Assembly: GCA_903887775.1 (NCBI GenBank)
Contig: CAISRB010000012.1
Coordinates: 248,001-312,000, forward strand
From: an uncultured Bacteroidales bacterium
GTDB lineage: Bacteria; Bacteroidota; Bacteroidia; Bacteroidales; FEN-979
Direction of reading: 5' to 3'
Length of the DNA: 64,000 nucleotides
The notes beneath the pieces are model-generated. The model searched no databases. It was not told the DNA's origin and saw nothing but the letters and a program-made list of their open reading frames with translations. The translations under genes and the position numbers were made by a program. Shown here piece after piece: positions 1-64,000 of this stretch. Every line of letters starts with the position of its first letter. Within the stretch, counting starts at the first letter, position 1.

Positions 1-962
1 ATACCGACCCAAACCTGGTTCTGCTCCGACTTCCTGGCAAAGCTGAACAGCATGTAGGCAATAAACAGGAACACAGCGATCACGGCCAGCTGAACATAGG
101 GATAATACTGCAGCTGTTTAAGAAGAAATGAGTCTTCAAAGAAAATATAATGAACCCCTGTATTTGCAAGGTTCACCCTGATCGGAGTGTTCCGGGAAGC
201 CATCGAATTCAGGGTTTTCTCAACGAAGACGGGATCCTGCATCTTTTTCTTCGTGATATTGCCATAGCTTGTCCAGTTCTTTCCCGTGCTGTCCGTGACG
301 ATCACAGGGACTGAAGCCGAATTCAGCACGACTTCGGCAAAGAAGGAATCGACAAGATCGTCAATGACCTGTTTAAGTTCCGTGTAAATGTTTGAATCGG
401 TATAATACAGGTAAATCTTTTTATCCCGGTAATACTTAACAATAATAGGGGAATATTTAGTAAACTCCTTTTTAAGCTTTCCGTCCAGTTTCGTGCCAAC
501 AAGACTTACCAGGGAATCCTTTCCCTGTTTGACATTTCTGACAAAGCTGATCATGCCATCGTCGCCGGTTATGATCACAGGGATGGTTGTGTTGTTAGAA
601 ATGATCTCCAGAAAAAAGTTCAGGTCTTCATTCGAAGTAGCGGTGATAATCCTTCTCTGGGCTTCAGCCAGTGTTACCACCCTTCGCCTCTCTTCATCCT
701 TGATCTGTTCGAACAGCTTATTGGTGATATTAACGAGATCGGCTTTATGGTGGATGGCATCGGCCCAGATCGCAACGTTTTTACGTTCGTCTTTTCGTAT
801 TTCATTGACCAGGATGTTGGTATAATACAATGAAGTTGCCACAATGATGATGGCAATTGCAAAAAGGATCAGTTTCCAGCGTCGTTTTCTGAGATAAATA
901 TCCACAATACGCTTTTTAGTTAATAACGCAGGAATACATAATTTATTTTTTATTTCTAACAT
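1..962 (-). CDS. Sensor histidine kinase, N-terminal part (cut by window edge)
   Basis: The frame is open from an ATG at 962 to the left edge, about 320 codons, with no stop. Translation gives a short cytoplasmic N-terminus rich in Lys/Arg, a membrane helix at about residues 28-45, an extracytoplasmic sensor region of some 230 residues, and a second membrane helix at about 290-310. The last residues, with the motif EQNQVWVG, match the segment that in Bacteroidota histidine kinases directly precedes the phospho-accepting H-box (typically followed by AKETAHQLGTP). The catalytic HisKA and HATPase parts therefore lie outside the window. The signal sensed cannot be told; the periplasmic region has no motif I recognise. 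It is divergent from the S9 peptidase with only 58 bp between them. The family call is firm in architecture, but the kinase domain itself is inferred. Confidence 0.8.
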   Translation of the reverse strand, partial: MLEIKNKLCIPALLTKKRIVDIYLRKRRWKLILFAIAIIIVATSLYYTNILVNEIRKDERKNVAIWADAIHHKADLVNITNKLFEQIKDEERRRVVTLAEAQRRIITATSNEDLNFFLEIISNNTTIPVIITGDDGMISFVRNVKQGKDSLVSLVGTKLDGKLKKEFTKYSPIIVKYYRDKKIYLYYTDSNIYTELKQVIDDLVDSFFAEVVLNSASVPVIVTDSTGKNWTSYGNITKKKMQDPVFVEKTLNSMASRNTPIRVNLANTGVHYIFFEDSFLLKQLQYYPYVQLAVIAVFLFIAYMLFSFARKSEQNQVWVG

Positions 963-986
963 AATGTGTTGGAATACAAATATATT

Positions 987-994
987 TACTTTTG
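987..994 (+). promoter_or_regulatory. Bacteroidota-type -7 box (TACTTTTG) for the S9 peptidase
   Basis: TACTTTTG matches TAnnTTTG and lies 26 bp before the ATG at 1021. No well-spaced -33 TTG is seen (the nearest leaves only 15 bp), so the call rests on the -7 box alone. Confidence 0.45.
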
Positions 995-1020
995 TAAGAA
1001 GAACTTAAAATGAAGTATTT

Positions 1021-2934
1021 ATGAGAACAAGATTTATGCTGTCCCTGATGATTTCAGGGATATTAGCTCTGTCATTTATGATGGAGGGATGCAAGCCGGG
1101 TAAGCCTGCCCAGGTGCGCCAGATCCCGCTGGAGGACTTCTTTAAGAATCCCGAGAAAGCACGTTACCAGATTTCGCCCGACGGGAAATACTTCTCCTAT
1201 ATGGCACCTTATCAGAAAAGGATGAATATTTACGTACAGGAAATCGGCAAAGACAGCGCTGTGAGGCTGACTTCCGAAACCGACCGTGATATTTCGAATT
1301 ATTTCTGGAAGAATCCCACCCGTATCCTTTTCCTGAAGGATACCGGAGGGGATGAAAATTTCCGTCTTTACGGAGTTAATGTTGACGGCAGCAACCAGAA
1401 ATGCTTTACTGATTTTCCAAAGGTGCGCACTGAGATATTTGACGAGATGGAGAATTTCCCCGACGAAGTGCTCATTGGCCTGAATAAGAGGAATCCCCAG
1501 GTTTTTGACCCCTTCCGCCTGAACATCGTGACGGGTGACATGAAACAGCTTGCCGAAAACCCGGGTAATATCCAGGGCTGGATGATGGATCATGAAGGGA
1601 AACTCCGTGTGGCTACTGCAATTGTGGATGGAGTTAACGCACAAATCCTTTACCGGGAAAAAGAAACCGACAAATTCAAGCCGGTGCTGACCACGAGTTT
1701 TAAGGAAACTGTTTCTCCGGCATTTTTCACCTTCGACAACAAGAATGTTTATGCAATTTCAAATCTTGGCAGGGATAAGGCTGTGGTATGCGAATTTGAC
1801 ATTGCCAATGGCAAGGAGATCAAAACGCTTTATGAGAACCCCAATTTTGATGTAATGGGACTGAATTACTCGAAGAAACGTAAGGTGCTCACATCGGCCG
1901 ATTATGAATCTTCCAAAGCGGAGAGGTATTTCTTTGACGAAGAAACCAAAAAGGTATACGACCGTGTCCAGAAAGAAGTAGGCGATCTCAGAGTGAATAT
2001 TCCCTGGTCTACAAAAGCTGAAGATAAATTTATCGTCAGGGTTTACAGTGACAGATCCCTCGGGGCATATTACATTTACGACAAGACGGCCGATAAACTC
2101 ACAAAGATCGCTGATATCGGGCCATGGCTCAAAGCAGAAGAACTTGCGGAAATGAACCCGATCGAGTACAAATCGCGCGACGGCCTTACCATCCAGGGTT
2201 ACCTGACCCTTCCGAACGGGTATACGATGGAAACTGCAAAGGACCTTCCCGTGGTGGTCAACCCTCACGGAGGCCCATGGGCCCGCGACAGCTGGGGGTT
2301 CAATCCCGAGATACAGTTCCTTGCAAACCGCGGCTATGCTGTTTTACAGATGAATTTCAGGGGTTCCACAGGGTACGGGAGGAAATTCTGGGAAGATTCT
2401 TTTAAACAATGGGGCCTTACCATGCAGGATGATGTGAGCGACGGTGTGAAGTGGCTGGTAAGCAAGGGTATTGCTGATCCCAAACGCGTTGCTATCTATG
2501 GAGGAAGCTATGGCGGTTATGCAACGCTGATGGGCATCGTTAAAGATCCCGATCAGTATGCTGCAGCTGTAGATTATGTGGGGGTTTCCAACATGTTCAC
2601 GTTTATGAACACCATACCTCCGTATTGGAAGCCTATGCTGGATATGTTCCACGAAATGGTTGGCGATCCGAAGAAGGATAGTGCATTATTGGCCTCCGTT
2701 TCACCGGTGTTCCACGTCGACAGGATCAAGACACCTTTATTCATAGCCCAGGGCGCGAACGACCCCAGGGTTAACAAGGCCGAGTCGGACCAGATGGTGG
2801 AAGCCCTTAAAAAGAAAGGCGTTGTGGTTGAATACATGGTCAAGGCCAATGAGGGTCATGGATTCCATAATGAAGAAAACCGCTTTGATTTTTACAGGGC
2901 GATGGAAAAGTTCCTGGGGGCACATTTGAAATAG
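1021..2934 (+). CDS. S9 family prolyl oligopeptidase-type peptidase, lipoprotein
   Basis: A 637-residue protein of the dipeptidyl-peptidase/acylaminoacyl-peptidase class. Residues 1-24 form a signal peptide ending in a lipobox-like MEGC, so it is probably exported and lipid-anchored in the cell envelope. Residues about 40-390 contain repeated WD/PD40-like blade sequences expected for the beta-propeller that filters peptide substrates. The C-terminal third is an alpha/beta-hydrolase with the nucleophile motif GGSYGGY (Ser496), the acid in NDPRV (Asp581) and the histidine in GHGF (His613), so the catalytic triad is complete. It likely trims short peptides in the periplasm. It stands alone between the divergent histidine kinase and the convergent manC, 11 bp away. 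The exact peptide preference cannot be read from the sequence. Confidence 0.93.
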   Translation: MRTRFMLSLMISGILALSFMMEGCKPGKPAQVRQIPLEDFFKNPEKARYQISPDGKYFSYMAPYQKRMNIYVQEIGKDSAVRLTSETDRDISNYFWKNPTRILFLKDTGGDENFRLYGVNVDGSNQKCFTDFPKVRTEIFDEMENFPDEVLIGLNKRNPQVFDPFRLNIVTGDMKQLAENPGNIQGWMMDHEGKLRVATAIVDGVNAQILYREKETDKFKPVLTTSFKETVSPAFFTFDNKNVYAISNLGRDKAVVCEFDIANGKEIKTLYENPNFDVMGLNYSKKRKVLTSADYESSKAERYFFDEETKKVYDRVQKEVGDLRVNIPWSTKAEDKFIVRVYSDRSLGAYYIYDKTADKLTKIADIGPWLKAEELAEMNPIEYKSRDGLTIQGYLTLPNGYTMETAKDLPVVVNPHGGPWARDSWGFNPEIQFLANRGYAVLQMNFRGSTGYGRKFWEDSFKQWGLTMQDDVSDGVKWLVSKGIADPKRVAIYGGSYGGYATLMGIVKDPDQYAAAVDYVGVSNMFTFMNTIPPYWKPMLDMFHEMVGDPKKDSALLASVSPVFHVDRIKTPLFIAQGANDPRVNKAESDQMVEALKKKGVVVEYMVKANEGHGFHNEENRFDFYRAMEKFLGAHLK

Positions 2935-2945
2935 GCCACCGGTCG

Positions 2946-4043
2946 CTATATATATTTTTCGCCTTTTTCCAGCATGACGTCATTCACGATCTGGCGGATT
3001 TGCTGTTCGTCTGATTTTCTGCATATGAGAAGCACATTATCAGAATCCACCACAATATAATCGGAAAGGCCTTCCAGAACAACAACTTTGTCGTTCGGCA
3101 TGTTCACGATACAGTTAGTGGTATCGTACAGTATAACATTTTTCCCTATGACTGCATTGGAATTCTTATCCTTGGGGCGATTCTCAAAGAGAGAACCCCA
3201 GGTTCCGAGATCTGACCATCCGAAATCTGCTGCCAGCACATAAACATTGCTGGCCTTTTCCATGATACCATAGTCAATAGAGATGCTTTTACAGATAGTG
3301 TAGGCGTCACTGATGAAGGCTTTTTCTTTCGGGGTGTTATAAACCTTAATCCCATTTTTGAACAACACTTCAACTTCAGGTAAATGCTGGGCAAATGCCT
3401 TCATTATACTTTTGACCGACCAGATGAATATTCCGGAATTCCACAGGAAGTCCCCGCACTGAAGAAACGTAATGGCAAGGTCAAGGTTGGGTTTTTCTGT
3501 AAACGTCTTCACTCTCCGGATATGCGGGTTTTCAGGATACACAGTTCCTTCGATGAATTGTATGTACCCATAACCTGTATCCGGCCTGCTGGGTTTGATC
3601 CCCAGAGTGAGCAACCAGTCGTTTTCCGACGCGGCTTCAAGAGCCGATTTGATATCGGCTATAAAAACATCTTCCCTGAGAATAATATGGTCGGAAGGGG
3701 CAACAACAATCCTGGCGTCCGGGTCGCGTTTGAGGATACGGTAATTCGCATAGGCAATACAGGGTGCTGTGTTCCGCCGGGAAGGCTCGAGGAGGATCTG
3801 GTCTGGCAGCATTTCAGGGATCTGTAGTTTTACGAGGTCAAAGTAGATATCGTTGGTAACGATATAAATATTCTCCCTCGGGCAAATCTTTTTAAAACGC
3901 CTGAAGGTTTGCTGTATAAGGGTTTCGCCGGTCCCCAGGATATCAATAAACTGCTTTGGATGACTGGTCCTGCTCATGGGCCAGAAACGGGCGCCTATTC
4001 CGCCGGCCATGATCACACAGAAATTATGCTTTGATTTCGCCAT
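2946..4043 (-). CDS. manC: Mannose-1-phosphate guanylyltransferase (GDP-mannose pyrophosphorylase)
   Basis: It makes GDP-mannose from mannose-1-phosphate and GTP, the donor for mannosylated and fucosylated surface sugars. The 365-residue form starts at the ATG at 4043, which puts the nucleotide-binding motif AGGIGARFWPMSR at residues 13-25 and HPKQF at 28-32, as is normal for the family. An in-frame extension up to 4181 would add 46 residues of non-conserved sequence overlapping the upstream SprT-like gene and is rejected. FTEKP, the sugar-phosphate loop, is present mid-protein. The protein lacks the C-terminal phosphomannose isomerase domain of the bifunctional type, so it is the single-domain form usual in Bacteroidota. 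It follows the SprT-like gene by 44 bp on the same strand and is probably co-transcribed with it. Confidence 0.93.
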   Translation of the reverse strand: MAKSKHNFCVIMAGGIGARFWPMSRTSHPKQFIDILGTGETLIQQTFRRFKKICPRENIYIVTNDIYFDLVKLQIPEMLPDQILLEPSRRNTAPCIAYANYRILKRDPDARIVVAPSDHIILREDVFIADIKSALEAASENDWLLTLGIKPSRPDTGYGYIQFIEGTVYPENPHIRRVKTFTEKPNLDLAITFLQCGDFLWNSGIFIWSVKSIMKAFAQHLPEVEVLFKNGIKVYNTPKEKAFISDAYTICKSISIDYGIMEKASNVYVLAADFGWSDLGTWGSLFENRPKDKNSNAVIGKNVILYDTTNCIVNMPNDKVVVLEGLSDYIVVDSDNVLLICRKSDEQQIRQIVNDVMLEKGEKYI

Positions 4044-4087
4044 ATCCTTAATTATTCTCTTGCAAACATAATTATTATCGCGACGAA

Positions 4088-4807
4088 TTACAATACTTTT
4101 TCCTCCCATTGATTTTTCACGGGCAAAATCATCGCTTCGGGGCTGAAAAGATACATTCTGCGTGATTTGACGCACATACAATGGTATCGCTTCCTTAGCC
4201 TGTCCTGTTTGATGAAAATTCTTCCCGAACCTGTCCTGAACAATCCACCTTCGGGGATGTCGGTTATCCTGATATACTCTCCGGGAGGGTCATAGGCCTG
4301 GAGCAGGCGCTGAAGCCGCGAATCAGCAGAGGCCGATGCCTTCGGGTCCTCAAAATAGGATACCAGGGCTTTCTCAATATCAGCTGGAAAAACATTCATG
4401 CTGATAAAAGGCTGAATGAGTCCGGTGAAGCGTTTTTTCCATTCCTTCCCGTGAGGTCTGGGCCGGTGTTTTCTTATCAGGAGGGCATTGGCTTTGTTTG
4501 TGTCGAGGTATACAAAGAAATGGGCTATTTCATGAACAAGGGTAAGAAGGAAGGCATAGGCATTGAGATCGCCGTTCACCGTGATCCTTGGAGGCTGGCC
4601 ATTTCGGGCTGGGCGGAAATCACCGGTCTTTGTTGAGCGCTTTCGGGTGATCCTGCAATCGAGGCTATGCCCCTGCAGGCATACGATCAGCATATCCATG
4701 GCAACTGCCGGGATGAAATCCCTGAAAATACCGTCAATTTTTTCCGGGTTCAGCAGGTAGGGATTGCCGACGTTGCGCTCAAATAGCCGAATGAAGGGCA
4801 GTTGCAA
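4088..4807 (-). CDS. SprT-like zinc metalloprotease-fold protein
   Basis: A 239-residue protein with the zinc-binding motif HEIAH at residues 92-96 and a downstream His in RPHGKEWK that fits the third ligand of the SprT family. The preceding segment (FIPAVA through GDFRPAR) matches the family N-terminus, so the start cannot be far inside the frame. The C-terminal third has a Cys pair (YHCMC) that may be the remnant of the usual zinc ribbon. SprT-like proteins include the DNA-protein crosslink protease Spartan in eukaryotes; the bacterial role is poorly defined. The first 58 bp overlap the end of a small lipoprotein frame on the same strand, so either gene may start or end slightly differently. 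Confidence 0.8.
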   Translation of the reverse strand: MQLPFIRLFERNVGNPYLLNPEKIDGIFRDFIPAVAMDMLIVCLQGHSLDCRITRKRSTKTGDFRPARNGQPPRITVNGDLNAYAFLLTLVHEIAHFFVYLDTNKANALLIRKHRPRPHGKEWKKRFTGLIQPFISMNVFPADIEKALVSYFEDPKASASADSRLQRLLQAYDPPGEYIRITDIPEGGLFRTGSGRIFIKQDRLRKRYHCMCVKSRRMYLFSPEAMILPVKNQWEEKVL

Positions 4808-4965
4808 TTTTTAGGATGTTTTTGTTTTGGACGTGAAGGGTATTTCTGCGATGAACATGAGGAAATCATAGCCATCAGCAGGACTGCAAAAATCAACAAA
4901 AACCTCCTCCGTATCAAAGCCTTCAGTATAGAGTTATTAACAGGTAAAAAATACCTGATTTTCAA
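4750..4965 (-). CDS. Small Cys-containing lipoprotein, uncertain start
   Basis: A 71-codon frame whose translation has Arg/Lys-rich residues, a hydrophobic stretch (LLIFAVLLMAMISS) and a Cys at the expected lipidation site (ISSC), followed by a short Lys/Pro-rich tail with CNCPSF. Small Bacteroidota lipoproteins ending in a CNCP-like motif exist, which supports it being a real gene. The only in-frame starts are TTG codons (4965, or an internal TTG preceded by GGAGG) or ATGs inside the hydrophobic part. It ends inside the beginning of the SprT-like gene. No function can be assigned. Confidence 0.45.
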   Translation of the reverse strand: MKIRYFLPVNNSILKALIRRRFLLIFAVLLMAMISSCSSQKYPSRPKQKHPKNCNCPSFGYLSATSAIPTC

Positions 4966-4973
4966 TAAAACGT

Positions 4974-4981
4974 TAATTTTG
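4974..4981 (+). promoter_or_regulatory. -7 box (TAATTTTG) for the mlaE operon
   Basis: A perfect TAnnTTTG match 28 bp upstream of the ATG at 5010. An inverted repeat with arms CAGGTA and TACCTG separated by five A (4941-4957) sits where the -33 region would be, which may be a regulator site. Confidence 0.5.
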
Positions 4982-5009
4982 ATAAAAATGGTATCTTAGC
5001 ACTGGATTT

Positions 5010-5753
5010 ATGTTAAGACCTCTCTCAACCATCGGAAATTATGTGCTGCTGATGAAGCGGGTTTTCACGAGGCCCCAGAAAGGCAGGATTTTCTGGCAGC
5101 AGCTGCTTTTTGAGATCGACCAGCTGGGAATTGATTCCATCGGTATCGTTGCTTTTATTTCGACATTCATGGGGGCTGTTGTTGCCATCCAGACAGCCTA
5201 CAACATTGATAACCCTCTCATCCCGATGTCAATGGTCGGCTGGACCACCCGGCAGTCGATCATACTTGAATTTTCACCGACCGTGATCTGCCTTATCCTT
5301 GCCGGCAAAGTCGGATCCCGGATTGCCTCCCAGATTGGCACGATGCGGGTCACTGAGCAAATCGATGCCCTTGAGATCATGGGAGTGAATTCTGCCAACT
5401 ACCTTATCTTTCCAAAAGTCGTGGCTTCCATCCTGATCAACCCGGTACTTATTGTTTTCAGCATGTGGCTTGGGATCATTGGTGGATGGGGCGCAATGAT
5501 TTTTTCGAAACTCGTCAGCGGGCATGACTATATTCAGGGTATCCGGATTGATTTTGAGGCCTATACTGTTTTCTATGCACTTACGAAGACCATTTGTTTT
5601 GCCTTTATTATTGCCACTGTCTCCGGATTTTTCGGGTACCAGACCCGGGGAGGGGCGCTTGAAGTGGGGCAAGCCAGTACCAAAGCGGTTGTGGTCAGCA
5701 GTATCGTCATAATTCTGTTCAACCTTGTACTCACTCAACTTCTGCTTGGATGA
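5010..5753 (+). CDS. mlaE: MlaE-family ABC transporter permease
   Basis: A 247-residue integral membrane protein of the MlaE/YrbE family, the permease of the transporters that move phospholipids or other lipids between inner and outer membrane. The sequence shows an N-terminal amphipathic region followed by about five hydrophobic segments, with the conserved block around residues 50-130 (VAIQTAYN, EFSPTVICLILAGKVGSRIASQIGTM) typical of the family. Its stop overlaps the ATG of the ATPase gene by ATGA, so the two are translationally coupled. The MCE-domain substrate-binding protein (MlaD) that normally completes the complex is not next to them; cvpA follows instead. Confidence 0.92.
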   Translation: MLRPLSTIGNYVLLMKRVFTRPQKGRIFWQQLLFEIDQLGIDSIGIVAFISTFMGAVVAIQTAYNIDNPLIPMSMVGWTTRQSIILEFSPTVICLILAGKVGSRIASQIGTMRVTEQIDALEIMGVNSANYLIFPKVVASILINPVLIVFSMWLGIIGGWGAMIFSKLVSGHDYIQGIRIDFEAYTVFYALTKTICFAFIIATVSGFFGYQTRGGALEVGQASTKAVVVSSIVIILFNLVLTQLLLG

Positions 5754-6496
5754 TAGAAGCGAGGAACATAAATAAGTATTTCGGGGAGAATCACGTGCTC
5801 CAGGATATTTCCTGCAAATTTCATCCCGGCAAGACCAACCTCATCATAGGTCAGAGCGGTTCGGGAAAGACGGTGCTGATGAAATGTCTTGTCGGGTTGT
5901 TTGAAGTCGACACGGGCCAGGTGCTTTATGACGAGAGAAATTTTTCGGTAATGAACATCGGGCAGCGAAAGGAGATACGGCAGGAACTGGGGATGCTGTT
6001 CCAGGGAGCTGCGTTGTTCGACTCTATGAATGTTCAAGAAAATGTGATGTTCCCCCTGAACATGTTTACAGAAAAAACGGTGGAGGAGAAACTCGACAGG
6101 GTGAATTTCGTGCTGAAACGGGTGAACCTCGAAAATCAAAATAAACTTATGCCTTCGGAGCTCAGTGGGGGTATGAAAAAACGGGTTGCCATTGCAAGGG
6201 CCATTGTGATGAACCCGAAATATTTGTTCTGCGATGAACCAAATTCGGGCCTGGACCCCCAGACATCCAGTGTTATAGACCAGCTTATACAGGAACTCAC
6301 CTATGAATATGGGATCACGACCATTGTCAATACTCATGATATGAACTCGGTTCTTTCGATCGGGGATTCTGTTGAATTTATTTATATGGGCCAGATATGG
6401 TGGTCGGGGAACAAAGAAGAGATCTTACATATGGGGAACCAGGAACTGAATGATTTTGTATTTGGCACAGAATTAACCAAAAGACTTAGAAAATGA
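5750..6496 (+). CDS. mlaF: MlaF-family ABC transporter ATP-binding protein
   Basis: A 248-residue ABC ATPase that powers the MlaE-type permease encoded just before it. Walker A is GQSGSGKT (residues 34-41), the signature is LSGGMKKR, and Walker B is FCDEP followed by NSGLDP; the H-loop His lies in NTHDMNS. The overlap of start and stop with mlaE shows a fixed pair. It is of the normal length for MlaF. Its own stop overlaps the start of cvpA, making a three-gene transcription unit. Confidence 0.93.
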   Translation: MIEARNINKYFGENHVLQDISCKFHPGKTNLIIGQSGSGKTVLMKCLVGLFEVDTGQVLYDERNFSVMNIGQRKEIRQELGMLFQGAALFDSMNVQENVMFPLNMFTEKTVEEKLDRVNFVLKRVNLENQNKLMPSELSGGMKKRVAIARAIVMNPKYLFCDEPNSGLDPQTSSVIDQLIQELTYEYGITTIVNTHDMNSVLSIGDSVEFIYMGQIWWSGNKEEILHMGNQELNDFVFGTELTKRLRK

Positions 6497-7023
6497 ATTT
6501 TTTTGATGTGCTTGTCCTGGGCTTTCTTGCCCTCTTTATCATCAACGGCTTCAGGAAAGGATTTATCATAAGCCTTGCTTCACTGGCAGCTCTCATTCTC
6601 GGGATCTATCTTGCCGTTCATTTTTCAAATTTCATCCAGGCCATGTTGCAGGACAATTTTCATCCGTCCAGGACATGGCTTCCCATTCTCTCATTTACAG
6701 TGACTTTTCTCATCGTGGCCATACTGGTGCTGATCGTGGCCAAAGTGATGGAAAAGATCATCGATGTGGTGGGGCTGGGTTTCATTAACAAGATTGCCGG
6801 GGCTTTGCTTGGGCTCGCCAAAGGAGTGGTATTTGCAAGCATCATTCTGTTCATCCTTTACAGCGTGGATAAAAAGAAAAGCTGGATAACTGAAGAAGAC
6901 CGCAAGGGATCTTTTACGATGAACAAAATTGAGCAGGTCTTTCCCGAAATAATATCAGACCTTGGAAGCAGCATTCATTTTCCCATTATGTATGATGAAC
7001 ATAAACAGGGAAAATCCAGATAA
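6493..7023 (+). CDS. CvpA family membrane protein
   Basis: A 176-residue protein with four hydrophobic segments (about residues 1-25, 28-48, 60-85 and 95-120) and the family N-terminus NFFDVLVLGFLALFIINGFRKG in pieces. CvpA proteins are inner-membrane proteins linked to colicin V production in E. coli and more broadly to envelope stress and bile or antibiotic tolerance; no biochemical activity is settled. Here it is translationally coupled to mlaEF, with the ATG overlapping the end of mlaF, suggesting a role in envelope maintenance. The C-terminal 60 residues are polar and not conserved. It converges with pgk. Confidence 0.85.
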   Translation: MNFFDVLVLGFLALFIINGFRKGFIISLASLAALILGIYLAVHFSNFIQAMLQDNFHPSRTWLPILSFTVTFLIVAILVLIVAKVMEKIIDVVGLGFINKIAGALLGLAKGVVFASIILFILYSVDKKKSWITEEDRKGSFTMNKIEQVFPEIISDLGSSIHFPIMYDEHKQGKSR

Positions 7024-7047
7024 ATAATATAAATACATCCAGGATCC

Positions 7048-8238
7048 TTATTCCAGGATAGCCTTGATGCCGGGCAGTTCCTTGCCTTCAATGTATTCCA
7101 GCATCGCTCCTCCGCCGGTAGACACATAACTGACCTTGTCGGCCAATCCGTATTTGTTAATTGCAGCAACAGAGTCACCTCCTCCGATCAGGGAGAATGA
7201 ACCCTTCTCAGTGGCCTCTGCGATCGCCAGCGCAATGCTTTTTGTGCCTTCTTCATAGTTGTTCATCTCAAAAACGCCCATAGGCCCGTTCCACAGGATG
7301 GTTGAAGATTTTTCGATGACATGCCTGAATTTCTGAATTGCGGAAGGCCCTATATCGAGTCCCAGCCATGGTAATGGAATATCGTAGGCACTGGCAAGTT
7401 TTTTATTGGCGTCGTTTGAAAAGTTATCTGCAATCACGGCATCCGGCGGAATGTAGAGATTCACACCGAGGGCTTTGGCGCCTTCAATGATGTTCTTTGC
7501 AAGTTCAATGTATTCGTCTTCGACCAGGGAAGCACCTGTTTCTCCTCCAAGGGCCCTGATAAAGGTAAACATCATCCCGCCACCGATAATGAGATTGTCA
7601 ACCTTGTCCATCAGGTGATTGATGATCTCAATTTTAGTGGAAACCTTGGCACCTCCAAGAATGGCTGTAAAAGGACGCTGTGCTTCTTTCATACATTTGT
7701 CAATGTTCAGTATCTCATTCGACATCACATAACCGAACATTTTCGTTTCAGGAAAGAATTTCGCTATAATGGCAGTGGAAGCATGGGCACGGTGTGCCGT
7801 TCCGAAAGCATCATTGACGTACAAATCGCCAAGTTTTGCGAGTTTACCGGCAAAAATTTCGTCACCCTTTTCTTCTTCCTTATAAAAACGCAAATTTTCG
7901 AGAAGAAGAACATCGCCCGGTTTCAACGCAGTTGACATCGTTACCGCGGACTCACCGATGCAGTCATCGGCAAACCGGACCTGCCTGCCCAGTTTCGAAG
8001 ACAAATAGGGTACAACATGTTTAAGTGAATATTTTTCCTCCGGTCCGCCTTTGGGCCTTCCCAGGTGTGACATCAGAATTACCGAACCGCCTCCGCTCAA
8101 AATCTTGTTGATCGTAGGGATAGTTGCGTCGATCCTTGAGCCATCGGTAACATTGTACTGGGCATCAAGCGGGACATTAAAATCGACCCTGATCAGAGCT
8201 CTTTTACCTGCAAAGTTGAAATCATCAATAGTTTTCAT
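7048..8238 (-). CDS. pgk: Phosphoglycerate kinase
   Basis: A 396-residue cytosolic glycolytic enzyme that transfers phosphate from 1,3-bisphosphoglycerate to ADP. RVDFNVP at residues 17-23 and SHLGRPKG near residue 58 bind the substrate; GGAKVSTKI and GGGDSVAA form the nucleotide site and hinge. Length is normal. It has its own promoter (-7 box on the minus strand at 8352-8359), giving a leader of about 110 nt, and converges with the mlaE operon. Confidence 0.97.
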
Positions 8239-8351
8239 GTGTTAATATTTATTTTTTACAAATTGGTCACATGGAATACCCATACCGTCATTCATGGTTT
8301 GCATCAATGCAATCAGGAAGGGTATTTCATTGGTTTAATTTAAAACTCCCG

Positions 8352-8359
8352 CAAAATTA
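8352..8359 (-). promoter_or_regulatory. -7 box (TAATTTTG) for pgk
   Basis: Read on the minus strand, TAATTTTG lies about 113 bp upstream of the pgk ATG. A TTG occurs 16 bp further upstream, slightly closer than the usual 19-21 bp. The long leader holds a pair of 7-bp arms (AATACCC and GGGTATT) that could form a loose stem. Confidence 0.45.
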
Positions 8360-8420
8360 AAATTTTTACCCCGCACAATGCATATCTTTTTAATTTTACC
8401 CTGTAATTCGATAATTTCAA

Positions 8421-9215
8421 ATGCAGGATTTAAATGTAGCTTTTATACAAAGCGGGCTGAGCTGGGAAAACAAAGAACAAAACCTGAAGCGTTTTGATAA
8501 GCATTTTGCAAAGATCAAAGAACAGGTTGATCTGATCGTATTGCCCGAAATGTTCAATACAGGCTTTTCGATCAACCCTGAGGCCTTTGCTGAAGAAATG
8601 GATGGAGAGGGTGTCGCCTATATCCTGAAAAAGTCAAAGGATTTGAATTCAGTCGTCATAGGAAGTCTTCTTATCAGGACATCTGAGGGTTTTGTTAACA
8701 GGCTTATTACTGCACATCCTGACGGGGAACTGGAAACATACGACAAAAGGCATCTTTTTCGTTTAAGCGAGGAATATAAAATCATAAACGGAGGAGACAA
8801 AAGGCTCATTGTCAAAATCAAAGACTGGAAGATCCGTCCACTTGTGTGTTATGACCTGAGGTTTCCTGTCTGGAGCAAGAATACATATACACAAGGCAGG
8901 TACGAATATGATGTACTTGTGTATGTTGCAAACTGGCCTGCTTTGCGCTCGGATGTTTGGAAGTCCCTGTTGGTTGCACGTTCCATCGAAAACCAGGTAT
9001 ATTGCATTGGTGTGAACAGGGTAGGCGAAGACGGGTTTGGAACGTACCATTCAGGAGATTCAAAAATTGTTGATGCAAGGGGAAAAATAATTACGGCAGC
9101 ATCACCAGGGAAAGAAGCTGTAAAGCTTGCCCGGTTGTCGGGGCAGGACCTGGAGCTCTTCCGCGAATCTTTTACCCTCGGGATGGACTGGGACCGGTTT
9201 AGTATAGAACTCTGA
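8421..9215 (+). CDS. Omega-amidase, YafV-type nitrilase family
   Basis: A 264-residue carbon-nitrogen hydrolase. The catalytic triad is Glu43 in PEMFNTGF, Lys109 in YDKRHLF and Cys143 in CYDLRFP. The flanking residues (MFNTGF and the LF after KRH) are those of the YafV branch, whose members hydrolyse 2-oxoglutaramate to 2-oxoglutarate and ammonia, a repair or salvage step after glutamine transamination. No signal peptide is present, so it acts in the cytoplasm. It is followed after 3 bp by a glycosyltransferase; this linkage to envelope genes is probably only operonic convenience. Confidence 0.9.
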   Translation: MQDLNVAFIQSGLSWENKEQNLKRFDKHFAKIKEQVDLIVLPEMFNTGFSINPEAFAEEMDGEGVAYILKKSKDLNSVVIGSLLIRTSEGFVNRLITAHPDGELETYDKRHLFRLSEEYKIINGGDKRLIVKIKDWKIRPLVCYDLRFPVWSKNTYTQGRYEYDVLVYVANWPALRSDVWKSLLVARSIENQVYCIGVNRVGEDGFGTYHSGDSKIVDARGKIITAASPGKEAVKLARLSGQDLELFRESFTLGMDWDRFSIEL

Positions 9216-9218
9216 GAT

Positions 9219-9974
9219 ATGCCCCCGATATCAGTTGTCATCATAGCAAAAAACGAAGAAGACAAGATCAGGCGCTGCCTTGATGCACTGAAATCATTCG
9301 CTTCCGAGATCGTGGTTGTGGACTCTGTGTCGGCGGACCGGACTGCTGAAATCTGCAATGAATACGGATGCAGGGTTTTTCACAGGGAGTTTGATGGCTA
9401 TGGGAGCCAGAAACAGTTTGCAGTTGACCAGGCTGCGAATGACTGGGTGTTGTCGGTTGATGCGGATGAGGTTCTTGAACCTGAGCTTCAGAAAGAGCTC
9501 GCAGGTATTTCAGAAGCCGGAGAATTGCCCTATGACGCATACAATATCCCCTTCTCTCTGGTCTACATGGGAAGGATAATGAAGCATAGCGGGCTTGGTC
9601 ATGAAACACATCTCAGACTGTTTAACCGTAACAAAGGAAGGTTTACCGCATCGCCCGTTCACGAAGGGATCGTGAGCAGCGGGAAAACCGGTGAACTGAA
9701 AAACCGCATCCTTCATTATTCATACAGGGACATCAGCCATCATCTTGAAAAAATAAACATTTATACATCACAGGCAGCTGAAGGACTCGTGAAAAAAGGG
9801 AAACAATATTCCCATCTTGCCATTGCATGCAAATTTCCACTGAGCTTTTTTACCCATTTTATAGTCAAAGGAGGCATACTTGACGGTTATCCAGGCTTTA
9901 TGTGGTCATATCTCTCAGCCCTTTACGCTACCCTGAAAATTGCAAAAACATCTGAACTCAGGAACAGGCAATGA
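9219..9974 (+). CDS. Glycosyltransferase family 2, WaaE-like
   Basis: A 251-residue GT-A fold glycosyltransferase. The N-terminus ISVVIIAKNEEDKI is the nucleotide-sugar binding start, and LSVDADEVL carries the metal-binding DxD. The block around residues 100-160 (YNIPF, GRIMKHSGLGHE, LRLFNR, PVHEG) is characteristic of the WaaE/KdtX group that adds heptose or glucose to the lipopolysaccharide inner core. The C-terminus has an amphipathic segment that may bind the membrane. It overlaps the next gene by 4 bp and precedes a deacetylase and an O-antigen ligase, consistent with surface polysaccharide assembly. The sugar donor is unknown. Confidence 0.9.
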   Translation: MPPISVVIIAKNEEDKIRRCLDALKSFASEIVVVDSVSADRTAEICNEYGCRVFHREFDGYGSQKQFAVDQAANDWVLSVDADEVLEPELQKELAGISEAGELPYDAYNIPFSLVYMGRIMKHSGLGHETHLRLFNRNKGRFTASPVHEGIVSSGKTGELKNRILHYSYRDISHHLEKINIYTSQAAEGLVKKGKQYSHLAIACKFPLSFFTHFIVKGGILDGYPGFMWSYLSALYATLKIAKTSELRNRQ

Positions 9975-10786
9975 ACATAATCGAGATCATTATACCGTTG
10001 TTGTTTTTCCTGGCGCTGATTTATCTGACCCTTGAATACAGCCTTCTGATTCCACCGGGGAAAGGTCTGCCCGTATTGATGTATCATGCTGTTTCGGCCG
10101 GAAGCGCCGACGGATTGAACATACCCGCCGAAACCCTTGAACTGCAGTTTATGTACCTAAAGGAAAAAGGATACACTAGTTTATCACTGAAACAATTGGC
10201 AGCACTGGTGAATGAAGGGGGCCGCTTGCCAAAAAAATCGTTTGTCCTGACTTTCGATGATGCCTATCAGAGTGTTGAAGACAAACTTCTTCCCCTTCTC
10301 GAACGCTACGATTTCTGCGCCAGTATTTTCGTACCTGTTGCATTTATAGGAAAATCCAATCTTTGGGATGATGGAAGCATTCCCCTGTTGACTGCCGAAT
10401 CGCTTCAGAAGATATCCCGTAACCCTCATCTGGAAATTGGGCTGCATTCCTTTCTGCATAAAAGTTATGATGAAATGGACCTGGAAGACATGCAGGAAGA
10501 TCTCAGGAATTGCAGGCAAACCCTGGAGTATTATAAGATACCCTATTTCAATGCGCTTGCTTATCCTTATGGGGCATACCCGAAGAAAGACCTGAAGTTT
10601 AAAAAGGAAATGTTTGAAATGTTTCGGAAATCTGACCTTGAATTTGCTTTTCGCATTGGCAACCGCATCAATCCTTTTCCCTTGAGAGGAAGATACGAAA
10701 TCAGGCGAATTGATATAAAAGGCAGGGATTCCTTCTTTATTTTTAAAACCAAATTCAGGAAGGGCCGGGCTAAGGTTTTTGCCTGA
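9971..10786 (+). CDS. Polysaccharide deacetylase (NodB homology), membrane-anchored
   Basis: A 271-residue protein with one N-terminal membrane helix (residues 2-26) followed by a NodB-type domain. TFDDAY (residues 94-99) provides the catalytic base and metal-binding Asp, HSFLHKSYDE provides metal-binding histidines, and LAYPYGAYP is the third conserved motif. Such enzymes remove N-acetyl groups from amino sugars in peptidoglycan, exopolysaccharide or glycan intermediates at the cell surface. The start overlaps the preceding glycosyltransferase by 4 bp, and the O-antigen ligase follows after 6 bp, so the substrate is likely the same surface glycan. Confidence 0.9.
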   Translation: MNIIEIIIPLLFFLALIYLTLEYSLLIPPGKGLPVLMYHAVSAGSADGLNIPAETLELQFMYLKEKGYTSLSLKQLAALVNEGGRLPKKSFVLTFDDAYQSVEDKLLPLLERYDFCASIFVPVAFIGKSNLWDDGSIPLLTAESLQKISRNPHLEIGLHSFLHKSYDEMDLEDMQEDLRNCRQTLEYYKIPYFNALAYPYGAYPKKDLKFKKEMFEMFRKSDLEFAFRIGNRINPFPLRGRYEIRRIDIKGRDSFFIFKTKFRKGRAKVFA

Positions 10787-10792
10787 TACAGC

Positions 10793-12451
10793 ATGAAGAT
10801 AACGTTTGCGGATTTTTGCAGATTCTGGTTTCTGTTAGCCCTGGCGGGACTGATTGCCATGCTCCCGTTTTCGAAGTATGTGATCAGTATGTCGGAAATG
10901 GTTCTTACCGTAACCTGGATAGTTCAAAGGTATGATTACGCAGTACTGGGAAAATTCCTGAAGAAGCATTCTGATGGAGCTGCAGTGGGATTGGCCCTGC
11001 CTTATGCAGGATACCTGGTTTTTAAAGGTATTGGAAGGGGGTTCCGTGAATTGTACCGCAACAAACCTGCATTGGTTTTTCTCTCTCTTTATCTGCTTCA
11101 TGTTGCCGGATTGGTGTTCACTACTGATTTTGATTATGCGTTGAAGGATCTCAGGACAAAGCTGCCGATTTTTCTTCTACCGCTTTTCCTGGGAACTTCA
11201 AAACCACTGAACCGCCAGATATTCAATGCCTACCTTTTTCTTTTTCTCCTGGCACTGGTTGTAGGAACGCTGATGTACGCCTGGAAAATATACTATTTGA
11301 AATTTGTCGATATCCGCGATGTTTCCAGGAACGTGTCGCATATCATCCTTGGACTGGAACTGGCCCTTGGGTTGTTTATAATGGCATGGTTTATAGTAAA
11401 GAGGTCCTTTCCTGTATGGGGCAAATTTATTTTCATACTGGTTTCGGCCTGGTTTATCTATTATATTTTTTTAAGCAGAACATTTACAGGGCTGGCCGTT
11501 TTTGCCATCACGCTGATGATATTATTGCCAGTTCTTGTTTTCAGGCAAAAACGGCCAGCCCTCAAAATCCTTCTAATTCTTGCGATGATTATAATTCCCA
11601 TTGGGGGCATATTATATGTAAACAGGGTTGTCAAAGAGTTCTATACAGTCAAGCCTGTGGACAAGACCCGGCTCGACAGCCTGACTTCGAGGGGAAACCC
11701 ATATGTTCATCTCCGGGCGAGCGATATGACGGAAAACGGCAATTACCTTTACCTATACTGCCAGTTCGGAGAACTGAAGGAAGCCTGGAACCTGAGAAGC
11801 AAGATCCCATTTGACAGCAATGGCATCAATGGTGAAAAAATCACATTTACCCTGATCCGTTTTCTTACCTCCAAAAACCTGAGAAAAGATGCCGACGGGG
11901 TAGGTTCTCTCAGCCCCGATGAGGTCCGGGCAATTGAAAGAGGGGTTCCGAATTATCTTTTTATTGATAAGTTCAGTATGAGATCAAGGATTTACGAACT
12001 GCTCTGGGGGTATGAAATGTATAAACATACCGGTGATCCTACCGGGTACACTCTCATGCAAAGGATTGAATTCTGGAAAGCTTCCCTCGGGATCATCAGG
12101 GATACCTGGCTCACTGGCGTAGGTACCGGCGACATGAATGAAGCCTTTCAGAAGCAATATACAACGATGAATTCAAAGCTGCCACCAGATCAGCGATGGA
12201 GGTCACATAACCAATTCCTGTCGATATTTGTGGGATTCGGAATATTCGGCTTTATCTGGTTCCTTTTTGCACTGTTTTATCCTGCCTTAAAACTCAGGGG
12301 ATTTACCGACTACTTTTTTGTTGTGTTTATCATTATCACTATCCTGTCGATGATTACAGAAGACACTCTCGAATCCCAGATGGGTGTGACTTTTATTACA
12401 TTTTTCTACTGCTTCTTCCTGTTCGGGAGAAAGGAATACGACAGGATTTGA
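10793..12451 (+). CDS. O-antigen ligase/polymerase family (Wzy_C) membrane protein
   Basis: A 552-residue polytopic membrane protein with about ten hydrophobic helices and a large periplasmic segment between about residues 280 and 460. The end of this segment has RSHNQFLSIFVGFGIFGF, the signature of the WaaL/Wzy_C domain, whose His/Arg residues act in transfer of undecaprenyl-linked glycan to lipid A core or in polymerisation. Ligase and polymerase cannot be told apart from sequence alone. The position after a WaaE-like transferase and a deacetylase favours ligation of a surface glycan. The gene ends just before a hairpin at 12483-12502. Confidence 0.85.
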   Translation: MKITFADFCRFWFLLALAGLIAMLPFSKYVISMSEMVLTVTWIVQRYDYAVLGKFLKKHSDGAAVGLALPYAGYLVFKGIGRGFRELYRNKPALVFLSLYLLHVAGLVFTTDFDYALKDLRTKLPIFLLPLFLGTSKPLNRQIFNAYLFLFLLALVVGTLMYAWKIYYLKFVDIRDVSRNVSHIILGLELALGLFIMAWFIVKRSFPVWGKFIFILVSAWFIYYIFLSRTFTGLAVFAITLMILLPVLVFRQKRPALKILLILAMIIIPIGGILYVNRVVKEFYTVKPVDKTRLDSLTSRGNPYVHLRASDMTENGNYLYLYCQFGELKEAWNLRSKIPFDSNGINGEKITFTLIRFLTSKNLRKDADGVGSLSPDEVRAIERGVPNYLFIDKFSMRSRIYELLWGYEMYKHTGDPTGYTLMQRIEFWKASLGIIRDTWLTGVGTGDMNEAFQKQYTTMNSKLPPDQRWRSHNQFLSIFVGFGIFGFIWFLFALFYPALKLRGFTDYFFVVFIIITILSMITEDTLESQMGVTFITFFYCFFLFGRKEYDRI

Positions 12452-12482
12452 TCCGGAATAAATGTTCATGGAAATTGAAGAA

Positions 12483-12502
12483 CCTCGCCGCAAGCAGCGA
12501 GG
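12483..12502 (+). terminator. Hairpin after the envelope-glycan operon
   Basis: Arms CCTCGC and GCGAGG enclose an 8-nt loop, followed by ATTCTTCTTT, a loose U-rich tract. A second, imperfect C/G-rich palindromic stretch with a related core (CTTGCTGCAAG and CCGCGGGGATTC) lies at about 12546-12590, so this may be an intergenic palindromic repeat family that also works as a terminator. Confidence 0.5.
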
Positions 12503-12646
12503 ATTCTTCTTTCCCATAGGAATTTTTATTTTTGCTCGCTAACCTTGCTGCAAGCGGGGAATGCGCCCGCGGGGATTCGATTGTTACCAAATCGCGGGAA
12601 TTGACTTCGCCCTGATTCCCAAAATAGTATTCCTCAAAACGAAATA

Positions 12647-13300
12647 TTACGGGAAGAAGATCGCGAGCTTGAAACCTGCAAAATGAAGACCCAGTTTGTA
12701 ATCAATAGTACTGCTCAGGAGCTTTGAAGTATCGCTTTTCTGGTAATAATTTTCATAACTCGCATTCAGGGCCTGGTATTTGTAAAATATCTCATAACCG
12801 AATTTCAGTTTTTGGGCAACCTTCATTTTATATCCCACGCCTATCATCAGGGCAAAGGCTCCACTGCCTTGGGCAATTGATGAAATAGTACCGCTCACAC
12901 CTCTTGCATACCTCGTCCCTATCCCGTAACCCAGGTAAATGTTCGCAAAAAAAGTATTATCGGTCCGTTTGAAATTATATCCCAGGTAACCATAGACCGG
13001 CCAGAACAGGCCATATTTCCATTTCTCAACACCAATGCTGGCGCCAAGCAGCCAGCGGTTGTTATACATGACCCCGTTCACAGTTTGCAGGGTGGCAACA
13101 ATCTCATCATTTTTTAATTTGTAGGTTACCCCGTTGGAGACATTGTTGGGGTATGATCCTATCCCGAATGAAACGCCAAGCTCGGTTTTATTGAAGTACT
13201 TTAATGTGTTTGATGCCGTATCACTTTCCTGGGACCAGGCCGTAAAAAAAACTAATTGAAAAGCTGCTATCATTAAGCAGGCACAAGTTTTCCTGATCAT
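12647..13300 (-). CDS. Predicted outer-membrane beta-barrel protein
   Basis: A 217-residue protein with an N-terminal signal peptide (about residues 1-23, ending WSQ) and alternating hydrophobic/aromatic strands with Gly-rich turns through the rest (for example FANIYLGYGIGTRY, AFALMIGVGYKMK, KFGYEIFYKYQ). The C-terminal residues LAIFFP are aromatic, fitting a barrel that ends at the outer membrane. It resembles the porin-family/OmpW-like small barrels of Bacteroidota, but no specific family motif is visible. It is a single gene, convergent with the O-antigen ligase operon and divergent from the lipid kinase. Confidence 0.75.
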   Translation of the reverse strand: MIRKTCACLMIAAFQLVFFTAWSQESDTASNTLKYFNKTELGVSFGIGSYPNNVSNGVTYKLKNDEIVATLQTVNGVMYNNRWLLGASIGVEKWKYGLFWPVYGYLGYNFKRTDNTFFANIYLGYGIGTRYARGVSGTISSIAQGSGAFALMIGVGYKMKVAQKLKFGYEIFYKYQALNASYENYYQKSDTSKLLSSTIDYKLGLHFAGFKLAIFFP

Positions 13301-13370
13301 AGGAATCCAATTATTTTATAAAGGTAATGCAAAAAATAATTAACTTGCCCGGCTGTAATGAAAATGTTCA

Positions 13371-14291
13371 ATGAAGTGGTTCTTTATTGTTAACCCGAAT
13401 GCCGGCAGCAGAAAGGGAATCCGCGATTGGCCAAGAATATTGAAGCTGATCATGGAATCCGGGATCTCTCATGAGTTTGCACTTACAACCCATCGTGGCC
13501 ATGCCATTGACCTTACCCTGGATTGTCTGAAACAGGGCCATCGCCGGATTGCGGTCGTTGGTGGTGACGGAACGCTGAATGAAGTCCTGAATGGGATATA
13601 TCAGCAGAATGAGATTGATAAGAAAGAAATCCTTATCGGGATGATACCGGTGGGCACTGGGAATGACTGGTGCAGGATGTTTAACATCCCGTTTGATTAT
13701 AAGAAAGCCCTGGATGTTCTCATACAGGAAAAAACCTTTGTCCAGGATGTGGGCAAGGTTACCCATTACCACAATGATAAAGCGGAAGAACGGTATTTTA
13801 TGAATGTGGCTGGTATGGGTTATGATGCCCTCGTGAACAAGAAGACGAATATTTTGAAAGAAAAAGGCAGGGGAGGACCATTGACCTATTTCTATTTTGT
13901 CTTTGCAAGCCTGTTCCAGTACACTTTCATGGAAGCTGTAATCGAAGTTGACGGGGAGTCTGTTTTTAAAGGGGAGATTTTTTCTATGAATGTCGGTATC
14001 TGCAAATATAACGGCGGGGGTATGATGCAGGTGCCTTTTGCAGTACCTGATGACGGGCTCCTTGACGTTACCCTGATTAAGAAGGCCCCGAAGTACATTG
14101 TGATCCGGCATGTGCGTAAACTCTATGACGGGTCACTTGTAAACCTTCCGATTGTTAAGACCTATAGAGGGAAAGAGATCCGCATCCGCTCAACCGGAAG
14201 AATCTACCTGGAAACCGATGGCGAATCGCTGGGGCATACCCCTTTTACATTTAAAATACTTCCTTTGGGAATACGGACTGTAATCGGATAA
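13371..14291 (+). CDS. Diacylglycerol/lipid kinase family protein (YegS-like)
   Basis: A 306-residue soluble lipid kinase of the DAGK catalytic family. NPNAGSRKG at residues 8-16 and VVGGDGTLNEVLNG at about 63-76 bind ATP, and IGMIPVGTGNDWCRMF is the third conserved block. The C-terminal half is the beta-sandwich with DDGLLDVTL. These enzymes phosphorylate diacylglycerol or related lipids, feeding phospholipid recycling. No membrane helix is present. The gene is flanked by oppositely oriented genes, ending 3 bp before the end of ispG. Confidence 0.93.
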   Translation: MKWFFIVNPNAGSRKGIRDWPRILKLIMESGISHEFALTTHRGHAIDLTLDCLKQGHRRIAVVGGDGTLNEVLNGIYQQNEIDKKEILIGMIPVGTGNDWCRMFNIPFDYKKALDVLIQEKTFVQDVGKVTHYHNDKAEERYFMNVAGMGYDALVNKKTNILKEKGRGGPLTYFYFVFASLFQYTFMEAVIEVDGESVFKGEIFSMNVGICKYNGGGMMQVPFAVPDDGLLDVTLIKKAPKYIVIRHVRKLYDGSLVNLPIVKTYRGKEIRIRSTGRIYLETDGESLGHTPFTFKILPLGIRTVIG

Positions 14292-14294
14292 GAT

Positions 14295-15485
14295 TCAGGA
14301 ATTGGCCGGATCGATCCATTGGCCATTCTCTTTGATCAGCGCGATAAGTTCGCCAACTGCCTTTCCTTCCGGGATGTTTTTCCTTACCAGGGTCTGGCCC
14401 TTATAGAGCATTACTTTTCCTCTTGCCCCTCCCACGTAACCGTAATTTGCATCCGCCATTTCTCCGGGGCCGTTTACAATGCATCCCATCACCGCGATCC
14501 TGAGTCCTTTCAGGTGGCCGGTGGCAGCCTTCACGTCTTCCACAGCCTCCTGTATGTTGAACAAAGTGCGGGCGCAGGAAGGACAGGAAATGAATTCAGT
14601 ACGCGTGATCCGTATTCCTGTAACCTGGAGAATACCGAATGCTACAGGTATTTCGAACTCAGGATCTTCAGTTATTGAAACACGAATAGTATCTCCGATG
14701 CCATCGGCAAGCAGACTGCCAATCCCGGCAGCAGATTTCAGGCGGCCGTCTTCCCCTGCTCCGGCTTCAGTCACACCAAGATGAACCGGGAAATCCATTC
14801 CGGCCGATTTCATTTCTTTTATCAGCAGGCGGTTTGACTGTATCATGACACGGATATTACTGGCCTTCAGCGAGAGTACCAGGTTATGAAATTGATGATA
14901 GTCGCAAATCCTGGCAAATTCCATTGCCGATTCAACCATTCCCTTCGGGGTATCTCCATACCGGGTGATGATTCGCTCTGATAATGAACCATGGTTTACT
15001 CCGATCCTGATCGCCGTTCCGTTCCCCTTGCAAATCTTAAGTAAAGGAGAAATCTTTTCCGAAATGATCTCAAGTTCCCTGTTATAATTGGAATCCTTCA
15101 TCCAGAATCCCGGATCGGTTTGCCTGCTTTTACGGTCGGTGTAATTTCCGGGGTTGATCCTCACTTTTTCAACAAAATGTGCGGCAAGTTCCGCAATGGC
15201 CGGATTAAAATGAACGTCGGCTATGACAGGTGTAGCAAACCCTTGTTTCCTGATTGCCTTACGGATGAGTTTCAGGTTTTCAGTTTCCTTCATCCCGGGG
15301 ACTGCAATACGCACATATTCACAACCGGCCCGGATCATCCGGATCGCCTGGGCAACTGTTGACCTCGTATCAAGGGTGTCGGTATTGGTCATCGACTGAA
15401 CCCTCACGGGGTAATCGCCTCCCATAGGGACACCGCCAATATCAATTACCCGGGTCTTGAAGCGCTTATAAAGAGGTGCTGTCAT
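14295..15485 (-). CDS. ispG: 4-hydroxy-3-methylbut-2-en-1-yl diphosphate synthase, short form
   Basis: It catalyses the reductive ring-opening of methylerythritol cyclodiphosphate in the non-mevalonate isoprenoid pathway using a 4Fe-4S cluster. The TIM-barrel half runs from about residue 10 to 270 and the cluster-binding half from about 295; CPSCARTLF and GCIVNGPGE carry the three Cys ligands. At 396 residues it has the length of the two-domain E. coli type. However, the segments NRELEIISEKISPLLKICK, the RYGDTPKGMVESA block and EDPEFEIPVA resemble the three-domain form usual in Bacteroidota and plants (about 600 residues). The middle A* domain, expected between EIPVA and the Cys motif, appears to be missing. 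It lies 25 bp after tsaB on the same strand. Confidence 0.93.
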   Translation of the reverse strand: MTAPLYKRFKTRVIDIGGVPMGGDYPVRVQSMTNTDTLDTRSTVAQAIRMIRAGCEYVRIAVPGMKETENLKLIRKAIRKQGFATPVIADVHFNPAIAELAAHFVEKVRINPGNYTDRKSRQTDPGFWMKDSNYNRELEIISEKISPLLKICKGNGTAIRIGVNHGSLSERIITRYGDTPKGMVESAMEFARICDYHQFHNLVLSLKASNIRVMIQSNRLLIKEMKSAGMDFPVHLGVTEAGAGEDGRLKSAAGIGSLLADGIGDTIRVSITEDPEFEIPVAFGILQVTGIRITRTEFISCPSCARTLFNIQEAVEDVKAATGHLKGLRIAVMGCIVNGPGEMADANYGYVGGARGKVMLYKGQTLVRKNIPEGKAVGELIALIKENGQWIDPANS

Positions 15486-15510
15486 GATACAAAGATAAGG
15501 AAAGGAAGAT

Positions 15511-16209
15511 TCAATCTTTCAGCCCCTTCACCTTTGGCTTCCCTGCAACGAAATCCTTGAGGTAATACGGCTCGAAATAAGCCAGGTTTTCAAAAGCCTG
15601 AAGCCTGAATTTTTCCAGTGCCAGGGGATACAGAGAACCGGCAGAAAGTCTGAAATCATCAACAAATACTGAATTTTTATGATGGCCGAGAAGCGATTTG
15701 CATTTTGCTGCCCCTTCCCCTGCAAAAATTACTTTTCCGGACCCCAGGAGATTGCTGAAAGAATCTTTCGTAATAATCTCGGCTGAAACCGGGCAAACCT
15801 CATTAAGTGCCCGGTCATAAACTGCAGTATAGACCTCCATTCTTCTCGCATCCAGCATTGGACAAAGAAGAGCCTGTCCGGTTCCTGACTGTTCACGCAT
15901 CCGATATGCAAGAGATTTCAGGGTGGGAATTGCAATCAGCGGTTTATCAAGAGCATAGCAAAACCCTTTAGCTGCTGCAACACCTATCCTTAAACCGGTA
16001 TAGGAACCCGGGCCCATGCTCACCGCAATGGCATCCAGGCCTGGCAATTCGACACCGGCTTCATGAAGAGCCTGTTCAATAAGATATGTAAGGCGGGAAG
16101 AATGTGCGTTTTCAAGTTCCGAATCCTGACAACTGAGAATTCCGCCATCTTTTCCAATGGCCACAGAACAGATCCGGGAGGCGGTTTCCAGACAAAGGAT
16201 AGAGCCCAT
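15511..16209 (-). CDS. tsaB: tRNA threonylcarbamoyladenosine biosynthesis protein TsaB
   Basis: A 232-residue ASKHA-fold protein that partners with TsaD and TsaE to attach threonylcarbamoyl to A37 of tRNAs reading ANN codons. The N-terminus ILCLETASRICSVAI and the block VSMGPGSYTGLRIGVAAAKG are the family hallmarks. It lacks the metal-binding His motif of TsaD, as expected for TsaB. The start lies 3 bp from the end of the efflux adaptor gene, so it is probably part of the same transcript. Confidence 0.93.
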   Translation of the reverse strand: MGSILCLETASRICSVAIGKDGGILSCQDSELENAHSSRLTYLIEQALHEAGVELPGLDAIAVSMGPGSYTGLRIGVAAAKGFCYALDKPLIAIPTLKSLAYRMREQSGTGQALLCPMLDARRMEVYTAVYDRALNEVCPVSAEIITKDSFSNLLGSGKVIFAGEGAAKCKSLLGHHKNSVFVDDFRLSAGSLYPLALEKFRLQAFENLAYFEPYYLKDFVAGKPKVKGLKD

Positions 16210-16212
16210 CGG

Positions 16213-17592
16213 CTATTTTTCCTTTTCAAAGAGATCTTTCTTGTCGACCTGCTTCACTTTGTCCCCGTCATTCAGTGTTTTCGAAACAAGTGAATAGGGC
16301 GCAACGATAACTTCATCACCTTCTTTAAGTCCTGATATCACCTGGATATACATATTATCCTGGATACCTGTCTTTACATTGACCTTTTTGGCAGTGCCAT
16401 CGCTAAATCTGAAAACACATTCCTTGACCTCGTCTGATTTTTTCTTCGTACTGACAAAAGTGATTTTGTCGTCACCGTCATCCTTTGTTTTCTGTGTCTT
16501 CGCATTCAATTTATCCAGGCTGTCCTTCGCAATCCTTGTGGTTACAGCCTGTATGGGAACGGAAATGATATTGATCGCAGTTTCGGTCTGAATTTCAACG
16601 GTACAGGACATACCCGGGCGGAATGGAGAATAATCCGGTCTTGCAGGGTCAAGCAGGTCCTGGTAAGCTTCCTTCAGGAGGTGGATCTTGACATTGAAGT
16701 TGGTAACCTGGTCAACACTCACACCTGTTGTATTGGCAGAAGTGGCTATTTCTGTAACGATACCCTTGAATTTTCTGTTCAGATATGCATCCACTTCGAT
16801 AAGGGCCGTATCGCCCATCCTGACACGGACAATATCGTTTTCGTTAACTTCGACAAGAGCCTGCATTTCATTCAGGTTCGCAATCCTCATGATCTCGGTA
16901 CCACTTGAGAACTGGGAAGCTCCGGTAACGCGTTCACCTTTTAAAACACTCAGTTTTGAGACAGTCCCGTCGTTAGGAGCGAATATCGCCGTGCGGGTCA
17001 GGTCCTCCTTCGACCGTTTCAACGCAGCCTCTGAATTTTTCACCATGAATTCTGATGCGTTGATGTCCTGCTCCCCGGCGGATACCTGTGCCTGTGTAAC
17101 CTGGAAAGAAGCTTTCGACTGGTCATATTCAGCCTTCGATATAACATTTTGCTGATAAAGCTTTTCCTGGCGCTCAAAAGTCAGTCTTGAATTTTCAAAT
17201 GTCGCCTTTGCCTGTGCAAGCCTTGCTTTTGCATTGGCCAGGTTTGCCTTCTGGGTATTCACCGAGGCTTCGCTCTGATCAAACGCAGAGATATAGATCT
17301 CAGGGTCGATTTTTGCCAGCAGGTCGCCTTTTTTTACCTGGTCTCCTTCTTTAACTGTAAGCTCAACAACCTCTCCCGAAATGTAAGGGCTTATCTTGAT
17401 GTCCTTTTCAGGCTGTATCTTCCCGTTCGAAGAAACGGTCTGGATAATAGTCCGTTTAATCACTTTCTCTGTGGATACTTTCTGGATGTCATTCCCTTTT
17501 CCTTTAATAACGGCGATACCAACGATAACTGCTACTACGGCAACCGCTGCGAGAATGATCCATAATTTTTTCCTGGATTTTGTTGAGCTCAT
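16213..17592 (-). CDS. Efflux periplasmic adaptor (HlyD/RND membrane-fusion family)
   Basis: A 459-residue membrane-fusion protein. One N-terminal helix (residues about 9-27, LWIILAAVAVVAVIVGIAVI) anchors it in the inner membrane. A lipoyl-like half-motif (GEVVELTVKEGDQVKKGDLLAKID) is followed by a coiled coil at about residues 100-180, the second lipoyl half (FAPNDGTVSKLSVLKGERV) and beta-barrel domains. The layout fits adaptors of MacA type that link a pump to TolC. It is 35 bp downstream of the tolC-like gene, but no ABC or RND pump is adjacent. The C-terminus is longer than usual, with a Lys/Asp-rich insertion near residues 355-385. Confidence 0.9.
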   Translation of the reverse strand: MSSTKSRKKLWIILAAVAVVAVIVGIAVIKGKGNDIQKVSTEKVIKRTIIQTVSSNGKIQPEKDIKISPYISGEVVELTVKEGDQVKKGDLLAKIDPEIYISAFDQSEASVNTQKANLANAKARLAQAKATFENSRLTFERQEKLYQQNVISKAEYDQSKASFQVTQAQVSAGEQDINASEFMVKNSEAALKRSKEDLTRTAIFAPNDGTVSKLSVLKGERVTGASQFSSGTEIMRIANLNEMQALVEVNENDIVRVRMGDTALIEVDAYLNRKFKGIVTEIATSANTTGVSVDQVTNFNVKIHLLKEAYQDLLDPARPDYSPFRPGMSCTVEIQTETAINIISVPIQAVTTRIAKDSLDKLNAKTQKTKDDGDDKITFVSTKKKSDEVKECVFRFSDGTAKKVNVKTGIQDNMYIQVISGLKEGDEVIVAPYSLVSKTLNDGDKVKQVDKKDLFEKEK

Positions 17593-17627
17593 GCAAAAAA
17601 TATTTGTAATGATTAAAGTTAAAGCTT

Positions 17628-19076
17628 TTACTGCTGGATTTGAATAGGATTTCCCATATAGAAATCCAGAATCGTTGTCTTGAAAATAAAATCATATTTT
17701 GCCTGGAGGAGGTCTGACTGTGCCTTCGTGAGATCCTTTTTACTGTTGTTATAATCGAATGATGTCATAAGTCCAACATCAAACTTCTGCTGGGTATATT
17801 TAAATGATTCCGACTGGGCATTTACTTTTTCAAGTGAAGAATTGTATTTCTGAAGTGAAGCCACGGCATCGGCATAAGCCTGTTCAATAAGCTTGCGCAG
17901 CGACCTTTTCTCAATATCGAGGTCAAGCTCGGCCTGGTTTTTGGATATTTTAGCCTGGGTAATATTGGTCCGGCCCTGCCATCCGTTAAAGATAGGTATA
18001 TACAGGCTGAAACCCACACTCTGGTTATTGTTGGTTTTAAGCTGGTCTCCGAATGACTTGAGACGGGTAGCATAATTAACTTCTTGTCCAAAAACAGTAT
18101 CTCCTGAAGGCTTCACGAGTCCTATTGGAACGGGGGTATAGATTGGACTGACATTCGGATCAATTTCTCTGGCAGCGCCTGAATAGCCTGTCCCCCACGA
18201 CCCGCTTACCGACAGGGTTGGAGTTATAACACCCCTCGCGATGGCAAGACGTTTTTGTGCAGCCTGCACCCTTAATTCAGCCGCCTGGATCTCAGGCCGA
18301 GTTTTAAGAGCATGTTCAAAAATGACTTCAGGGGTTATAGGTTGTTTTGGAGCTTCAACAGCTTTAAGGTTCGGTTTTTCAATACGGAAATCCTTCGCAA
18401 CAGGAATATCGATCAGTTGCTGAAGCGACAGGTATGAAATATAGAGCTGATTTGAAGCCTGGATCTGGGTCAGCTCCTCAGCCGCCCTTTGTGCCTGGAT
18501 ATTCAGGAGATCGCCCTTGGCTGATGATCCGGCATCAACTAATTTTTGAATACGTTCAACCTGTTGCTTCGTGATGCGAAGTTGTTCGTTTGAGACGTCA
18601 AGTAATTCAGAATTAAACAGAATGTCAAGATAGTAGCCTGCCACAGCAAGTGAAATGCTGTTTTTCATCACATCCAGATCATACTTGCTTGCAAGGACCA
18701 TGATCTGATTCTCTTTTACGGTATTCAGTTTCTGTAAACCATTAAACAGAACCATATTGCTGGAAAGATAAAAGTTATTTGACCTCACCGAAGTGGTAGC
18801 GAAAGTGTTGGTATACTGGTCAATGGTCTGGCCGAAGTTCCAATAATTCGAACCGCTGGCATTCAGGTTCGGAAGCATACTAAGTGCACTTTGAGTGAGG
18901 TTGGCCTTATTGGATTCAACCGACTGGATCTGCTTCTGGATATCCAGGTTATTCTCCAGGGCATAGTTGATACAGTCTTCCAGTGTCCATATCTTTTGCG
19001 ACCTGGCCTGGAATGAAATCAATAACAGAACCGCAAGAATAATAATTCCCGATTTAAATATTTTTGTTACCCGCAT
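17628..19076 (-). CDS. TolC family outer-membrane efflux protein
   Basis: A 482-residue protein with a signal peptide (about residues 1-27, ending QARSQ) and two homologous OEP repeats, each starting with an ALENN or ARPEI-type motif (DCINYALENNLDIQKQIQ; HALKTRPEIQAAELRVQAAQKR). TolC proteins form trimeric channels through the outer membrane and a helical tunnel across the periplasm. The ATG at 19076 is chosen over an upstream in-frame TTG at 19100. It heads a minus-strand cluster with the adaptor, tsaB and ispG. Confidence 0.92.
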   Translation of the reverse strand: MRVTKIFKSGIIILAVLLLISFQARSQKIWTLEDCINYALENNLDIQKQIQSVESNKANLTQSALSMLPNLNASGSNYWNFGQTIDQYTNTFATTSVRSNNFYLSSNMVLFNGLQKLNTVKENQIMVLASKYDLDVMKNSISLAVAGYYLDILFNSELLDVSNEQLRITKQQVERIQKLVDAGSSAKGDLLNIQAQRAAEELTQIQASNQLYISYLSLQQLIDIPVAKDFRIEKPNLKAVEAPKQPITPEVIFEHALKTRPEIQAAELRVQAAQKRLAIARGVITPTLSVSGSWGTGYSGAAREIDPNVSPIYTPVPIGLVKPSGDTVFGQEVNYATRLKSFGDQLKTNNNQSVGFSLYIPIFNGWQGRTNITQAKISKNQAELDLDIEKRSLRKLIEQAYADAVASLQKYNSSLEKVNAQSESFKYTQQKFDVGLMTSFDYNNSKKDLTKAQSDLLQAKYDFIFKTTILDFYMGNPIQIQQ

Positions 19077-19102
19077 CGCATTAGTTTTTTTGTTTCGCAA
19101 GG

Positions 19103-19121
19103 TTTGAGGACCTCAAAATTA
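19103..19121 (-). promoter_or_regulatory. tolC promoter -7 box overlapped by an operator-like palindrome
   Basis: On the minus strand TAATTTTG (19114-19121) is a -7 box 38 bp before the tolC ATG. The inverted repeat TTTGAGG-a-CCTCAAA (19103-19117) overlaps its downstream end and the expected start of transcription. A 1-nt centre is too tight for an RNA hairpin, so a repressor site in DNA is the better reading. Confidence 0.5.
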
Positions 19122-19182
19122 ATCAATTTCCCGTGAATGGTAAATTAAGACGAGGATTTAAGCTAAAGGTTACAGAAACGGG

Positions 19183-19212
19183 TTGTTCATCGTAAAAAAA
19201 ATCCTATTTTTG
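19183..19212 (+). promoter_or_regulatory. Promoter (TTG, 19 bp, TATTTTTG) for the lipoprotein/atp operon
   Basis: TTG at 19183-19185 and TATTTTTG at 19205-19212 have the ideal 19-bp spacing of the Bacteroidota housekeeping promoter. The predicted leader of nearly 90 nt contains a hairpin with arms AATGCCG (19251-19257) and CGGCATT (19268-19274). Confidence 0.65.
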
Positions 19213-19304
19213 CAGAAGTATAAAAAAATCGTATTATTGTTATATGGTTCAATGCCGTAAACTGAAGCGGCATTACTGGTTTTTCTTAAATAAAAGTAAG
19301 GGAT

Positions 19305-19673
19305 ATGCGCAAATATATTTTTATTACGATCAGCTCACTGACGTTTTCGTGCCTGGTATTGTTTTCCGGATGTAATACCAAAAGCCCTACGACAGGCACA
19401 TTGACAGTCATTGTATATGATTATAAGACAAACACTATCGTCCCTAACGAACTGGTTTATATTGCCAGCAGTTACCAGAACCTAAGAAACCATATCTGGA
19501 TCAATTCATTGTATACTGATGCCAACGGCAGGGCCTATTTTCATGATCTGGCGCCAATACTTACATTTTATGACACAGAACATTGGGAAAACTATGGGGC
19601 TATGCAGGTTTATGCCGGCATTGACCAAACTGCACTGCTTTTCGTGGATAACCCATTATTGCTTAAAAAATAG
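19305..19673 (+). CDS. Small lipoprotein upstream of the ATP synthase operon
   Basis: A 122-residue protein with a signal peptide and lipobox (LVLFSGC, Cys at about residue 23). The mature part begins with GTLTVIVYDYKTNTIVPNELVYIA and later TDANGRAYFHDL, the pattern of a carboxypeptidase-regulatory/transthyretin-like beta-sandwich domain common in Bacteroidota surface lipoproteins. No enzymatic motif is visible. It is separated from atpB by 54 bp and lies downstream of the best promoter in the area, so it may be the first gene of the atp transcript; a functional connection is only positional. Confidence 0.75.
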   Translation: MRKYIFITISSLTFSCLVLFSGCNTKSPTTGTLTVIVYDYKTNTIVPNELVYIASSYQNLRNHIWINSLYTDANGRAYFHDLAPILTFYDTEHWENYGAMQVYAGIDQTALLFVDNPLLLKK

Positions 19674-19727
19674 ATATAAAACACCGGAAAATTTCTTAAA
19701 ATTGCAGCTTTGATTTCTGTAGGCATA

Positions 19728-20876
19728 ATGAGAAGACATCTCAAGTCAGTTACAACTTTCATTTTCAGGACGGCTATCCTTGTTTTAGTGTTTTTCCTCT
19801 TTCAGATTCCGGGTTCAACTGCTTCGGCCCAGGATAATGTTAACCTGGTTCCGGCAAGTGACAGTGCTTTTGCAAAAGAGCACAAACAGAAAAAAGCGGA
19901 AAGTTTCAATCCCGGCGACATGATTATGGAACATGTGGTCGATAATCATGAATGGCATATTCTGGAGATCGGTCACTTTGAACTTACAGTGCCCTTGCCC
20001 GTTATTCTTTATTACGATGGGAAACTTTACACGTTCTGTTCATCAAGGTTTCATAACGAGGAACATGCCTATCAGGGTTTCAGCCTCCCTGAAGCAGGTC
20101 CTGATAAAGGTAAGATCGTGAGAACCTCTGCAATACCCGCAGGACCGAAAGTTTATGATTTTTCAATCACGAAAACGGTGCTCGCTATCATGATCAGTGC
20201 CTTGCTGATGCTGTTGATCTTTATTTCGATAGCCAGGGCTTACGCCAATAACCGGAACAAAGCGCCAAAAGGGATACAGTCGATGCTTGAACCCCTTATT
20301 ATTTTTATCCGCGACGACATTGCAAAAAGTTCCATCGGGGAGAAGAAATATGAAAAATACATGCCCTATCTGCTAACGATATTTTTCTTTATTTTCCTGA
20401 ACAATATTCTCGGGCTGATCCCTATTTTTCCGGGAGGGGCGAACGTTACAGGAAATATTGCCGTGACGATGGTAATGGCGGTGTTCACGTTTATCCTGAC
20501 CACAGTGAACGGGAATATGCATTATTGGGTTGATATCGTGAATACACCCGGGGTTCCGTGGTGGCTGAAGCTTCCTTTACCCCTGATGCCCATCGTAGAA
20601 ATAATAGGGATCATAACAAAACCATTTGTGCTCATGGTCCGACTCTTTGCCAATATAACGGCAGGCCATATCATTGCCCTGGGCTTTATAAGCCTTATCT
20701 TTATTTTCGGTGCGATGAATGCCGCCCTGGGATATGGTGTATCGGTTGTTTCTGTGGCATTCATGATCTTCATGAACCTGCTGGAACTCCTGGTTGCTTT
20801 CATCCAGGCTTATGTTTTCACCTTGCTGTCGGCTCTGTATTTTGGCCTGGCAACAATTGAACCGGAGCACCATTGA
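19728..20876 (+). CDS. atpB: F0F1 ATP synthase subunit a
   Basis: The membrane stator subunit that forms the two proton half-channels facing the c-ring. The ATG at 19728 gives 382 residues; an in-frame TTG at 19710 would add six. The N-terminus is a signal-like hydrophobic segment (to about residue 34) followed by an extracytoplasmic region of about 100 residues, an extension usual in Bacteroidota. The conserved helix with the essential Arg is in LMVRLFANITAGHIIALGF. It starts the operon atpBEFHAG; the beta and epsilon genes (atpD, atpC) are not in the window, a common split in this phylum. Confidence 0.95.
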   Translation: MRRHLKSVTTFIFRTAILVLVFFLFQIPGSTASAQDNVNLVPASDSAFAKEHKQKKAESFNPGDMIMEHVVDNHEWHILEIGHFELTVPLPVILYYDGKLYTFCSSRFHNEEHAYQGFSLPEAGPDKGKIVRTSAIPAGPKVYDFSITKTVLAIMISALLMLLIFISIARAYANNRNKAPKGIQSMLEPLIIFIRDDIAKSSIGEKKYEKYMPYLLTIFFFIFLNNILGLIPIFPGGANVTGNIAVTMVMAVFTFILTTVNGNMHYWVDIVNTPGVPWWLKLPLPLMPIVEIIGIITKPFVLMVRLFANITAGHIIALGFISLIFIFGAMNAALGYGVSVVSVAFMIFMNLLELLVAFIQAYVFTLLSALYFGLATIEPEHH

Positions 20877-20877
20877 A

Positions 20878-20909
20878 AATAGCGAGGCAGTGAAATAGTG
20901 AGGTAGCGA
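20878..20909 (+). repeat. Octamer array, four units of the (A/G)(A/G)(T/C)AG(C/T)GA family
   Basis: Directly after the atpB stop are four consecutive 8-mers: AATAGCGA, GGCAGTGA, AATAGTGA, GGTAGCGA. The same words recur at 36637-36704 and 37099-37167. Confidence 0.75.
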
Positions 20910-20953
20910 AAATATATTGAGTAAATTTAGTAGTAACCCTTAATACAAACATC

Positions 20954-21214
20954 ATGACTCTATTAGCAATTATTCTTCAGGTCGCAGCCAATCTGGTTCC
21001 GATCGCAAAGATGGGAGCCGGTTTGGGAGCAGGGATCGCAGTTATCGGTGCCGGCATCGGTATTGGTAAAATCGGAGGAAGCGCTCTTGAATCCATTGCC
21101 CGCCAGCCGGAAGCTGTAGGCGATATAAGATCAAACATGATCATCGCTGCCGCTCTCGTCGAAGGAGTAGCATTTTTTGCTATCGTCGTTTGTCTGTTGA
21201 TCCTTTTCATTTAA
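20954..21214 (+). CDS. atpE: F0F1 ATP synthase subunit c
   Basis: An 86-residue hairpin of two membrane helices that forms the rotor ring. The polar loop is ARQPEA, and the ion-binding carboxylate is the Glu in ALVEGVAFF of helix 2. Sodium-binding c subunits carry a Gln in helix 1 and Ser/Thr after the Glu; here the equivalent positions are Ile (GIGIGKIGG) and Gly, so proton coupling is inferred. It is followed by a perfect 19-bp hairpin before atpF. Confidence 0.96.
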   Translation: MTLLAIILQVAANLVPIAKMGAGLGAGIAVIGAGIGIGKIGGSALESIARQPEAVGDIRSNMIIAAALVEGVAFFAIVVCLLILFI

Positions 21215-21224
21215 CGGCAACGGC

Positions 21225-21267
21225 AGGTTTATTACGGCATGACGGTTGGTCATGCCGTAATAAACCT
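21225..21267 (+). promoter_or_regulatory. Perfect 19-bp stem-loop between atpE and atpF
   Basis: Left arm 21225-21243 (AGGTTTATTACGGCATGAC), loop GGTTG at 21244-21248, right arm 21249-21267, with no mismatch. No U-tract follows, only an A-rich stretch, so it is more likely an RNA processing/stability element or partial attenuator than a plain terminator. It could raise atpE mRNA relative to the downstream genes, since the c-ring needs many copies. Confidence 0.8.
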
Positions 21268-21293
21268 AATTCAAACAAAAAAACGAACAACCC

Positions 21294-21788
21294 ATGGAAC
21301 TGATTACCCCCGGATTAGGTCTTATTTTCTGGATGACCCTGGTCTTCCTGGCCCTCCTTTACCTCTTAAAGAAATTTGCATGGAAGCCTATTCTCAAAGC
21401 CTTGAAAGACAGGGAAGATGCGATCACCGACGCATTGTCGTCAGCCGACAAGGCAAAAGAAGAGATGAAACAGTTACAGTTCAGCAATGAGCAACTTCTG
21501 ACTGAAGCTAAGAACGAAAGGGATAACATCCTGAATGAAGCCAGGAAGATCAAAGAGAAGATCATTGATGAAGCCAGGCAAAAAGCCGGCGAAGAAGCCG
21601 GACACATTACTGCCAGTGCATTGGAAAATATCAGAAATGAAAAAATGGCCGCGCTCACAGAACTGAAAAACGAGGTTGGCCAGCTTTCCCTGGAAATTGC
21701 AAAAAAAATCCTCCAGCGGGAACTGTCTGATCCTAAAAAGCAGCAGGAATTTGCAAGCCAGCTTCTCGACGAAATAAATCTTAACTAA
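21294..21788 (+). CDS. atpF: F0F1 ATP synthase subunit b
   Basis: A 164-residue peripheral-stalk subunit with one N-terminal membrane helix (residues about 6-27, LGLIFWMTLVFLALLYLLKKF) and a long charged helix thereafter (KAKEEMKQLQ, NERDNILNEARKIKEKIIDEARQKAGEEA) that dimerises and holds the F1 head. Length and layout are normal. The start lies 26 bp after the hairpin that follows atpE. Confidence 0.95.
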   Translation: MELITPGLGLIFWMTLVFLALLYLLKKFAWKPILKALKDREDAITDALSSADKAKEEMKQLQFSNEQLLTEAKNERDNILNEARKIKEKIIDEARQKAGEEAGHITASALENIRNEKMAALTELKNEVGQLSLEIAKKILQRELSDPKKQQEFASQLLDEINLN

Positions 21789-21798
21789 GATTACGGAG

Positions 21799-22371
21799 AT
21801 GAATGTTACCCTGATCGCCGAACGTTATGCCAAAGCCCTGCTCGAGATGGCTTTGGAAAAGAAAGTCCTGGAAGAAGTCAACATGGATATGATCCGGCTT
21901 GCAGGGCTTATCAGGGAAAGCCGGCCTCTGAAACTTTTTCTCAGGGCCCCTATTATTAATCCCGGGAAAAAACACGCAGTGATGGATGAGATCCTCAGGG
22001 GATTCAATCCTGTTACCATCGCTTTTATTAACCTGCTTATTTCGAAACGGCGTGAATCAACTATCCCTGAAATAGTGAATCAGTTCATTGAACAGTATAA
22101 CAAGTATAAAAATATAATCATTCTCAGAGTCAAAGCTGCGGTTCCTTTGAATATTGAACTTCAAAAGCAACTTACCTCTTTAATGGCCGGCTACACGAAA
22201 GCGAATATCTCGATTATCGAGGAAGTTGATGAATCGGTGATCGGAGGCTTTGTTTTAAGCTGGGATGACAAACAATATGATGCCAGTATCCAGAAACAGA
22301 TCGAACGGATGAAAAAGGGCCTGGCAAGGATTAATTTATATGTAAAAGGAATAGAACATGGCAGACATTAA
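21799..22371 (+). CDS. atpH: F0F1 ATP synthase subunit delta
   Basis: A 190-residue OSCP/delta protein that ties the peripheral stalk to the top of the alpha/beta head. The N-terminal half begins with [17 protein letters not shown], a clear family motif. The C-terminal part ends with the conserved [23 protein letters not shown] region. Its last 14 bp overlap the start of atpA, so translation is probably coupled. Confidence 0.94.
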
Positions 22372-23944
22372 ACCCGCTGAAGTCACCGCGATTCTGCGAA
22401 AAGAACTTGCAGGTTACGAAAATGTAACCGAACTTGAAGAAATAGGTACAATACTGACAGTAGGTGACGGGATCGCACGAATCTACGGAATGAATAATGT
22501 TGGTTCCGGGGAGCTTATCGAGTTTGAAAAAAACGGGGTAATGGGGATTGCCCTTAACCTTGAAGAAGACAACGTTGGTGCGGTCATTCTGGGCGATTAT
22601 TCCGATATCAAAGAAGGTGACAAGGTAAAACGTACGCGCAGGATTGCTTCGATCAATGTGGGAGAAGGGTTGCTTGGCCGTGTTATCAACACACTTGGTG
22701 AACCGATTGATGGGAAAGGCAGCATACAGGGTCAGCTTTACGAAATGCCGCTGGAACGCAAAGCACCGGGTGTTATCTTCCGCCAGCCTGTTAACCAGCC
22801 TCTTCAAACCGGGTTAAAAGCCATCGATGCCATGATCCCGATTGGCAGGGGACAGCGTGAACTGATCATTGGCGACCGACAGACCGGTAAAACGGCTATC
22901 GCTATCGACACTATCATAAACCAGAAACATTTTTACGAAAACGGTGAGCCTGTTTTTTGTATTTATGTTGCGGTCGGCCAGAAGGGATCTACTGTTGCAA
23001 ACATTGTAAAAACACTTGAAAGCAAGGGCGCCCTGGCCTATACCGTGATCGTTACCGCTACAGCTTCCGACCCTGCCGCGATGCAGTTTTATGCACCTTT
23101 CGCAGGTGCTGCTATCGGAGAATTTTTCCGCGATACGGGACGTCCTTCACTGGTAATCTATGACGACCTTTCAAAACAGGCTGTTTCATATCGCGAAGTT
23201 TCTCTCCTGCTTCGCCGCCCCCCGGGACGCGAAGCCTACCCGGGAGATGTATTTTACCTGCATTCACGCCTGCTCGAACGTGCCGCGAGAATAATCTCTG
23301 CCGACGAAATCGCAAAAAACATGAACGACCTCCCCGAGTCAATCAAACACCTGGTCAAGGGAGGGGGTTCGCTTACTGCTTTGCCAATTATCGAGACACA
23401 GGCCGGCGACGTCTCAGCATATATCCCTACCAACGTCATCTCAATCACAGACGGACAAATCTTCCTCGAAACCGGTTTGTTTAATGCAGGGATACGTCCT
23501 GCAATCAACGTAGGGATTTCCGTATCCCGGGTTGGAGGCAATGCCCAGATCAAATCAATGAAAAAGATCGCAGGCACACTGAAACTGGACCAGGCAGAAT
23601 TCCGCGAACTGGAAGCTTTTTCGAAGTTCGGGTCTGACCTTGATCCGGCGACCAAACTGGTGATTGAAAAAGGCGCCCGTAACGTAGAAATACTCAAACA
23701 GGCGCAGTATTCACCCATGCCTGTAAACAAGCAGATTGCAATTATATACTGTGGTACAAAGAACCTTCTGAGGAATATTCCGGCCAGGAGTGTTGCAAAT
23801 TTCGAGGTCGAATTTTTGCATCATCTGGAAACAATGCATAAAGAAGTGCTTGATAATCTCGGAAAAGGGCTGCTTCTCGACCAGGACCTGAAGGTGCTTG
23901 AACAGGCGGCGAAAGACGTGTCAAAGAAATACGAAGAAAAGTAA
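22358..23944 (+). CDS. atpA: F0F1 ATP synthase subunit alpha
   Basis: A 528-residue non-catalytic nucleotide-binding subunit of F1. The P-loop is GDRQTGKT at residues 172-179, and the alpha signature [13 protein letters not shown] is present. N-terminal [13 protein letters not shown] binds delta. The length is slightly above the E. coli protein because of small insertions. The beta subunit that carries the catalytic site is not encoded nearby. Confidence 0.97.
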
Positions 23945-23955
23945 CAGTAAGAGTC

Positions 23956-24846
23956 ATGGCCGGACTTAAGGAAGTCAGAATACGCATTGCATCGGTAAAG
24001 TCGACCCAGCAGATCACTTCTGCCATGAAAATGGTGGCTGCATCCAAACTCAGGAAGGCCCAGAATTCAATTGTGAAACTCAGGCCATATGCAGCTAAAC
24101 TCAGGGAAATGTTGCAGAACCTGAGCGGAAGTATTGAGAATTCCAATGAAAGCCAATACTCTGAACTAAGGGATCCTGAAAAGATCCTTCTTATTGTGAT
24201 CGCCTCGAACAGGGGGCTCTGCGGCGCTTTTAATTCAAACATTATGAAGGCCACACTTGCCCTGTTGGCAGGCAAATACCAGGCCCAGTTCGCTAAAGGT
24301 AATGTCAGCCTGATAACCATTGGCAAAAGGGCGTCGGAATATTTTACAAAACGTAACTTTAAAGTCATTGGCCAGCATGATGATTTTTTCGATAAACTGA
24401 ATTTTGCAACAATCTCTCCCTTTGCTGAATCCCTGATGCAGTCCTTTGTAAAAAAGGAATTCGACAGGATTGAGATCGTTTATAACCAATTCAAGAATGC
24501 CGCCGTGCAGAAGCTGGTAGCGGAACAATTCCTTCCCATCGTCCGGGATACCCAATCCGGGAATACAGTGAGAAGCCAGACATCCGCTGATTACATATTC
24601 GAACCGGACAAGGAAACCGTGGTCAGGGAACTTATACCAAAAACCCTGCGTATCCAGGTTTTCAAGGCCGTACTGGATTCCTTTGCCGCTGAAATGGGTG
24701 CCAGGATGACAGCTATGCAGCAGGCCACCGACAATGCAAGAGAATTATTGCGCAGCCTCAATATCACTTACAACAAAGCCAGGCAAAACCAGATCACGAA
24801 CGAACTCATCGAGATCGTTTCAGGCGCTGAAGCATTGAAGGGATAG
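23956..24846 (+). CDS. atpG: F0F1 ATP synthase subunit gamma
   Basis: A 296-residue central-shaft subunit. The N-terminal helix has RIASVKSTQQITSAMKMVAASKLRKAQ and the C-terminal helix has AEMGARMTAMQQATDNARELL and YNKARQNQITNELIEIVSGAEAL, both hallmarks. It is the last gene of the operon and is followed by a repeat-rich gap of 164 bp. Confidence 0.96.
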   Translation: MAGLKEVRIRIASVKSTQQITSAMKMVAASKLRKAQNSIVKLRPYAAKLREMLQNLSGSIENSNESQYSELRDPEKILLIVIASNRGLCGAFNSNIMKATLALLAGKYQAQFAKGNVSLITIGKRASEYFTKRNFKVIGQHDDFFDKLNFATISPFAESLMQSFVKKEFDRIEIVYNQFKNAAVQKLVAEQFLPIVRDTQSGNTVRSQTSADYIFEPDKETVVRELIPKTLRIQVFKAVLDSFAAEMGARMTAMQQATDNARELLRSLNITYNKARQNQITNELIEIVSGAEALKG

Positions 24847-24868
24847 ATTACCATTCATGATTTACGTT

Positions 24869-25004
24869 CGGCGAAGCCGTATTGCGAAGCAATCACGATT
24901 ACCCGAATAAAATAGAAGATGATATGAGCAAATGAGCACCAATAAAAATTAGCAATTTTGCGAATAATTACGATTTACGATTTGCGGCCATCCGCCATCT
25001 GATA
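24869..25004. repeat. Cluster of GAA-loop hairpins and degenerate short repeats after atpG
   Basis: The gap holds two mini-hairpins, CGGC-GAA-GCCG (24869-24879) and ATTGC-GAA-GCAAT (24881-24893). A segment from about 24929 (AAATGAGCAC to GCGAATAATTA) is a diverged copy of the repeat found at 27535-27602 and 36701-36767. It is followed by 7-nt words ACGATTT, ACGATTT, GCGGCCA, TCCGCCA. No coding capacity is seen. Confidence 0.6.
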
Positions 25005-25010
25005 TCCGGT

Positions 25011-25577
25011 TCAGGCTTTCTGTTCAATTAATTTCAGCAAACGGTTGTACCACAACCTTCCGTATTTCCTGATCAAAGCCTCATCGAGGAAGCGATACAG
25101 GGGAAGCTTCTCCTGATATCCTTTTTCGATAGCTTTTTTGCAGATGGGCCATTTATGATAATTCAAAGCTTCATCCCCGCCGGCAAGATTCTTAATTCGT
25201 ATAGGGTAAAGATGGCAGGAAATTGGTTTTGGAAATGGTACTCCATTTTCCCGGAAAGCTTTTTCAATTGCACAACGGGCGATCCCGTTTTCATGATAAA
25301 CAAAGGCGCATTCCCTGTCATTGACAAGGGGTGTTACAAAATTACCTTCAATATCATAGTCGAAGACCCCATTGGTTGTAACGGTCAGCTGCCCTCCCGG
25401 AACCATATAGGGTAAAATATGCTCAATGTAGTCTTCGATGAGGGAGATCTCTTCCTCCTCGAGGGGAGCTCCGGCATCCCCTTCCACGCAACAGGCTCCC
25501 TTGCATTCATTCAGGTCGCAGCAGAAAAAACTGTCACGGATGTCGTCAGAGATTATTGTTTTGTCGAGAAGGATCAT
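25011..25577 (-). CDS. DUF3109 family Cys-rich protein
   Basis: A 188-residue cytoplasmic protein of the DUF3109 family (YkgJ-like Cys clusters). It has a Cys-rich start (FFCCDLNECKGACC, with the phrase VEGDAGAPLEEEE), then CAF...RCAIE, SCHLYPIRI and PICKK. The spacing of Cys residues suggests a metal or Fe-S site. The biochemical function is unknown. Its ATG overlaps the stop of the upstream cyclase-family gene by 4 bp (25574-25577), so the two are translationally coupled. Confidence 0.88.
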   Translation of the reverse strand: MILLDKTIISDDIRDSFFCCDLNECKGACCVEGDAGAPLEEEEISLIEDYIEHILPYMVPGGQLTVTTNGVFDYDIEGNFVTPLVNDRECAFVYHENGIARCAIEKAFRENGVPFPKPISCHLYPIRIKNLAGGDEALNYHKWPICKKAIEKGYQEKLPLYRFLDEALIRKYGRLWYNRLLKLIEQKA

Positions 25578-26371
25578 TTCGGCGGTAAAATAGCCACAAT
25601 TCGCAAAGGTGAACCGCTTCCGCCTTTGATTTTCATTGGAAGGGCAACAATATAAGCCCCTGCAGACGGCAACTGGTCAAGATTGCAAAGGTTCTCATAC
25701 ATCGTAAGGCCTGCTGCAGTGAGTATCCGGTGAGTCTGAAAATCTTTGGACTGGCCGAAATCGATGCTGGGGGTATCAAGGCCGATCGCGTTAACTTTTC
25801 GGTTAGCCGTTATCCATGTTGATGCTTCGGGGGACAATCCGGGGAAATGAAGGTCAGCAACTCCTTCAGCTCCTTTTTTTAACGTACCGGTATATCTGAG
25901 ATGGTCGTTCCAGTATTTTTCATATCCTGTGTAAAGAAGGATGATTGCACCTTCAGGAATTCTGCCGTGCCGGGATTCCCAGTTAGTGATATCATTGGCG
26001 GTGACCAGGTAATCCCTGTTTTGGGAACATTCCTTGCTTACATCGATTAATACGGCCGGTCCGTGAAGTTGTGCAAGCGGTACTTTTTCAATGCTGTTCC
26101 CGCCTTGGTGAAAATGGACAGGCGCATCAAAATGTGTCCCGCCATGTTCTTCGGCTGCATATTTGAAAGAAGAATAAAAATATCCTTTTTCAGTTATGCC
26201 ATAAAATACTGTATCATGCCTGAAATTCACGTCGGTAGGCCAATAAACCGTTGTTGAATCAAAATCATGCGTCAGGTCGATCCAGGTAGCCGTTTGAAGC
26301 AGCTTCGGCAGGTCGGGACGGGTGCATGAAAACGCCCCGAACAAAATTGCAAGCAGGACTAATCGTTTCAT
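25574..26371 (-). CDS. Cyclase family protein (kynurenine formamidase-like), lipoprotein
   Basis: A 265-residue protein with a lipoprotein signal peptide (AILFGAFSC, Cys16) and the metal-binding motif HGGTHFDAPVHFHQGG at about residue 75. This motif defines the cyclase/KynB superfamily of metal-dependent amide or ring hydrolases. Unlike KynB, it is exported and lipid-anchored, so the substrate is probably not N-formylkynurenine; it cannot be named. It has its own promoter and is coupled to the DUF3109 gene. Confidence 0.87.
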   Translation of the reverse strand: MKRLVLLAILFGAFSCTRPDLPKLLQTATWIDLTHDFDSTTVYWPTDVNFRHDTVFYGITEKGYFYSSFKYAAEEHGGTHFDAPVHFHQGGNSIEKVPLAQLHGPAVLIDVSKECSQNRDYLVTANDITNWESRHGRIPEGAIILLYTGYEKYWNDHLRYTGTLKKGAEGVADLHFPGLSPEASTWITANRKVNAIGLDTPSIDFGQSKDFQTHRILTAAGLTMYENLCNLDQLPSAGAYIVALPMKIKGGSGSPLRIVAILPPK

Positions 26372-26388
26372 AGGAAGAATTTAATAGT

Positions 26389-26419
26389 CAAAATTAGCAT
26401 ATTTTCTGACAAGTTGCAA
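26389..26419 (-). promoter_or_regulatory. Promoter (TTG, 20 bp, TAATTTTG) for the cyclase-family/DUF3109 pair
   Basis: On the minus strand, TTG (26419-26417) and TAATTTTG (26396-26389) are spaced by 20 bp. The -7 box lies 17 bp before the ATG at 26371, so the leader is very short. Confidence 0.55.
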
Positions 26420-26467
26420 GCATCCGACACAGCCTCTCTTTGCCTGTATCGCTGACATTCAGGCAGG

Positions 26468-26481
26468 TTGACAAATGTCAA
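26468..26481. promoter_or_regulatory. Inverted repeat TTGACA-aa-TGTCAA in the cyclase/nuoA divergent region
   Basis: Six-base arms with a 2-nt centre. A close relative, TTGACA-ta-TGTCAT, sits just upstream of the acyl-CoA ligase promoter (53416-53429). No known regulator is assigned. Confidence 0.45.
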
Positions 26482-26596
26482 CACCCCTAATGACATTTTC
26501 CGGCACGTCAGCTTTATATTATTGTAAATAAGAATATTACTATTTATAAATATTATGTGTATTTATCGCTTCGCTAGGTTAAGTCAGATAAATTTT

Positions 26597-26604
26597 TAAT
26601 TTTG
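26597..26604 (+). promoter_or_regulatory. -7 box (TAATTTTG) for the nuo operon
   Basis: Perfect TAnnTTTG, 28 bp before the nuoA ATG. A -33 TTG is not evident at the proper distance, which could mean an activated or weak promoter. Confidence 0.6.
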
Positions 26605-26614
26605 CGCTCAGATC

Positions 26615-26630
26615 TGTTAACATGTTAACA
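26615..26630. promoter_or_regulatory. Rex-like operator TGTTAACATGTTAACA upstream of nuoA
   Basis: A perfect 16-bp palindrome, 10 bp after the -7 box and 2 bp before the ATG. It matches 12 of the 14 fixed positions of the Rex operator form TTGTTAA-N4-TTAACAA. The position over the transcript start fits repression. The same core occurs at hdrC (44630-44645). Confidence 0.65.
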
Positions 26631-26632
26631 TT

Positions 26633-26983
26633 ATGAGTGCTGAAAGCCTGATTCTATTCTTTATAGTCGGGGCATTTTTAGTTGGTATTGCCCTGCTGTT
26701 TTCGAGTTTAGTCCCACCTACATCTACCAACTCCCAGAAAGCCGAAGCTTATGAATGCGGGATTCCCACAGAAGGTATAACCTGGTTGCAGTTCAATGTC
26801 GGGTATTATCTTTTTGCCATTATCTTCCTGGTGTTCGACGTTGAAACGGTCTTTATCTTCCCCTGGGCCATTATGATGAAATCGATGGGAATGACCGCTT
26901 TTATTGAGATCATCATTTTCTTTTTCGTATTAGGTGTAGGACTGCTTTATGCCTGGAAGAAAGGAGCGTTGAAATGGGAATAA
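26633..26983 (+). CDS. nuoA: NADH-quinone oxidoreductase subunit A
   Basis: A 116-residue membrane subunit of complex I with three helices. The loop between helices 1 and 2 has the conserved YECGIPT segment (here [11 protein letters not shown]), which lies near the quinone cavity. Helices 2 and 3 contain [10 protein letters not shown], another hallmark. It starts an 11-gene operon and overlaps nuoB by 10 bp. Confidence 0.95.
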
Positions 26984-27531
26984 AAAACATGAAGGAAAAG
27001 GACTTCCGGGATAACGAAACCCTGGAGTTGTTCAAGAGATCCGGTGGTAATGTATTGATGACTTCCATTGATGCTGTGATAGACTGGGGTCGTTCCAATT
27101 CAGTATGGCCGCTGACCTTTGCGACCAGCTGCTGCGGGATTGAAATGATGGCTACCGGAGCTTCCCGCCATGATTTTGCCCGTTTCGGGATTGAAGTTTA
27201 CCGTGCCAGCCCCCGCCAGGCCGACGTTATTGTGGTTGCAGGCACCATAGTAAACAAGATGGCCCCGGTACTGAAGCGTTTATATGACCAGATGTCGGAG
27301 CCAAGGTATGTTATAGCCATGGGAGCATGCGCCGTTTCAGGCGGACCTTTTTATTATAATTCCTATCATGTGGTTCGGGGGGTGGATCAGATTATCCCTG
27401 TGGATGTTTATATCCCCGGCTGCCCTCCGCGTCCCGAAGCTTTATTATACGGGATTATGCAGCTGCAGAGGAAAATCAAACTGGAAACCATCACCCGGCC
27501 CGAAGAATCTATGATCATGGGACGTAAATAA
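26974..27531 (+). CDS. nuoB: NADH-quinone oxidoreductase subunit B
   Basis: A 185-residue peripheral-arm subunit carrying the terminal 4Fe-4S cluster N2 that reduces quinone. The adjacent Cys53-Cys54 in [12 protein letters not shown], the Cys in [10 protein letters not shown] and the Cys in [10 protein letters not shown] are the four ligands. The ATG at 26974 overlaps nuoA; an alternative ATG at 26989 would shorten it by five residues. Confidence 0.96.
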
Positions 27532-27534
27532 ACA

Positions 27535-27602
27535 ATTTTCGCTATTTATTCGCACCAATTATAAATTTCTAATGTGTGCTCATTTTTGCTTCGCAAAACA
27601 CC
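27535..27602 (-). repeat. Interspersed repeat of about 59 bp, copy before nuoC
   Basis: Read on the minus strand, it runs GTGTTTTGCGAAGCAAAA, then ATGAGCACACA, an A/T-rich middle, and GGTGCGAATAAATA. By eye it is identical at 50 of 59 positions to the copy at 36703-36762, which is on the plus strand. It contains the hairpin TTTTGC-TTC-GCAAAA at 27584-27598. It fills most of the 91-bp gap between nuoB and nuoC. Confidence 0.75.
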
Positions 27603-27622
27603 CTTTCGAAAAATAAGTTAAA

Positions 27623-28081
27623 ATGGACAATGATAGCTTAAAAGCCAGGATCCTTGAAATTGTGCCTGAAGCACAGCAGGAGGAAAACAAGCAGTACCTC
27701 ACAATTCTGGTACCTGCCGCCAAACTCCATGACCTGGCCCTTAAAATGAAGAGTACAACTGATCTTGCCTTCGATTACCTGATCTGTCTCAGCGGTGTTG
27801 ATTACGGCAAGCAGCTTGCTGTTGTATATCACATCAATTCCATCCTCCAAAAACATACCGTTGTTATTAAGGTTAAAACCGATGACAGAATTAATCCCTC
27901 TTTCGACACGGTAAGCGATATCTGGCGAACAGCTGAGTTTCATGAGCGCGAGGCATATGATATGTTTGGCATCCGGTTTAACAACCATCCCGATCTCCGA
28001 CGTATCTTCCTTGAGGAAGACTGGAAAGGGTATCCCCTGCGCAAGGATTATGTGGATGAAGTAAACATCGTTGAATTCTAG
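27623..28081 (+). CDS. nuoC: NADH-quinone oxidoreductase subunit C
   Basis: A 152-residue peripheral subunit (30-kDa type). The signature WRTAEFHEREAYDMFGIRFNNHPDLRRIFLEEDWKGYPLRKDY, seen in pieces, is at residues about 100-145. It is not fused to nuoD, unlike in E. coli; the two genes are 3 bp apart. Confidence 0.95.
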   Translation: MDNDSLKARILEIVPEAQQEENKQYLTILVPAAKLHDLALKMKSTTDLAFDYLICLSGVDYGKQLAVVYHINSILQKHTVVIKVKTDDRINPSFDTVSDIWRTAEFHEREAYDMFGIRFNNHPDLRRIFLEEDWKGYPLRKDYVDEVNIVEF

Positions 28082-28084
28082 TCT

Positions 28085-29212
28085 ATGAAAGAGATTATTA
28101 ACCTGCCCGTCAGCAAGATCGAGGAAGAGGAATACCATATTAATATGGGGCCCCAGCATCCCTCCACCCACGGAGTTCTGAGGCTGCTGGTATCCCTCCA
28201 GGGAGAGATCGTCAAAAGCCTTAAGCCACATTGCGGTTATATTCATCGCGGCATTGAGAAAATGTGTGAAAAAGACACCTATCCCCAGGTGATTCATCTC
28301 ACCGACAGGATGGATTATCTTTCGGCACATATTAACAACCATGCAGTATGCCTGCTAGTTGAGAAAGCTCTTGAGATCGAGGTCCCGGAACGTGTAAAAT
28401 ACATCCGGACCATCATGGATGAACTTACCCGCATACAATCGCACCAACTCTGGTGGTCAAGTTTTGGCATGGACCTGGGTGGACTTACCTGTTTCTTTTA
28501 TGGTCTCCGCGATCGTGAAATGATCCTTGATATCTGGGAAGAAACCACCGGCAGCCGTTTTCTTCAGAGTTATAACTGCCCGGGAGGTGTGATGCAGGAC
28601 ATCCATCCGAACTTCCAGAAGAAAGTTCATGCATTCATCAAGACATTCAAGAAAAAAATCAAAGATTACGACCGCATCCTTTCAGGCAATGTCATATTTG
28701 AAAATCGCAGCCAGGGCGTCGGTATTCTTTCAAAGGAAGATGCAATCAGCTATGGTGTCACCGGCCCTTCGGGACGCGGTTCAGGCTGGTCGTGCGACAT
28801 CCGCAAGATCGAACCATACAGCATGTACGGCCAGGTACATTTCAATGAAGTGCTGCGTTACGAATGCGACACTTACTCCAGATATATGGTGCGAATGCAG
28901 GAAATGCATGAATCGATGAACATCATCGAACAGCTTATCGACAATATACCTGCAGGAGATCATTCGGCCAAAATGAAAGCAGTAATCAAGCTGCCAGCCG
29001 GTGAATATTTTCAGCGTGTTGAATCAGCCCGAGGAGAACTCGACGTTTATGTTGTCAGCGATGGCAACAAGACCCCTTACAGGATGAAATTCCGTACCCC
29101 GAGCTTTACCAATTTGGGGGTGCTTGACCATATCAGCCGCGGTATGAAGATTGCCGACCTCGTTGCCATCGGAGCTTCTCTCGACCTAGTAATTCCGGAT
29201 ATTGACAGATAA
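28085..29212 (+). CDS. nuoD: NADH-quinone oxidoreductase subunit D
   Basis: A 375-residue subunit (49-kDa type) that forms the quinone-binding pocket with nuoB. The N-terminus has NMGPQHPSTHGVLRL, where the His and following residues line the quinone site, followed by HCGYIHRGIEKM. It descends from NiFe hydrogenase large subunits but lacks the metal-binding Cys, as normal. The length is normal. Confidence 0.96.
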   Translation: MKEIINLPVSKIEEEEYHINMGPQHPSTHGVLRLLVSLQGEIVKSLKPHCGYIHRGIEKMCEKDTYPQVIHLTDRMDYLSAHINNHAVCLLVEKALEIEVPERVKYIRTIMDELTRIQSHQLWWSSFGMDLGGLTCFFYGLRDREMILDIWEETTGSRFLQSYNCPGGVMQDIHPNFQKKVHAFIKTFKKKIKDYDRILSGNVIFENRSQGVGILSKEDAISYGVTGPSGRGSGWSCDIRKIEPYSMYGQVHFNEVLRYECDTYSRYMVRMQEMHESMNIIEQLIDNIPAGDHSAKMKAVIKLPAGEYFQRVESARGELDVYVVSDGNKTPYRMKFRTPSFTNLGVLDHISRGMKIADLVAIGASLDLVIPDIDR

Positions 29213-29224
29213 AAACAAGGTAGT

Positions 29225-30313
29225 ATGACCTTTAATATTTACGATTTTACATCGTTTAACAGGTGGATTGATGAGGGGCTGAACAGCATCATGTCGCCCA
29301 CCTGGGCACTGATTACCGAGATGGCTATCATCGGGATAGTCTTCCTGCTTTTCTATGCAATTGTCGGCCTGTTCCTCGTATATGCCGAAAGAAAGGTTTG
29401 TGCCTTCATGCAGAACCGGGTCGGGCCAAACAGGGTTGGGCCCTACGGGATCTTCCAGACCATTGCCGACTTCATCAAATTGCTGATGAAAGAACTCGTG
29501 TATATCAAGGATTCCGATAAGCTCCTGTTCAACATAGCACCCTTCATCGTGATCATTGCCTCTTTCATGGCACTTTCCGCCGTACCATTTGCGAAAGGAC
29601 TTCATGCCATCGATTTCGACATCGGGATCCTTTATGTGATCGCCGTTTCATCCCTGGGTGTTGTCGGCATCTTGCTTGCAGGCTGGTCCTCAAACAACAA
29701 ATATTCACTTATCGGGGCTATGAGAAGCGGTGCACAGATCGTCAGTTATGAACTCTCGGTGGGGCTTTCACTGCTTACCATTATCGTTCTGGCAGGGACG
29801 ATGCAGTTTTCGGAGATCGTTGAAATGCAGAGGAATGGCTGGTTCATTTTTAAAGGGCACATCCCGGCAATTATAGCCTTTATAGTGTTCCTGATCGCCA
29901 GTACGGCCGAAACAAACCGTGGGCCTTTTGACCTTGCTGAAGCCGAATCGGAGCTTACAGCAGGTTTCCATACCGAATATTCCGGGATCAAGTTTGCATT
30001 TTTCTTCCTGGCAGAGTATATGAATATGTTCCTGGTTGCCTCAATCGCCGCAACAGTATTCTGGGGTGGCTGGATGCCCTTCCATGTTTCCGGATGGGCA
30101 GGGTTCAACACTATCATGGACTATATCCCGCCCCTGGTATGGTATTTCGGAAAAACTGCCTTTATCATCTGGCTGATGATGTTGTTCAAATGGACTTTCC
30201 CGCGACTCCGTATCGACCAGCTACTGACCCTCGAGTGGAAATACCTGCTCCCGATAAACCTGGTCAACATACTCTTTATGGCATTTTTAGTATTAATGCA
30301 TTGGCATTTTTAG
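29225..30313 (+). CDS. nuoH: NADH-quinone oxidoreductase subunit H
   Basis: A 362-residue membrane subunit at the junction of the peripheral and membrane arms. It has about eight helices and the conserved loop with [22 protein letters not shown] and the acidic motif [27 protein letters not shown], both essential for coupling quinone chemistry to proton movement. The length is slightly above average. Confidence 0.96.
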
Positions 30314-30319
30314 CATACT

Positions 30320-30799
30320 ATGAACAGCTTCTTTAGATATTTTTCAGATATTTTCCATGGGGTGAAATCCCTGCTTATCGGGATGTCGGTCACAGGCCGG
30401 TATTTCTTCAGCCCCGGGCAGATCGTAACACAGCAGTATCCTGAGAACAGGAAGAACCTGCAGATGTTTGAACGTTTCAAAGGTGAAGTTATCATGCTTC
30501 ACGATATAAACAACCAGCATCGCTGCAATGGATGCGGGATTTGTGAAAACAACTGCCCAAACGGTTCAATAGAAATCATTTCGGCCAGGATCACAGGGGA
30601 AGACGGCAAATCAAAACGTATAATCGATAAGCATATCTACCATCTTGGCATGTGCACTTTCTGCGGATTATGCGTTAAGAACTGCCCCTCCAATGCCCTT
30701 GGTTTCGGAAATGAGTTTGAGCATGCAGTGTTCGACCGTTCCAAACTGAATAAAGTATTAAATCAACCCGGTTCATCCATTATTAAAGGTGTAGAGTGA
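30320..30799 (+). CDS. nuoI: NADH-quinone oxidoreductase subunit I
   Basis: A 159-residue ferredoxin-like subunit with two 4Fe-4S motifs, CNGCGICENNCP from Cys69 and CTFCGLCVKNCP from Cys112. It passes electrons to cluster N2 in nuoB. In complexes without nuoEFG this subunit is the likely docking site for an external donor such as ferredoxin. The N-terminal 60 residues contain the amphipathic segment that lies on the membrane. Confidence 0.95.
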   Translation: MNSFFRYFSDIFHGVKSLLIGMSVTGRYFFSPGQIVTQQYPENRKNLQMFERFKGEVIMLHDINNQHRCNGCGICENNCPNGSIEIISARITGEDGKSKRIIDKHIYHLGMCTFCGLCVKNCPSNALGFGNEFEHAVFDRSKLNKVLNQPGSSIIKGVE

Positions 30800-31308
30800 T
30801 GACGAACAATCAATTCATGTTTTTGGTATTTTCAGTGGTGATCGTAGTTTTCTCACTGCTGACAGTGACCAGCCGTCGCATCCTGAGAGCAGCGACTTTC
30901 CTGCTGTTCGTGCTGGTCTCAACGTCAGGATTATATTTCCTGCTCAGGTTTAACTTCCTTGCAGCCATCCAGCTCACCTTGTATGCCGGTGGTATCGTGG
31001 TGCTGATCATCTTCTCCATACTGCTGACCAGCCATATCAGTGAGAAACTGGCTGTTCCGCCGGTAACCAAAAGGATTTATGCAGCTATTGCCGCCATCGC
31101 CGGCGCCGTTCTGTGTATACTTACAATTCTGCAGACTCAGTTTGTCCAGAAAACATTAGACCCGGCAAGAGTTCATATCAGGACTATCGGAGAAGGTATG
31201 CTGAGTACCGGCAAATACGGTTATGCACTGCCATTTGAAGTCATCAGCGTATTGCTGCTGGCAGCCATGATAGGCTCTATAATACTGGCTAAGAAAAGAA
31301 AAGATTAA
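30799..31308 (+). CDS. nuoJ: NADH-quinone oxidoreductase subunit J
   Basis: A 169-residue membrane subunit with five helices. Helix 3 has YAGGIVVLIIFSILL, the conserved region with the pi-bulge important for coupling. The ATG at 30799 overlaps the nuoI stop (TGATG); a GTG one codon upstream is also possible. Confidence 0.93.
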   Translation: MTNNQFMFLVFSVVIVVFSLLTVTSRRILRAATFLLFVLVSTSGLYFLLRFNFLAAIQLTLYAGGIVVLIIFSILLTSHISEKLAVPPVTKRIYAAIAAIAGAVLCILTILQTQFVQKTLDPARVHIRTIGEGMLSTGKYGYALPFEVISVLLLAAMIGSIILAKKRKD

Positions 31309-31325
31309 TTTTAAAAACACCCGCT

Positions 31326-31643
31326 ATGTTTGAAGGCGTACCTGTTCATTGGTTCCTGGTCCTGGCCACCACAATGTTTTTTATCGGGATCTACGGTTTC
31401 CTGGTAAGGAAAAACCTGATCACGATGCTGATGTCGCTCGAACTCATCCTGAATTCGGTCTGCATCAATTTCGTGGCATTCAACAAAATCCTTTTCCCGG
31501 AACATCTCGAAGGGATGTTTTTTACACTGTTCATCATCGCGGTTGCTGCAGCTGAGGCTTCCGTAGCGATCGCAATCATCATCAATATATACCGCCGTCT
31601 GGTGAATATTGATGTGGAAAAGATGAATGAAATGAAATACTAG
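31326..31643 (+). CDS. nuoK: NADH-quinone oxidoreductase subunit K
   Basis: A 105-residue membrane subunit with three helices and the two buried Glu residues of the family (in MSLELILNSVCINFVAF and AVAAAEASVAIAIIINIYR), related to MrpC antiporter subunits. A 101-bp gap with a heptamer array follows before nuoL. Confidence 0.95.
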   Translation: MFEGVPVHWFLVLATTMFFIGIYGFLVRKNLITMLMSLELILNSVCINFVAFNKILFPEHLEGMFFTLFIIAVAAAEASVAIAIIINIYRRLVNIDVEKMNEMKY

Positions 31644-31662
31644 CCATTAGGCATAAGCCAGG

Positions 31663-31708
31663 AGCCATGAGGGAGAATATCATGGCTCATGGCTCATCAC
31701 TCATGGCT
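31663..31708 (+). repeat. Heptamer array CATGGCT x4 with inverted copy, between nuoK and nuoL
   Basis: 31681-31708 is CATGGCT, CATGGCT, CATCACT, CATGGCT in exact 7-nt register. The reverse complement of CTCATGGCT occurs at 31663-31671, so a 9-bp stem with either of two downstream copies is possible. The array ends in TTTTAAAA. Confidence 0.8.
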
Positions 31709-31744
31709 TTTAAAACAATGACTAATGCATAATATAACCAACAT

Positions 31745-33664
31745 ATGATCGATTTCAGTTACACCATCTGGATACTGCTGATACCACTGATAGTGTTCGT
31801 GGTCACAGGGCTTACAGGCAACAGGTTCAAACCCATAGTTACAGGGATTATAGGAACTGCCGGACTGGGTATTGTATTTTTGCTGTCAGTCATAACCGCG
31901 TACAAATTCTTTTTTGTCCTCGATAAGGTTGACGGCGCTTTCCAGCGACTGCTGGCATTCAATTATACCTGGCTCAACCTCACCGACAAGCTGCATATCA
32001 ACATAGGTGTTCTTCTGGATCCTATCTCGGTAATGATGCTTATTGTCATCTCGACGGTATCCTTTATGGTGCATATTTATTCCCTTGGGTATATGAAAGG
32101 GGAGAAAGGATTTGCCCGGTTTTTTTCCATCCTTTCCCTGTTCAGCTTTTCTATGCTCGGACTTGTCATTGCCACCAACATTTTCCAGATGTACATTTTC
32201 TGGGAGCTTGTAGGGGTTTCATCCTTCCTGCTGATTGGCTTCTACTATGAAAAAGACTCGGCGGTGGCTGCAAGCAAGAAAGCATTTATTGTCACCCGTT
32301 TTGCCGACCTGGGATTCCTTATTGGTATCCTGGTTCTTTCCTATACAACAGGCACATTTGATTTCATTACACTTACAGGTCCGAACAGCCCGGCTTTCAC
32401 TTCCGGACAGGGGATCATGTTCCTGGGCATGTCGACGATGACCTGGTCAATGCTGTTTATCTTCATGGGCGGCGCCGGTAAATCGGCGATGTTTCCCCTG
32501 CATATCTGGCTGCCCGATGCCATGGAAGGCCCCACCCCTGTGTCGGCGCTTATCCATGCCGCCACCATGGTTGTTGCCGGTGTTTACCTTGTTGCCCGTA
32601 TGTTCCCGATCTTTCATCATGAGCAGTCGGCACTTGAGATCGTGGCATGGGTCGGAGGGTTCACTTCTTTGTTTGCCGCGGTGATCGCATGTACACAATA
32701 CGACATTAAACGTGTTCTCGCGTACTCGACCATGTCGCAGATCGGCTTAATGATGCTGGCCCTCGGTGTTTCTGGATATGGAGGGGAAGATGGCCTGGGG
32801 TATATGGCGTCGATGTTTCACCTGTTCACGCATGCTTTCTTCAAAGCCTTGCTGTTCCTGGGTGCCGGCGCAATAATCCATGCTGTCCATTCGAATTATA
32901 TGCACGAGATGGGCGGATTACGGAAACACCTTCCGATCACACATGCAACTTTCCTCATTGCCTGCCTGGCGATTTCAGGTATCCCCCCGTTTGCGGGATT
33001 CTTCAGCAAAGACGAGATCCTGGTTGCAGCCTTCCATCACAACAAAGCCTTGTTTGCTATGGAATACCTGGTTGCCGGTATGACAGCCTTTTATATGTTC
33101 CGCCTTTATTTCAATGTGTTCTGGGGGAAAGAACAGCATTACCATCATACGCCTCACGAAGCTCCGTTAACTATGACTTTACCGCTGATCATCCTGGCTA
33201 TCGGTTCAACTTTTGCAGGTTTTATCCCCTTTACAAAGCTTGTCACTTCTGACAGTCTCCCTTTTGAGAACAATACAGAATGGGGTATTGCAATACCTTC
33301 AATTCTGATTGCCCTGGTTGGTATAGGTATCGCCACAATGCTGTATATGAAGAAATCCGACACTTCGAAAAAAGTTTCAATAGCTCTTGGCGGATTTTAC
33401 ACGGCGGCCTTCAACAAGTTTTACATTGACCAGGTTTATCTTTTCATTACAAAAAAAATATTGTTCAACTATGTGTCACGACCGGTTGCGTGGTTCGACC
33501 GTCATATTGTAGATGGCACCATGAACCAGATTGCTTTCGTCACTAATGTGGCTTCAGATAAGATCAAAGGATTTCAGAGTGGACAGCTGCAGCAGTATGC
33601 CCTTGCCTTCGTCTCAGGGGTTATTGGCCTGGCTTTGTTATTCACCTATTTATGGACCAACTAA
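31745..33664 (+). CDS. nuoL: NADH-quinone oxidoreductase subunit L
   Basis: A 639-residue antiporter-like proton-pumping subunit, the most distal in the membrane arm. It has about 15-16 helices. WELVGVSSFLLIGFYYEKDSA holds the conserved Glu, and LPDAMEGPTPVSALIHAATMVVAGVYLVARM is the family signature. A C-terminal extension contains the lateral helix expected in NuoL (residues about 530-600). Confidence 0.96.
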   Translation: MIDFSYTIWILLIPLIVFVVTGLTGNRFKPIVTGIIGTAGLGIVFLLSVITAYKFFFVLDKVDGAFQRLLAFNYTWLNLTDKLHINIGVLLDPISVMMLIVISTVSFMVHIYSLGYMKGEKGFARFFSILSLFSFSMLGLVIATNIFQMYIFWELVGVSSFLLIGFYYEKDSAVAASKKAFIVTRFADLGFLIGILVLSYTTGTFDFITLTGPNSPAFTSGQGIMFLGMSTMTWSMLFIFMGGAGKSAMFPLHIWLPDAMEGPTPVSALIHAATMVVAGVYLVARMFPIFHHEQSALEIVAWVGGFTSLFAAVIACTQYDIKRVLAYSTMSQIGLMMLALGVSGYGGEDGLGYMASMFHLFTHAFFKALLFLGAGAIIHAVHSNYMHEMGGLRKHLPITHATFLIACLAISGIPPFAGFFSKDEILVAAFHHNKALFAMEYLVAGMTAFYMFRLYFNVFWGKEQHYHHTPHEAPLTMTLPLIILAIGSTFAGFIPFTKLVTSDSLPFENNTEWGIAIPSILIALVGIGIATMLYMKKSDTSKKVSIALGGFYTAAFNKFYIDQVYLFITKKILFNYVSRPVAWFDRHIVDGTMNQIAFVTNVASDKIKGFQSGQLQQYALAFVSGVIGLALLFTYLWTN

Positions 33665-33676
33665 AACGATAAAATA

Positions 33677-35188
33677 ATGAGCTTTCTGTTATTGTTCATC
33701 GTAATACCTGTCCTGACTGTTATTGGGATATTTTTCAGCAAAAGCCATATGCAGGTTAAATGGACCGCTGTTCTGGGTATGAGTTGCCAGCTGATCACAG
33801 CTGGGATTCTCATTTACCTCTTCCTGGCTGCGCGGGCAGCTGGGAATACTGCAGAAATCCTTTTCTCACAGGATATGGTCTGGTACAAGAACCTGAACAT
33901 ACATTTCTTTATTGGAGTAGACGGTGTGTCAGTCGCTATGATAGGCCTTACCTCTATTGTGATCTTCGCAGGGATTTTTGCTTCCTGGGATGTAACTGAC
34001 CTGCCCAGGGAATTTTTCACATCGCTGATTCTTCTTTCGGCAGGGGTATTCGGGTTTTTTATTTCACTGGACCTTTTCACCCTTTTCCTTTTTTATGAAA
34101 TTGCTGTGATCCCGATGTACCTGCTTATCGGTATCTGGGGAAGCGGCCCCAGGCATTATTCGGCAATGAAGCTTACTCTTATGCTTATGGGCGGTTCGGC
34201 GCTGATCATGCTGGGCTTGCTTGGCCTTTATTTTAACTCAGCCCCGAATGGAGGGCCCCTGACTTTCAACCTGATCCAGATCTCGAAGGTGGCAATTCCA
34301 ATGCCGGCCCAGCGTTTCTTCTTCCCGTTCCTCTTTGTGGGATTTGGGGTGCTTGGTGCGCTTTTCCCTTTCCACACATGGTCGCCCGACGGTCATGCCT
34401 CGGCACCGACTGCTGTTTCTATGCTTCATGCTGGCGTCCTTATGAAACTAGGTGGTTACGGCTGCTACCGCGTTGCAGTATTCCTTCTTCCCGGCGCTGC
34501 TCATGAAATGGCATGGATTTTTTTGATCCTTACAACCATCGGCGTGATCTACGGAGCTTTCGGCGCTATCTGGCAGAAAGATTTAAAATATATCAACGCA
34601 TATTCCTCGGTGAGCCATTGCGCCCTGGTGCTTTTTGCCGTGCTGATGATGAACCAGACAGCAATGAACGGGGCCATCATGCAGATGATCTCCCACGGTA
34701 TCATGACAGCCCTTTTCTTTGCACTGATCGGGATGATTTACGGACGTACGCACACAAGGTATATAAACGAGATGGGCGGACTGATGAAAGTCATGCCGTT
34801 TCTTGGCGTTGCCTATGTGATTGGCGGGTTAGCTTCACTTGGGCTTCCCGGTTTCAGCGGCTTTGTTGCCGAGATGACCATATTCGTTGGCTCTTTTCAG
34901 CATAACGATGTTTTCCACAGGGTTGCAACCATAATCGCCGCTTCTTCGATTGTGGTGACAGCCGTGTATATCCTGCGTGTTATCGGTATCCTGCTTATGG
35001 GCAAGATAAAAAATCCGGAATTCAATCATATTACTGACGCCAAATGGTTTGACCGTATGAGCGTTGTTACCCTTATCCTTGGTATTACCGCTATCGGCCT
35101 GGCCCCTCTTTGGCTGAGCGATATGATCAATAACGGACTGGTTCCGGTTATGCAGAGGATATTGATGGCAGGCCCCGTTATTCATTAA
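33677..35188 (+). CDS. nuoM: NADH-quinone oxidoreductase subunit M
   Basis: A 503-residue antiporter-like proton-pumping subunit with about 14 helices. LFLFYEIAVIPMYLLIGIWG carries the conserved Glu, and FPFHTWSPDGHASAPTAVSMLHAGVLMKLGGYG, seen in pieces, is the family signature. It is 12 bp downstream of nuoL. Confidence 0.96.
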   Translation: MSFLLLFIVIPVLTVIGIFFSKSHMQVKWTAVLGMSCQLITAGILIYLFLAARAAGNTAEILFSQDMVWYKNLNIHFFIGVDGVSVAMIGLTSIVIFAGIFASWDVTDLPREFFTSLILLSAGVFGFFISLDLFTLFLFYEIAVIPMYLLIGIWGSGPRHYSAMKLTLMLMGGSALIMLGLLGLYFNSAPNGGPLTFNLIQISKVAIPMPAQRFFFPFLFVGFGVLGALFPFHTWSPDGHASAPTAVSMLHAGVLMKLGGYGCYRVAVFLLPGAAHEMAWIFLILTTIGVIYGAFGAIWQKDLKYINAYSSVSHCALVLFAVLMMNQTAMNGAIMQMISHGIMTALFFALIGMIYGRTHTRYINEMGGLMKVMPFLGVAYVIGGLASLGLPGFSGFVAEMTIFVGSFQHNDVFHRVATIIAASSIVVTAVYILRVIGILLMGKIKNPEFNHITDAKWFDRMSVVTLILGITAIGLAPLWLSDMINNGLVPVMQRILMAGPVIH

Positions 35189-35224
35189 ATCGAAAAAAGT
35201 AGAAAACAAATAAATATCTGACCC

Positions 35225-36634
35225 ATGTTGATCATGAGACACGAATTACTGCTGATCGCCATCACGGTAATTCTATTGCTTGTTGAGATTTTTCTTCCCG
35301 GTGATAAAAAGAGCAGGGTTATAACTCTTGCCATCTTGCTGATGACGGCTGTTCTCATCCTTGGTTTCGTACCGGGACCGTCGGGCACCCTGTTCGGTGG
35401 GATGTATCAGACCACTGCACTGATCAGCATGCTTAAAAACATCCTGAATATAGGGGCGCTGATCGTGATGATCCAGAGTGCAGACTGGCTCAGGAAACCT
35501 GAAAATAAAGAAAAGATCAGCGAATATTATATTCTGTTGCTTTCAACTCTTATCGGGATGCAGTATATGCTTTCTTCGGGAGATTTCCTGATGTTCTACC
35601 TTGGACTGGAACTGGCGACCATTCCCCTGGCAGCTCTTGCTGCTTTCGAACGTTTCAAGGAGAAATCTGCTGAAGCAGGTGTAAAATTTATTTTCTCGTC
35701 AGCATTATCATCCGGCATATTGCTTTACGGCCTTTCAATGATTTACGGCACTACCGGAACCCTGTACTTTGCTGAAGTCGGGCCGGCTTTCACCGGCACC
35801 CCTCTGCAGGTTCTCGGTTTTATATTTTTCTTCGCCGGCATGGCTTTCAAAATTTCCCTGGTTCCTTTCCATCTCTGGACGGCCGACGTTTACGAAGGAG
35901 CCCCTGTAAATATCTCTTCTTATCTTTCGGTTGTTTCAAAGGGGGCCGCTGCCTTCATTTTAACGATTCTTCTGTTCACCGTGTTCAGCAAGATCGCACT
36001 GATGTGGAGCAATGTACTTTATATAATTATAATATTGACGATCACGATGGGGAACCTCTTTGCCATCCGCCAGCAAAACCTTAAACGATTCCTTGCATTT
36101 TCTTCAATCGCACAGGCAGGTTTTATCCTGTTGGGTATCATAGGGCAAAGCCAGTATGGTATGACTACCGTGATTTATTTCGTCCTTGTCTATATCTTCT
36201 CAAACCTCGGTGCCTTCGGTGTGGTTTCCATTATTTCTAATCGTACGGGCTGTGAAACGATCAATGATTATGATGGTCTGTACAGGACAAATCCAAGGCT
36301 TGCAATGATGATGATGCTGTCACTTTTTTCACTTGCAGGTATTCCCCCGGTAGCCGGTTTCTTCGGAAAATTTTTCCTCTTTGCCGCAGCAGCCAATCAC
36401 GGGCTTTATATACTTGTCCTGATCGCCATTATCAATACGATCATTTCATTGTACTATTACCTGCTTGTTATCAAGGCCATGTTCCTGAATCGCAGCGACA
36501 GGCCGATACCGAAATTTAAAAGCGATTTCTATACAAGCCTGGGCCTTATTTTATGCCTGGCAGGTATTTTTGCCGTAGGTATCGCAAGCACTATATTTGA
36601 AGCAATTAACGGATTGAGTTTCGGACTGTACTAA
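35225..36634 (+). CDS. nuoN: NADH-quinone oxidoreductase subunit N
   Basis: A 469-residue antiporter-like proton-pumping subunit with about 14 helices. MFYLGLELATIPLAALAAF has the conserved Glu and FKISLVPFHLWTADVYEGAPVNISSYLSV, seen in pieces, is the family signature. An alternative ATG at 35234 would remove three residues. It ends the recognisable complex I genes; nuoE, nuoF and nuoG are absent. Confidence 0.95.
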   Translation: MLIMRHELLLIAITVILLLVEIFLPGDKKSRVITLAILLMTAVLILGFVPGPSGTLFGGMYQTTALISMLKNILNIGALIVMIQSADWLRKPENKEKISEYYILLLSTLIGMQYMLSSGDFLMFYLGLELATIPLAALAAFERFKEKSAEAGVKFIFSSALSSGILLYGLSMIYGTTGTLYFAEVGPAFTGTPLQVLGFIFFFAGMAFKISLVPFHLWTADVYEGAPVNISSYLSVVSKGAAAFILTILLFTVFSKIALMWSNVLYIIIILTITMGNLFAIRQQNLKRFLAFSSIAQAGFILLGIIGQSQYGMTTVIYFVLVYIFSNLGAFGVVSIISNRTGCETINDYDGLYRTNPRLAMMMMLSLFSLAGIPPVAGFFGKFFLFAAAANHGLYILVLIAIINTIISLYYYLLVIKAMFLNRSDRPIPKFKSDFYTSLGLILCLAGIFAVGIASTIFEAINGLSFGLY

Positions 36635-36636
36635 CA

Positions 36637-36704
36637 GGTAGCGAGGAATGAGGTAACGAGATAGCGAGAAGCGAGGTAGCGAAATAGCGAGAAGTGAGGT
36701 AGTG
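36637..36704 (+). repeat. Array of about nine 7-8-nt words around TAGCGA after nuoN
   Basis: In order: GGTAGCGA, GGAATGA, GGTAACGA, GATAGCGA, GAAGCGA, GGTAGCGA, AATAGCGA, GAAGTGA, GGTAGTG. The same words appear after atpB and, as a hairpin, at 37099-37167. The array runs directly into the 59-bp repeat. Confidence 0.8.
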
Positions 36705-36762
36705 TTTGGCGAAACCAAAATGAGCACACAGATGAAATATACCATTGGTGCGAATAAATAAA
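36703..36762 (+). repeat. Interspersed repeat of about 59 bp, copy after nuoN
   Basis: Plus-strand copy of the element at 27535-27602, with the same order of blocks: GTGTTTGGCGAAACCAAA, ATGAGCACACA, then GGTGCGAATAAATA. TTTGG-CGAAA-CCAAA (36705-36719) is its hairpin. Confidence 0.75.
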
Positions 36763-36771
36763 AGAATAATT

Positions 36772-37098
36772 ATGCTGAAAGGGAAACATACTGTTATCGA
36801 AATAGCAGGAGTTCGTTGCACTGTTGTTGAAACCGGGGCCTCAGACGAAAGGATAGCTTTTATTAAAGAGATCCTTGAATTCAACGGATACGAAGTAAAG
36901 ACCGAGAAAGAAAAGGCCAAAGACGGGACTCTTCTTGCTACTTCTGTTATCGGAGTAACTGATATCCTGTTCAATGCCATGATCAATCTTTATGAGAGAA
37001 AACTGCTCAGGAAGGATGGCCATATACTCAATCCATCTTACTGGAACCAATGGCCGGAAAAGGACTGGGATGTGCCGTATTACCAGGTTCAAAGATAA
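36772..37098 (+). CDS. Hypothetical protein (108 aa) downstream of nuoN
   Basis: The frame starts at the ATG at 36772; an in-frame TTG at 36745 lies inside the repeat and is unlikely. The protein is soluble, without signal peptide or membrane helix. It has mixed alpha/beta character (VIEIAGVRCTVVE, an amphipathic ERIAFIKEILEFNGYEV helix) and a tail rich in Trp/Tyr/Pro (PSYWNQWPEKDWDVPYY). I do not recognise a family. Its place between nuoN and another small gene, with repeats on both sides, suggests but does not prove co-transcription with complex I. Confidence 0.65.
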   Translation: MLKGKHTVIEIAGVRCTVVETGASDERIAFIKEILEFNGYEVKTEKEKAKDGTLLATSVIGVTDILFNAMINLYERKLLRKDGHILNPSYWNQWPEKDWDVPYYQVQR

Positions 37099-37167
37099 GT
37101 AGCGAAATGGTGAAATAGCGAAATAACAGTTTCGCTACCTCACTTCTCGCTACCTCGCTACTTCACT
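37099..37167. repeat. TAGCGA-type array folded as an inverted repeat
   Basis: The left part is GTAGCGA, AATGGTGA, AATAGCGA, AA; the right part from about 37130 is the reverse complement of such words (TTTCGCTACCTCACTTCTCG and onward). Together they could form a long imperfect hairpin filling the whole gap between the 108-aa and 65-aa genes. Confidence 0.75.
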
Positions 37168-37170
37168 AAG

Positions 37171-37368
37171 ATGAAGAAATATTACAAATACTTCGCCTGC
37201 GCAGTCGCCCTGCTTTACTTCTTCCTGGGTTTTTATGTACTTTCAAGTAAGCAACTGGCGTACCTTCCTCAAACTATAAAAGTCACTTTTTCATTATTTC
37301 TCTTTCTCTACGGAGCCTTCCGCCTGGCCAGGATATGGTCAAAATCACGGGAAGAAAGTGACGAATGA
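37171..37368 (+). CDS. Small two-helix membrane protein (65 aa)
   Basis: The 65 residues contain two hydrophobic helices (about residues 8-25 and 37-55) with a short loop and a charged C-terminus. It looks like small conserved Bacteroidota inner-membrane proteins found next to respiratory or PstS-like genes, but I cannot name a family. It is 3 bp after the repeat hairpin and upstream of the PstS-like lipoprotein. Confidence 0.65.
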   Translation: MKKYYKYFACAVALLYFFLGFYVLSSKQLAYLPQTIKVTFSLFLFLYGAFRLARIWSKSREESDE

Positions 37369-37443
37369 CCGATTTTTCTTGCATTTTCCTTCGATTCCGT
37401 ATATTTTAGCCTATTAATTTTAAGGACGCAATAATATTATTCA

Positions 37444-37451
37444 TAAATTTG
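37444..37451 (+). promoter_or_regulatory. -7 box (TAAATTTG) for the PstS-like gene
   Basis: A TAnnTTTG match 47 bp before the ATG at 37499; no TTG at the proper distance upstream. Confidence 0.4.
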
Positions 37452-37498
37452 TGTTTCTGTTCTGATAAACTTGCTGATTTTTAGCGCTTAATGATAAA

Positions 37499-38455
37499 AT
37501 GAAAACAGGAAAGCTTGCTGGGTGGAAATTCGGGATGGCAGGGTTGATAATCCTGCTGTTTTTTGCTTCCTGCGGTGGTGGAGACCATGGCATTCAAACC
37601 GACACACCTACATCGGGCCGGATCAAAGTAGGAATCGATGACTCTTACCGCCTTTTACTGGATACCGAGATTTACACGTTCGAAACGTTTTACAAGAATT
37701 CAAAAATTGATACTGTTTACGGTAGCGAAGCTGATATCATTGACCTTTTTATGAAGGATTCCCTGCCCCTTATAATTGCAAGCCGCAAACTGACAGTTGA
37801 TGAGGAAAAATATCTCAATTCAAGGCAGTTTATCCCGAAGACAACGCTGATTGCATTTGATGGAGTTGTGTTTATCGTCAATCCGGGCAATCCCGACACC
37901 AACCTGTTCTATGATAAAATCCTGGGAATATTCAAGGGAGAAGTAAAAACATGGAAAGAAATCAGGCCGAAATCCAAATTAGGGGATATTAAAGTAGTAT
38001 TCGACAATTACAAGTCAGGTAACCCCAGGTATTTCAGAGAAAAATTTAATCTAAGCAAACTGCCTTCAAACTGTTTTGCCGTGAATTCCAATGCCGAGGT
38101 GATTTCATTTGTAGAGAAGAACCTGAATGCAATAGGTGTTATCAGCGTAAACTGGATCAGCGATAAAGAAGATACCGTATCCAACAATTTCCTGAAACGT
38201 GTAAAGGTGGCAGGTATAAGTACACCCGGCAATAATGAACCCGGTGCCAGCTTCTACCGGCCTTATCAGGCTTACATTGCACAGGGGGATTATCCTTTCA
38301 CCCGCAATGTTTACTGCATCAACAGGCAGACATACAGGGGGCTGGCTTACGGTCTTTCTTCATTCATTGCAGGAGAGAAGGGGCAGTTAATCGTGCTGAG
38401 GTCGGGGATGGTACCAGCAGCCATGCCGGTAAGGATAGTTGAAATTAAACATTAA
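37499..38455 (+). CDS. PstS-like substrate-binding lipoprotein
   Basis: A 318-residue periplasmic protein with a lipobox (LLFFASC, Cys at about residue 25). The mature part resembles PBP-like domain proteins of the phosphate-binding type (ADIIDLFMKDSLPLIIASRKLT, ALNAIGVISVNWISD-like block, IFKGEVKTWKEI). In Bacteroidota such genes commonly sit beside a TPR protein and ExbB/TonB, as here, rather than with a Pst ABC transporter. The ligand is therefore uncertain; phosphate is possible. Confidence 0.82.
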   Translation: MKTGKLAGWKFGMAGLIILLFFASCGGGDHGIQTDTPTSGRIKVGIDDSYRLLLDTEIYTFETFYKNSKIDTVYGSEADIIDLFMKDSLPLIIASRKLTVDEEKYLNSRQFIPKTTLIAFDGVVFIVNPGNPDTNLFYDKILGIFKGEVKTWKEIRPKSKLGDIKVVFDNYKSGNPRYFREKFNLSKLPSNCFAVNSNAEVISFVEKNLNAIGVISVNWISDKEDTVSNNFLKRVKVAGISTPGNNEPGASFYRPYQAYIAQGDYPFTRNVYCINRQTYRGLAYGLSSFIAGEKGQLIVLRSGMVPAAMPVRIVEIKH

Positions 38456-38474
38456 TCATAGCATATAAAACCTT

Positions 38475-40172
38475 ATGATGAGCAATTTAAAAAAGACAGG
38501 ACTGGTTGTAGTTTTAGTACTTGTGTTCCCGTTTCTGTCGGAACTCCGCGCCCAGGATCTGAAAGCCGCAATCCGGCTTATGCGCAGTGAACAGTTTATT
38601 TCTGCCGCTTCTGCTTACAAGGCCTTAATTAAACAAAATCCTGCTGACGGAGACGTCTACTATTATTATGGAGAGAATTTTATAAACGAATATTTCTCCG
38701 ACACCTCAAATAATTCATTGAAGGAAATTTCAGATTCAGCGAGGATCATTTTCCAGCTTGGTATACAGAAGGACCCGGCTAACCCTCTAAATCTGGTTGG
38801 TATGGGAGAGATTGCGATGCTGAACAAGGACATGAATACGGCACGGGATTATTATGCCAAAGCCACAGCCCTTTTACCCAGCAAAATCAATAAAACCATT
38901 ATCATGGACCCGTCCCGTCAGGCAAATGTCCGTATCAGAATGGCCAATGGCTATGTGAAGGCTGGTGTCAAGGACACTGCTCAGATCTTTAATCTCCTGA
39001 GAGCTGCGGAAAAACTTGACCCTAAAAATTATGAACTGTTCATTGTCAAGGGAGATGCTTATATCATCCTTATAAATGACGGTTCAAATGCAATTACCTG
39101 TTACAATATTGCACAGAGCCTGAATCCCCAGTCGCCTTTCGCAAAACTCCGCATCGGGCAGTTGTGGATGCGGGCGAAACAATACAGGAGCGCCCTCACA
39201 TATTACGACGATGCAATCAAGATTGATTCCAACTTTGCCCCTGCATACAAAGAAAGGGGATTTCTCCTTGCCAAAGCGAACAGGAATGATGAGGCTAAAA
39301 GAGACTTCGCAAAGTTCCTCAGGCTCTCTGCCGGTAATACCACTGCAAGGATACAGTATGTTAATATTCTGTTTGACATCCAGGACTATAAAGAAGCAAT
39401 AAATCAGCTCAATGAGGTCTACAAAGTAGACTCAGCGAACAATGACCTGAACAGGGCATTAGCCTATGCATACTTTGAGACAGCCCAATATGATAAGGCA
39501 TTGTATTATGACCGGAAATTCTTTGCTAATGAAAAACCCGACAGGATTCGTGCTGCGGATTATATCTATTATGGCAGGATCCTGGCCAGGAATAAACTGG
39601 ATGAGCAGGCCTATGAAAAACTCCTGAAAGGATATGAAATGGATTCAACGAAACCTGAACTTCTCTCAGAAGCAGCCCTCTGCCTTACGAAGGTAAAGAA
39701 GTATGATAAGGCGATAGAGGTGTATCAGAAAAAGATTGTCCTGAAAAAAGCCGCTCCGATGGATTATTATAATCTTGGCAAGATATTTTACAATGTCAGG
39801 AATTTTGAACAGGCCGACACCAACCTGGCTATTTTCAACCAGTTGCAGCCTGATCATGTTGCCGGATTTGTATGGAGGGCCAGGACTAAATCGAACATTG
39901 ATTCGACCAGCAAGGAGGGCCTTGCCAAACCCATTTATGAAATCATCATTACAAAGACCCAGTCTGATACTGCAAAATATACGAAGGAACGCATAGAATC
40001 TTTTTATTATCTTGCGTATTATTACTTCCTGCAGTATGCCCAGACCAAGAACAAAGAGTATGCTCTTCAGGCCATCAATTACAGCAACAGGGTATTTGCG
40101 ATCGACCCGAAAGACGAGAAAGCAGAAAAAGCAAAGCAAATCATTGATAATCTTAAAAAGTTTATGAATTAG
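38475..40172 (+). CDS. TPR-repeat exported protein
   Basis: A 565-residue protein with a signal peptide (VLVLVFPFLSELRAQ) and tetratricopeptide repeats through nearly its whole length, for example ALTYYDDAIKIDSNFAPAYKERGFLLAKA, YDKALYYDRKF and YDKAIEVYQKKIVLKKAAPMDYYNLGKIFY in pieces. TPR arrays form protein-binding scaffolds. It lies 19 bp after the PstS-like gene and just upstream of the ExbB promoter, so it may organise the TonB-linked envelope machinery. Confidence 0.87.
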   Translation: MMSNLKKTGLVVVLVLVFPFLSELRAQDLKAAIRLMRSEQFISAASAYKALIKQNPADGDVYYYYGENFINEYFSDTSNNSLKEISDSARIIFQLGIQKDPANPLNLVGMGEIAMLNKDMNTARDYYAKATALLPSKINKTIIMDPSRQANVRIRMANGYVKAGVKDTAQIFNLLRAAEKLDPKNYELFIVKGDAYIILINDGSNAITCYNIAQSLNPQSPFAKLRIGQLWMRAKQYRSALTYYDDAIKIDSNFAPAYKERGFLLAKANRNDEAKRDFAKFLRLSAGNTTARIQYVNILFDIQDYKEAINQLNEVYKVDSANNDLNRALAYAYFETAQYDKALYYDRKFFANEKPDRIRAADYIYYGRILARNKLDEQAYEKLLKGYEMDSTKPELLSEAALCLTKVKKYDKAIEVYQKKIVLKKAAPMDYYNLGKIFYNVRNFEQADTNLAIFNQLQPDHVAGFVWRARTKSNIDSTSKEGLAKPIYEIIITKTQSDTAKYTKERIESFYYLAYYYFLQYAQTKNKEYALQAINYSNRVFAIDPKDEKAEKAKQIIDNLKKFMN

Positions 40173-40178
40173 AAGGTA

Positions 40179-40209
40179 TTGTTAATCAATCAATATTTTT
40201 ATACTTTTG
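40179..40209 (+). promoter_or_regulatory. Promoter (TTG, 20 bp, TACTTTTG) for the exbB operon
   Basis: TTG at 40179-40181 and TACTTTTG at 40202-40209 are separated by 20 bp, a near-ideal Bacteroidota promoter. The leader is about 60 nt. Confidence 0.65.
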
Positions 40210-40272
40210 TAACCCTGCAAAAAATAGGAACAAAAAAAATTCAAGTATTTTATAACTTAAATTCAATTAACG

Positions 40273-41091
40273 ATGAGCAACAAAAGCAGCAAAGGCGGAT
40301 TAATGGACGCCTTAAGATCGGTGTTTACGCTAGGAGCAATGATCATAGCCCTTATCGTATCTTACTTACTGTTCAAATTTGTAATGGGGAACCCCATCAA
40401 CTTTGAAGGTAATAATCCTGCAGGCACTCCGCTGCCGGGGAACTATCTCGGTATCATTTACAAAGGGGGAATGATCGTACCTCTTCTGATGACGGTTAAC
40501 CTTATTCTGATTATTTTCTCAGTTGAGCGTCTGATCACGCTGACCCGTGCAAGCGGTAAAGGCAGGATCAATGTGTTCGTGAAGAACCTCCAGACCCTTC
40601 TGGATAACAACAAAATCGAAGATGCTATCGTAGCTTGTGACAAGCAGAAAGGTTCGCTGGCGAATGTTATGAAAGCCGGACTTGTCCGTTACCGCTCACT
40701 TCAGGATGACAAAACCATGGTAAAAGACCAGAAGATTGTTGCCCTGCAGAAGGAGTTTGAAGAAGCCTCAGCTCTTGAGCTTCCGATGCTTTCGAGAAAT
40801 CTCGTCATCCTTTCAACCATTGCTTCGATCTCCGTGCTGATCGGTCTTCTTGGAACGGTACTTGGTATGATCCGCGCTTTCGGTGCTTTGGCGCAGGCTG
40901 GAAGCCCTGATGCCCTTGCCCTGGCAACCGGTATTTCTGAAGCGCTTATCAACACTGCTTTCGGTATCACCGGATCATTATTGGCCATTGTGCTTTACAA
41001 TAGCTTTTCAACACAGATCGATAGTTTTACCTATAAAATTGATGAGGCAGGATTCAGCCTTGTACAGTCATTTGCCGCTTCTTCCAAGTAA
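40273..41091 (+). CDS. exbB: MotA/TolQ/ExbB proton channel family protein
   Basis: A 272-residue inner-membrane protein. Helix 1 is near residues 14-34, a second near 60-80, and the two channel helices are near 170-200 and 220-245, with LLGTVLGMIRAFGALA matching the ExbB/TolQ pattern. It forms a proton-driven motor with ExbD that energises TonB. The N-terminal extra helix is usual in Bacteroidota. Confidence 0.94.
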   Translation: MSNKSSKGGLMDALRSVFTLGAMIIALIVSYLLFKFVMGNPINFEGNNPAGTPLPGNYLGIIYKGGMIVPLLMTVNLILIIFSVERLITLTRASGKGRINVFVKNLQTLLDNNKIEDAIVACDKQKGSLANVMKAGLVRYRSLQDDKTMVKDQKIVALQKEFEEASALELPMLSRNLVILSTIASISVLIGLLGTVLGMIRAFGALAQAGSPDALALATGISEALINTAFGITGSLLAIVLYNSFSTQIDSFTYKIDEAGFSLVQSFAASSK

Positions 41092-41157
41092 TATTTTTGG
41101 CGTATCAGCAAATTAAGTACATCATTTCATGTATTTTTAATTTAAAACCAGAATCCC

Positions 41158-41802
41158 ATGCCAAAGATAAAACCACCGGTTAGAACACCGCATATAGACA
41201 TGACACCCATGGTGGATTTGTTTTCTGTGCTTCTGATCTTTCTGTTGTTAACGGCATCATTCCGGCCCCAGGAAGCGGCGGTGATCACTACCCCCCAGTC
41301 GATTTCAGAGAAAACGGCTCCGGATGCTGATCTCATGACCATCTTCGTTGCGAAGGACGGGAAGGTATATTTCAATATCGACAACGGCAGAGATACTTCG
41401 ACCCATTTCCGCAGTAAATTGTTGGAAAAAATCGGGGAACAGTATAAGATCAAATTTACCAAAGCAGAAATTGCCAAATTCGGCACCATGTCGTCATTTG
41501 GATTACCGATCAAGGACCTGAAAACCTGGCTCAACACAAAGGAATCCAAAGACAAGGATAAACTGCAAACAGGAATCCCAATGGATTCAACAGATAACCA
41601 GCTCGCCTGGTGGGTTCGTGAAGCCCGCCTGACTAATGTCGGGGCCGAAGTCGCCATCAAGGGTGATGCTGATACTGACTATAAGTTAGTCAAGAAGGTC
41701 ATGGACTTGTTACAGGATAACAAGGTGAATAAATTTAATCTCGTTACCAATCTGCAGCATCAGGAAGTCACTCTCAAGGACCTTCCTCCCGCAGCGAAGT
41801 AA
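41158..41802 (+). CDS. exbD: ExbD/TolR family biopolymer transporter, first copy
   Basis: A 214-residue protein with one N-terminal helix starting at HIDMTPMVDLFSVLLIFLLLTASF; the Asp in MVDL is the proton-carrying residue of the motor. The rest is a periplasmic domain. It is followed after 31 bp by a second ExbD. Having two ExbD genes between exbB and tonB is typical for Bacteroidota and suggests a mixed ExbD dimer. Confidence 0.93.
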   Translation: MPKIKPPVRTPHIDMTPMVDLFSVLLIFLLLTASFRPQEAAVITTPQSISEKTAPDADLMTIFVAKDGKVYFNIDNGRDTSTHFRSKLLEKIGEQYKIKFTKAEIAKFGTMSSFGLPIKDLKTWLNTKESKDKDKLQTGIPMDSTDNQLAWWVREARLTNVGAEVAIKGDADTDYKLVKKVMDLLQDNKVNKFNLVTNLQHQEVTLKDLPPAAK

Positions 41803-41833
41803 TCAGAACCCATAACGTTTAAGAAAATCCAAT

Positions 41834-42475
41834 ATGGCCGAAATAATTCAAGAAGAAAAAGGTAAAAAAGGCGGAAAACGCAGACCGAAGAAGCAGAGCA
41901 CCCGCATCGACATGACCCCCATGGTCGACCTGATGTGTTTGCTGATCACCTTCTTCATGCTTACCACTGCGTTCAGCAAAGCGAAGGTAATGGTCATCAC
42001 GATGCCTGACAAGGAAAACAAAGATGATAAGGATAAGAATCAGCCACAGATCGCGGCTTTCCGTACACTGAACATCATCCTTTCAGAAGGCAACAAGGTG
42101 TATTATTACATCGGTATGGCCGACCCCAAAAAACCACCTCTTCCTGCGCTGATCAAAACTGATTTCAGCAAGGACGGTATCCGGAAAATTTTACTGGATA
42201 AAAACCGCGACCTGTTTACAAAGATCGCTGAATACCGTGATAAACGTGTCACCGGGAAAATTGTGGTGGCTGATACAACACTCGACAGCGAGATCAAGAA
42301 AATGAAGAGGGATGATAAAAAAGGCCCCATCGTCCTGATCAAAGCTGATGAGAAAGCAAAATACAAGGACATTGTCAACATCATCGATGAGATGGCAATA
42401 TGCAATATCGCGAGTTATGCTATTGTAGATATCAACTCTGTCGAAAAGGACATGCTGAAAAATGCTCCGAAATAA
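41834..42475 (+). CDS. exbD: ExbD/TolR family biopolymer transporter, second copy
   Basis: A 213-residue paralogue of the preceding protein with the same RIDMTPMVDLMCLLITFFMLT segment near residues 25-48, preceded by a Lys/Arg-rich cytoplasmic tail. The periplasmic domain differs from the first copy, so the pair is not a recent duplication. It lies 30 bp upstream of tonB. Confidence 0.93.
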   Translation: MAEIIQEEKGKKGGKRRPKKQSTRIDMTPMVDLMCLLITFFMLTTAFSKAKVMVITMPDKENKDDKDKNQPQIAAFRTLNIILSEGNKVYYYIGMADPKKPPLPALIKTDFSKDGIRKILLDKNRDLFTKIAEYRDKRVTGKIVVADTTLDSEIKKMKRDDKKGPIVLIKADEKAKYKDIVNIIDEMAICNIASYAIVDINSVEKDMLKNAPK

Positions 42476-42505
42476 ATTTTTTAATGAAATTAAAATATAG
42501 ACCGT

Positions 42506-43288
42506 ATGGCAATTGAAAAACAGCGTGAAGAGACGCTGGAGGAAATCGTCTTCAAGAACCGTAATAAGGAATACGGCTCATATGTTCTTCGAAAGAAGTA
42601 CAGCCGGTATCTTACGATTTCTTTGATCGTTGGTATCCTCATCCTTTTGTCCGCCGCTGCCTATCCTTTAATCAATGCTTACCTGAACAAGGAAAAGCTG
42701 CTCAGGGAAAAGGAGAAGTCAGTAACGGCTGAAATGCTGAACATGCCCAAAGAAGACCTGCCTCCTCCTCCTCCTCCCCCTCCTCCGCCTGAAGCACTCG
42801 TGGAGAAAGTGAAGTTCACCGCACCCAAGGTTGTGGAAGATACCAATGTAGAATCTGATTTCGGAAAGCAGGACCTGCTTAGCCAGAATAAAAACACCGA
42901 AGTCCCGACCGAAGAAGTCCAGGTAGAAGAAAAAGAGGTAAAAACCCAGGTCATTGAACAAAAAGTGGAAGCCGAAGTCTTCCTGATCGTTGAGGAACCT
43001 CCTACCTTCCCCGGTGGCGAAGCTGCATTATATAAATGGCTTGGCGAAAACCTGAAATATCCTGAAGAAGCCAAAGAACTTGGTATACAGGGACGTGTTT
43101 TCGTTGCCTTTGTTGTGGAGCCTGACGGATCAACCAGTAATGTGGTTGTGAAACGCGGTATCGGTGGCGGTTGCGACGAAGAAGCCATCCGTATTGTGAA
43201 AGCCATGCCCAAATGGGGCCCCGGTAAGCAGCGCGGACAACCTGTACGTGTTCAGTTCAACCTACCTATCAAGTTTACACTGCAGTAA
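42506..43288 (+). CDS. tonB: TonB family energy-transducing protein
   Basis: A 260-residue protein with a cytoplasmic N-terminus, one membrane helix (residues about 33-55), a run of ten prolines near residue 88-97, a Glu/Val-rich spacer, and a C-terminal TonB domain (residues about 170-260). The domain shows FPGGEAALYKWLGENLKYPEEAKELGIQGRVFVAFVVEPDGS in pieces, the standard Bacteroidota form. It transmits ExbB/ExbD motion to SusC-like and other TonB-dependent receptors. No receptor gene is adjacent. Confidence 0.95.
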   Translation: MAIEKQREETLEEIVFKNRNKEYGSYVLRKKYSRYLTISLIVGILILLSAAAYPLINAYLNKEKLLREKEKSVTAEMLNMPKEDLPPPPPPPPPPEALVEKVKFTAPKVVEDTNVESDFGKQDLLSQNKNTEVPTEEVQVEEKEVKTQVIEQKVEAEVFLIVEEPPTFPGGEAALYKWLGENLKYPEEAKELGIQGRVFVAFVVEPDGSTSNVVVKRGIGGGCDEEAIRIVKAMPKWGPGKQRGQPVRVQFNLPIKFTLQ

Positions 43289-43310
43289 GACTGTAACAAA
43301 CTTTACCCGG

Positions 43311-43374
43311 AACCCTTAATTTTTCCAGGATTTCCAGTTTATCAACCGGAGATTTTGGAGGAAAATTAAGGGTT
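43311..43374. promoter_or_regulatory. Long inverted repeat between tonB and the acyltransferase
   Basis: AACCCTTAATTTTTCC (43311-43326) pairs, with one bulge, with GGAAAATTAAGGGTT-type sequence ending at 43374, then CTCTTTATAT follows. It may terminate the exbB-tonB transcript; the right arm is only 16 bp before the next ATG, so an effect on that gene is possible. Confidence 0.55.
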
Positions 43375-43390
43375 CTCTTTATATGAGCGT

Positions 43391-44521
43391 ATGAACGCTA
43401 CCCTTCCTTCATTCATAAGCAGCAAATTCAAACTCTGGTCATTTATTTCTATGGTATTGCTCGTATTCGTGCATGGTTACAATATGCACGAACGCTACCT
43501 GCAGCCATGGACAATCCCCGGTGAAGGATTGTCCCTGACCGGATTTATTGAGTATTTCTTTGCAAACGGAATATTCCGTTTCAGGATCCCAATGCTTTTT
43601 ATTATTTCGGGATTTCTTTTCGCGATGCATGATGACCGCCCGTACCGGTTGCGTGCAGGGAAACGCTTTCGCTCCCTTTTTGTCCCATACCTTATATGGA
43701 GTGCATTCGGCCTTGCATTCACCTATGGGCTTGAAATGCTGCCATGGGGGCGGGATCTGGTGGGAGGATCACATGTAGTTCAGATTTCCGATAAACAACT
43801 GCTGTTACACGACTACCGATGGTACGAGCTCCTGGGGCGCTGGCTTTTAATTCCCGTGCCATACCAACTATGGTTTATCCGGGTCCTTTTTATTTACAAT
43901 CTGGCTTATCCTGCGATCCGATGGTGTGTTTTAAACCGAATCGGCCGGTGGATATTCTTTGGCTTTGCAATTCTTCTTTGGCTGGGAACAATGGGATTTG
44001 TCATCATTGAAGGCGAGGGACTGCTTTTCTTCTCCCTCGGTGTCTGGATCCAAAAAAGCGGTTTCAATATTGAGCAGCCTGCACGCTGGCTGAAACCTTC
44101 GATCTGGGGAATTCTTTTCATAAGCCTTGCAGCCCTAAAAACATACCTGGCTCTTACTGCGGAAAATTACACGGGACTGCCCCTATTTCCTGTTCTGACC
44201 CTTTTACACAAGATGATGGTTTTGAGTGGATTGATCGCTTGCTGGTATGGCCTGGACCCTCTTGTACGATGGTGTATGAACAAACCATGGTTCGTTTGGC
44301 TGACGGCTTTTTCCTTTATAATTTATGCCATGCATGCACCCCTCGTTGCCTACTGCATTGATCCCGCACTCAGGCTGCTCGCACCGCTGAATGTTCCGGG
44401 ACTAAGTGCATTCGTCCTGCTGCCGGCATTTATTATCGCGTTTTGTATAGGTACCGGCTTGATTTTACGCACATTTGTGCCCAAAGCCTATGCTATTCTG
44501 ACCGGCGGGAGAGGGATGTGA
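43391..44521 (+). CDS. Acyltransferase family 3 membrane protein
   Basis: A 376-residue polytopic protein with about ten helices. The start LWSFISMVLLVFVHGYNMHE provides the conserved early His of acyltransferase 3, and FRFRIPMLFIISGFLFA matches the family's second block with the Arg/Pro pattern. Such proteins move O-acetyl or other acyl groups onto surface glycans, lipids or antibiotics. The substrate is unknown. It stands alone between the TonB operon and the hdr-flx operon. Confidence 0.87.
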   Translation: MNATLPSFISSKFKLWSFISMVLLVFVHGYNMHERYLQPWTIPGEGLSLTGFIEYFFANGIFRFRIPMLFIISGFLFAMHDDRPYRLRAGKRFRSLFVPYLIWSAFGLAFTYGLEMLPWGRDLVGGSHVVQISDKQLLLHDYRWYELLGRWLLIPVPYQLWFIRVLFIYNLAYPAIRWCVLNRIGRWIFFGFAILLWLGTMGFVIIEGEGLLFFSLGVWIQKSGFNIEQPARWLKPSIWGILFISLAALKTYLALTAENYTGLPLFPVLTLLHKMMVLSGLIACWYGLDPLVRWCMNKPWFVWLTAFSFIIYAMHAPLVAYCIDPALRLLAPLNVPGLSAFVLLPAFIIAFCIGTGLILRTFVPKAYAILTGGRGM

Positions 44522-44527
44522 CAGTGT

Positions 44528-44555
44528 GAATTACGAATTACGAATTACGAATTAC
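44528..44555 (+). repeat. Heptamer array GAATTAC x4
   Basis: Four perfect copies of GAATTAC in direct tandem, 8 bp after the acyltransferase stop and upstream of the hdrC promoter. Confidence 0.9.
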
Positions 44556-44618
44556 GGGTTCATCCTCAACCATGTTTATTACACTCTAATTTAGATTCTG
44601 TCCAAAAGAAATCTTTAG

Positions 44619-44626
44619 TAACTTTG
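44619..44626 (+). promoter_or_regulatory. -7 box (TAACTTTG) for the hdr-flx operon
   Basis: A perfect TAnnTTTG match 34 bp before the hdrC ATG, with a partial -33 (CTG at 44598-44600) 18 bp upstream. The Rex-like palindrome begins 3 bp downstream. Confidence 0.6.
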
Positions 44627-44629
44627 TAA

Positions 44630-44645
44630 TGTTAATTAATTAACA
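44630..44645. promoter_or_regulatory. Rex-like operator TGTTAATTAATTAACA upstream of hdrC
   Basis: A perfect 16-bp palindrome overlapping the predicted transcript start, with the same TGTTAA-N4-TTAACA core as the site at nuoA. It matches 12 of 14 fixed positions of TTGTTAA-N4-TTAACAA. Being A/T-rich, it is somewhat easier to get by chance than the nuoA copy. Confidence 0.6.
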
Positions 44646-44660
44646 GCAAGAGGTTTCAAT

Positions 44661-45233
44661 ATGATAACACTCTCATACAAAGGAAACAACACTTTCCTGG
44701 AGGCCGTAAACAAAAAAAGCGGCTCCGACGTGCTGGAATGTTACCAGTGCGGCAAATGTGTGTCGACCTGCCCGGTCTCAAATTTTATGGATTTTCCACC
44801 CCGGGAGATCATGCAGATGATCAAGCTGGAGCTTAAAGAAGAGGCACAGATGGCCAACTCCACATGGTTCTGTCTTACCTGTTCAGCCTGCTCGGGACGT
44901 TGCCCCCGCGAGATCAATATTCCCGCTGTCATGGAGGCAGTCCGCCACCTGGCCATAGAGGAAAATTTCCATCCAGACTCCAAGCAGGTAAAAAACATAC
45001 GGAAATTTCACGAGATTTTCCTTGCGATGATCAAACGTTACGGACGGAATTATGAACTGCGTATGATGGCCGAATTCAATATCCGTACCCGCAACCTTTT
45101 CAAAGATATGCACCTGGCTCCAACCGCTCTGCTGAAAGGAAAAATTCCTTTAGGCGTGAAGTCAATGAAGAGTGCAAAGGCCATTAAAAAAATGTACGAG
45201 ATGGCTGAGAAACTTGAACAACTTAATAAATAA
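44661..45233 (+). CDS. hdrC: Heterodisulfide reductase-like subunit C
   Basis: A 190-residue iron-sulfur protein with two 4Fe-4S motifs: CYQCGKCVSTCP from Cys27 and CLTCSACSGRCP from Cys71. This is the arrangement of HdrC, which relays electrons from HdrA to HdrB. No membrane helix is present, so the complex is soluble, unlike HdrDE. The Rex-like site and a -7 box precede it. HdrC-like proteins without methanogenesis are known in sulfate reducers and acetogens. Confidence 0.9.
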   Translation: MITLSYKGNNTFLEAVNKKSGSDVLECYQCGKCVSTCPVSNFMDFPPREIMQMIKLELKEEAQMANSTWFCLTCSACSGRCPREINIPAVMEAVRHLAIEENFHPDSKQVKNIRKFHEIFLAMIKRYGRNYELRMMAEFNIRTRNLFKDMHLAPTALLKGKIPLGVKSMKSAKAIKKMYEMAEKLEQLNK

Positions 45234-45243
45234 GAAGGTTAAA

Positions 45244-46188
45244 ATGAAAAAAGTAACTTATTTCCCGGGTTGTTCCGCCCATGGCACCAGTGAGGAGTTT
45301 GACCTGACTGTTAAGATGGTCATGAAGACCTTGGATGTTGAGATGGAGGAGATACCCGACTGGAACTGCTGCGGAGCCACATCGGCACACACCATGAACG
45401 AAAGCCTGGCGTATGCCCTGCCTTTGCGCAACCTGGTGCTGGCCGAAAAACTCAGCAACGACACCATGACGATTCCCTGCGCTTCCTGTTACCAGAGACT
45501 GAAGGCGACTAAGGTACATATGGATGAGGACCCGGAGCTGGCCAAAAAGATAAACACTGCCGTTGTTGGCGAAGGAAGTTATGAAGGCAGGGTTGCTGTA
45601 AAATCGATGCTCCAGTACTGTTATGAAGATATTGGTTTAGAGGCTATCAGGGAAAAAGTAACAAGCCCGGTCAGCGGGATGAAACTGGCCTGCTATTACG
45701 GATGCCTTCTTACCCGTCCTAAAGCGATCACCCGGTTTGATTCCCCGGAATATCCAATGTCGATGGACAAGATCGTGGAAGCATTAGGTGCAAAAGCCAT
45801 GCCCTTCGATTTCAAAACGGAATGCTGTGGCGCTTCCTTCTCCATTTCCGATACCGATGTTGTGCTGCAGCTCAGCGGCAAGATCCTCGAGATGGCAAAG
45901 GAAAGCGGTGCCCATGCAATTGTAGTGGCCTGCCCGCTTTGCCAGTCGAACCTCGACATGAGGCAGCACGATATAGAAAAGAAATATAAAGTGAAATATG
46001 ATCTCCCGGTATTCTATCTGACCCAACTGATGGCGATGGCTTTCGGGTTCCCGAAAGAAAAAATGATGTTCGGCAAGCATATTATTCCCGTCGACTCTGC
46101 TCTGGCCCATATTGGAGAAGTTATTGAAGAACCGAAGAAACCTGTAAAGGGTAAAAAAGCCGTTCAGGCAGAAAGTGAGGTTGAATAA
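45244..46188 (+). CDS. hdrB: Heterodisulfide reductase-like subunit B
   Basis: A 314-residue protein with two CCG domains: Cys in FPGCSAH, WNCCGATSAH and CASCYQRL form the first, and CYYGCLLTRP, TECCGASFS and CPLCQSN the second. These bind the two non-cubane 4Fe-4S clusters where the disulfide is cleaved in methanogen HdrB. All motif Cys are present. The ATG at 45244 is chosen over an in-frame extension that overlaps hdrC. The disulfide substrate in this organism is unknown, as it is not expected to make coenzymes M and B. Confidence 0.92.
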   Translation: MKKVTYFPGCSAHGTSEEFDLTVKMVMKTLDVEMEEIPDWNCCGATSAHTMNESLAYALPLRNLVLAEKLSNDTMTIPCASCYQRLKATKVHMDEDPELAKKINTAVVGEGSYEGRVAVKSMLQYCYEDIGLEAIREKVTSPVSGMKLACYYGCLLTRPKAITRFDSPEYPMSMDKIVEALGAKAMPFDFKTECCGASFSISDTDVVLQLSGKILEMAKESGAHAIVVACPLCQSNLDMRQHDIEKKYKVKYDLPVFYLTQLMAMAFGFPKEKMMFGKHIIPVDSALAHIGEVIEEPKKPVKGKKAVQAESEVE

Positions 46189-48161
46189 TGGCAAGAGTTG
46201 GAGTATTCGTTTGTTTCTGCGGCGCTAATATTGCCGATTTTGTGGATGTCCCAACGGTAGTTGAGGAAGCCAAAAAGATCAGGGAAGTCAAGTTTGCCGT
46301 AGATTATAAGTACATGTGTTCCGATCCGGGGCAGCAAATGATCAGGGATGCCATTGTACAATACAGGCTGACCTCGATTGTCGTTGCAGCCTGCTCACCC
46401 CGTATGCATGAGAAGACCTTTCGCAAGGCTCTCAGCGATGCAGGGATGAACCCTTACCTTTTGGAAGTGGCCAATATCCGCGAACATTCTTCATGGGTTC
46501 ACCAGAAAGATAAAAAAGCAGCCACCGAAAAAGCGGGGGACCTGGTGAGAATGGCAGTCGCCAAATCCATTGCAAACGAGCAGCTGCACGAAATTTCCGT
46601 GCCTGTTACGAAACGGGCCCTGGTTATCGGGGGAGGGATTGCCGGCATACAGGCAGCACTTGACATTGCGGATGCCCATATCCCGGTTACTTTGGTTGAA
46701 CGAAGCCCGTCTATCGGTGGCCGTATGGCCCAGCTTGATGAGACCTTTCCGACCCTCGACTGTTCACAGTGCATCCTTACCCCGAAAATGGTGGATGTGG
46801 CTTCACATCCGTATATCGAGCTGATCCCCTATTCGGAAGTTATCGAACTAAACGGGTATGTAGGGAATTACAAGGCCAAAATCCGGAAGAAAGCCTCATA
46901 TGTGAATTTCAAGACATGTACAGGTTGCGGAACGTGCTGGCAGAAATGCCCGGTGAAAGTCCCCAACGAGTACAACATGGGAATCGATAAGCGCAAGGCA
47001 ATTTATACGCCATTCCCCCAGGCCGTGCCTAATAAACCCGTTATCGATGCTGAGCACTGCACATACCTGCTGAAAGGGAAATGCGGCATCTGTGCCAAGT
47101 TTTGCGAAAAAGGTTCCATTGATTTTAAAATGCAGGATGAAGTTATCGAAAGGGAAATAGGCGCTGTCGTTGTTGCAACAGGCTATGACCTTTGGGATGC
47201 CACGCCCTATGAAGAATACGGAGTAGGCCGTTACAAGGATATCATCAATTCACTGGAATTTGAAAGAATGGTATCGGCCAATGGACCTACCGGCGGCTTG
47301 CCCATAAGGCCTTCCGATGGTAAAGTTCCGAAGACAGTCGTTTTCATTAAATGCGTAGGATCCCGTGACAAGGCAAAAGGCATAGAATTCTGTTCGAAGA
47401 TCTGCTGCATGTATACAGCCAAGCACGCCATCCTCCTGCATCATAAAGTACATGATTCAAGGGCCTACATATTCTATATGGACATCCGTGCGGCAGGCAA
47501 GGGATATGAAGAATTTGTAAACCGCGCTCAGGTTGAAACCGGTGCCGTGTATCTCCGCGGCCGCGTTTCAAAGATCTACCAGAAAGGTGAAAAGCTGATG
47601 GTTCGTGGAGAAGACGGTCAGCTCGGGAGGGAAGTTGAAGTTGAAGCCGACCTCGTGGTTCTTGCAACCGCCATTATTCCTTATAAAACAAACCCCGCCC
47701 TGGCCCAGCTTTTAGGAATTTCATACGATAAATACGGGTACCTTTCAGAGGCCCATCCGAAATTACGCCCTGTCGAAACTGCAAAGGCAGGTATTTTCCT
47801 TGCAGGTTGTACCCAGGCCCCAAAGGATATTCCTGATACCGTAGCCCAGGCATCGGCCTGTGCAGCAAAGGTCTGTGGCCTTTTCGCAGGCGATACGATG
47901 AAGAAAGACCCGATGATCTCGACGGTTAACAATGAATTCTGCAGCGGCTGCCAGAACTGTGTTCAGGTATGCCCTTACCAGGCTATTGTCACAGAAGAGA
48001 TACCTCTCGGGCATGGTGCCAGGGAAATGCGCACCGTGGCGAAGATCAACGAAGGCGTTTGCCAGGGATGCGGCTCCTGCGTTGCCGTTTGCCGTTCCAT
48101 GGCAATCAACCTGGCTGGTTTTACAGATCCTCAAATTATTAACGAGATAGTTGCCATCTGA
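46188..48161 (+). CDS. hdrA: Heterodisulfide reductase-like subunit A (flavin bifurcation subunit)
   Basis: A 657-residue flavoprotein in the methanogen HdrA layout. The N-terminal domain has VGVFVCFCG and a conserved Cys in VVAACSPRMHEKTF. A thioredoxin-reductase-like FAD domain starts with GGGIAG at residues 148-153; inserted Fe-S motifs follow, CTGCGTCWQKCP from Cys244 and CGICAKFCEKG. Two C-terminal ferredoxin motifs are present, CSGCQNCVQVCP from Cys585 and CQGCGSCVAVC from Cys625. In HdrABC complexes this FAD is the site of electron bifurcation. The ATG overlaps the hdrB stop (TAATG) and its stop overlaps the flxD start (TGATG). Confidence 0.94.
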   Translation: MARVGVFVCFCGANIADFVDVPTVVEEAKKIREVKFAVDYKYMCSDPGQQMIRDAIVQYRLTSIVVAACSPRMHEKTFRKALSDAGMNPYLLEVANIREHSSWVHQKDKKAATEKAGDLVRMAVAKSIANEQLHEISVPVTKRALVIGGGIAGIQAALDIADAHIPVTLVERSPSIGGRMAQLDETFPTLDCSQCILTPKMVDVASHPYIELIPYSEVIELNGYVGNYKAKIRKKASYVNFKTCTGCGTCWQKCPVKVPNEYNMGIDKRKAIYTPFPQAVPNKPVIDAEHCTYLLKGKCGICAKFCEKGSIDFKMQDEVIEREIGAVVVATGYDLWDATPYEEYGVGRYKDIINSLEFERMVSANGPTGGLPIRPSDGKVPKTVVFIKCVGSRDKAKGIEFCSKICCMYTAKHAILLHHKVHDSRAYIFYMDIRAAGKGYEEFVNRAQVETGAVYLRGRVSKIYQKGEKLMVRGEDGQLGREVEVEADLVVLATAIIPYKTNPALAQLLGISYDKYGYLSEAHPKLRPVETAKAGIFLAGCTQAPKDIPDTVAQASACAAKVCGLFAGDTMKKDPMISTVNNEFCSGCQNCVQVCPYQAIVTEEIPLGHGAREMRTVAKINEGVCQGCGSCVAVCRSMAINLAGFTDPQIINEIVAI

Positions 48162-48643
48162 TGGAAGAAGTAAAAGACAAGATCGTAAGCATAGAAAAAC
48201 CCGAACTGCTTGCTCCTCCTGACTGGAAGCCGGTGATCGTGGGCATTCTCTGCAACTGGTGTTCCTATGCGGGATCGGACCTTACCGGCACCTCCCGTAC
48301 ACAGTATCCGCCGAACATCCGGATCATTCGTGTTCCCTGTTCGTCACGCGTGGATCCCTGGTTTATCATTAAAGCTTTACAGACCACTGCGGATGGTGTG
48401 CTGATCTCGGGCTGTCATCCGGGGGATTGCCATTATATCAGCGGGAATTATTACGCCCGCAGGCGTTTTCTCGTGACCAGGGAACTGCTGAAAATGGTCG
48501 GGTTTCATGAGCACAGGGTCCAGTTCAGCTGGGTTTCGGCTGCCGAAGGCGCTAAATTCGCCCAGGTCGTGAAAAAAGTAACCGAGGATGTCGTAAAACT
48601 CGGGCCTCTTCATTTGTATAAAAAAGAAAATTTCAACAAATAA
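48161..48643 (+). CDS. flxD: MvhD/FlxD-like 2Fe-2S electron-transfer subunit
   Basis: A 160-residue protein of the MvhD family, which links HdrA to an electron-donating module. The motifs CNWCSYAGSDLTG, PCSSRVDP and SGCHPGDCHYISGN supply the five conserved Cys that hold a 2Fe-2S cluster. Start and stop overlap hdrA and the next gene by 1 bp, so the stoichiometry is translationally coupled. In methanogens MvhD connects to a NiFe hydrogenase; here no hydrogenase is present and the FlxA-C type subunits follow instead. Confidence 0.92.
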   Translation: MEEVKDKIVSIEKPELLAPPDWKPVIVGILCNWCSYAGSDLTGTSRTQYPPNIRIIRVPCSSRVDPWFIIKALQTTADGVLISGCHPGDCHYISGNYYARRRFLVTRELLKMVGFHEHRVQFSWVSAAEGAKFAQVVKKVTEDVVKLGPLHLYKKENFNK

Positions 48644-49494
48644 TGGACTACTCAAAACAAATCCAGGACATTGCGGCAAAGCTGTTTGCAGATGGGAAGA
48701 TCGACGTATTCGTCGGCTACCGTATGAACGGCTTTGACGACAACCAGATTCCGGTTGTGATCACCGATCCGAAAGAAGTGTCCACGCTTGTTTTTACCGA
48801 AAAATCGGTGTTCAACCTTTCGAACTACCTGAAGGCCGACCATACCCGGAATAAACGTGCAGGCCTTGTGGTTAAGGGCTGCGACAGCCGTTCGCTCAAC
48901 CTCCTGCTCACCGAAAGCCAGGTGAAGCGCGACAGGCTTTATATTATCGGCATAGCCTGCGAAGGGGTTGTTGACGACAAAGGACAAAAAATGCAGAACT
49001 GCATCGAATGCATTGTCCCCGACGCGGTCGTTTATGACGAAATGCTTGGCAATCCTCAGGGCCGGAAAGATTATATTGTGAATGCCGACATTAAGGCATT
49101 AGCTGAAAAGGGACTGGTGGAACGTCGCGAATATTTCGAAGAGATCTTCGAAAACTGCATCCGCTGCAACGCCTGCCGTCATTCCTGCCCGCTTTGCTAT
49201 TGCGCCAAATGCTGCATCGACCAGGAAACTGCGTCGCTCTACAATGGGTCGAACACCGCCTCCAGTGCCTTCCATGCACTGATGACCTGGTCCTTACACC
49301 TGGCCGGTCGTTGTGTTGATTGCCGCAATTGTGAAAAAGCCTGCCCAAGCCATCTGCCATTGCATCTTTTGCACAAGCAGAACGAAAAAGTGATCTTCGA
49401 AAACTTTCAGAACCACCTGGCAGGTGTTGAAGAAGGCGAACGCGGAGCTTTCTACAAATACAGCCTTAAGGACCCCGACGATTTTATCATGTAA
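48643..49494 (+). CDS. Iron-sulfur protein of the Flx module (FlxC-like)
   Basis: A 283-residue protein whose N-terminal half (residues about 20-150) resembles the beta-subunit family of F420-reducing hydrogenase/dehydrogenase proteins (GLVVKGCDSRSLNLLL, IGIACEGVVD). A Cys-rich C-terminal half follows: CIRCNACRHSCPLCYCAKCC and CVDCRNCEKACP, consistent with two 4Fe-4S clusters. Naming it FlxC is by gene order and domain content relative to the FlxABCD-HdrABC systems of sulfate reducers, and could be swapped with FlxB. It is tightly coupled to the flxD gene. Confidence 0.78.
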   Translation: MDYSKQIQDIAAKLFADGKIDVFVGYRMNGFDDNQIPVVITDPKEVSTLVFTEKSVFNLSNYLKADHTRNKRAGLVVKGCDSRSLNLLLTESQVKRDRLYIIGIACEGVVDDKGQKMQNCIECIVPDAVVYDEMLGNPQGRKDYIVNADIKALAEKGLVERREYFEEIFENCIRCNACRHSCPLCYCAKCCIDQETASLYNGSNTASSAFHALMTWSLHLAGRCVDCRNCEKACPSHLPLHLLHKQNEKVIFENFQNHLAGVEEGERGAFYKYSLKDPDDFIM

Positions 49495-49509
49495 TCCGAA
49501 CGACAGATT

Positions 49510-50571
49510 ATGAGCTTTTCAACTTTTGTTACCGATAAAGCTGGCTTGCAGAAAATGTACGAAGCCATCATCAGCAAACATGAAACCTATGCTCCCGTTG
49601 AGAAATTCGGGAAATACGATTATAAAAAAGTTTCATCCCTGAAAGAATGTGACCCGGATTCACCCATTGCTGAAACGATGAGCGTGAAACCCTTGTTTTT
49701 CCCCCGATCATCAAAGATCATGAAATATGAGGCAACAAGCGCCGGGACCAGCATCCTAGAAACAGACCAGGATCCGCTGACAGCCCAGCGCGTGGTTCTT
49801 GGAGTGAAACACTGCGATGCCCGCGGATTACAGGTTTTAGAAGCTGTGAACAAATGGGATTATATCGACAGCGATTTCCTGAAACGCAGAGAGAATACAG
49901 TGATCTTCTCTGCCCGCTGCGATAAAGCCGGCACCCATTGTTTCTGTACGTCTCTTGATTATGATCTCGAGAACCTTGATGCACTTGATATTGCAGTTGT
50001 GAACGGAGCAGAAGGGAAGATTTATCTGCAGACCCGGACCGAAAGAGGAGAAACTTTTTTGAAGGAAAAGCTTGAAAAAAGTACAATGTACAATGTACAA
50101 AGTACAAATGATGAATCAGAGATGAAGAAGCAGTATGTTGCTTTTGCAGCTTCGTTCAGGCTGAAGATGGATTATAAGGACATCAATGAAAAGATGGCCA
50201 AACGATTCGATTCCCCGGCATTCGAAGAGGCATCACGTAACTGTGTCAGCTGCAACACCTGCGCTTTTATTTGTCCGACCTGCCATTGCTTCAAGATCTC
50301 CGACGAAAAGATCAAGGACACGGGTGTCCGTTACAAGAGTTATGATTCTTGCAATAACGTTTATTTTACACTGGAAGCCGGTGGCCATAATCCCCGCCCG
50401 GCAAAGTACCGCCGCTGGAGGCAAAGGTCGATGCATAAATTCGTTTACTACAAGGAACGTTTTGGCGTAAACCTTTGTGTGGGCTGCGGACATTGCGCAA
50501 TCTCCTGCCCGGTGAACATCAGCATTTTTGACGTAGTTAACCATATTGCATCAACTCCTGTTGGATCGTAA
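49510..50571 (+). CDS. 4Fe-4S dicluster protein of the Flx module (FlxB-like, AsrA/HydB-type)
   Basis: A 353-residue protein. The N-terminal part has FGVKHCDARGLQVL-like sequence (here LGVKHCDARGLQVLEAV) and a Cys set CDKAGTHCFCTS. The C-terminal part has CVSCNTCAFICPTCHCF and CVGCGHCAISCP, two 4Fe-4S motifs, in the manner of anaerobic sulfite reductase A and sulfhydrogenase beta subunits. An array of four 7-nt words (GTACAAT/GTACAAA, 50081-50108) lies inside the coding sequence, near residues 191-200, in a linker between the two halves. The frame stays open, so the protein is probably intact. It passes electrons between FlxA and the remaining complex. Confidence 0.8.
   Translation: MSFSTFVTDKAGLQKMYEAIISKHETYAPVEKFGKYDYKKVSSLKECDPDSPIAETMSVKPLFFPRSSKIMKYEATSAGTSILETDQDPLTAQRVVLGVKHCDARGLQVLEAVNKWDYIDSDFLKRRENTVIFSARCDKAGTHCFCTSLDYDLENLDALDIAVVNGAEGKIYLQTRTERGETFLKEKLEKSTMYNVQSTNDESEMKKQYVAFAASFRLKMDYKDINEKMAKRFDSPAFEEASRNCVSCNTCAFICPTCHCFKISDEKIKDTGVRYKSYDSCNNVYFTLEAGGHNPRPAKYRRWRQRSMHKFVYYKERFGVNLCVGCGHCAISCPVNISIFDVVNHIASTPVGS
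50081..50108 (+). repeat. Heptamer array GTACAAT/GTACAAA x4 inside flxB
   Basis: Units GTACAAT, GTACAAT, GTACAAA, GTACAAA in exact register. They encode a low-complexity linker (TMYNVQSTN). The same 4 x 7 design is seen in intergenic arrays elsewhere in the window. Confidence 0.9.
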
Positions 50572-50587
50572 TACGATGATCGGAAAA

Positions 50588-50615
50588 AGCGAAAAGCGAA
50601 TGGCGAAAAGCGAAA
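50588..50615 (+). repeat. Heptamer array AGCGAAA x4 between flxB and flxA
   Basis: Units AGCGAAA, AGCGAAT, GGCGAAA, AGCGAAA. An inverted version (TTCGCTTTTAACTTTTCGCT) is at 50721-50740, so the two ends of the flxB-flxA gap are complementary. Confidence 0.8.
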
Positions 50616-50644
50616 ATATTAATTCGCTTTGTTATCATTTGCCG

Positions 50645-50685
50645 ATACACAATCGTGTATTCTCAGGCACTCTGAGACGTTTTTT
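50645..50685 (+). terminator. Double hairpin with U-tract between flxB and flxA
   Basis: ATACAC-aatc-GTGTAT (50645-50660) is followed at once by TCTCAG-gcact-CTGAGA (50661-50677), then CG and six T. The second hairpin has the form of an intrinsic terminator. It would reduce readthrough from the hdr operon into flxA. Confidence 0.6.
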
Positions 50686-50751
50686 ACTAATTGCCGGTCC
50701 TGGTATTTCAATTTTTTTATTTCGCTTTTAACTTTTCGCTATTTAAATTTT

Positions 50752-51585
50752 ATGGAAGCATTATTAGTTCCCTCTCTCGCCAAAGTTGACCGGATCATCC
50801 AGGAAACACCTGATGTTCGCACGTACAGGCTGAAATTCAAAGACGACAGTGTTACCGAAAAATTTTCCTGGCTGCCGGGTCAGTTTGTTGAATTTTCATT
50901 GCTGGGTTCCGGGGAATGCACTTTTTGTATTTCATCATCGGCCACCCGGAAAGGATACTTTGATTGTTCCATCAAAAGGGCCGGAGTTGTTACTGCCGAT
51001 ATCCATTCCGATATTGAGGAAGGCGATGATGTTGGCATCCGGGGCCCCTACGGCAATTATTTCCCCCTGGATGACATCAAAGGGAAGAACCTGCTGTTCG
51101 TCGGCGGAGGTATTGGACTGGCGCCATTACGTTCACTGATACAGTACTGTATTGACAACCGCGGCGATTATAAAGACTTTACGATACTTTATGGTGCACG
51201 CACATCCGCCGACATCTGTTATAAGGAAGAAATTGAAGAATGGAAGAAAAATACAAGCATCAAAGTGGTGCTTACCATTGACAAACCTGAAGATACCTGG
51301 AAGGATAATGTCGGCGTGGTTCCCAAGATCCTTGAAGAAGTGGTGAAGCCTGAGATAGCCAATACCAAGGTGATCACCTGCGGCCCGCCCATTATGATCA
51401 AGTACACTCTTCAGTCGCTTGACCGCCTTGGATTTGCGCCAAAAGATGTGATCACCACCCTCGAAATGAAAATGCAGTGCGGCCTTGGAAAATGCGGACG
51501 CTGCAATATCGGCAGCACATACATCTGCAAGGACGGTCCTGTTTTCACCTATGAGCAGCTGAAAGCCCTGCCCGACGAGTTCTGA
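50752..51585 (+). CDS. flxA: FAD/NAD(P)H-binding oxidoreductase of the Flx module (FlxA-like)
   Basis: A 277-residue protein of the ferredoxin-NADP reductase superfamily, PyrK/AsrB branch. The FAD-binding barrel is at residues about 8-100 (LPGQFVEFSL, RGPYGNYF), the NAD(P)-binding domain starts with LLFVGGGIGLAPLRSL, and the C-terminus carries CGLGKCGRCNIGSTYIC, a C-x4-C-x2-C-x7-C 2Fe-2S site. It would oxidise NADH (or NADPH) and feed electrons to FlxBCD and HdrABC. The ATG at 50752 is chosen; the in-frame extension to 50629 is translated repeat and terminator sequence. A terminator and repeat array separate it from flxB, so its expression may be uncoupled from the rest. Confidence 0.88.
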   Translation: MEALLVPSLAKVDRIIQETPDVRTYRLKFKDDSVTEKFSWLPGQFVEFSLLGSGECTFCISSSATRKGYFDCSIKRAGVVTADIHSDIEEGDDVGIRGPYGNYFPLDDIKGKNLLFVGGGIGLAPLRSLIQYCIDNRGDYKDFTILYGARTSADICYKEEIEEWKKNTSIKVVLTIDKPEDTWKDNVGVVPKILEEVVKPEIANTKVITCGPPIMIKYTLQSLDRLGFAPKDVITTLEMKMQCGLGKCGRCNIGSTYICKDGPVFTYEQLKALPDEF

Positions 51586-51589
51586 GGCC

Positions 51590-52399
51590 TCAGGTAAGAA
51601 TATCTTTTTTGCGGTAAAGAAACCCTGATAGAAGGACAAGCAGGAAAGTAAGTGCCAGGAAAAGAAAAATCCTCCAGAACTCAGCACTGTATGAGGGATT
51701 AAGCACTTCAACATTCACCCATTTGAAAGGACTCACATAGCCAAAATATCCCTTAACGCCGCTAAGGCGCGAAATGGTAAAGAGGAAATAAAGCACAAGC
51801 ACCAATCCCACACAAAAAAATGTCACCGGCCTTGCTCTTCTTATAAGGCCTGCAACCAAAAGCCCCAGGGCCCCGAACAACAGGTTAAGAAGAAAGGTAT
51901 ACAGGGTAAGTACCATGAATGGCTGTATCCTGAAATCCCCCGATTTAAATACCTCCAGTGAAATAAAGCTGACAAGGCAGGCAATGATATTCAGAAAGAC
52001 CACGTTAAGGAATGCAAGAGCAGATTTCGTGGCAAAGATCTCACCCCGGCTTATGGGCCTCGACATAAGGAACTCGGCAGTCTTGTTGTATTCTTCTTTT
52101 AACAATATGTTGGAAGTAAGCACCATGGAATAGATACTCCCAAGCAGCATCATATAAACAATATTGTTTGCTGCGTAAAATCCCAGGCCCGAAAAAATAT
52201 CATTGATATTGCCGAATCCCCTGGCTTTCATCGCTGCCATGGGCACCAATTTTACCATACCCATGATCTGCTGCTGGTACTCGAGTACGCTGCGGAATAA
52301 GGACATGGTAAAAAAGATAAGGGCGCAAATGATCACCGACCACAGAATCAGGCTCCTGGCATTTCGGCGGAATTCCATATGAAACAAAATCCGGTTCAT
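51590..52399 (-). CDS. ABC transporter permease (ABC-2 type)
   Basis: A 269-residue membrane protein with six helices and the N-terminus of Bacteroidota/Firmicutes ABC-2 permeases (FHMEFRRNARSLILWSV). The segment LKEEYNKTAEFLMSRPISRGEIFATK is the conserved cytoplasmic coupling region. It pairs with the ATPase gene 15 bp upstream on the same strand. The exported substrate is not predictable. It ends 4 bp from the end of flxA. Confidence 0.88.
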   Translation of the reverse strand: MNRILFHMEFRRNARSLILWSVIICALIFFTMSLFRSVLEYQQQIMGMVKLVPMAAMKARGFGNINDIFSGLGFYAANNIVYMMLLGSIYSMVLTSNILLKEEYNKTAEFLMSRPISRGEIFATKSALAFLNVVFLNIIACLVSFISLEVFKSGDFRIQPFMVLTLYTFLLNLLFGALGLLVAGLIRRARPVTFFCVGLVLVLYFLFTISRLSGVKGYFGYVSPFKWVNVEVLNPSYSAEFWRIFLFLALTFLLVLLSGFLYRKKDILT

Positions 52400-52414
52400 C
52401 TTTCAAACCCTGTT

Positions 52415-53308
52415 TTACCTGTAATAATGCAGGAAGATCTCTTCCAGCGGAGGTTCTTCAATGCTCAGGTTTTCTATCCTTAACACTGATAAACGCTGTA
52501 TTAACTCATTGATGTCGCCCGAAAACATGAACACTATGCTTTTAGCGCTTTCTGCCTGAAATGATTCAATTCCTTTAATGTTCAGCTCCTGCCGGGGCGA
52601 TTCATCAGAAAACAGAACCCTGACTTTTTTCAGTTGTTTGTCCCTGAGAGCCGTAATTTCATCCGATTTAATGATCCTGCCGTCTTTAACGATCGCAACC
52701 CTTCGGCAAAGGGCCTGCACTTCACTGAGTACATGTGAAGAAAAAAATATCGTGACACCCCTTTTGTTTTCTTCGGCCAGCAGGTTGAACAAGCGGGATT
52801 GAATCAAGGGATCCAGTCCGGTCGTGGGCTCGTCGAGAACAAGCAGGTCTGCATGATGTACCAGTGCCTGAATGATATTCACTTTCTTTTTATTGCCTGT
52901 GGATAGCTCAGGGATCCTGCGATCGAGGTCGAGTTCCATCAATCCGGCCAGTTCACGTATCCTGTCTTCGCTTTTATTCCCCCCATAGAATGCCGCTCCG
53001 AACCTGAGAAATTCGTGAACCCTCATGGTATCGTACAGGTTGGCATCGGAAGGAACATAGGCCAAACGGCTCCGTATCTGTTTGGAATCCTTAACGATAT
53101 CAAGACCGAATATCTTTGCACTTCCTGAAGTAGGGAAAATGAGATTTAAAAGAATCCGTATTGTTGTGGATTTACCGGCGCCGTTTGGACCAATGAAGCC
53201 AAAGAATTCTCCCTGTTTTACCGACAGGCTTACATCCTCAACACCCCGGGCATGACCGTAGTACTTGGAAAGATGCTTTATTTCAATAATATTTTCCGAC
53301 ACGGTCAT
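52415..53308 (-). CDS. ABC transporter ATP-binding protein
   Basis: A 297-residue ATPase of the CcmA/Nat family. Walker A is GPNGAGKST, the signature is LSTGNKKKVNIIQAL (a Thr replaces the usual Gly at position 3, as in some family members), and Walker B is LLVLDEPTTGLDP. The C-terminal 80 residues are a family-specific extension. The ATG at 53308 is preferred to an upstream extension of 38 residues that reaches into the promoter region of the acyl-CoA ligase. Confidence 0.9.
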   Translation of the reverse strand: MTVSENIIEIKHLSKYYGHARGVEDVSLSVKQGEFFGFIGPNGAGKSTTIRILLNLIFPTSGSAKIFGLDIVKDSKQIRSRLAYVPSDANLYDTMRVHEFLRFGAAFYGGNKSEDRIRELAGLMELDLDRRIPELSTGNKKKVNIIQALVHHADLLVLDEPTTGLDPLIQSRLFNLLAEENKRGVTIFFSSHVLSEVQALCRRVAIVKDGRIIKSDEITALRDKQLKKVRVLFSDESPRQELNIKGIESFQAESAKSIVFMFSGDINELIQRLSVLRIENLSIEEPPLEEIFLHYYR

Positions 53309-53415
53309 TATTTCAGAACCAGTATTAAGGAACTCCAAAAATACTTTAAAAACCCGCTGAAACCAAATCAGGGACTGCAAATTGCAATCGGCCCGGGACG
53401 ACCAATTTAACATAT

Positions 53416-53460
53416 TTGACATATGTCATTTTGTAACTCCGATGAAATATCGCAGCTTTG
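53416..53460 (+). promoter_or_regulatory. Promoter of the acyl-CoA ligase with adjacent palindrome
   Basis: TTTG (53430-53433) and CAGCTTTG (53453-53460, a -7 box with C for T) have a 19-bp spacer. The 12-bp palindrome TGACATATGTCA (53417-53428) abuts the -33 element and resembles the inverted repeat upstream of nuoA at 26468-26481. Confidence 0.5.
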
Positions 53461-53481
53461 CAGCACAAAACATAACATTTG

Positions 53482-55269
53482 ATGGAGAAACACCTGGTTG
53501 CGATGATGCGCAACCGTGCTATACATTATGGCCAACGCGAGGTATTCAGGTATAAAGAGCCTGGCGCGAAAAATTACAGCAGCTATAACTGGCAGGAACT
53601 GTCGGGCATCACCGACCGGGTTGCGAAATCCTTGCTGGCTTTGGGATTCGGACCGAAATCAAACATTGGCATATTCAGTGACAATAAACCACAATGGACC
53701 ATTTCCGATCTTGGAATTCTTGCAATCAGGGGAGTGGTAGTTCCGTTTTTCGCAACAGCTTCGCAACAGCAGCTTAAATATATTTCAGATGAAACCAGGA
53801 TGGAGATCCTCTTTGTCGGCAACCGGGAGCAGCTCAAAAAAGCCGTATGGTTGTTCGGAAATTCTTCCACCCTGAAAAAAGTAGTGTGTTTTGATGAAAA
53901 CCTTTCTGCGGATGAGGACGCCCGTTGTATAAACTGGAGTGAATTTCTCAAACTTGGTGAAAGCGGAACATACAGCGACCGGCTTGAACAGCTATTGCTC
54001 GAGGCAAAGCCGGATGACCTGGCAACGATTATCTATACTTCAGGGACAACAGGTGAACCCAAGGGGGTAATGCTGGGCCATGATAATTTTACAAGCTGCT
54101 TTATAAATCATGATGAACGTCTGGATGTTTCGGAGAAAGACGTCTCTCTCTGTTTTCTGCCACTAAGCCATATTTTTGAACGGTCCTGGACATTTTACAT
54201 GCTGTACAAGGGGGCGGTCAACGTATACCTGGAGAACCCGAAGCTTGTAATCGAAGAACTTCCCATAGCCAGGCCCAGCGTGATTTGCACTGTGCCCAGA
54301 TTCTTCGAAAAGACCTATGAAGCAATCAGGAAAGAAGAAGCCGGATGGTTGCCGGTCAAGCGGAAAATATTTGAATGGGCTGTGAAAACGGGCCACGAGT
54401 ATTCGGACTGCCTTAAGAAAAATGAACGGCCTCCCTTTGGATTAGCATTCAGGCGGGAAATTGCTGATAAGCTGGTATTGAAGAAACTCAGATCGATCTT
54501 TGGCGGTAATATCCGGTTTATGCCTTGTGCAGGCGCGGCCATCAGGCCCGAACTGCTGAGGTTTTTCCATGCAGCCGGATTGTTTGTGAATTACGGTTAC
54601 GGGGCAACGGAAACAACCGCTACAGTTTCCTGTTTCAGGGACGATGTATACGAATTTGAGGCCAGCGGAACTGTGATGCCCGGAACGCTGGTCAAAATAA
54701 GTGATTCGGGTGAGATTCTTATCAAGGGGGCCACTGTTTTTAAGGGCTATTACAATAAGCCCACGGAAACCGCCAAAGTGTTGAAAGACGGCTGGTATCA
54801 TAGCGGTGACCAGGGGACCTTCAGTGAAGCCGGAAACCTTATTATGCTTGACCGGATCAATGATATATTCAAAACCTCGGGTGGAAAATTTGTCTCACCC
54901 CAGAAGGTTGAACTCCTGCTGAGCGAAGATCCTTTCATAGAACAGCTTGTTGTATTGGGCGACAACCGCAAGTTTATTTCAGCTCTCATTGTCCCTTCTT
55001 TTAATGCTCTCAGGACAGAGTTCCCTGCCATCAGCAAAGAATTACCTGATGAAAAGCTTTTGATTGCCGATACCAGGATCCTGGAATTTTACAGGAATCG
55101 CCTTGAATTTATCCAGGAACAACTGATCCCTTATGAACGGGTTGTGAAATTTACCTTGCTGCCGGAACCGTTCAGTATGGAAAATGATGCATTAACCAGT
55201 ACGTTGAAAATAAAACGTAAAGTGATCTCGGCCATTTATGCCGGGCTCATTGATGCTATGTATCTATAA
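53482..55269 (+). CDS. Long-chain fatty acid-CoA ligase (AMP-binding)
   Basis: A 595-residue adenylate-forming enzyme. YTSGTTGEPKGVMLGH is the P-loop-like motif, GYGATETTATVS the second, and YHSGDQGTFSEAGNLIMLDRINDIFKTSGGKFVSPQ, in pieces, the hinge with the conserved Asp and Arg/Lys. It activates long-chain fatty acids with ATP and CoA for membrane lipid synthesis or degradation. The start is the ATG at 53482 rather than the adjacent TTG. Its 3' end overlaps that of the convergent acyltransferase by 6 bp. Confidence 0.92.
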   Translation: MEKHLVAMMRNRAIHYGQREVFRYKEPGAKNYSSYNWQELSGITDRVAKSLLALGFGPKSNIGIFSDNKPQWTISDLGILAIRGVVVPFFATASQQQLKYISDETRMEILFVGNREQLKKAVWLFGNSSTLKKVVCFDENLSADEDARCINWSEFLKLGESGTYSDRLEQLLLEAKPDDLATIIYTSGTTGEPKGVMLGHDNFTSCFINHDERLDVSEKDVSLCFLPLSHIFERSWTFYMLYKGAVNVYLENPKLVIEELPIARPSVICTVPRFFEKTYEAIRKEEAGWLPVKRKIFEWAVKTGHEYSDCLKKNERPPFGLAFRREIADKLVLKKLRSIFGGNIRFMPCAGAAIRPELLRFFHAAGLFVNYGYGATETTATVSCFRDDVYEFEASGTVMPGTLVKISDSGEILIKGATVFKGYYNKPTETAKVLKDGWYHSGDQGTFSEAGNLIMLDRINDIFKTSGGKFVSPQKVELLLSEDPFIEQLVVLGDNRKFISALIVPSFNALRTEFPAISKELPDEKLLIADTRILEFYRNRLEFIQEQLIPYERVVKFTLLPEPFSMENDALTSTLKIKRKVISAIYAGLIDAMYL

Positions 55270-56130
55270 CGACAGTTTCCAGCGTTTATGAGACCACAGC
55301 CAGCTTCCCGGGCTTTTCAGGATGGCTTCCTCCAGTTTTTTCGCATATCTTCTTGTGACCTCCCCTTCGGGCAGGGATGCAGGTTCATCGGCAAGCAATG
55401 ATGCTGCCACTTCATAATACCCTCGCTTCACGCGTTTCACATCCACGTATACCACGGGGTAGTTGTACATGCGGGCATATTTCTCCGGACCGTGCAGAAA
55501 AGCAGTCTGCCGTCCAAGGAATTCAATCCAGTAAGATTTTTCAGCATTGCTTGGACTTTGGTCTGCCGCCATAATATAGACCGAAGGTGTTTGGGCATTT
55601 TGTTCAAATACCAGGAAAGTTTCATAGATGGAAGCCAGGGTTGTCCCGAATTTCACACGGCTCCATTTCATGAAGCGGTTGATATATTTATTGCTGAGGG
55701 GTTTGTAAAACGCGATGATGGGGTGTTTTGTGAACAGGCCGGGCGACATGCTGCCCCACTCAAAATTGTTAATATGGGCAGGCAGGGCGATAACGCTTCT
55801 TCCCTGGGCAAGCCAGGGCTCTATGATCTCAGGGTTTGATATAAAGTACCGCTTTTTTACCGTAGCAGGGAACATTGTAAAACCCTTGATCCCTTCCGCC
55901 AGGATATCGGCGAGATTCTTATACACTTTCCCAACTATGTTATCCAGTTCTTTATCGTTTAGTGAGGGGAAGCTTGATTTAAGGTTTGAAATGATCACTT
56001 TCCTGCGGTAACCCATGATCCTGTGCAGAAAGAACTGTCCGAAATCCGACAAAAGATAAAGCAGGGGGAAAGGCAGCAGCCCGATCAGAAAAACAAAAAA
56101 TAAAAAGACACCTGTAAGGAGGAGGTCCAT
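55264..56130 (-). CDS. Lysophospholipid/lipid A acyltransferase (LpxL/HtrB family)
   Basis: A 288-residue inner-membrane protein with one N-terminal helix (residues about 1-25) and the acyltransferase motif HINNFE (His-x4-Glu), followed by FYKPLSNKYINRFM and ADQSPSNAEKSYWIEFLGRQTAF. This is the LpxL/LpxM type that adds late acyl chains to lipid A. The acyl donor is probably acyl-ACP. It overlaps the end of the acyl-CoA ligase but is on the other strand. Confidence 0.9.
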   Translation of the reverse strand: MDLLLTGVFLFFVFLIGLLPFPLLYLLSDFGQFFLHRIMGYRRKVIISNLKSSFPSLNDKELDNIVGKVYKNLADILAEGIKGFTMFPATVKKRYFISNPEIIEPWLAQGRSVIALPAHINNFEWGSMSPGLFTKHPIIAFYKPLSNKYINRFMKWSRVKFGTTLASIYETFLVFEQNAQTPSVYIMAADQSPSNAEKSYWIEFLGRQTAFLHGPEKYARMYNYPVVYVDVKRVKRGYYEVAASLLADEPASLPEGEVTRRYAKKLEEAILKSPGSWLWSHKRWKLSL

Positions 56131-56160
56131 GAGATTGGGTTAAAATTAAACGGATTGTTT

Positions 56161-56448
56161 TTATTTCAGCAGTTCCCTGAAGCCTTCAACACAGCTTTTC
56201 AGATCAAACTCGATCATTTCATATTTCGCAATGCCGTTGATCACGTATGGGTCGTCGGCCATGATGAGTTCAGCTTCAGCCCTGTTTGCGGCATTGAGCA
56301 TGATAAAGCCACCGTTGCGGGGAACCTTGGGGCCGGAGCAGACAAGGATGTTTTTAGCGATCAGTGTTTTTATGTAAGCCCTGTGGGCATCGACGTGTTT
56401 GTCGACCTTTTCAACAGGCGCGAGATATTTTGAATGAAATGCGAACAT
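56161..56448 (-). CDS. YciI family protein
   Basis: A 95-residue protein of the YciI/DGPF fold. Family features are a conserved His (HVDAHRAYIK) and Asp in ADDPYVINGIAKYEMIEF. The ATG at 56448 fits the family; the upstream in-frame extension of 25 residues is not conserved. Biochemical role unknown; related proteins are dimeric with a putative active-site His-Asp pair. It is 30 bp downstream of the start of the acyltransferase transcript direction and probably monocistronic or read with it. Confidence 0.85.
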   Translation of the reverse strand: MFAFHSKYLAPVEKVDKHVDAHRAYIKTLIAKNILVCSGPKVPRNGGFIMLNAANRAEAELIMADDPYVINGIAKYEMIEFDLKSCVEGFRELLK

Positions 56449-56511
56449 AATAATGGGTTTATGGAGCAAAGTTAAATTTTTTATTAAATTTACCTGTCTA
56501 ACCCAAATCCT

Positions 56512-57900
56512 ATGCCCTCGCAAAGACGACTGTTACTGGGCTTCCTTATTAGTTTCACTCTCGTTATCGTTTTCCTTCTGATAAACCATTACGCCGGTTT
56601 AAATGCGCCTGAAGTCCTTCTCATGCCCCTTCGCTGGCTGCCGATCATCATCTTTTTTATCTATGCAGTGAAAAAAAGGAGCCTGACCACATGGATCTTC
56701 TTTTCGATGCTTGCAGGTGTCGAATTCGGTTACGACCTGCCGGTTGTCGCGAAAGAAATGAATCTGGTAAGCCAGATCTTCATACACCTTGTAAAGACAA
56801 TTATAGCGCCCCTGCTCTTCGGTACATTGGTTACCGGCATTGCCGGGCATGCCGATCTCAAACAGGTCGGAAGGATGGGTTGGAAATCCTTATTGTATTT
56901 CGAGATCGTATCGACCATTGCATTGTTCATCGGACTTCTTGCAATCAATATCAGTGGGGCCGGCCACGGAGTAATTGTCCCTGCTGCAATGACCCAGGGA
57001 ACCCTGCCTGAGGTCCACAGCCAGAGCTGGCGGGATATCATCCTGCATGTATTCCCCGAAAACATTGCCAAATCAATTGCCGAAGGACAAGTACTGCAAA
57101 TTGTGGTTTTCAGCATTCTTTTTGGTATTGCAGTGGCCATGGTGAAAGAACAGTACCGGGCGCCCATGCTTCGTTTCACGGAGTCCCTAACGGCAGTCAT
57201 GTTCAAATTCACAAACATGATCATGCTGTTTGCGCCTTTCGCCGTGTTTTCAGCCATTGCATACAGCGTGGGGCATATGGGCCTGCAGGTTTTGCTGAAC
57301 CTCTTCGAGCTCCTCGCAACCCTGTATGTATCCCTGATCGCTTTTATGATACTGGTGTTTCTTCCTATCCTGATTTTCCTTAAAATACCGTTGAAAAATT
57401 TCATCAGGGCCGTTTCGGAACCTGCAACAATTGCTTTTGCAACTACCAGCAGTGAATCAGCCTTGCCCAGGGCAATTGAGAATATGGAAAAATTCGGGGT
57501 GCCGGGGAAGATCGTAGCCTTTGTGATACCTACAGGCTACAGTTTTAACCTCGATGGCACCACCCTTTACCTGGCCATGGCTTCGATCTTTGTAGCCAAT
57601 ATGGCCGGCATTCATTTACCCGTCGGAACCCAGATCATCATGATGGTCACACTCATGCTCACGAGCAAAGGGGTGGCAGGGGTCCCCCGTGCATCGCTTG
57701 TTATTTTGCTTGGCACGGCGGCAAGTTTCGGCCTCCCTGTTTGGCCGATATTTATTATTCTTGGTATTGATGAGTTGATGGATATGGCGCGAACCGCTAC
57801 AAACGTTATCGGAAACTGCCTGGCTACAGTGGTGATCGCACGATGGGAGGGTGAGTTCGATCTGGAAAAAGCGAAAAACATGGACCTGGAAACAGAATAG
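56512..57900 (+). CDS. Dicarboxylate/amino acid:cation symporter
   Basis: A 462-residue transporter of the DAACS (SLC1) family with eight helices and two re-entrant hairpins. TTSSESALPRAIENMEKFGVP is the Ser-rich hairpin 1 motif and SFNLDGTTLYLAMASIF the TM7 motif; the Asp in the last helix (GIDELMDMARTATNVIGNC) contributes to substrate and cation binding. It imports glutamate, aspartate or C4-dicarboxylates; TM8 has the Thr-Asn pattern seen in both types, so the substrate is not decided. Confidence 0.93.
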   Translation: MPSQRRLLLGFLISFTLVIVFLLINHYAGLNAPEVLLMPLRWLPIIIFFIYAVKKRSLTTWIFFSMLAGVEFGYDLPVVAKEMNLVSQIFIHLVKTIIAPLLFGTLVTGIAGHADLKQVGRMGWKSLLYFEIVSTIALFIGLLAINISGAGHGVIVPAAMTQGTLPEVHSQSWRDIILHVFPENIAKSIAEGQVLQIVVFSILFGIAVAMVKEQYRAPMLRFTESLTAVMFKFTNMIMLFAPFAVFSAIAYSVGHMGLQVLLNLFELLATLYVSLIAFMILVFLPILIFLKIPLKNFIRAVSEPATIAFATTSSESALPRAIENMEKFGVPGKIVAFVIPTGYSFNLDGTTLYLAMASIFVANMAGIHLPVGTQIIMMVTLMLTSKGVAGVPRASLVILLGTAASFGLPVWPIFIILGIDELMDMARTATNVIGNCLATVVIARWEGEFDLEKAKNMDLETE

Positions 57901-57923
57901 TGAATCATTAATACGTTGAATTT

Positions 57924-58268
57924 ATGGCATACGATAAGCAGCTGGCCGAAAGGATCAGCCGTACTTTCGGGATCCTCGGAGTTTTCTTTGAGGAAAAGTT
58001 CATGATGGGAGGGATCTGTTATATGGTGAATGACAAGATGTGTGCAGGAGTTGTAAAGAATGAGCTGATGGTGCGCATCGATCCTGACCTCACTGAAACA
58101 GCTCTGTCAAAGAAAGGATGCCGGCTTATGGATTTCACAGGCAGGACCATGAAAGGGTTTTTATTTATCGATCCTGAAGGTGCAGATATGGATACCGATC
58201 TTGAATACTGGATAAAACTTGCACTTGAGTTCAATCCGAAAGCGAAATCGGGCAAGAAGAAAAAATGA
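57924..58268 (+). CDS. TfoX N-terminal domain protein
   Basis: A 114-residue protein with the TfoX_N block MMGGICYMVNDKMCAGVVKNELMVRIDP in pieces and MKGFLFIDPEGAD. In gamma-proteobacteria the domain belongs to the competence regulator TfoX/Sxy; in Bacteroidota it occurs as a stand-alone small protein of unknown role. The Lys-rich tail ends 7 bp before the MFS gene, so the two are likely co-transcribed. Confidence 0.87.
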   Translation: MAYDKQLAERISRTFGILGVFFEEKFMMGGICYMVNDKMCAGVVKNELMVRIDPDLTETALSKKGCRLMDFTGRTMKGFLFIDPEGADMDTDLEYWIKLALEFNPKAKSGKKKK

Positions 58269-58275
58269 AACAGGC

Positions 58276-59676
58276 ATGACTGAAAAAAGATCCTACGCTC
58301 TCATCCTCATCAGCGCCTCCCTGGCTATGCTGATGGTCAAGCTGGATGCCTTTATCGTCAACATCTCTTTACCAACGATAGCCCAGAATTTCGGCTGCTC
58401 CCGCGACATCGTTTCCCTGGTACTCCTGGCTTACCTGGTGGCCAGCACAGCCACACTGCTACTCTTCGGGATGCTGGGCGACCGCCTCGGACTGAAGAAG
58501 ATATACATCAGCGGGTTCATACTGTTTACTGCAGGATCCCTGCTTTGCGGGCTTTCCCCCGGCATCATCACCCTCATTATTTCCCGTTTCATACAGGGAC
58601 TTGGCGGATCCATGCTTGTTGCCAATTGCCTTGCCATCATAGGCAGGTTCATGCCCCACGACAAGGTGGGTTCTTCCTATGGCATCCTTACGACCATTTC
58701 GTCAATCGGTGTTAGTCTCGGCGCCCCCCTTGGAGGCTTCATCACCTATTATGCAAACTGGCACTGGATCTTCCTGATCAATGTACCAATCGGGATTGCA
58801 GCGATCTGGCTGTCGGCAAAATATATCCCGGGAGAGACAAAAGAGAAATTTTCGTTCAGCGGGTTTGATATCAGCGGCGCCCTGCTGGCCCTGTTCGCCT
58901 TCACCTTCCTTATTCTTTCCTTCAATTCCTTTGACAACAGGGGCGTGGAGGTGGTGATGCCTTACGGAGCGCTCCTCATTGCTGCATTTCTGTTTTACTT
59001 TTTTATCAGGAGGGAAAAGAAAGCGCTCCATCCTATCCTTGACCTGAGCCTGTTCAGCATCAAACCCCTGACCTTTGCCCTTATTGCCAGCCTGATGGCC
59101 AGCAGCGCCAACTTCGGCTATGCCTACATCATGCCGTTTTACCTTGAAAAAGACCTTCTGCTCACTTCGAATATCGTCGGTATGCTTCTTCTTATCTCAT
59201 CCCTGGTAGTCATGGTACTCGCCCCGATGGCCGGCAAAATGTCAGATAAAATACAACCGGTAAAGATCTGTACCATAGCACTGATCGTAGGAGTAATTGA
59301 TTATTCCTACTTTTCATTTGCGCTGGGGATGCTGCAGGTATGGGTCCCGATCGTATTCCTTTTATTCTCAGGGACCTTCCTTGGACTGTTCCTCTCGCCC
59401 AACAATACGATGATCATGAGCATGGCTACCGAAGGCAAACATGGAATTGTTTCAGCCACTTCAAACACGTTTACATCAGTCGCCGCAGTCATTGGTGTTT
59501 CTGTTTTCCAGATGGCCTTTTCCTTGACTACAGGAGGAGACAACGCACATCCGACAACGCTTCAAAATATCGGAGGAATACGAAATGCTTTCATCATAGG
59601 AGTTGTGTTCCTGGTTGTTGCACTTATATTCACTCGATTTTCCAGCAGGTCACAGGATAAAGCTGCGGCAGTATAA
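58276..59676 (+). CDS. MFS transporter, DHA2 (14-helix) drug efflux type
   Basis: A 466-residue membrane protein. Motif A-like GMLGDRLGLKKIYISG and early LDAFIVNISLPTIAQNFG (motif D1) mark the DHA2 family; about 14 helices are visible. Such proteins export drugs or metabolites with proton antiport. The ATG at 58276 is used; the longer frame from 58219 overlaps the TfoX gene and lacks homology. Confidence 0.9.
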   Translation: MTEKRSYALILISASLAMLMVKLDAFIVNISLPTIAQNFGCSRDIVSLVLLAYLVASTATLLLFGMLGDRLGLKKIYISGFILFTAGSLLCGLSPGIITLIISRFIQGLGGSMLVANCLAIIGRFMPHDKVGSSYGILTTISSIGVSLGAPLGGFITYYANWHWIFLINVPIGIAAIWLSAKYIPGETKEKFSFSGFDISGALLALFAFTFLILSFNSFDNRGVEVVMPYGALLIAAFLFYFFIRREKKALHPILDLSLFSIKPLTFALIASLMASSANFGYAYIMPFYLEKDLLLTSNIVGMLLLISSLVVMVLAPMAGKMSDKIQPVKICTIALIVGVIDYSYFSFALGMLQVWVPIVFLLFSGTFLGLFLSPNNTMIMSMATEGKHGIVSATSNTFTSVAAVIGVSVFQMAFSLTTGGDNAHPTTLQNIGGIRNAFIIGVVFLVVALIFTRFSSRSQDKAAAV

Positions 59677-59689
59677 TTATATTTTTTGA

Positions 59690-59723
59690 CTGCGGATAAG
59701 ATTTCCGCAAATCCCATCCGCAG
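59690..59723 (+). promoter_or_regulatory. Two alternative hairpins after the MFS gene
   Basis: CTGCGGAT (59690-59697) can pair with ATCCGCAG (59716-59723, 8 bp) or, in part, TGCGGA with TCCGCA (59704-59709, 6 bp). The two are mutually exclusive. It could be a terminator or an attenuator before the protease gene. Confidence 0.45.
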
Positions 59724-59752
59724 TGTATAATAAACAGTAAAACACAGGGAAC

Positions 59753-60538
59753 ATGATCTTCAAAGTATCACATTACGGATGGCAGCCCGATCTTCCTGAC
59801 CAGAGGGATTACAGGTATGCAGCACCAGCAATTGTACTTAAAAAACTTCCGCGAAAAGCCGATTTAAGGCCAGGCTGTCCGGCAGTTTACGACCAGGGTG
59901 AACTCGGAAGCTGCACAGCCAATGCCATAGGAGCAGCCTTTGAATTCGGACTGATAAAGCAGGATGCACCTGCCTTTATGCCTTCACGTTTATTTATATA
60001 TTACAATGAGAGAGTGATCGAGCACTCGGTCAGCAACGACAGCGGTGCCATGATACGCGACGGCATCAAAACCGTGAACAAGGAAGGCGTTTGCCCTGAG
60101 GAAGAATGGCCTTACATCATATCAAAGTTCGCCCTGAAGCCCGGGCCGGCCTGCTATTCGACAGCTCTGGAACACCAGGTCCTGTCTTATCATCGTGTTC
60201 CGCGGGAACTCGACCAGATCAAAGGATGTCTTGCCGAAGGCTTTCCCATGGTATTCGGTTTTACTGTGTATGAAAGTTTTGAAAGTGCGGCCGTTGCTGG
60301 TAACGGAATTGTTGATCTGCCGGCACCAGGGGAGCATGTCATCGGCGGACATGCTGTGCTGGCCGTTGGCTATGACGACACAAGCCGCCGCTTCCTGGTG
60401 CGCAACAGCTGGAGCGATCAATGGGGCATGAAAGGGTATTTTACAATGCCATACGACTATCTCCTTAACGAAAATCTCTCCGACGATTTCTGGACCATCA
60501 GGCTTGTTGAGGAGAATCCGGCAATACAAAAGAATTAA
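59753..60538 (+). CDS. C1 (papain) family cysteine peptidase without signal peptide
   Basis: A 261-residue papain-fold protein. QGELGSCTANAIGAAFEF holds the oxyanion Gln and catalytic Cys54, GGHAVLAVGYDD the catalytic His, and VRNSWSDQWGMKGYF the Asn; all are intact. There is no signal peptide or obvious long propeptide, only about 45 residues before the catalytic Gln. It therefore appears cytosolic and possibly active without processing. Relatives occur in phages and pathogens as well as in free-living bacteria. Function unknown; no inhibitor gene is adjacent. Confidence 0.9.
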   Translation: MIFKVSHYGWQPDLPDQRDYRYAAPAIVLKKLPRKADLRPGCPAVYDQGELGSCTANAIGAAFEFGLIKQDAPAFMPSRLFIYYNERVIEHSVSNDSGAMIRDGIKTVNKEGVCPEEEWPYIISKFALKPGPACYSTALEHQVLSYHRVPRELDQIKGCLAEGFPMVFGFTVYESFESAAVAGNGIVDLPAPGEHVIGGHAVLAVGYDDTSRRFLVRNSWSDQWGMKGYFTMPYDYLLNENLSDDFWTIRLVEENPAIQKN

Positions 60539-60581
60539 TTAATTTAGTGATCGTAATCAGTATTCACCAAAAATCTGAAAC

Positions 60582-61280
60582 ATGAAAAAGTATTTTGCAG
60601 AATTGATCGGCACATTCAGCCTGGTCCTCTTCGGATGCGGCTCAGCTGTAATTGCCGGCATCTCCCAGACCGGGCCCAGCGGGATCGGACTATTAGGGAT
60701 TGCCATAGCTTTTGGATTCGCAGTTGTCGCTATGGCGTATGCCATTGGCGGAATTTCAGGTTGCCATATTAATCCCGCAGTTACTATCGGGGTTCTTACT
60801 GCCGGAAAAATGAGTGTTCAGGATGCCATCGGCTATATTATTTCACAATGTGTTGGCGCAATTCTCGGCGCCTTTGTACTGTATCTTATTGTAAGCGGAA
60901 AGCCCGGTTGGCAGATGACCGAATGGGGTCTTGGTTCAAACGGATGGGGTGAAGGTTACCTCGGAGCATTTAATACATTCAGCGCATTTCTTATCGAAAC
61001 TGTGATGACCTTCCTGTTTGTTTTTGTGATCCTGGGGACTACGTCTAAATATGGGAACGGAGCAATGGCCGGATTGGCGATAGGCGTCACCCTGATGCTT
61101 ATCCACCTTGTTACAATCCCCGTAACAGGTACATCTGTGAATCCCGCACGCAGCCTGGGCCCTGCATTGTTTGCCGGAGGTAAAGCGCTTTCACAACTCT
61201 GGCTGTTTATTGTAGCGCCTATTGTGGGCGCAGTTATTGCGGCTTTGGTTTGGAAGTTCGGTTTTAATAAAGAAAAATAG
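60582..61280 (+). CDS. aqpZ: Aquaporin Z
   Basis: A 232-residue six-helix water channel. The two NPA motifs are HINPAV and SVNPARS. The selectivity-filter residues expected for a water-only channel can be placed: Phe in AIAFGFAVVA, His in MLIHLV, Thr in VTGTSVNPAR and the Arg of NPAR. This is the AqpZ pattern, not that of the glycerol facilitators. A strong intrinsic terminator follows. Confidence 0.94.
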   Translation: MKKYFAELIGTFSLVLFGCGSAVIAGISQTGPSGIGLLGIAIAFGFAVVAMAYAIGGISGCHINPAVTIGVLTAGKMSVQDAIGYIISQCVGAILGAFVLYLIVSGKPGWQMTEWGLGSNGWGEGYLGAFNTFSAFLIETVMTFLFVFVILGTTSKYGNGAMAGLAIGVTLMLIHLVTIPVTGTSVNPARSLGPALFAGGKALSQLWLFIVAPIVGAVIAALVWKFGFNKEK

Positions 61281-61301
61281 GATTAAGTTCAGCATTTTAA
61301 G

Positions 61302-61332
61302 GGCAGGCATTGAAGAAATACCTGCCTTTTTT
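61302..61332 (+). terminator. Intrinsic terminator of aqpZ
   Basis: Arms GGCAGG (61302-61307) and CCTGCC (61321-61326) followed by six T. The rest of the gap up to 61555 holds only the promoter of the next gene. Confidence 0.85.
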
Positions 61333-61518
61333 ATTGCTAGAAAATCTTGTAAGTTATTGATTATATGGCAGTTAAAATTTAAAACATCGAGAATTTCCCG
61401 GTTTACCCGACGAAGCGATGAAAAAATTAACTGGTTTGTTCATCGGGAAAATTCATCCGTTTAACGGGCAGCAAAGGTTCCAGGCCGAAAACAGCTTTCC
61501 CCGGCCTTCTTGGCGTAT

Positions 61519-61526
61519 TAATTTTG
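61519..61526 (+). promoter_or_regulatory. -7 box (TAATTTTG) for the repeat-protein gene
   Basis: Perfect TAnnTTTG 29 bp before the ATG at 61556. The longer in-frame start at 61418 would place the promoter inside the gene, which supports the shorter form. Confidence 0.55.
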
Positions 61527-61555
61527 CTTCATCAACAACAACAAAACCAAAAGCC

Positions 61556-61954
61556 ATGAAAGCAACAAATACACTCACCAACAATATTCTGAAAAGTCTC
61601 CTTATTATTGTAAGCGTTTTTTCAATACAGATCAGCTACCTGTACGCAGGAAATAATAATTACACTCCTTCTCCTGTACCAACAGTAAATAACCTGATCC
61701 AGGCTCTTGCTCCTGCAAGCCCTTTAAGCTGCGACTTTAATGATGCAGAACTCAGTGCCGAAGAGGTTTCAAATCTTGCCCCGGTAGTTCCTTCAGAAGC
61801 CGATTTCAACGATGCAGCCGAATTTACATGCAATGTTGCCGCTTTCGCACCGGCAACCCCTTCAGAAGCCGACTTTAACGATGCCGATCCTGAAAATTCC
61901 AACATTACTTCACTTGCTCCTATTGCTACAGCAGAAGCTGACTTTAATGACTGA
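61556..61954 (+). CDS. Small exported protein with four ADFND repeats
   Basis: A 132-residue protein with a signal peptide (helix LKSLLIIVSVFSIQISYLYAG, cleavage near YAG). The mature part has four tandem units of about 20-26 residues, each with a LAP motif and an acidic CDFND/ADFND motif: LAPASPLSCDFNDAE, LAPVVPSEADFNDAA, FAPATPSEADFNDAD, LAPIATAEADFND, the last at the very C-terminus. The Asp/Asn clusters might bind divalent cations but are not an EF-hand or dockerin. The longer frame from 61418 would place the signal helix far inside and is rejected. Function unknown; I recall only similarly built unnamed Bacteroidota proteins. Confidence 0.8.
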   Translation: MKATNTLTNNILKSLLIIVSVFSIQISYLYAGNNNYTPSPVPTVNNLIQALAPASPLSCDFNDAELSAEEVSNLAPVVPSEADFNDAAEFTCNVAAFAPATPSEADFNDADPENSNITSLAPIATAEADFND

Positions 61955-62055
61955 CCTCCTGTTACTGTAATGTTGCTCTTCATATCTCCCGGGGTGGATT
62001 CGAAAGATCCGCCCCTTTTCTTTTACATCTTTTCATCAGGAAAATAAGAAATTAG

Positions 62056-62063
62056 TACTTTTG
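62056..62063 (+). promoter_or_regulatory. -7 box (TACTTTTG) 3 bp before the threonine aldolase ATG
   Basis: A TAnnTTTG match ending 3 bp before the ATG at 62067, so the transcript would start at or next to the A of ATG. This suggests a leaderless mRNA; no -33 TTG is seen. Confidence 0.4.
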
Positions 62064-62066
62064 GGT

Positions 62067-63083
62067 ATGATTGATTTACGAAGCGATACTGTTACTCGCC
62101 CTTCAAAAGAGATGCTCGGGGCTATGTTCTCGGCCAAAGTAGGGGATGATGTGTTTCATGATGATCCTACCGTGATCATGCTTGAAGAAAAAGCAGCCGC
62201 CCTGATGGGAAAGGAAGATGCCCTGTTTTGTCCTTCGGGCACAATGACAAACCAGATTGCCGTTAATGTTCATACCCGGCCCGGCGACGAAGTGATCTGC
62301 CATAAGCATTCCCATGTATATTATTATGAAGGCGGGGCCATGATGAAGAATTCAGGCGTATCGGTTTGCCTGCTTGAAGGGGAACACGGCCGGATCAATG
62401 CAGCTGGTGTCGCCGCCCACATCAACCCCGATAATGATGTTCACCGGCCGGTCACCACCCTGGTCGAGGTTGAGAATACCATGAATAAGGGAGGAGGATC
62501 GGTTTATAAGTACGAAACCCTTGAAGAGATCTCCCTGGTCTGCCGGGAACACAATCTCAAATATCATCTTGACGGAGCCAGGCTCTTCAATGCCCTTGCC
62601 GAAACAGGCGAGACCCCTTTGAAATATGCCACGCTTTTCGATTCTGTTTCCATTTGCCTGTCGAAAGGACTGGGTGCACCTATAGGCTCCTTGATCATCG
62701 GCGATAAGGCCTTTATCAAACGGGCCCGGAGGGTAAGGAAGGCATTCGGAGGTGCGATGAGGCAGGTGGGTTATCTTGCCGCCGCGGGTATTTATGCACT
62801 CGATCACAATATCGTCCGCCTGAAGGAAGACCATTCAAGAGCCCGCCACATCGGCAAGCTCCTCGAAGCCATGCCTTATATTGACCAGGTCATGCCGGTT
62901 GAAACGAACATCCTTATCTTCACACTTAATAATAAATACTCCGAAAAGGAATTCCTGTCGAAGCTGAAAGAAAAAGATATCCATGCCATGCCTTTGGGCC
63001 CGCAGGTCGTAAGGTTTGTGACCCATCTGGATTTTACCGACAGTATGCTGATGAAGGTGGATGAGGTGCTGAAATCCTTATAA
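62067..63083 (+). CDS. ltaE: Low-specificity L-threonine aldolase
   Basis: A 338-residue PLP enzyme that splits threonine or allo-threonine to glycine and acetaldehyde. MIDLRSDTVTRPSKEML is the family start, CPSGTMTNQIA binds the cofactor phosphate, LDGARLFNA carries the Asp and Arg, and CLSKGLGAPIGS holds the PLP lysine. The start is the ATG at 62067; a TTG two codons upstream is ignored. It is a single-gene unit. Confidence 0.93.
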   Translation: MIDLRSDTVTRPSKEMLGAMFSAKVGDDVFHDDPTVIMLEEKAAALMGKEDALFCPSGTMTNQIAVNVHTRPGDEVICHKHSHVYYYEGGAMMKNSGVSVCLLEGEHGRINAAGVAAHINPDNDVHRPVTTLVEVENTMNKGGGSVYKYETLEEISLVCREHNLKYHLDGARLFNALAETGETPLKYATLFDSVSICLSKGLGAPIGSLIIGDKAFIKRARRVRKAFGGAMRQVGYLAAAGIYALDHNIVRLKEDHSRARHIGKLLEAMPYIDQVMPVETNILIFTLNNKYSEKEFLSKLKEKDIHAMPLGPQVVRFVTHLDFTDSMLMKVDEVLKSL

Positions 63084-63111
63084 GAGCAGGTTTACGGCAA
63101 TCATCCGGAGT

Positions 63112-64000
63112 TTATTTGAAGATAGCACTTTCCTTATCCAGTTTCTGCATATCCTCATCGGAAAGCCTGAACGATAGTGCCCCCGTATTTTCCTTTACAT
63201 GCGATTCCTTTGTTGCTCCGGGAATTGCCACAACAGTGTTCCCGTTATAGTTTACCAGCCAGTTTAAAGCAACCTGCGATGTTGTGACATTGTATTTTGC
63301 AGCAAGCTCTTTCACCAGATTGATGACCGGGCGGGTTTTCTCAATCCCCGCAGGTTTGAATAGGGAAGTATGTTTTCTCAGACCTATGTTTTTAAGCAAT
63401 TCCGGATTATCATGGAATTTCCCGGTGACCATGCCCTGTGCCAGTGGAGAATATGCAATGATTGAAATGCCCAGCTGCTTTGCCATCGCCATTGTGCCGT
63501 TGGTTTCAATCTTACGGTTAAGCAAGCTGTACGGAACCTGGTTCGAGGCAAGGGGAATGCCCTTTTTGTCAAGGACTTCCCAGGAGTTTTTCATCTTCTG
63601 CGCCGAAAAATTACTGACCCCGATATACTTAATTTTTTTCATTTTGAACAGTTCCGCCATTGCAGCTACTTCGCTTTTCTCGTTCGAAAAGCCCCAGGGC
63701 TGGTGGATCTGGTAGAGGTCGATCGGATAAGGGGAAAGAGCTTCAATACGCTCGTCAATTGTTTGGGGTATGTTTGATGCAAAACGGAATATGGGCCACC
63801 ATTTTGTGGCGATCAGGACTTCGCCGGGTTTTGTGCCTGCTGCCTGAAGCGCTTTCGACAGGGCTTTTTCCGAGGCTCCCTTTCCGTATATCTCGGCTGT
63901 GTCAAACCAGTTTAGGCCTCCTTCGAGCGAGAGCTTAACCACTTTATTGATCAGCTCATCTTCGAGAGTGGGCCAGAACTTCCCGGCCAGGTTGTTTTGT
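63112..64000 (-). CDS. Aldo/keto reductase, N-terminus cut by window edge
   Basis: The minus-strand frame is open from the stop at 63112 to the right edge, about 295 residues. NWFDTAEIYG is the catalytic Asp/Tyr block, LIATKW holds the catalytic Lys, and LYQIHQPW the His; the C-terminal PGATKESHVKEN is the NADPH-binding phosphate clamp. It is of the AKR type close to the pyridoxal-4-dehydrogenase/YghZ-like groups; substrate unknown. A GTG at 63942 exists, but the residues upstream of it (NNLAGKFWPTLEDELINK) also fit the family, so the real start is outside the window. Confidence 0.9.
   Translation of the reverse strand, partial: QNNLAGKFWPTLEDELINKVVKLSLEGGLNWFDTAEIYGKGASEKALSKALQAAGTKPGEVLIATKWWPIFRFASNIPQTIDERIEALSPYPIDLYQIHQPWGFSNEKSEVAAMAELFKMKKIKYIGVSNFSAQKMKNSWEVLDKKGIPLASNQVPYSLLNRKIETNGTMAMAKQLGISIIAYSPLAQGMVTGKFHDNPELLKNIGLRKHTSLFKPAGIEKTRPVINLVKELAAKYNVTTSQVALNWLVNYNGNTVVAIPGATKESHVKENTGALSFRLSDEDMQKLDKESAIFK

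Follow-up and report, generated by a model that had tools for sequence, protein, structure and literature searches.

A predicted Rex operator at the start of the complex I operon of an uncultured Bacteroidales bacterium

The nuoA promoter region

The window, a stretch of 64,000 nucleotides of DNA from an uncultured Bacteroidales bacterium, carries on its forward strand a complex I operon that begins with nuoA (26633-26983; PF00507) and continues from nuoB to nuoN (26974-36634; Pfam assignments) in the order nuoABCDHIJKLMN. No nuoE, nuoF or nuoG was found with Pfam among the open reading frames of this 11-gene operon, so that NADH as a direct substrate or donor of this complex I is unsupported by gene content, and the role proposed here for NADH is solely that of the signal read by Rex. 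Upstream of nuoA, TAATTTTG (26597-26604, forward strand) fits TAnnTTTG, the -7 box of Bacteroidetes, and is followed after 10 nt by the predicted Rex operator of the operon, TGTTAACATGTTAACA (26615-26630), which has no strand of its own as a 16-bp perfect palindrome and ends 2 nt before the nuoA ATG at 26633. The original prediction had placed such a palindrome between the -7 box and the nuoA start, exactly where it is found. The site fits the palindromic core TGTKAA-N4-TTMACA without mismatch, but it departs from the 18-bp consensus TTGTGAAN4TTCACAA at the first and last letters, with C at 26614 and T at 26631. These outer letters were not treated as defining, since cTGTGAATCAATTCACAt, a candidate Rex site of Caldithrix abyssi, differs from the consensus at the same two letters (PMC5317091).

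TAnnTTTG has been described as the Bacteroidetes -7 box (PMC7366714) and was placed in a flavobacterium at -12 to -5 (PMC9723704), from which the start of transcription is predicted near 26609. The operator would then span about +7 to +22, and the nuoA ATG would lie at about +25. The palindrome had been expected to lie over the transcription start; it would lie instead just downstream of it, a position that still fits a block of transcription. The spacer of the operator contains an ATG, missing from many relatives, which opens a frame of four codons (26622-26636) whose TGA overlaps the nuoA ATG. A second nuoA cluster (C12:315756), just past the window, showed no site at two mismatches or fewer in the 4.5 kb scanned (C12:312001-316500), so Rex control would cover one complex I set only.

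A second site at hdrC

The original prediction also named a matching site at hdrC, and this was recovered as a second predicted Rex operator, TGTTAATTAATTAACA (44630-44645, likewise without strand), with an exact TGTTAAN4TTAACA. It lies 3 nt downstream of a -7-type box, TAACTTTG (44619-44626, forward strand), and 15 nt before a forward-strand open reading frame (44661-45233) for an HdrC-like iron-sulfur protein, whose best NCBIfam match, TIGR03290, stays under its cut-off. HdrB-like (CCG), HdrA-like and MvhD-like (FlpD) genes follow in this order.

The window holds three perfect 16-bp palindromes where about 1.0 would be expected from base composition, and perfect palindromy alone was therefore dropped as evidence. 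The third palindrome, AACGGAATATTCCGTT (43565-43580), lies within an open reading frame (43391-44521). Loose matching in the window proved uninformative as well, since the four matches at two mismatches or fewer compare with a mean of 3.2 after shuffling, a count of four being reached in 42 of 100 shuffles.

Motif excess in the genome

The whole genome (3.83 Mb in 33 contigs), in which the window occupies C12:248001-312000, was scanned with the reversed pattern as control. Exact TGTTAAN4TTAACA occurs at six places, two of which fall in the 64-kb window; the reversed pattern has none, and about 0.4 would be expected from composition. At one mismatch or fewer the counts are 43 versus 10. The variant TGTGAA or TTCACA accounts for 9 of the 37 one-mismatch places, where even substitution would give about two, and this variant is the published Rex half-site, with consensus TTGTGAANNNNTTCACAA (PMC6391272). 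The motif extended in this way, TGTKAAN4TTMACA, has 16 perfect places in the genome versus none reversed, and 84 versus 25 at one mismatch or fewer. Equally good matches scattered through coding regions, named beforehand as counter-evidence, were not seen: a single one of the 16 perfect places lies inside a gene according to our own gene calls, others overlapping only early-start or antisense frames.

At least 10 of the 16 perfect places precede redox or central-carbon genes by the same gene calls, and operons linked to NADH, ferredoxin or acyl-CoA account for most of the sites. Listed with the nucleotides from site to start codon, the plausible targets of the perfect places are nuoA (2), the hdrC-like gene (15), an HdrA-like gene heading an HdrA/hydrogenase cluster (5), and genes for a methylmalonyl-CoA epimerase (20; TIGR03081, over cut-off), an isocitrate/isopropylmalate-type dehydrogenase (29), a glutamate dehydrogenase (29), an MmdA-like carboxyl transferase (9), a pyruvate:ferredoxin oxidoreductase (35; TIGR02176, over cut-off), a biotin carboxylase (92; a divergent gene starts at 78), a 2-oxoacid:ferredoxin oxidoreductase (192) and an FAD/NAD oxidoreductase (119). 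One more place lies between a Crp/Fnr gene and a divergent DsrE-like gene, its target being unclear, and the remaining ones are unconvincing: one at the 3′ end of acpS, the sole perfect place inside a gene; one in the spacer between susC and a glycosidase gene; one at an M13 peptidase gene; and one that is about 385 nt away from ribD. We assigned the names acpS, susC, glycosidase and DsrE by reading the translations. The HdrA-headed cluster contains an HdrA-type and a VhuA-type hydrogenase gene, neither reaching its NCBIfam cut-off, together with others that were read, without a scan, as HdrBC-, MvhD- and MvhG-like. HdrA-like and VhuA-like [NiFe]-hydrogenase genes cluster beside a Crp/Fnr gene at L074:5423-13009, in a Bacteroidales genome.

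Sites with one mismatch add a second glutamate dehydrogenase and a NuoE/NuoF-like pair, and tandem pairs of such sites precede [FeFe]-hydrogenase gene sets. Tandem pairs of imperfect operators were seen at L196:3931-3963 and L196:11727-11759, with 17 nt from start to start, and one of the [FeFe]-hydrogenase sets behind a tandem pair includes a PAS-bearing hydrogenase protein. Promoter boxes were counted at 50 of the 84 sites at one mismatch or fewer, comprising 16/16 perfect sites and 34/68 others. Of these 50, 13 have a TAnnTTTG box that points at the site from at most 40 nt away, versus 2.9% of random positions in these loci and 1 of 10 reversed-control sites, part of this difference being due to the sites lying at promoters, since random positions include coding DNA.

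Conservation of the nuoA site

Within the family of this bacterium, the nuoA site is present in the same place at one mismatch or fewer in 22 of 23 loci (23/34 other family genomes with a NuoA match), the remaining locus having two mismatches, whereas none of the six NuoA loci from other families has a site there, though four of these six genomes carry some Rex. This set included 29 of 30 NuoA loci, L021 having given no pattern match. Among named genomes, a site at one mismatch or fewer lies at most 60 nt from nuoA in 34 of 79 loci versus 0/79 for the reversed control (79 of 80 loci, L153 being too short; L185, with N at the site, was scored as a miss). By NuoA, the nearest named relatives are Bacteroidales assembled from metagenomes, some of which name Lac Pavin in their titles. 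Both sets consist of related genomes and probably overlap, so their counts are not independent. A Rex match is found in 34 of the 37 family genomes, our own included; the three others, G006, G021 and G032, are 80, 88 and 93% complete, and two of them, G021 and G032, keep the nuoA operator despite having no Rex match.

In the 36 operators kept at two mismatches or fewer, a selection that in itself favours fixed half-site columns, no more than one row deviates in 9 of the 12 half-site columns, whereas all four spacer columns vary. The loose positions are 11 (six rows deviating) and 16 (18 rows). At position 13, A occurs in 17 and C in 18 of the 36 operators, both letters being allowed by the motif.

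The Rex protein of this genome

A rex homologue, whose absence would have spoken against the original prediction, is present. The genome has a single PF06971 match (C11:180358-180498; 53.4 bits, cut-off 27), within an open reading frame of 213 amino acids that also exceeds the NCBIfam cut-offs of NF003995 (202.6 versus 126), NF003996 (182.7 versus 138) and NF003994 (171.8 versus 130); with six narrower NCBIfam Rex equivalogs its scores remain under the cut-offs. Eight solved relatives were retrieved with E values from 5e-35 to 4e-26, seven of them named Rex and one an AT-rich DNA-binding protein. Two other solved Rex proteins, which we take to be those of B. subtilis and S. agalactiae, carry Arg-Arg at the recognition-helix pair, as does this protein. 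In view of these two, and of the TTGTGAA sites of S. aureus Rex (PMC2883068), the idea that a change from Lys to Arg at residue 50 explains the T at half-site position 4 was dropped. A receiver-histidine kinase gene lies upstream of rex, the two sharing 10 nt, and a predicted operator, TGTGATTTTATTAACA, overlaps the A of the ATG of the kinase gene, at the start of the kinase-rex operon. This arrangement of kinase, rex and operator was noted at L007:1015-2780 and L075:6508-7638.

By alignment, R19, Y101 and D193 of this Rex correspond to Arg16, Tyr98 and Asp188 of the T. aquaticus protein. These three T. aquaticus residues have been described as the NAD+/NADH switch (PMC6125430), and R49 and R50 align with Arg48 and Lys49 of T. 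maritima Rex, described as key base contacts (PMC8836258). The T. maritima wing contacts Arg60 and Gly61 are not kept, the aligned residues being Leu61 and Arg62, but wing contacts were not treated as defining, since the available part of the source is inconsistent on Arg60, calling it once an exception and once highly conserved (PMC8836258).

Motif and Rex type across the order

A close Rex was defined as one with at least 40% identity to the protein described here, a threshold set after the list had been seen. In 198 genomes of the order, the 80 with a close Rex have 424 TGTKAAN4TTMACA sites against 141 for the reversed control, whereas the 41 with only a distant Rex have 39 against 60 and the 77 with no Rex 149 against 163. 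The difference between close Rex and no Rex has a Mann-Whitney p of 2e-8, with genomes treated as independent although they come from related lineages, and it persists with our own family excluded (402 versus 141 in 78 close-Rex genomes; p 5e-8). A first split at a PF06971 score of 58, likewise picked after seeing the list, had given 421 versus 160 in 86 genomes, 42 versus 41 in 35 and 149 versus 163 in 77, and it was replaced by the identity threshold. There are exceptions on both sides: sites exceed the control by at least five in three genomes without Rex (G157, 6/1; G191, 16/1; G226, 7/1) and in one with a distant Rex (G167, 5/0), and 16 of the 80 close-Rex genomes have fewer sites than the control.

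In an alignment of 50 rows, R19, R49, R50, Y101 and D193 are kept in all 41 close rows. All nine distant rows have Lys at 50 and differ from this Rex at the other four positions. The distant rows (L086-L089 and L222-L226, all strong PF06971 matches) stand for eight genes, L086 and L223 being the same, and these eight represent the 41 distant-only genomes; the distant genes read therefore lack the operator-contact arginine and the residues of the NADH switch.

Predicted operators in front of rex genes

In the 30 best-scoring close-Rex loci, ranked blind to sites, 10 carry the motif at most 150 nt upstream of rex, versus 1 of 30 for the control, and the other 20 rex genes have no operator within that distance. 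Two loci were kept among the 30 as they stood, L234 (35 nt upstream, start misplaced) and L249 (136 nt). Five of the ten have two motifs, 53-57 nt apart. An earlier sample, superseded by the 30-locus one, drew 15 close-Rex loci from genomes picked for their motif excess, and 9 of these 15 had an operator at most 120 nt from rex. The site at the kinase-rex start recurs at the same distance in six of the seven genus genomes examined, G007 lacking it. In the own family outside the genus, an operator was found upstream in just 2 of 12 rex loci, plus 0 of 4 in a second set (the rex frame was located in 21 of the 30 loci of the first set, the remaining nine being read separately). The eight distant rex genes (nine rows) show no motif at one mismatch or fewer in the upstream DNA scanned.

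We give about even odds to the reading that Bacteroidales hold two separate Rex lineages. The first, represented by this Rex, would be an NADH-switched repressor whose large regulon takes in genes for complex I, hydrogenases, ferredoxin-linked and heterodisulfide-reductase-like proteins; the second, though scoring as Rex, would have lost the contact arginine and the switch residues and, given the lack of operator excess in distant-only genomes, would sense or bind something else. The proteins of the order that score as Rex are of at least two kinds, so a Rex score needs caution.

A probable redox switch for the nuo operon and its alternatives

The best explanation of the palindrome is an operator at which Rex acts as repressor of the nuo operon, and we put the probability of this reading at about 0.9. 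The claim of a Rex-type core is supported by the presence of rex, the motif excess, the co-occurrence of motif and Rex type over 198 genomes and the operators at rex genes, to which the conservation of the site and of the protein residues can be added. Binding, repression and release by NADH would be as in Rex elsewhere. Each TGTKAA half-site would receive one winged helix-turn-helix of a Rex dimer. Seated just past the predicted transcription start, the dimer would block RNA polymerase while NAD+ prevails. With rising NADH, Rex would close and leave the DNA, and nuo would be expressed together with the hdr, hydrogenase, 2-oxoacid:ferredoxin oxidoreductase, glutamate dehydrogenase and methylmalonyl-CoA pathway genes. 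The outcome would be a testable redox regulon for uncultured Bacteroidales, in which a single NADH/NAD+ switch is predicted to act on complex I, heterodisulfide-reductase-like complexes, hydrogenases and genes of the methylmalonyl-CoA pathway.

An unlikely alternative is that Rex binds but activates, or acts in some other way, modulated by the receiver-histidine kinase encoded before it, as the overlap of the two genes and the operator at the kinase start might suggest; the predicted position of the nuoA operator at +7 to +22 suits a block of transcription, not activation, and we know of no Rex that is a phosphoprotein.

It is more improbable still that the operator belongs to a regulator of the Crp/Fnr family, whose sites, TGTGA-N6-TCACA and relatives, share this half-site geometry. 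The genome has eight HTH_Crp_2 matches, one Crp/Fnr gene lies directly 5′ of the hdr-mvh operon with the site between them, and a second diverges from the DsrE-like gene, again with a site in between. However, 72 Crp-bearing genomes without Rex show no motif excess (145 versus 157), and four of the seven close-Rex genomes without an HTH_Crp_2 match (a test made with this single HTH model at E 0.001) keep an excess of at least three (G111, 7/0; G214, 7/1; G097, 70% complete, 4/0; G212, 4/1), the other three being G109 (1/0), G148 (0/0) and G175 (2/7). In the genomes of the order, the motif excess therefore does not depend on a Crp/Fnr gene. Position 4 of the dominant half-site is T, as opposed to G in Crp/Fnr sites, and the motif is found at rex genes (10 of 30 close loci). 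Crp/Fnr proteins may act at the two loci that they adjoin.

Finally, a chance or translation-related sequence by the start codon, kept by shared descent, is hardly credible, for although the window has two further perfect 16-bp palindromes (the hdrC site and the one inside an open reading frame) and the nuoA conservation counts stem from related genomes, the half-sites are near-fixed while the spacer changes, 35 of 36 operators show the A or C of the motif at position 13 (under the two-mismatch selection), and the genome-wide excess of 16 versus 0 speaks against chance.

Comparison with known Rex systems

The Rex repression of nuo favoured here is a switch of a well-known kind, in a group about which little was found in the literature searched: the matches listed included no title on Rex in Bacteroidales, and no paper on a Bacteroidetes Rex regulon was found. 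RegPrecise includes a Bacteroidaceae collection according to the available part of its description (PMC3840689), so Rex in Bacteroidales cannot be called undescribed.

With T. maritima Rex, for which structures with operator and NAD+ exist, the protein shares the Arg-basic pair in the recognition helix and the aligned switch Tyr and Asp, whereas the T. maritima protein has Lys for Arg50 and Met for Arg19, and Arg60/Gly61 in place of Leu61/Arg62. Caldithrix abyssi, from another phylum, has a candidate Rex site 38 bp before rex, which is clustered with an NAD-dependent [FeFe]-hydrogenase, with no nuo or hdr targets described in the part of the source available (PMC5317091). It was in Streptomyces that Rex control of nuoA-nuoN first became known (PMC8063818). 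The Rex/ROP system of Streptomyces coelicolor and other Gram-positive bacteria has the same winged-helix and Rossmann repressor with its published consensus (PMC6391272), and counts nuoA-nuoN and rex itself among its targets (PMC8063818, PMC6391272). By comparison with Streptomyces ROP, the predicted system described here has a half-site that is mostly TGTTAA, with TGTGAA in the minority, a Bacteroidales host and a nuo operon without nuoEFG.
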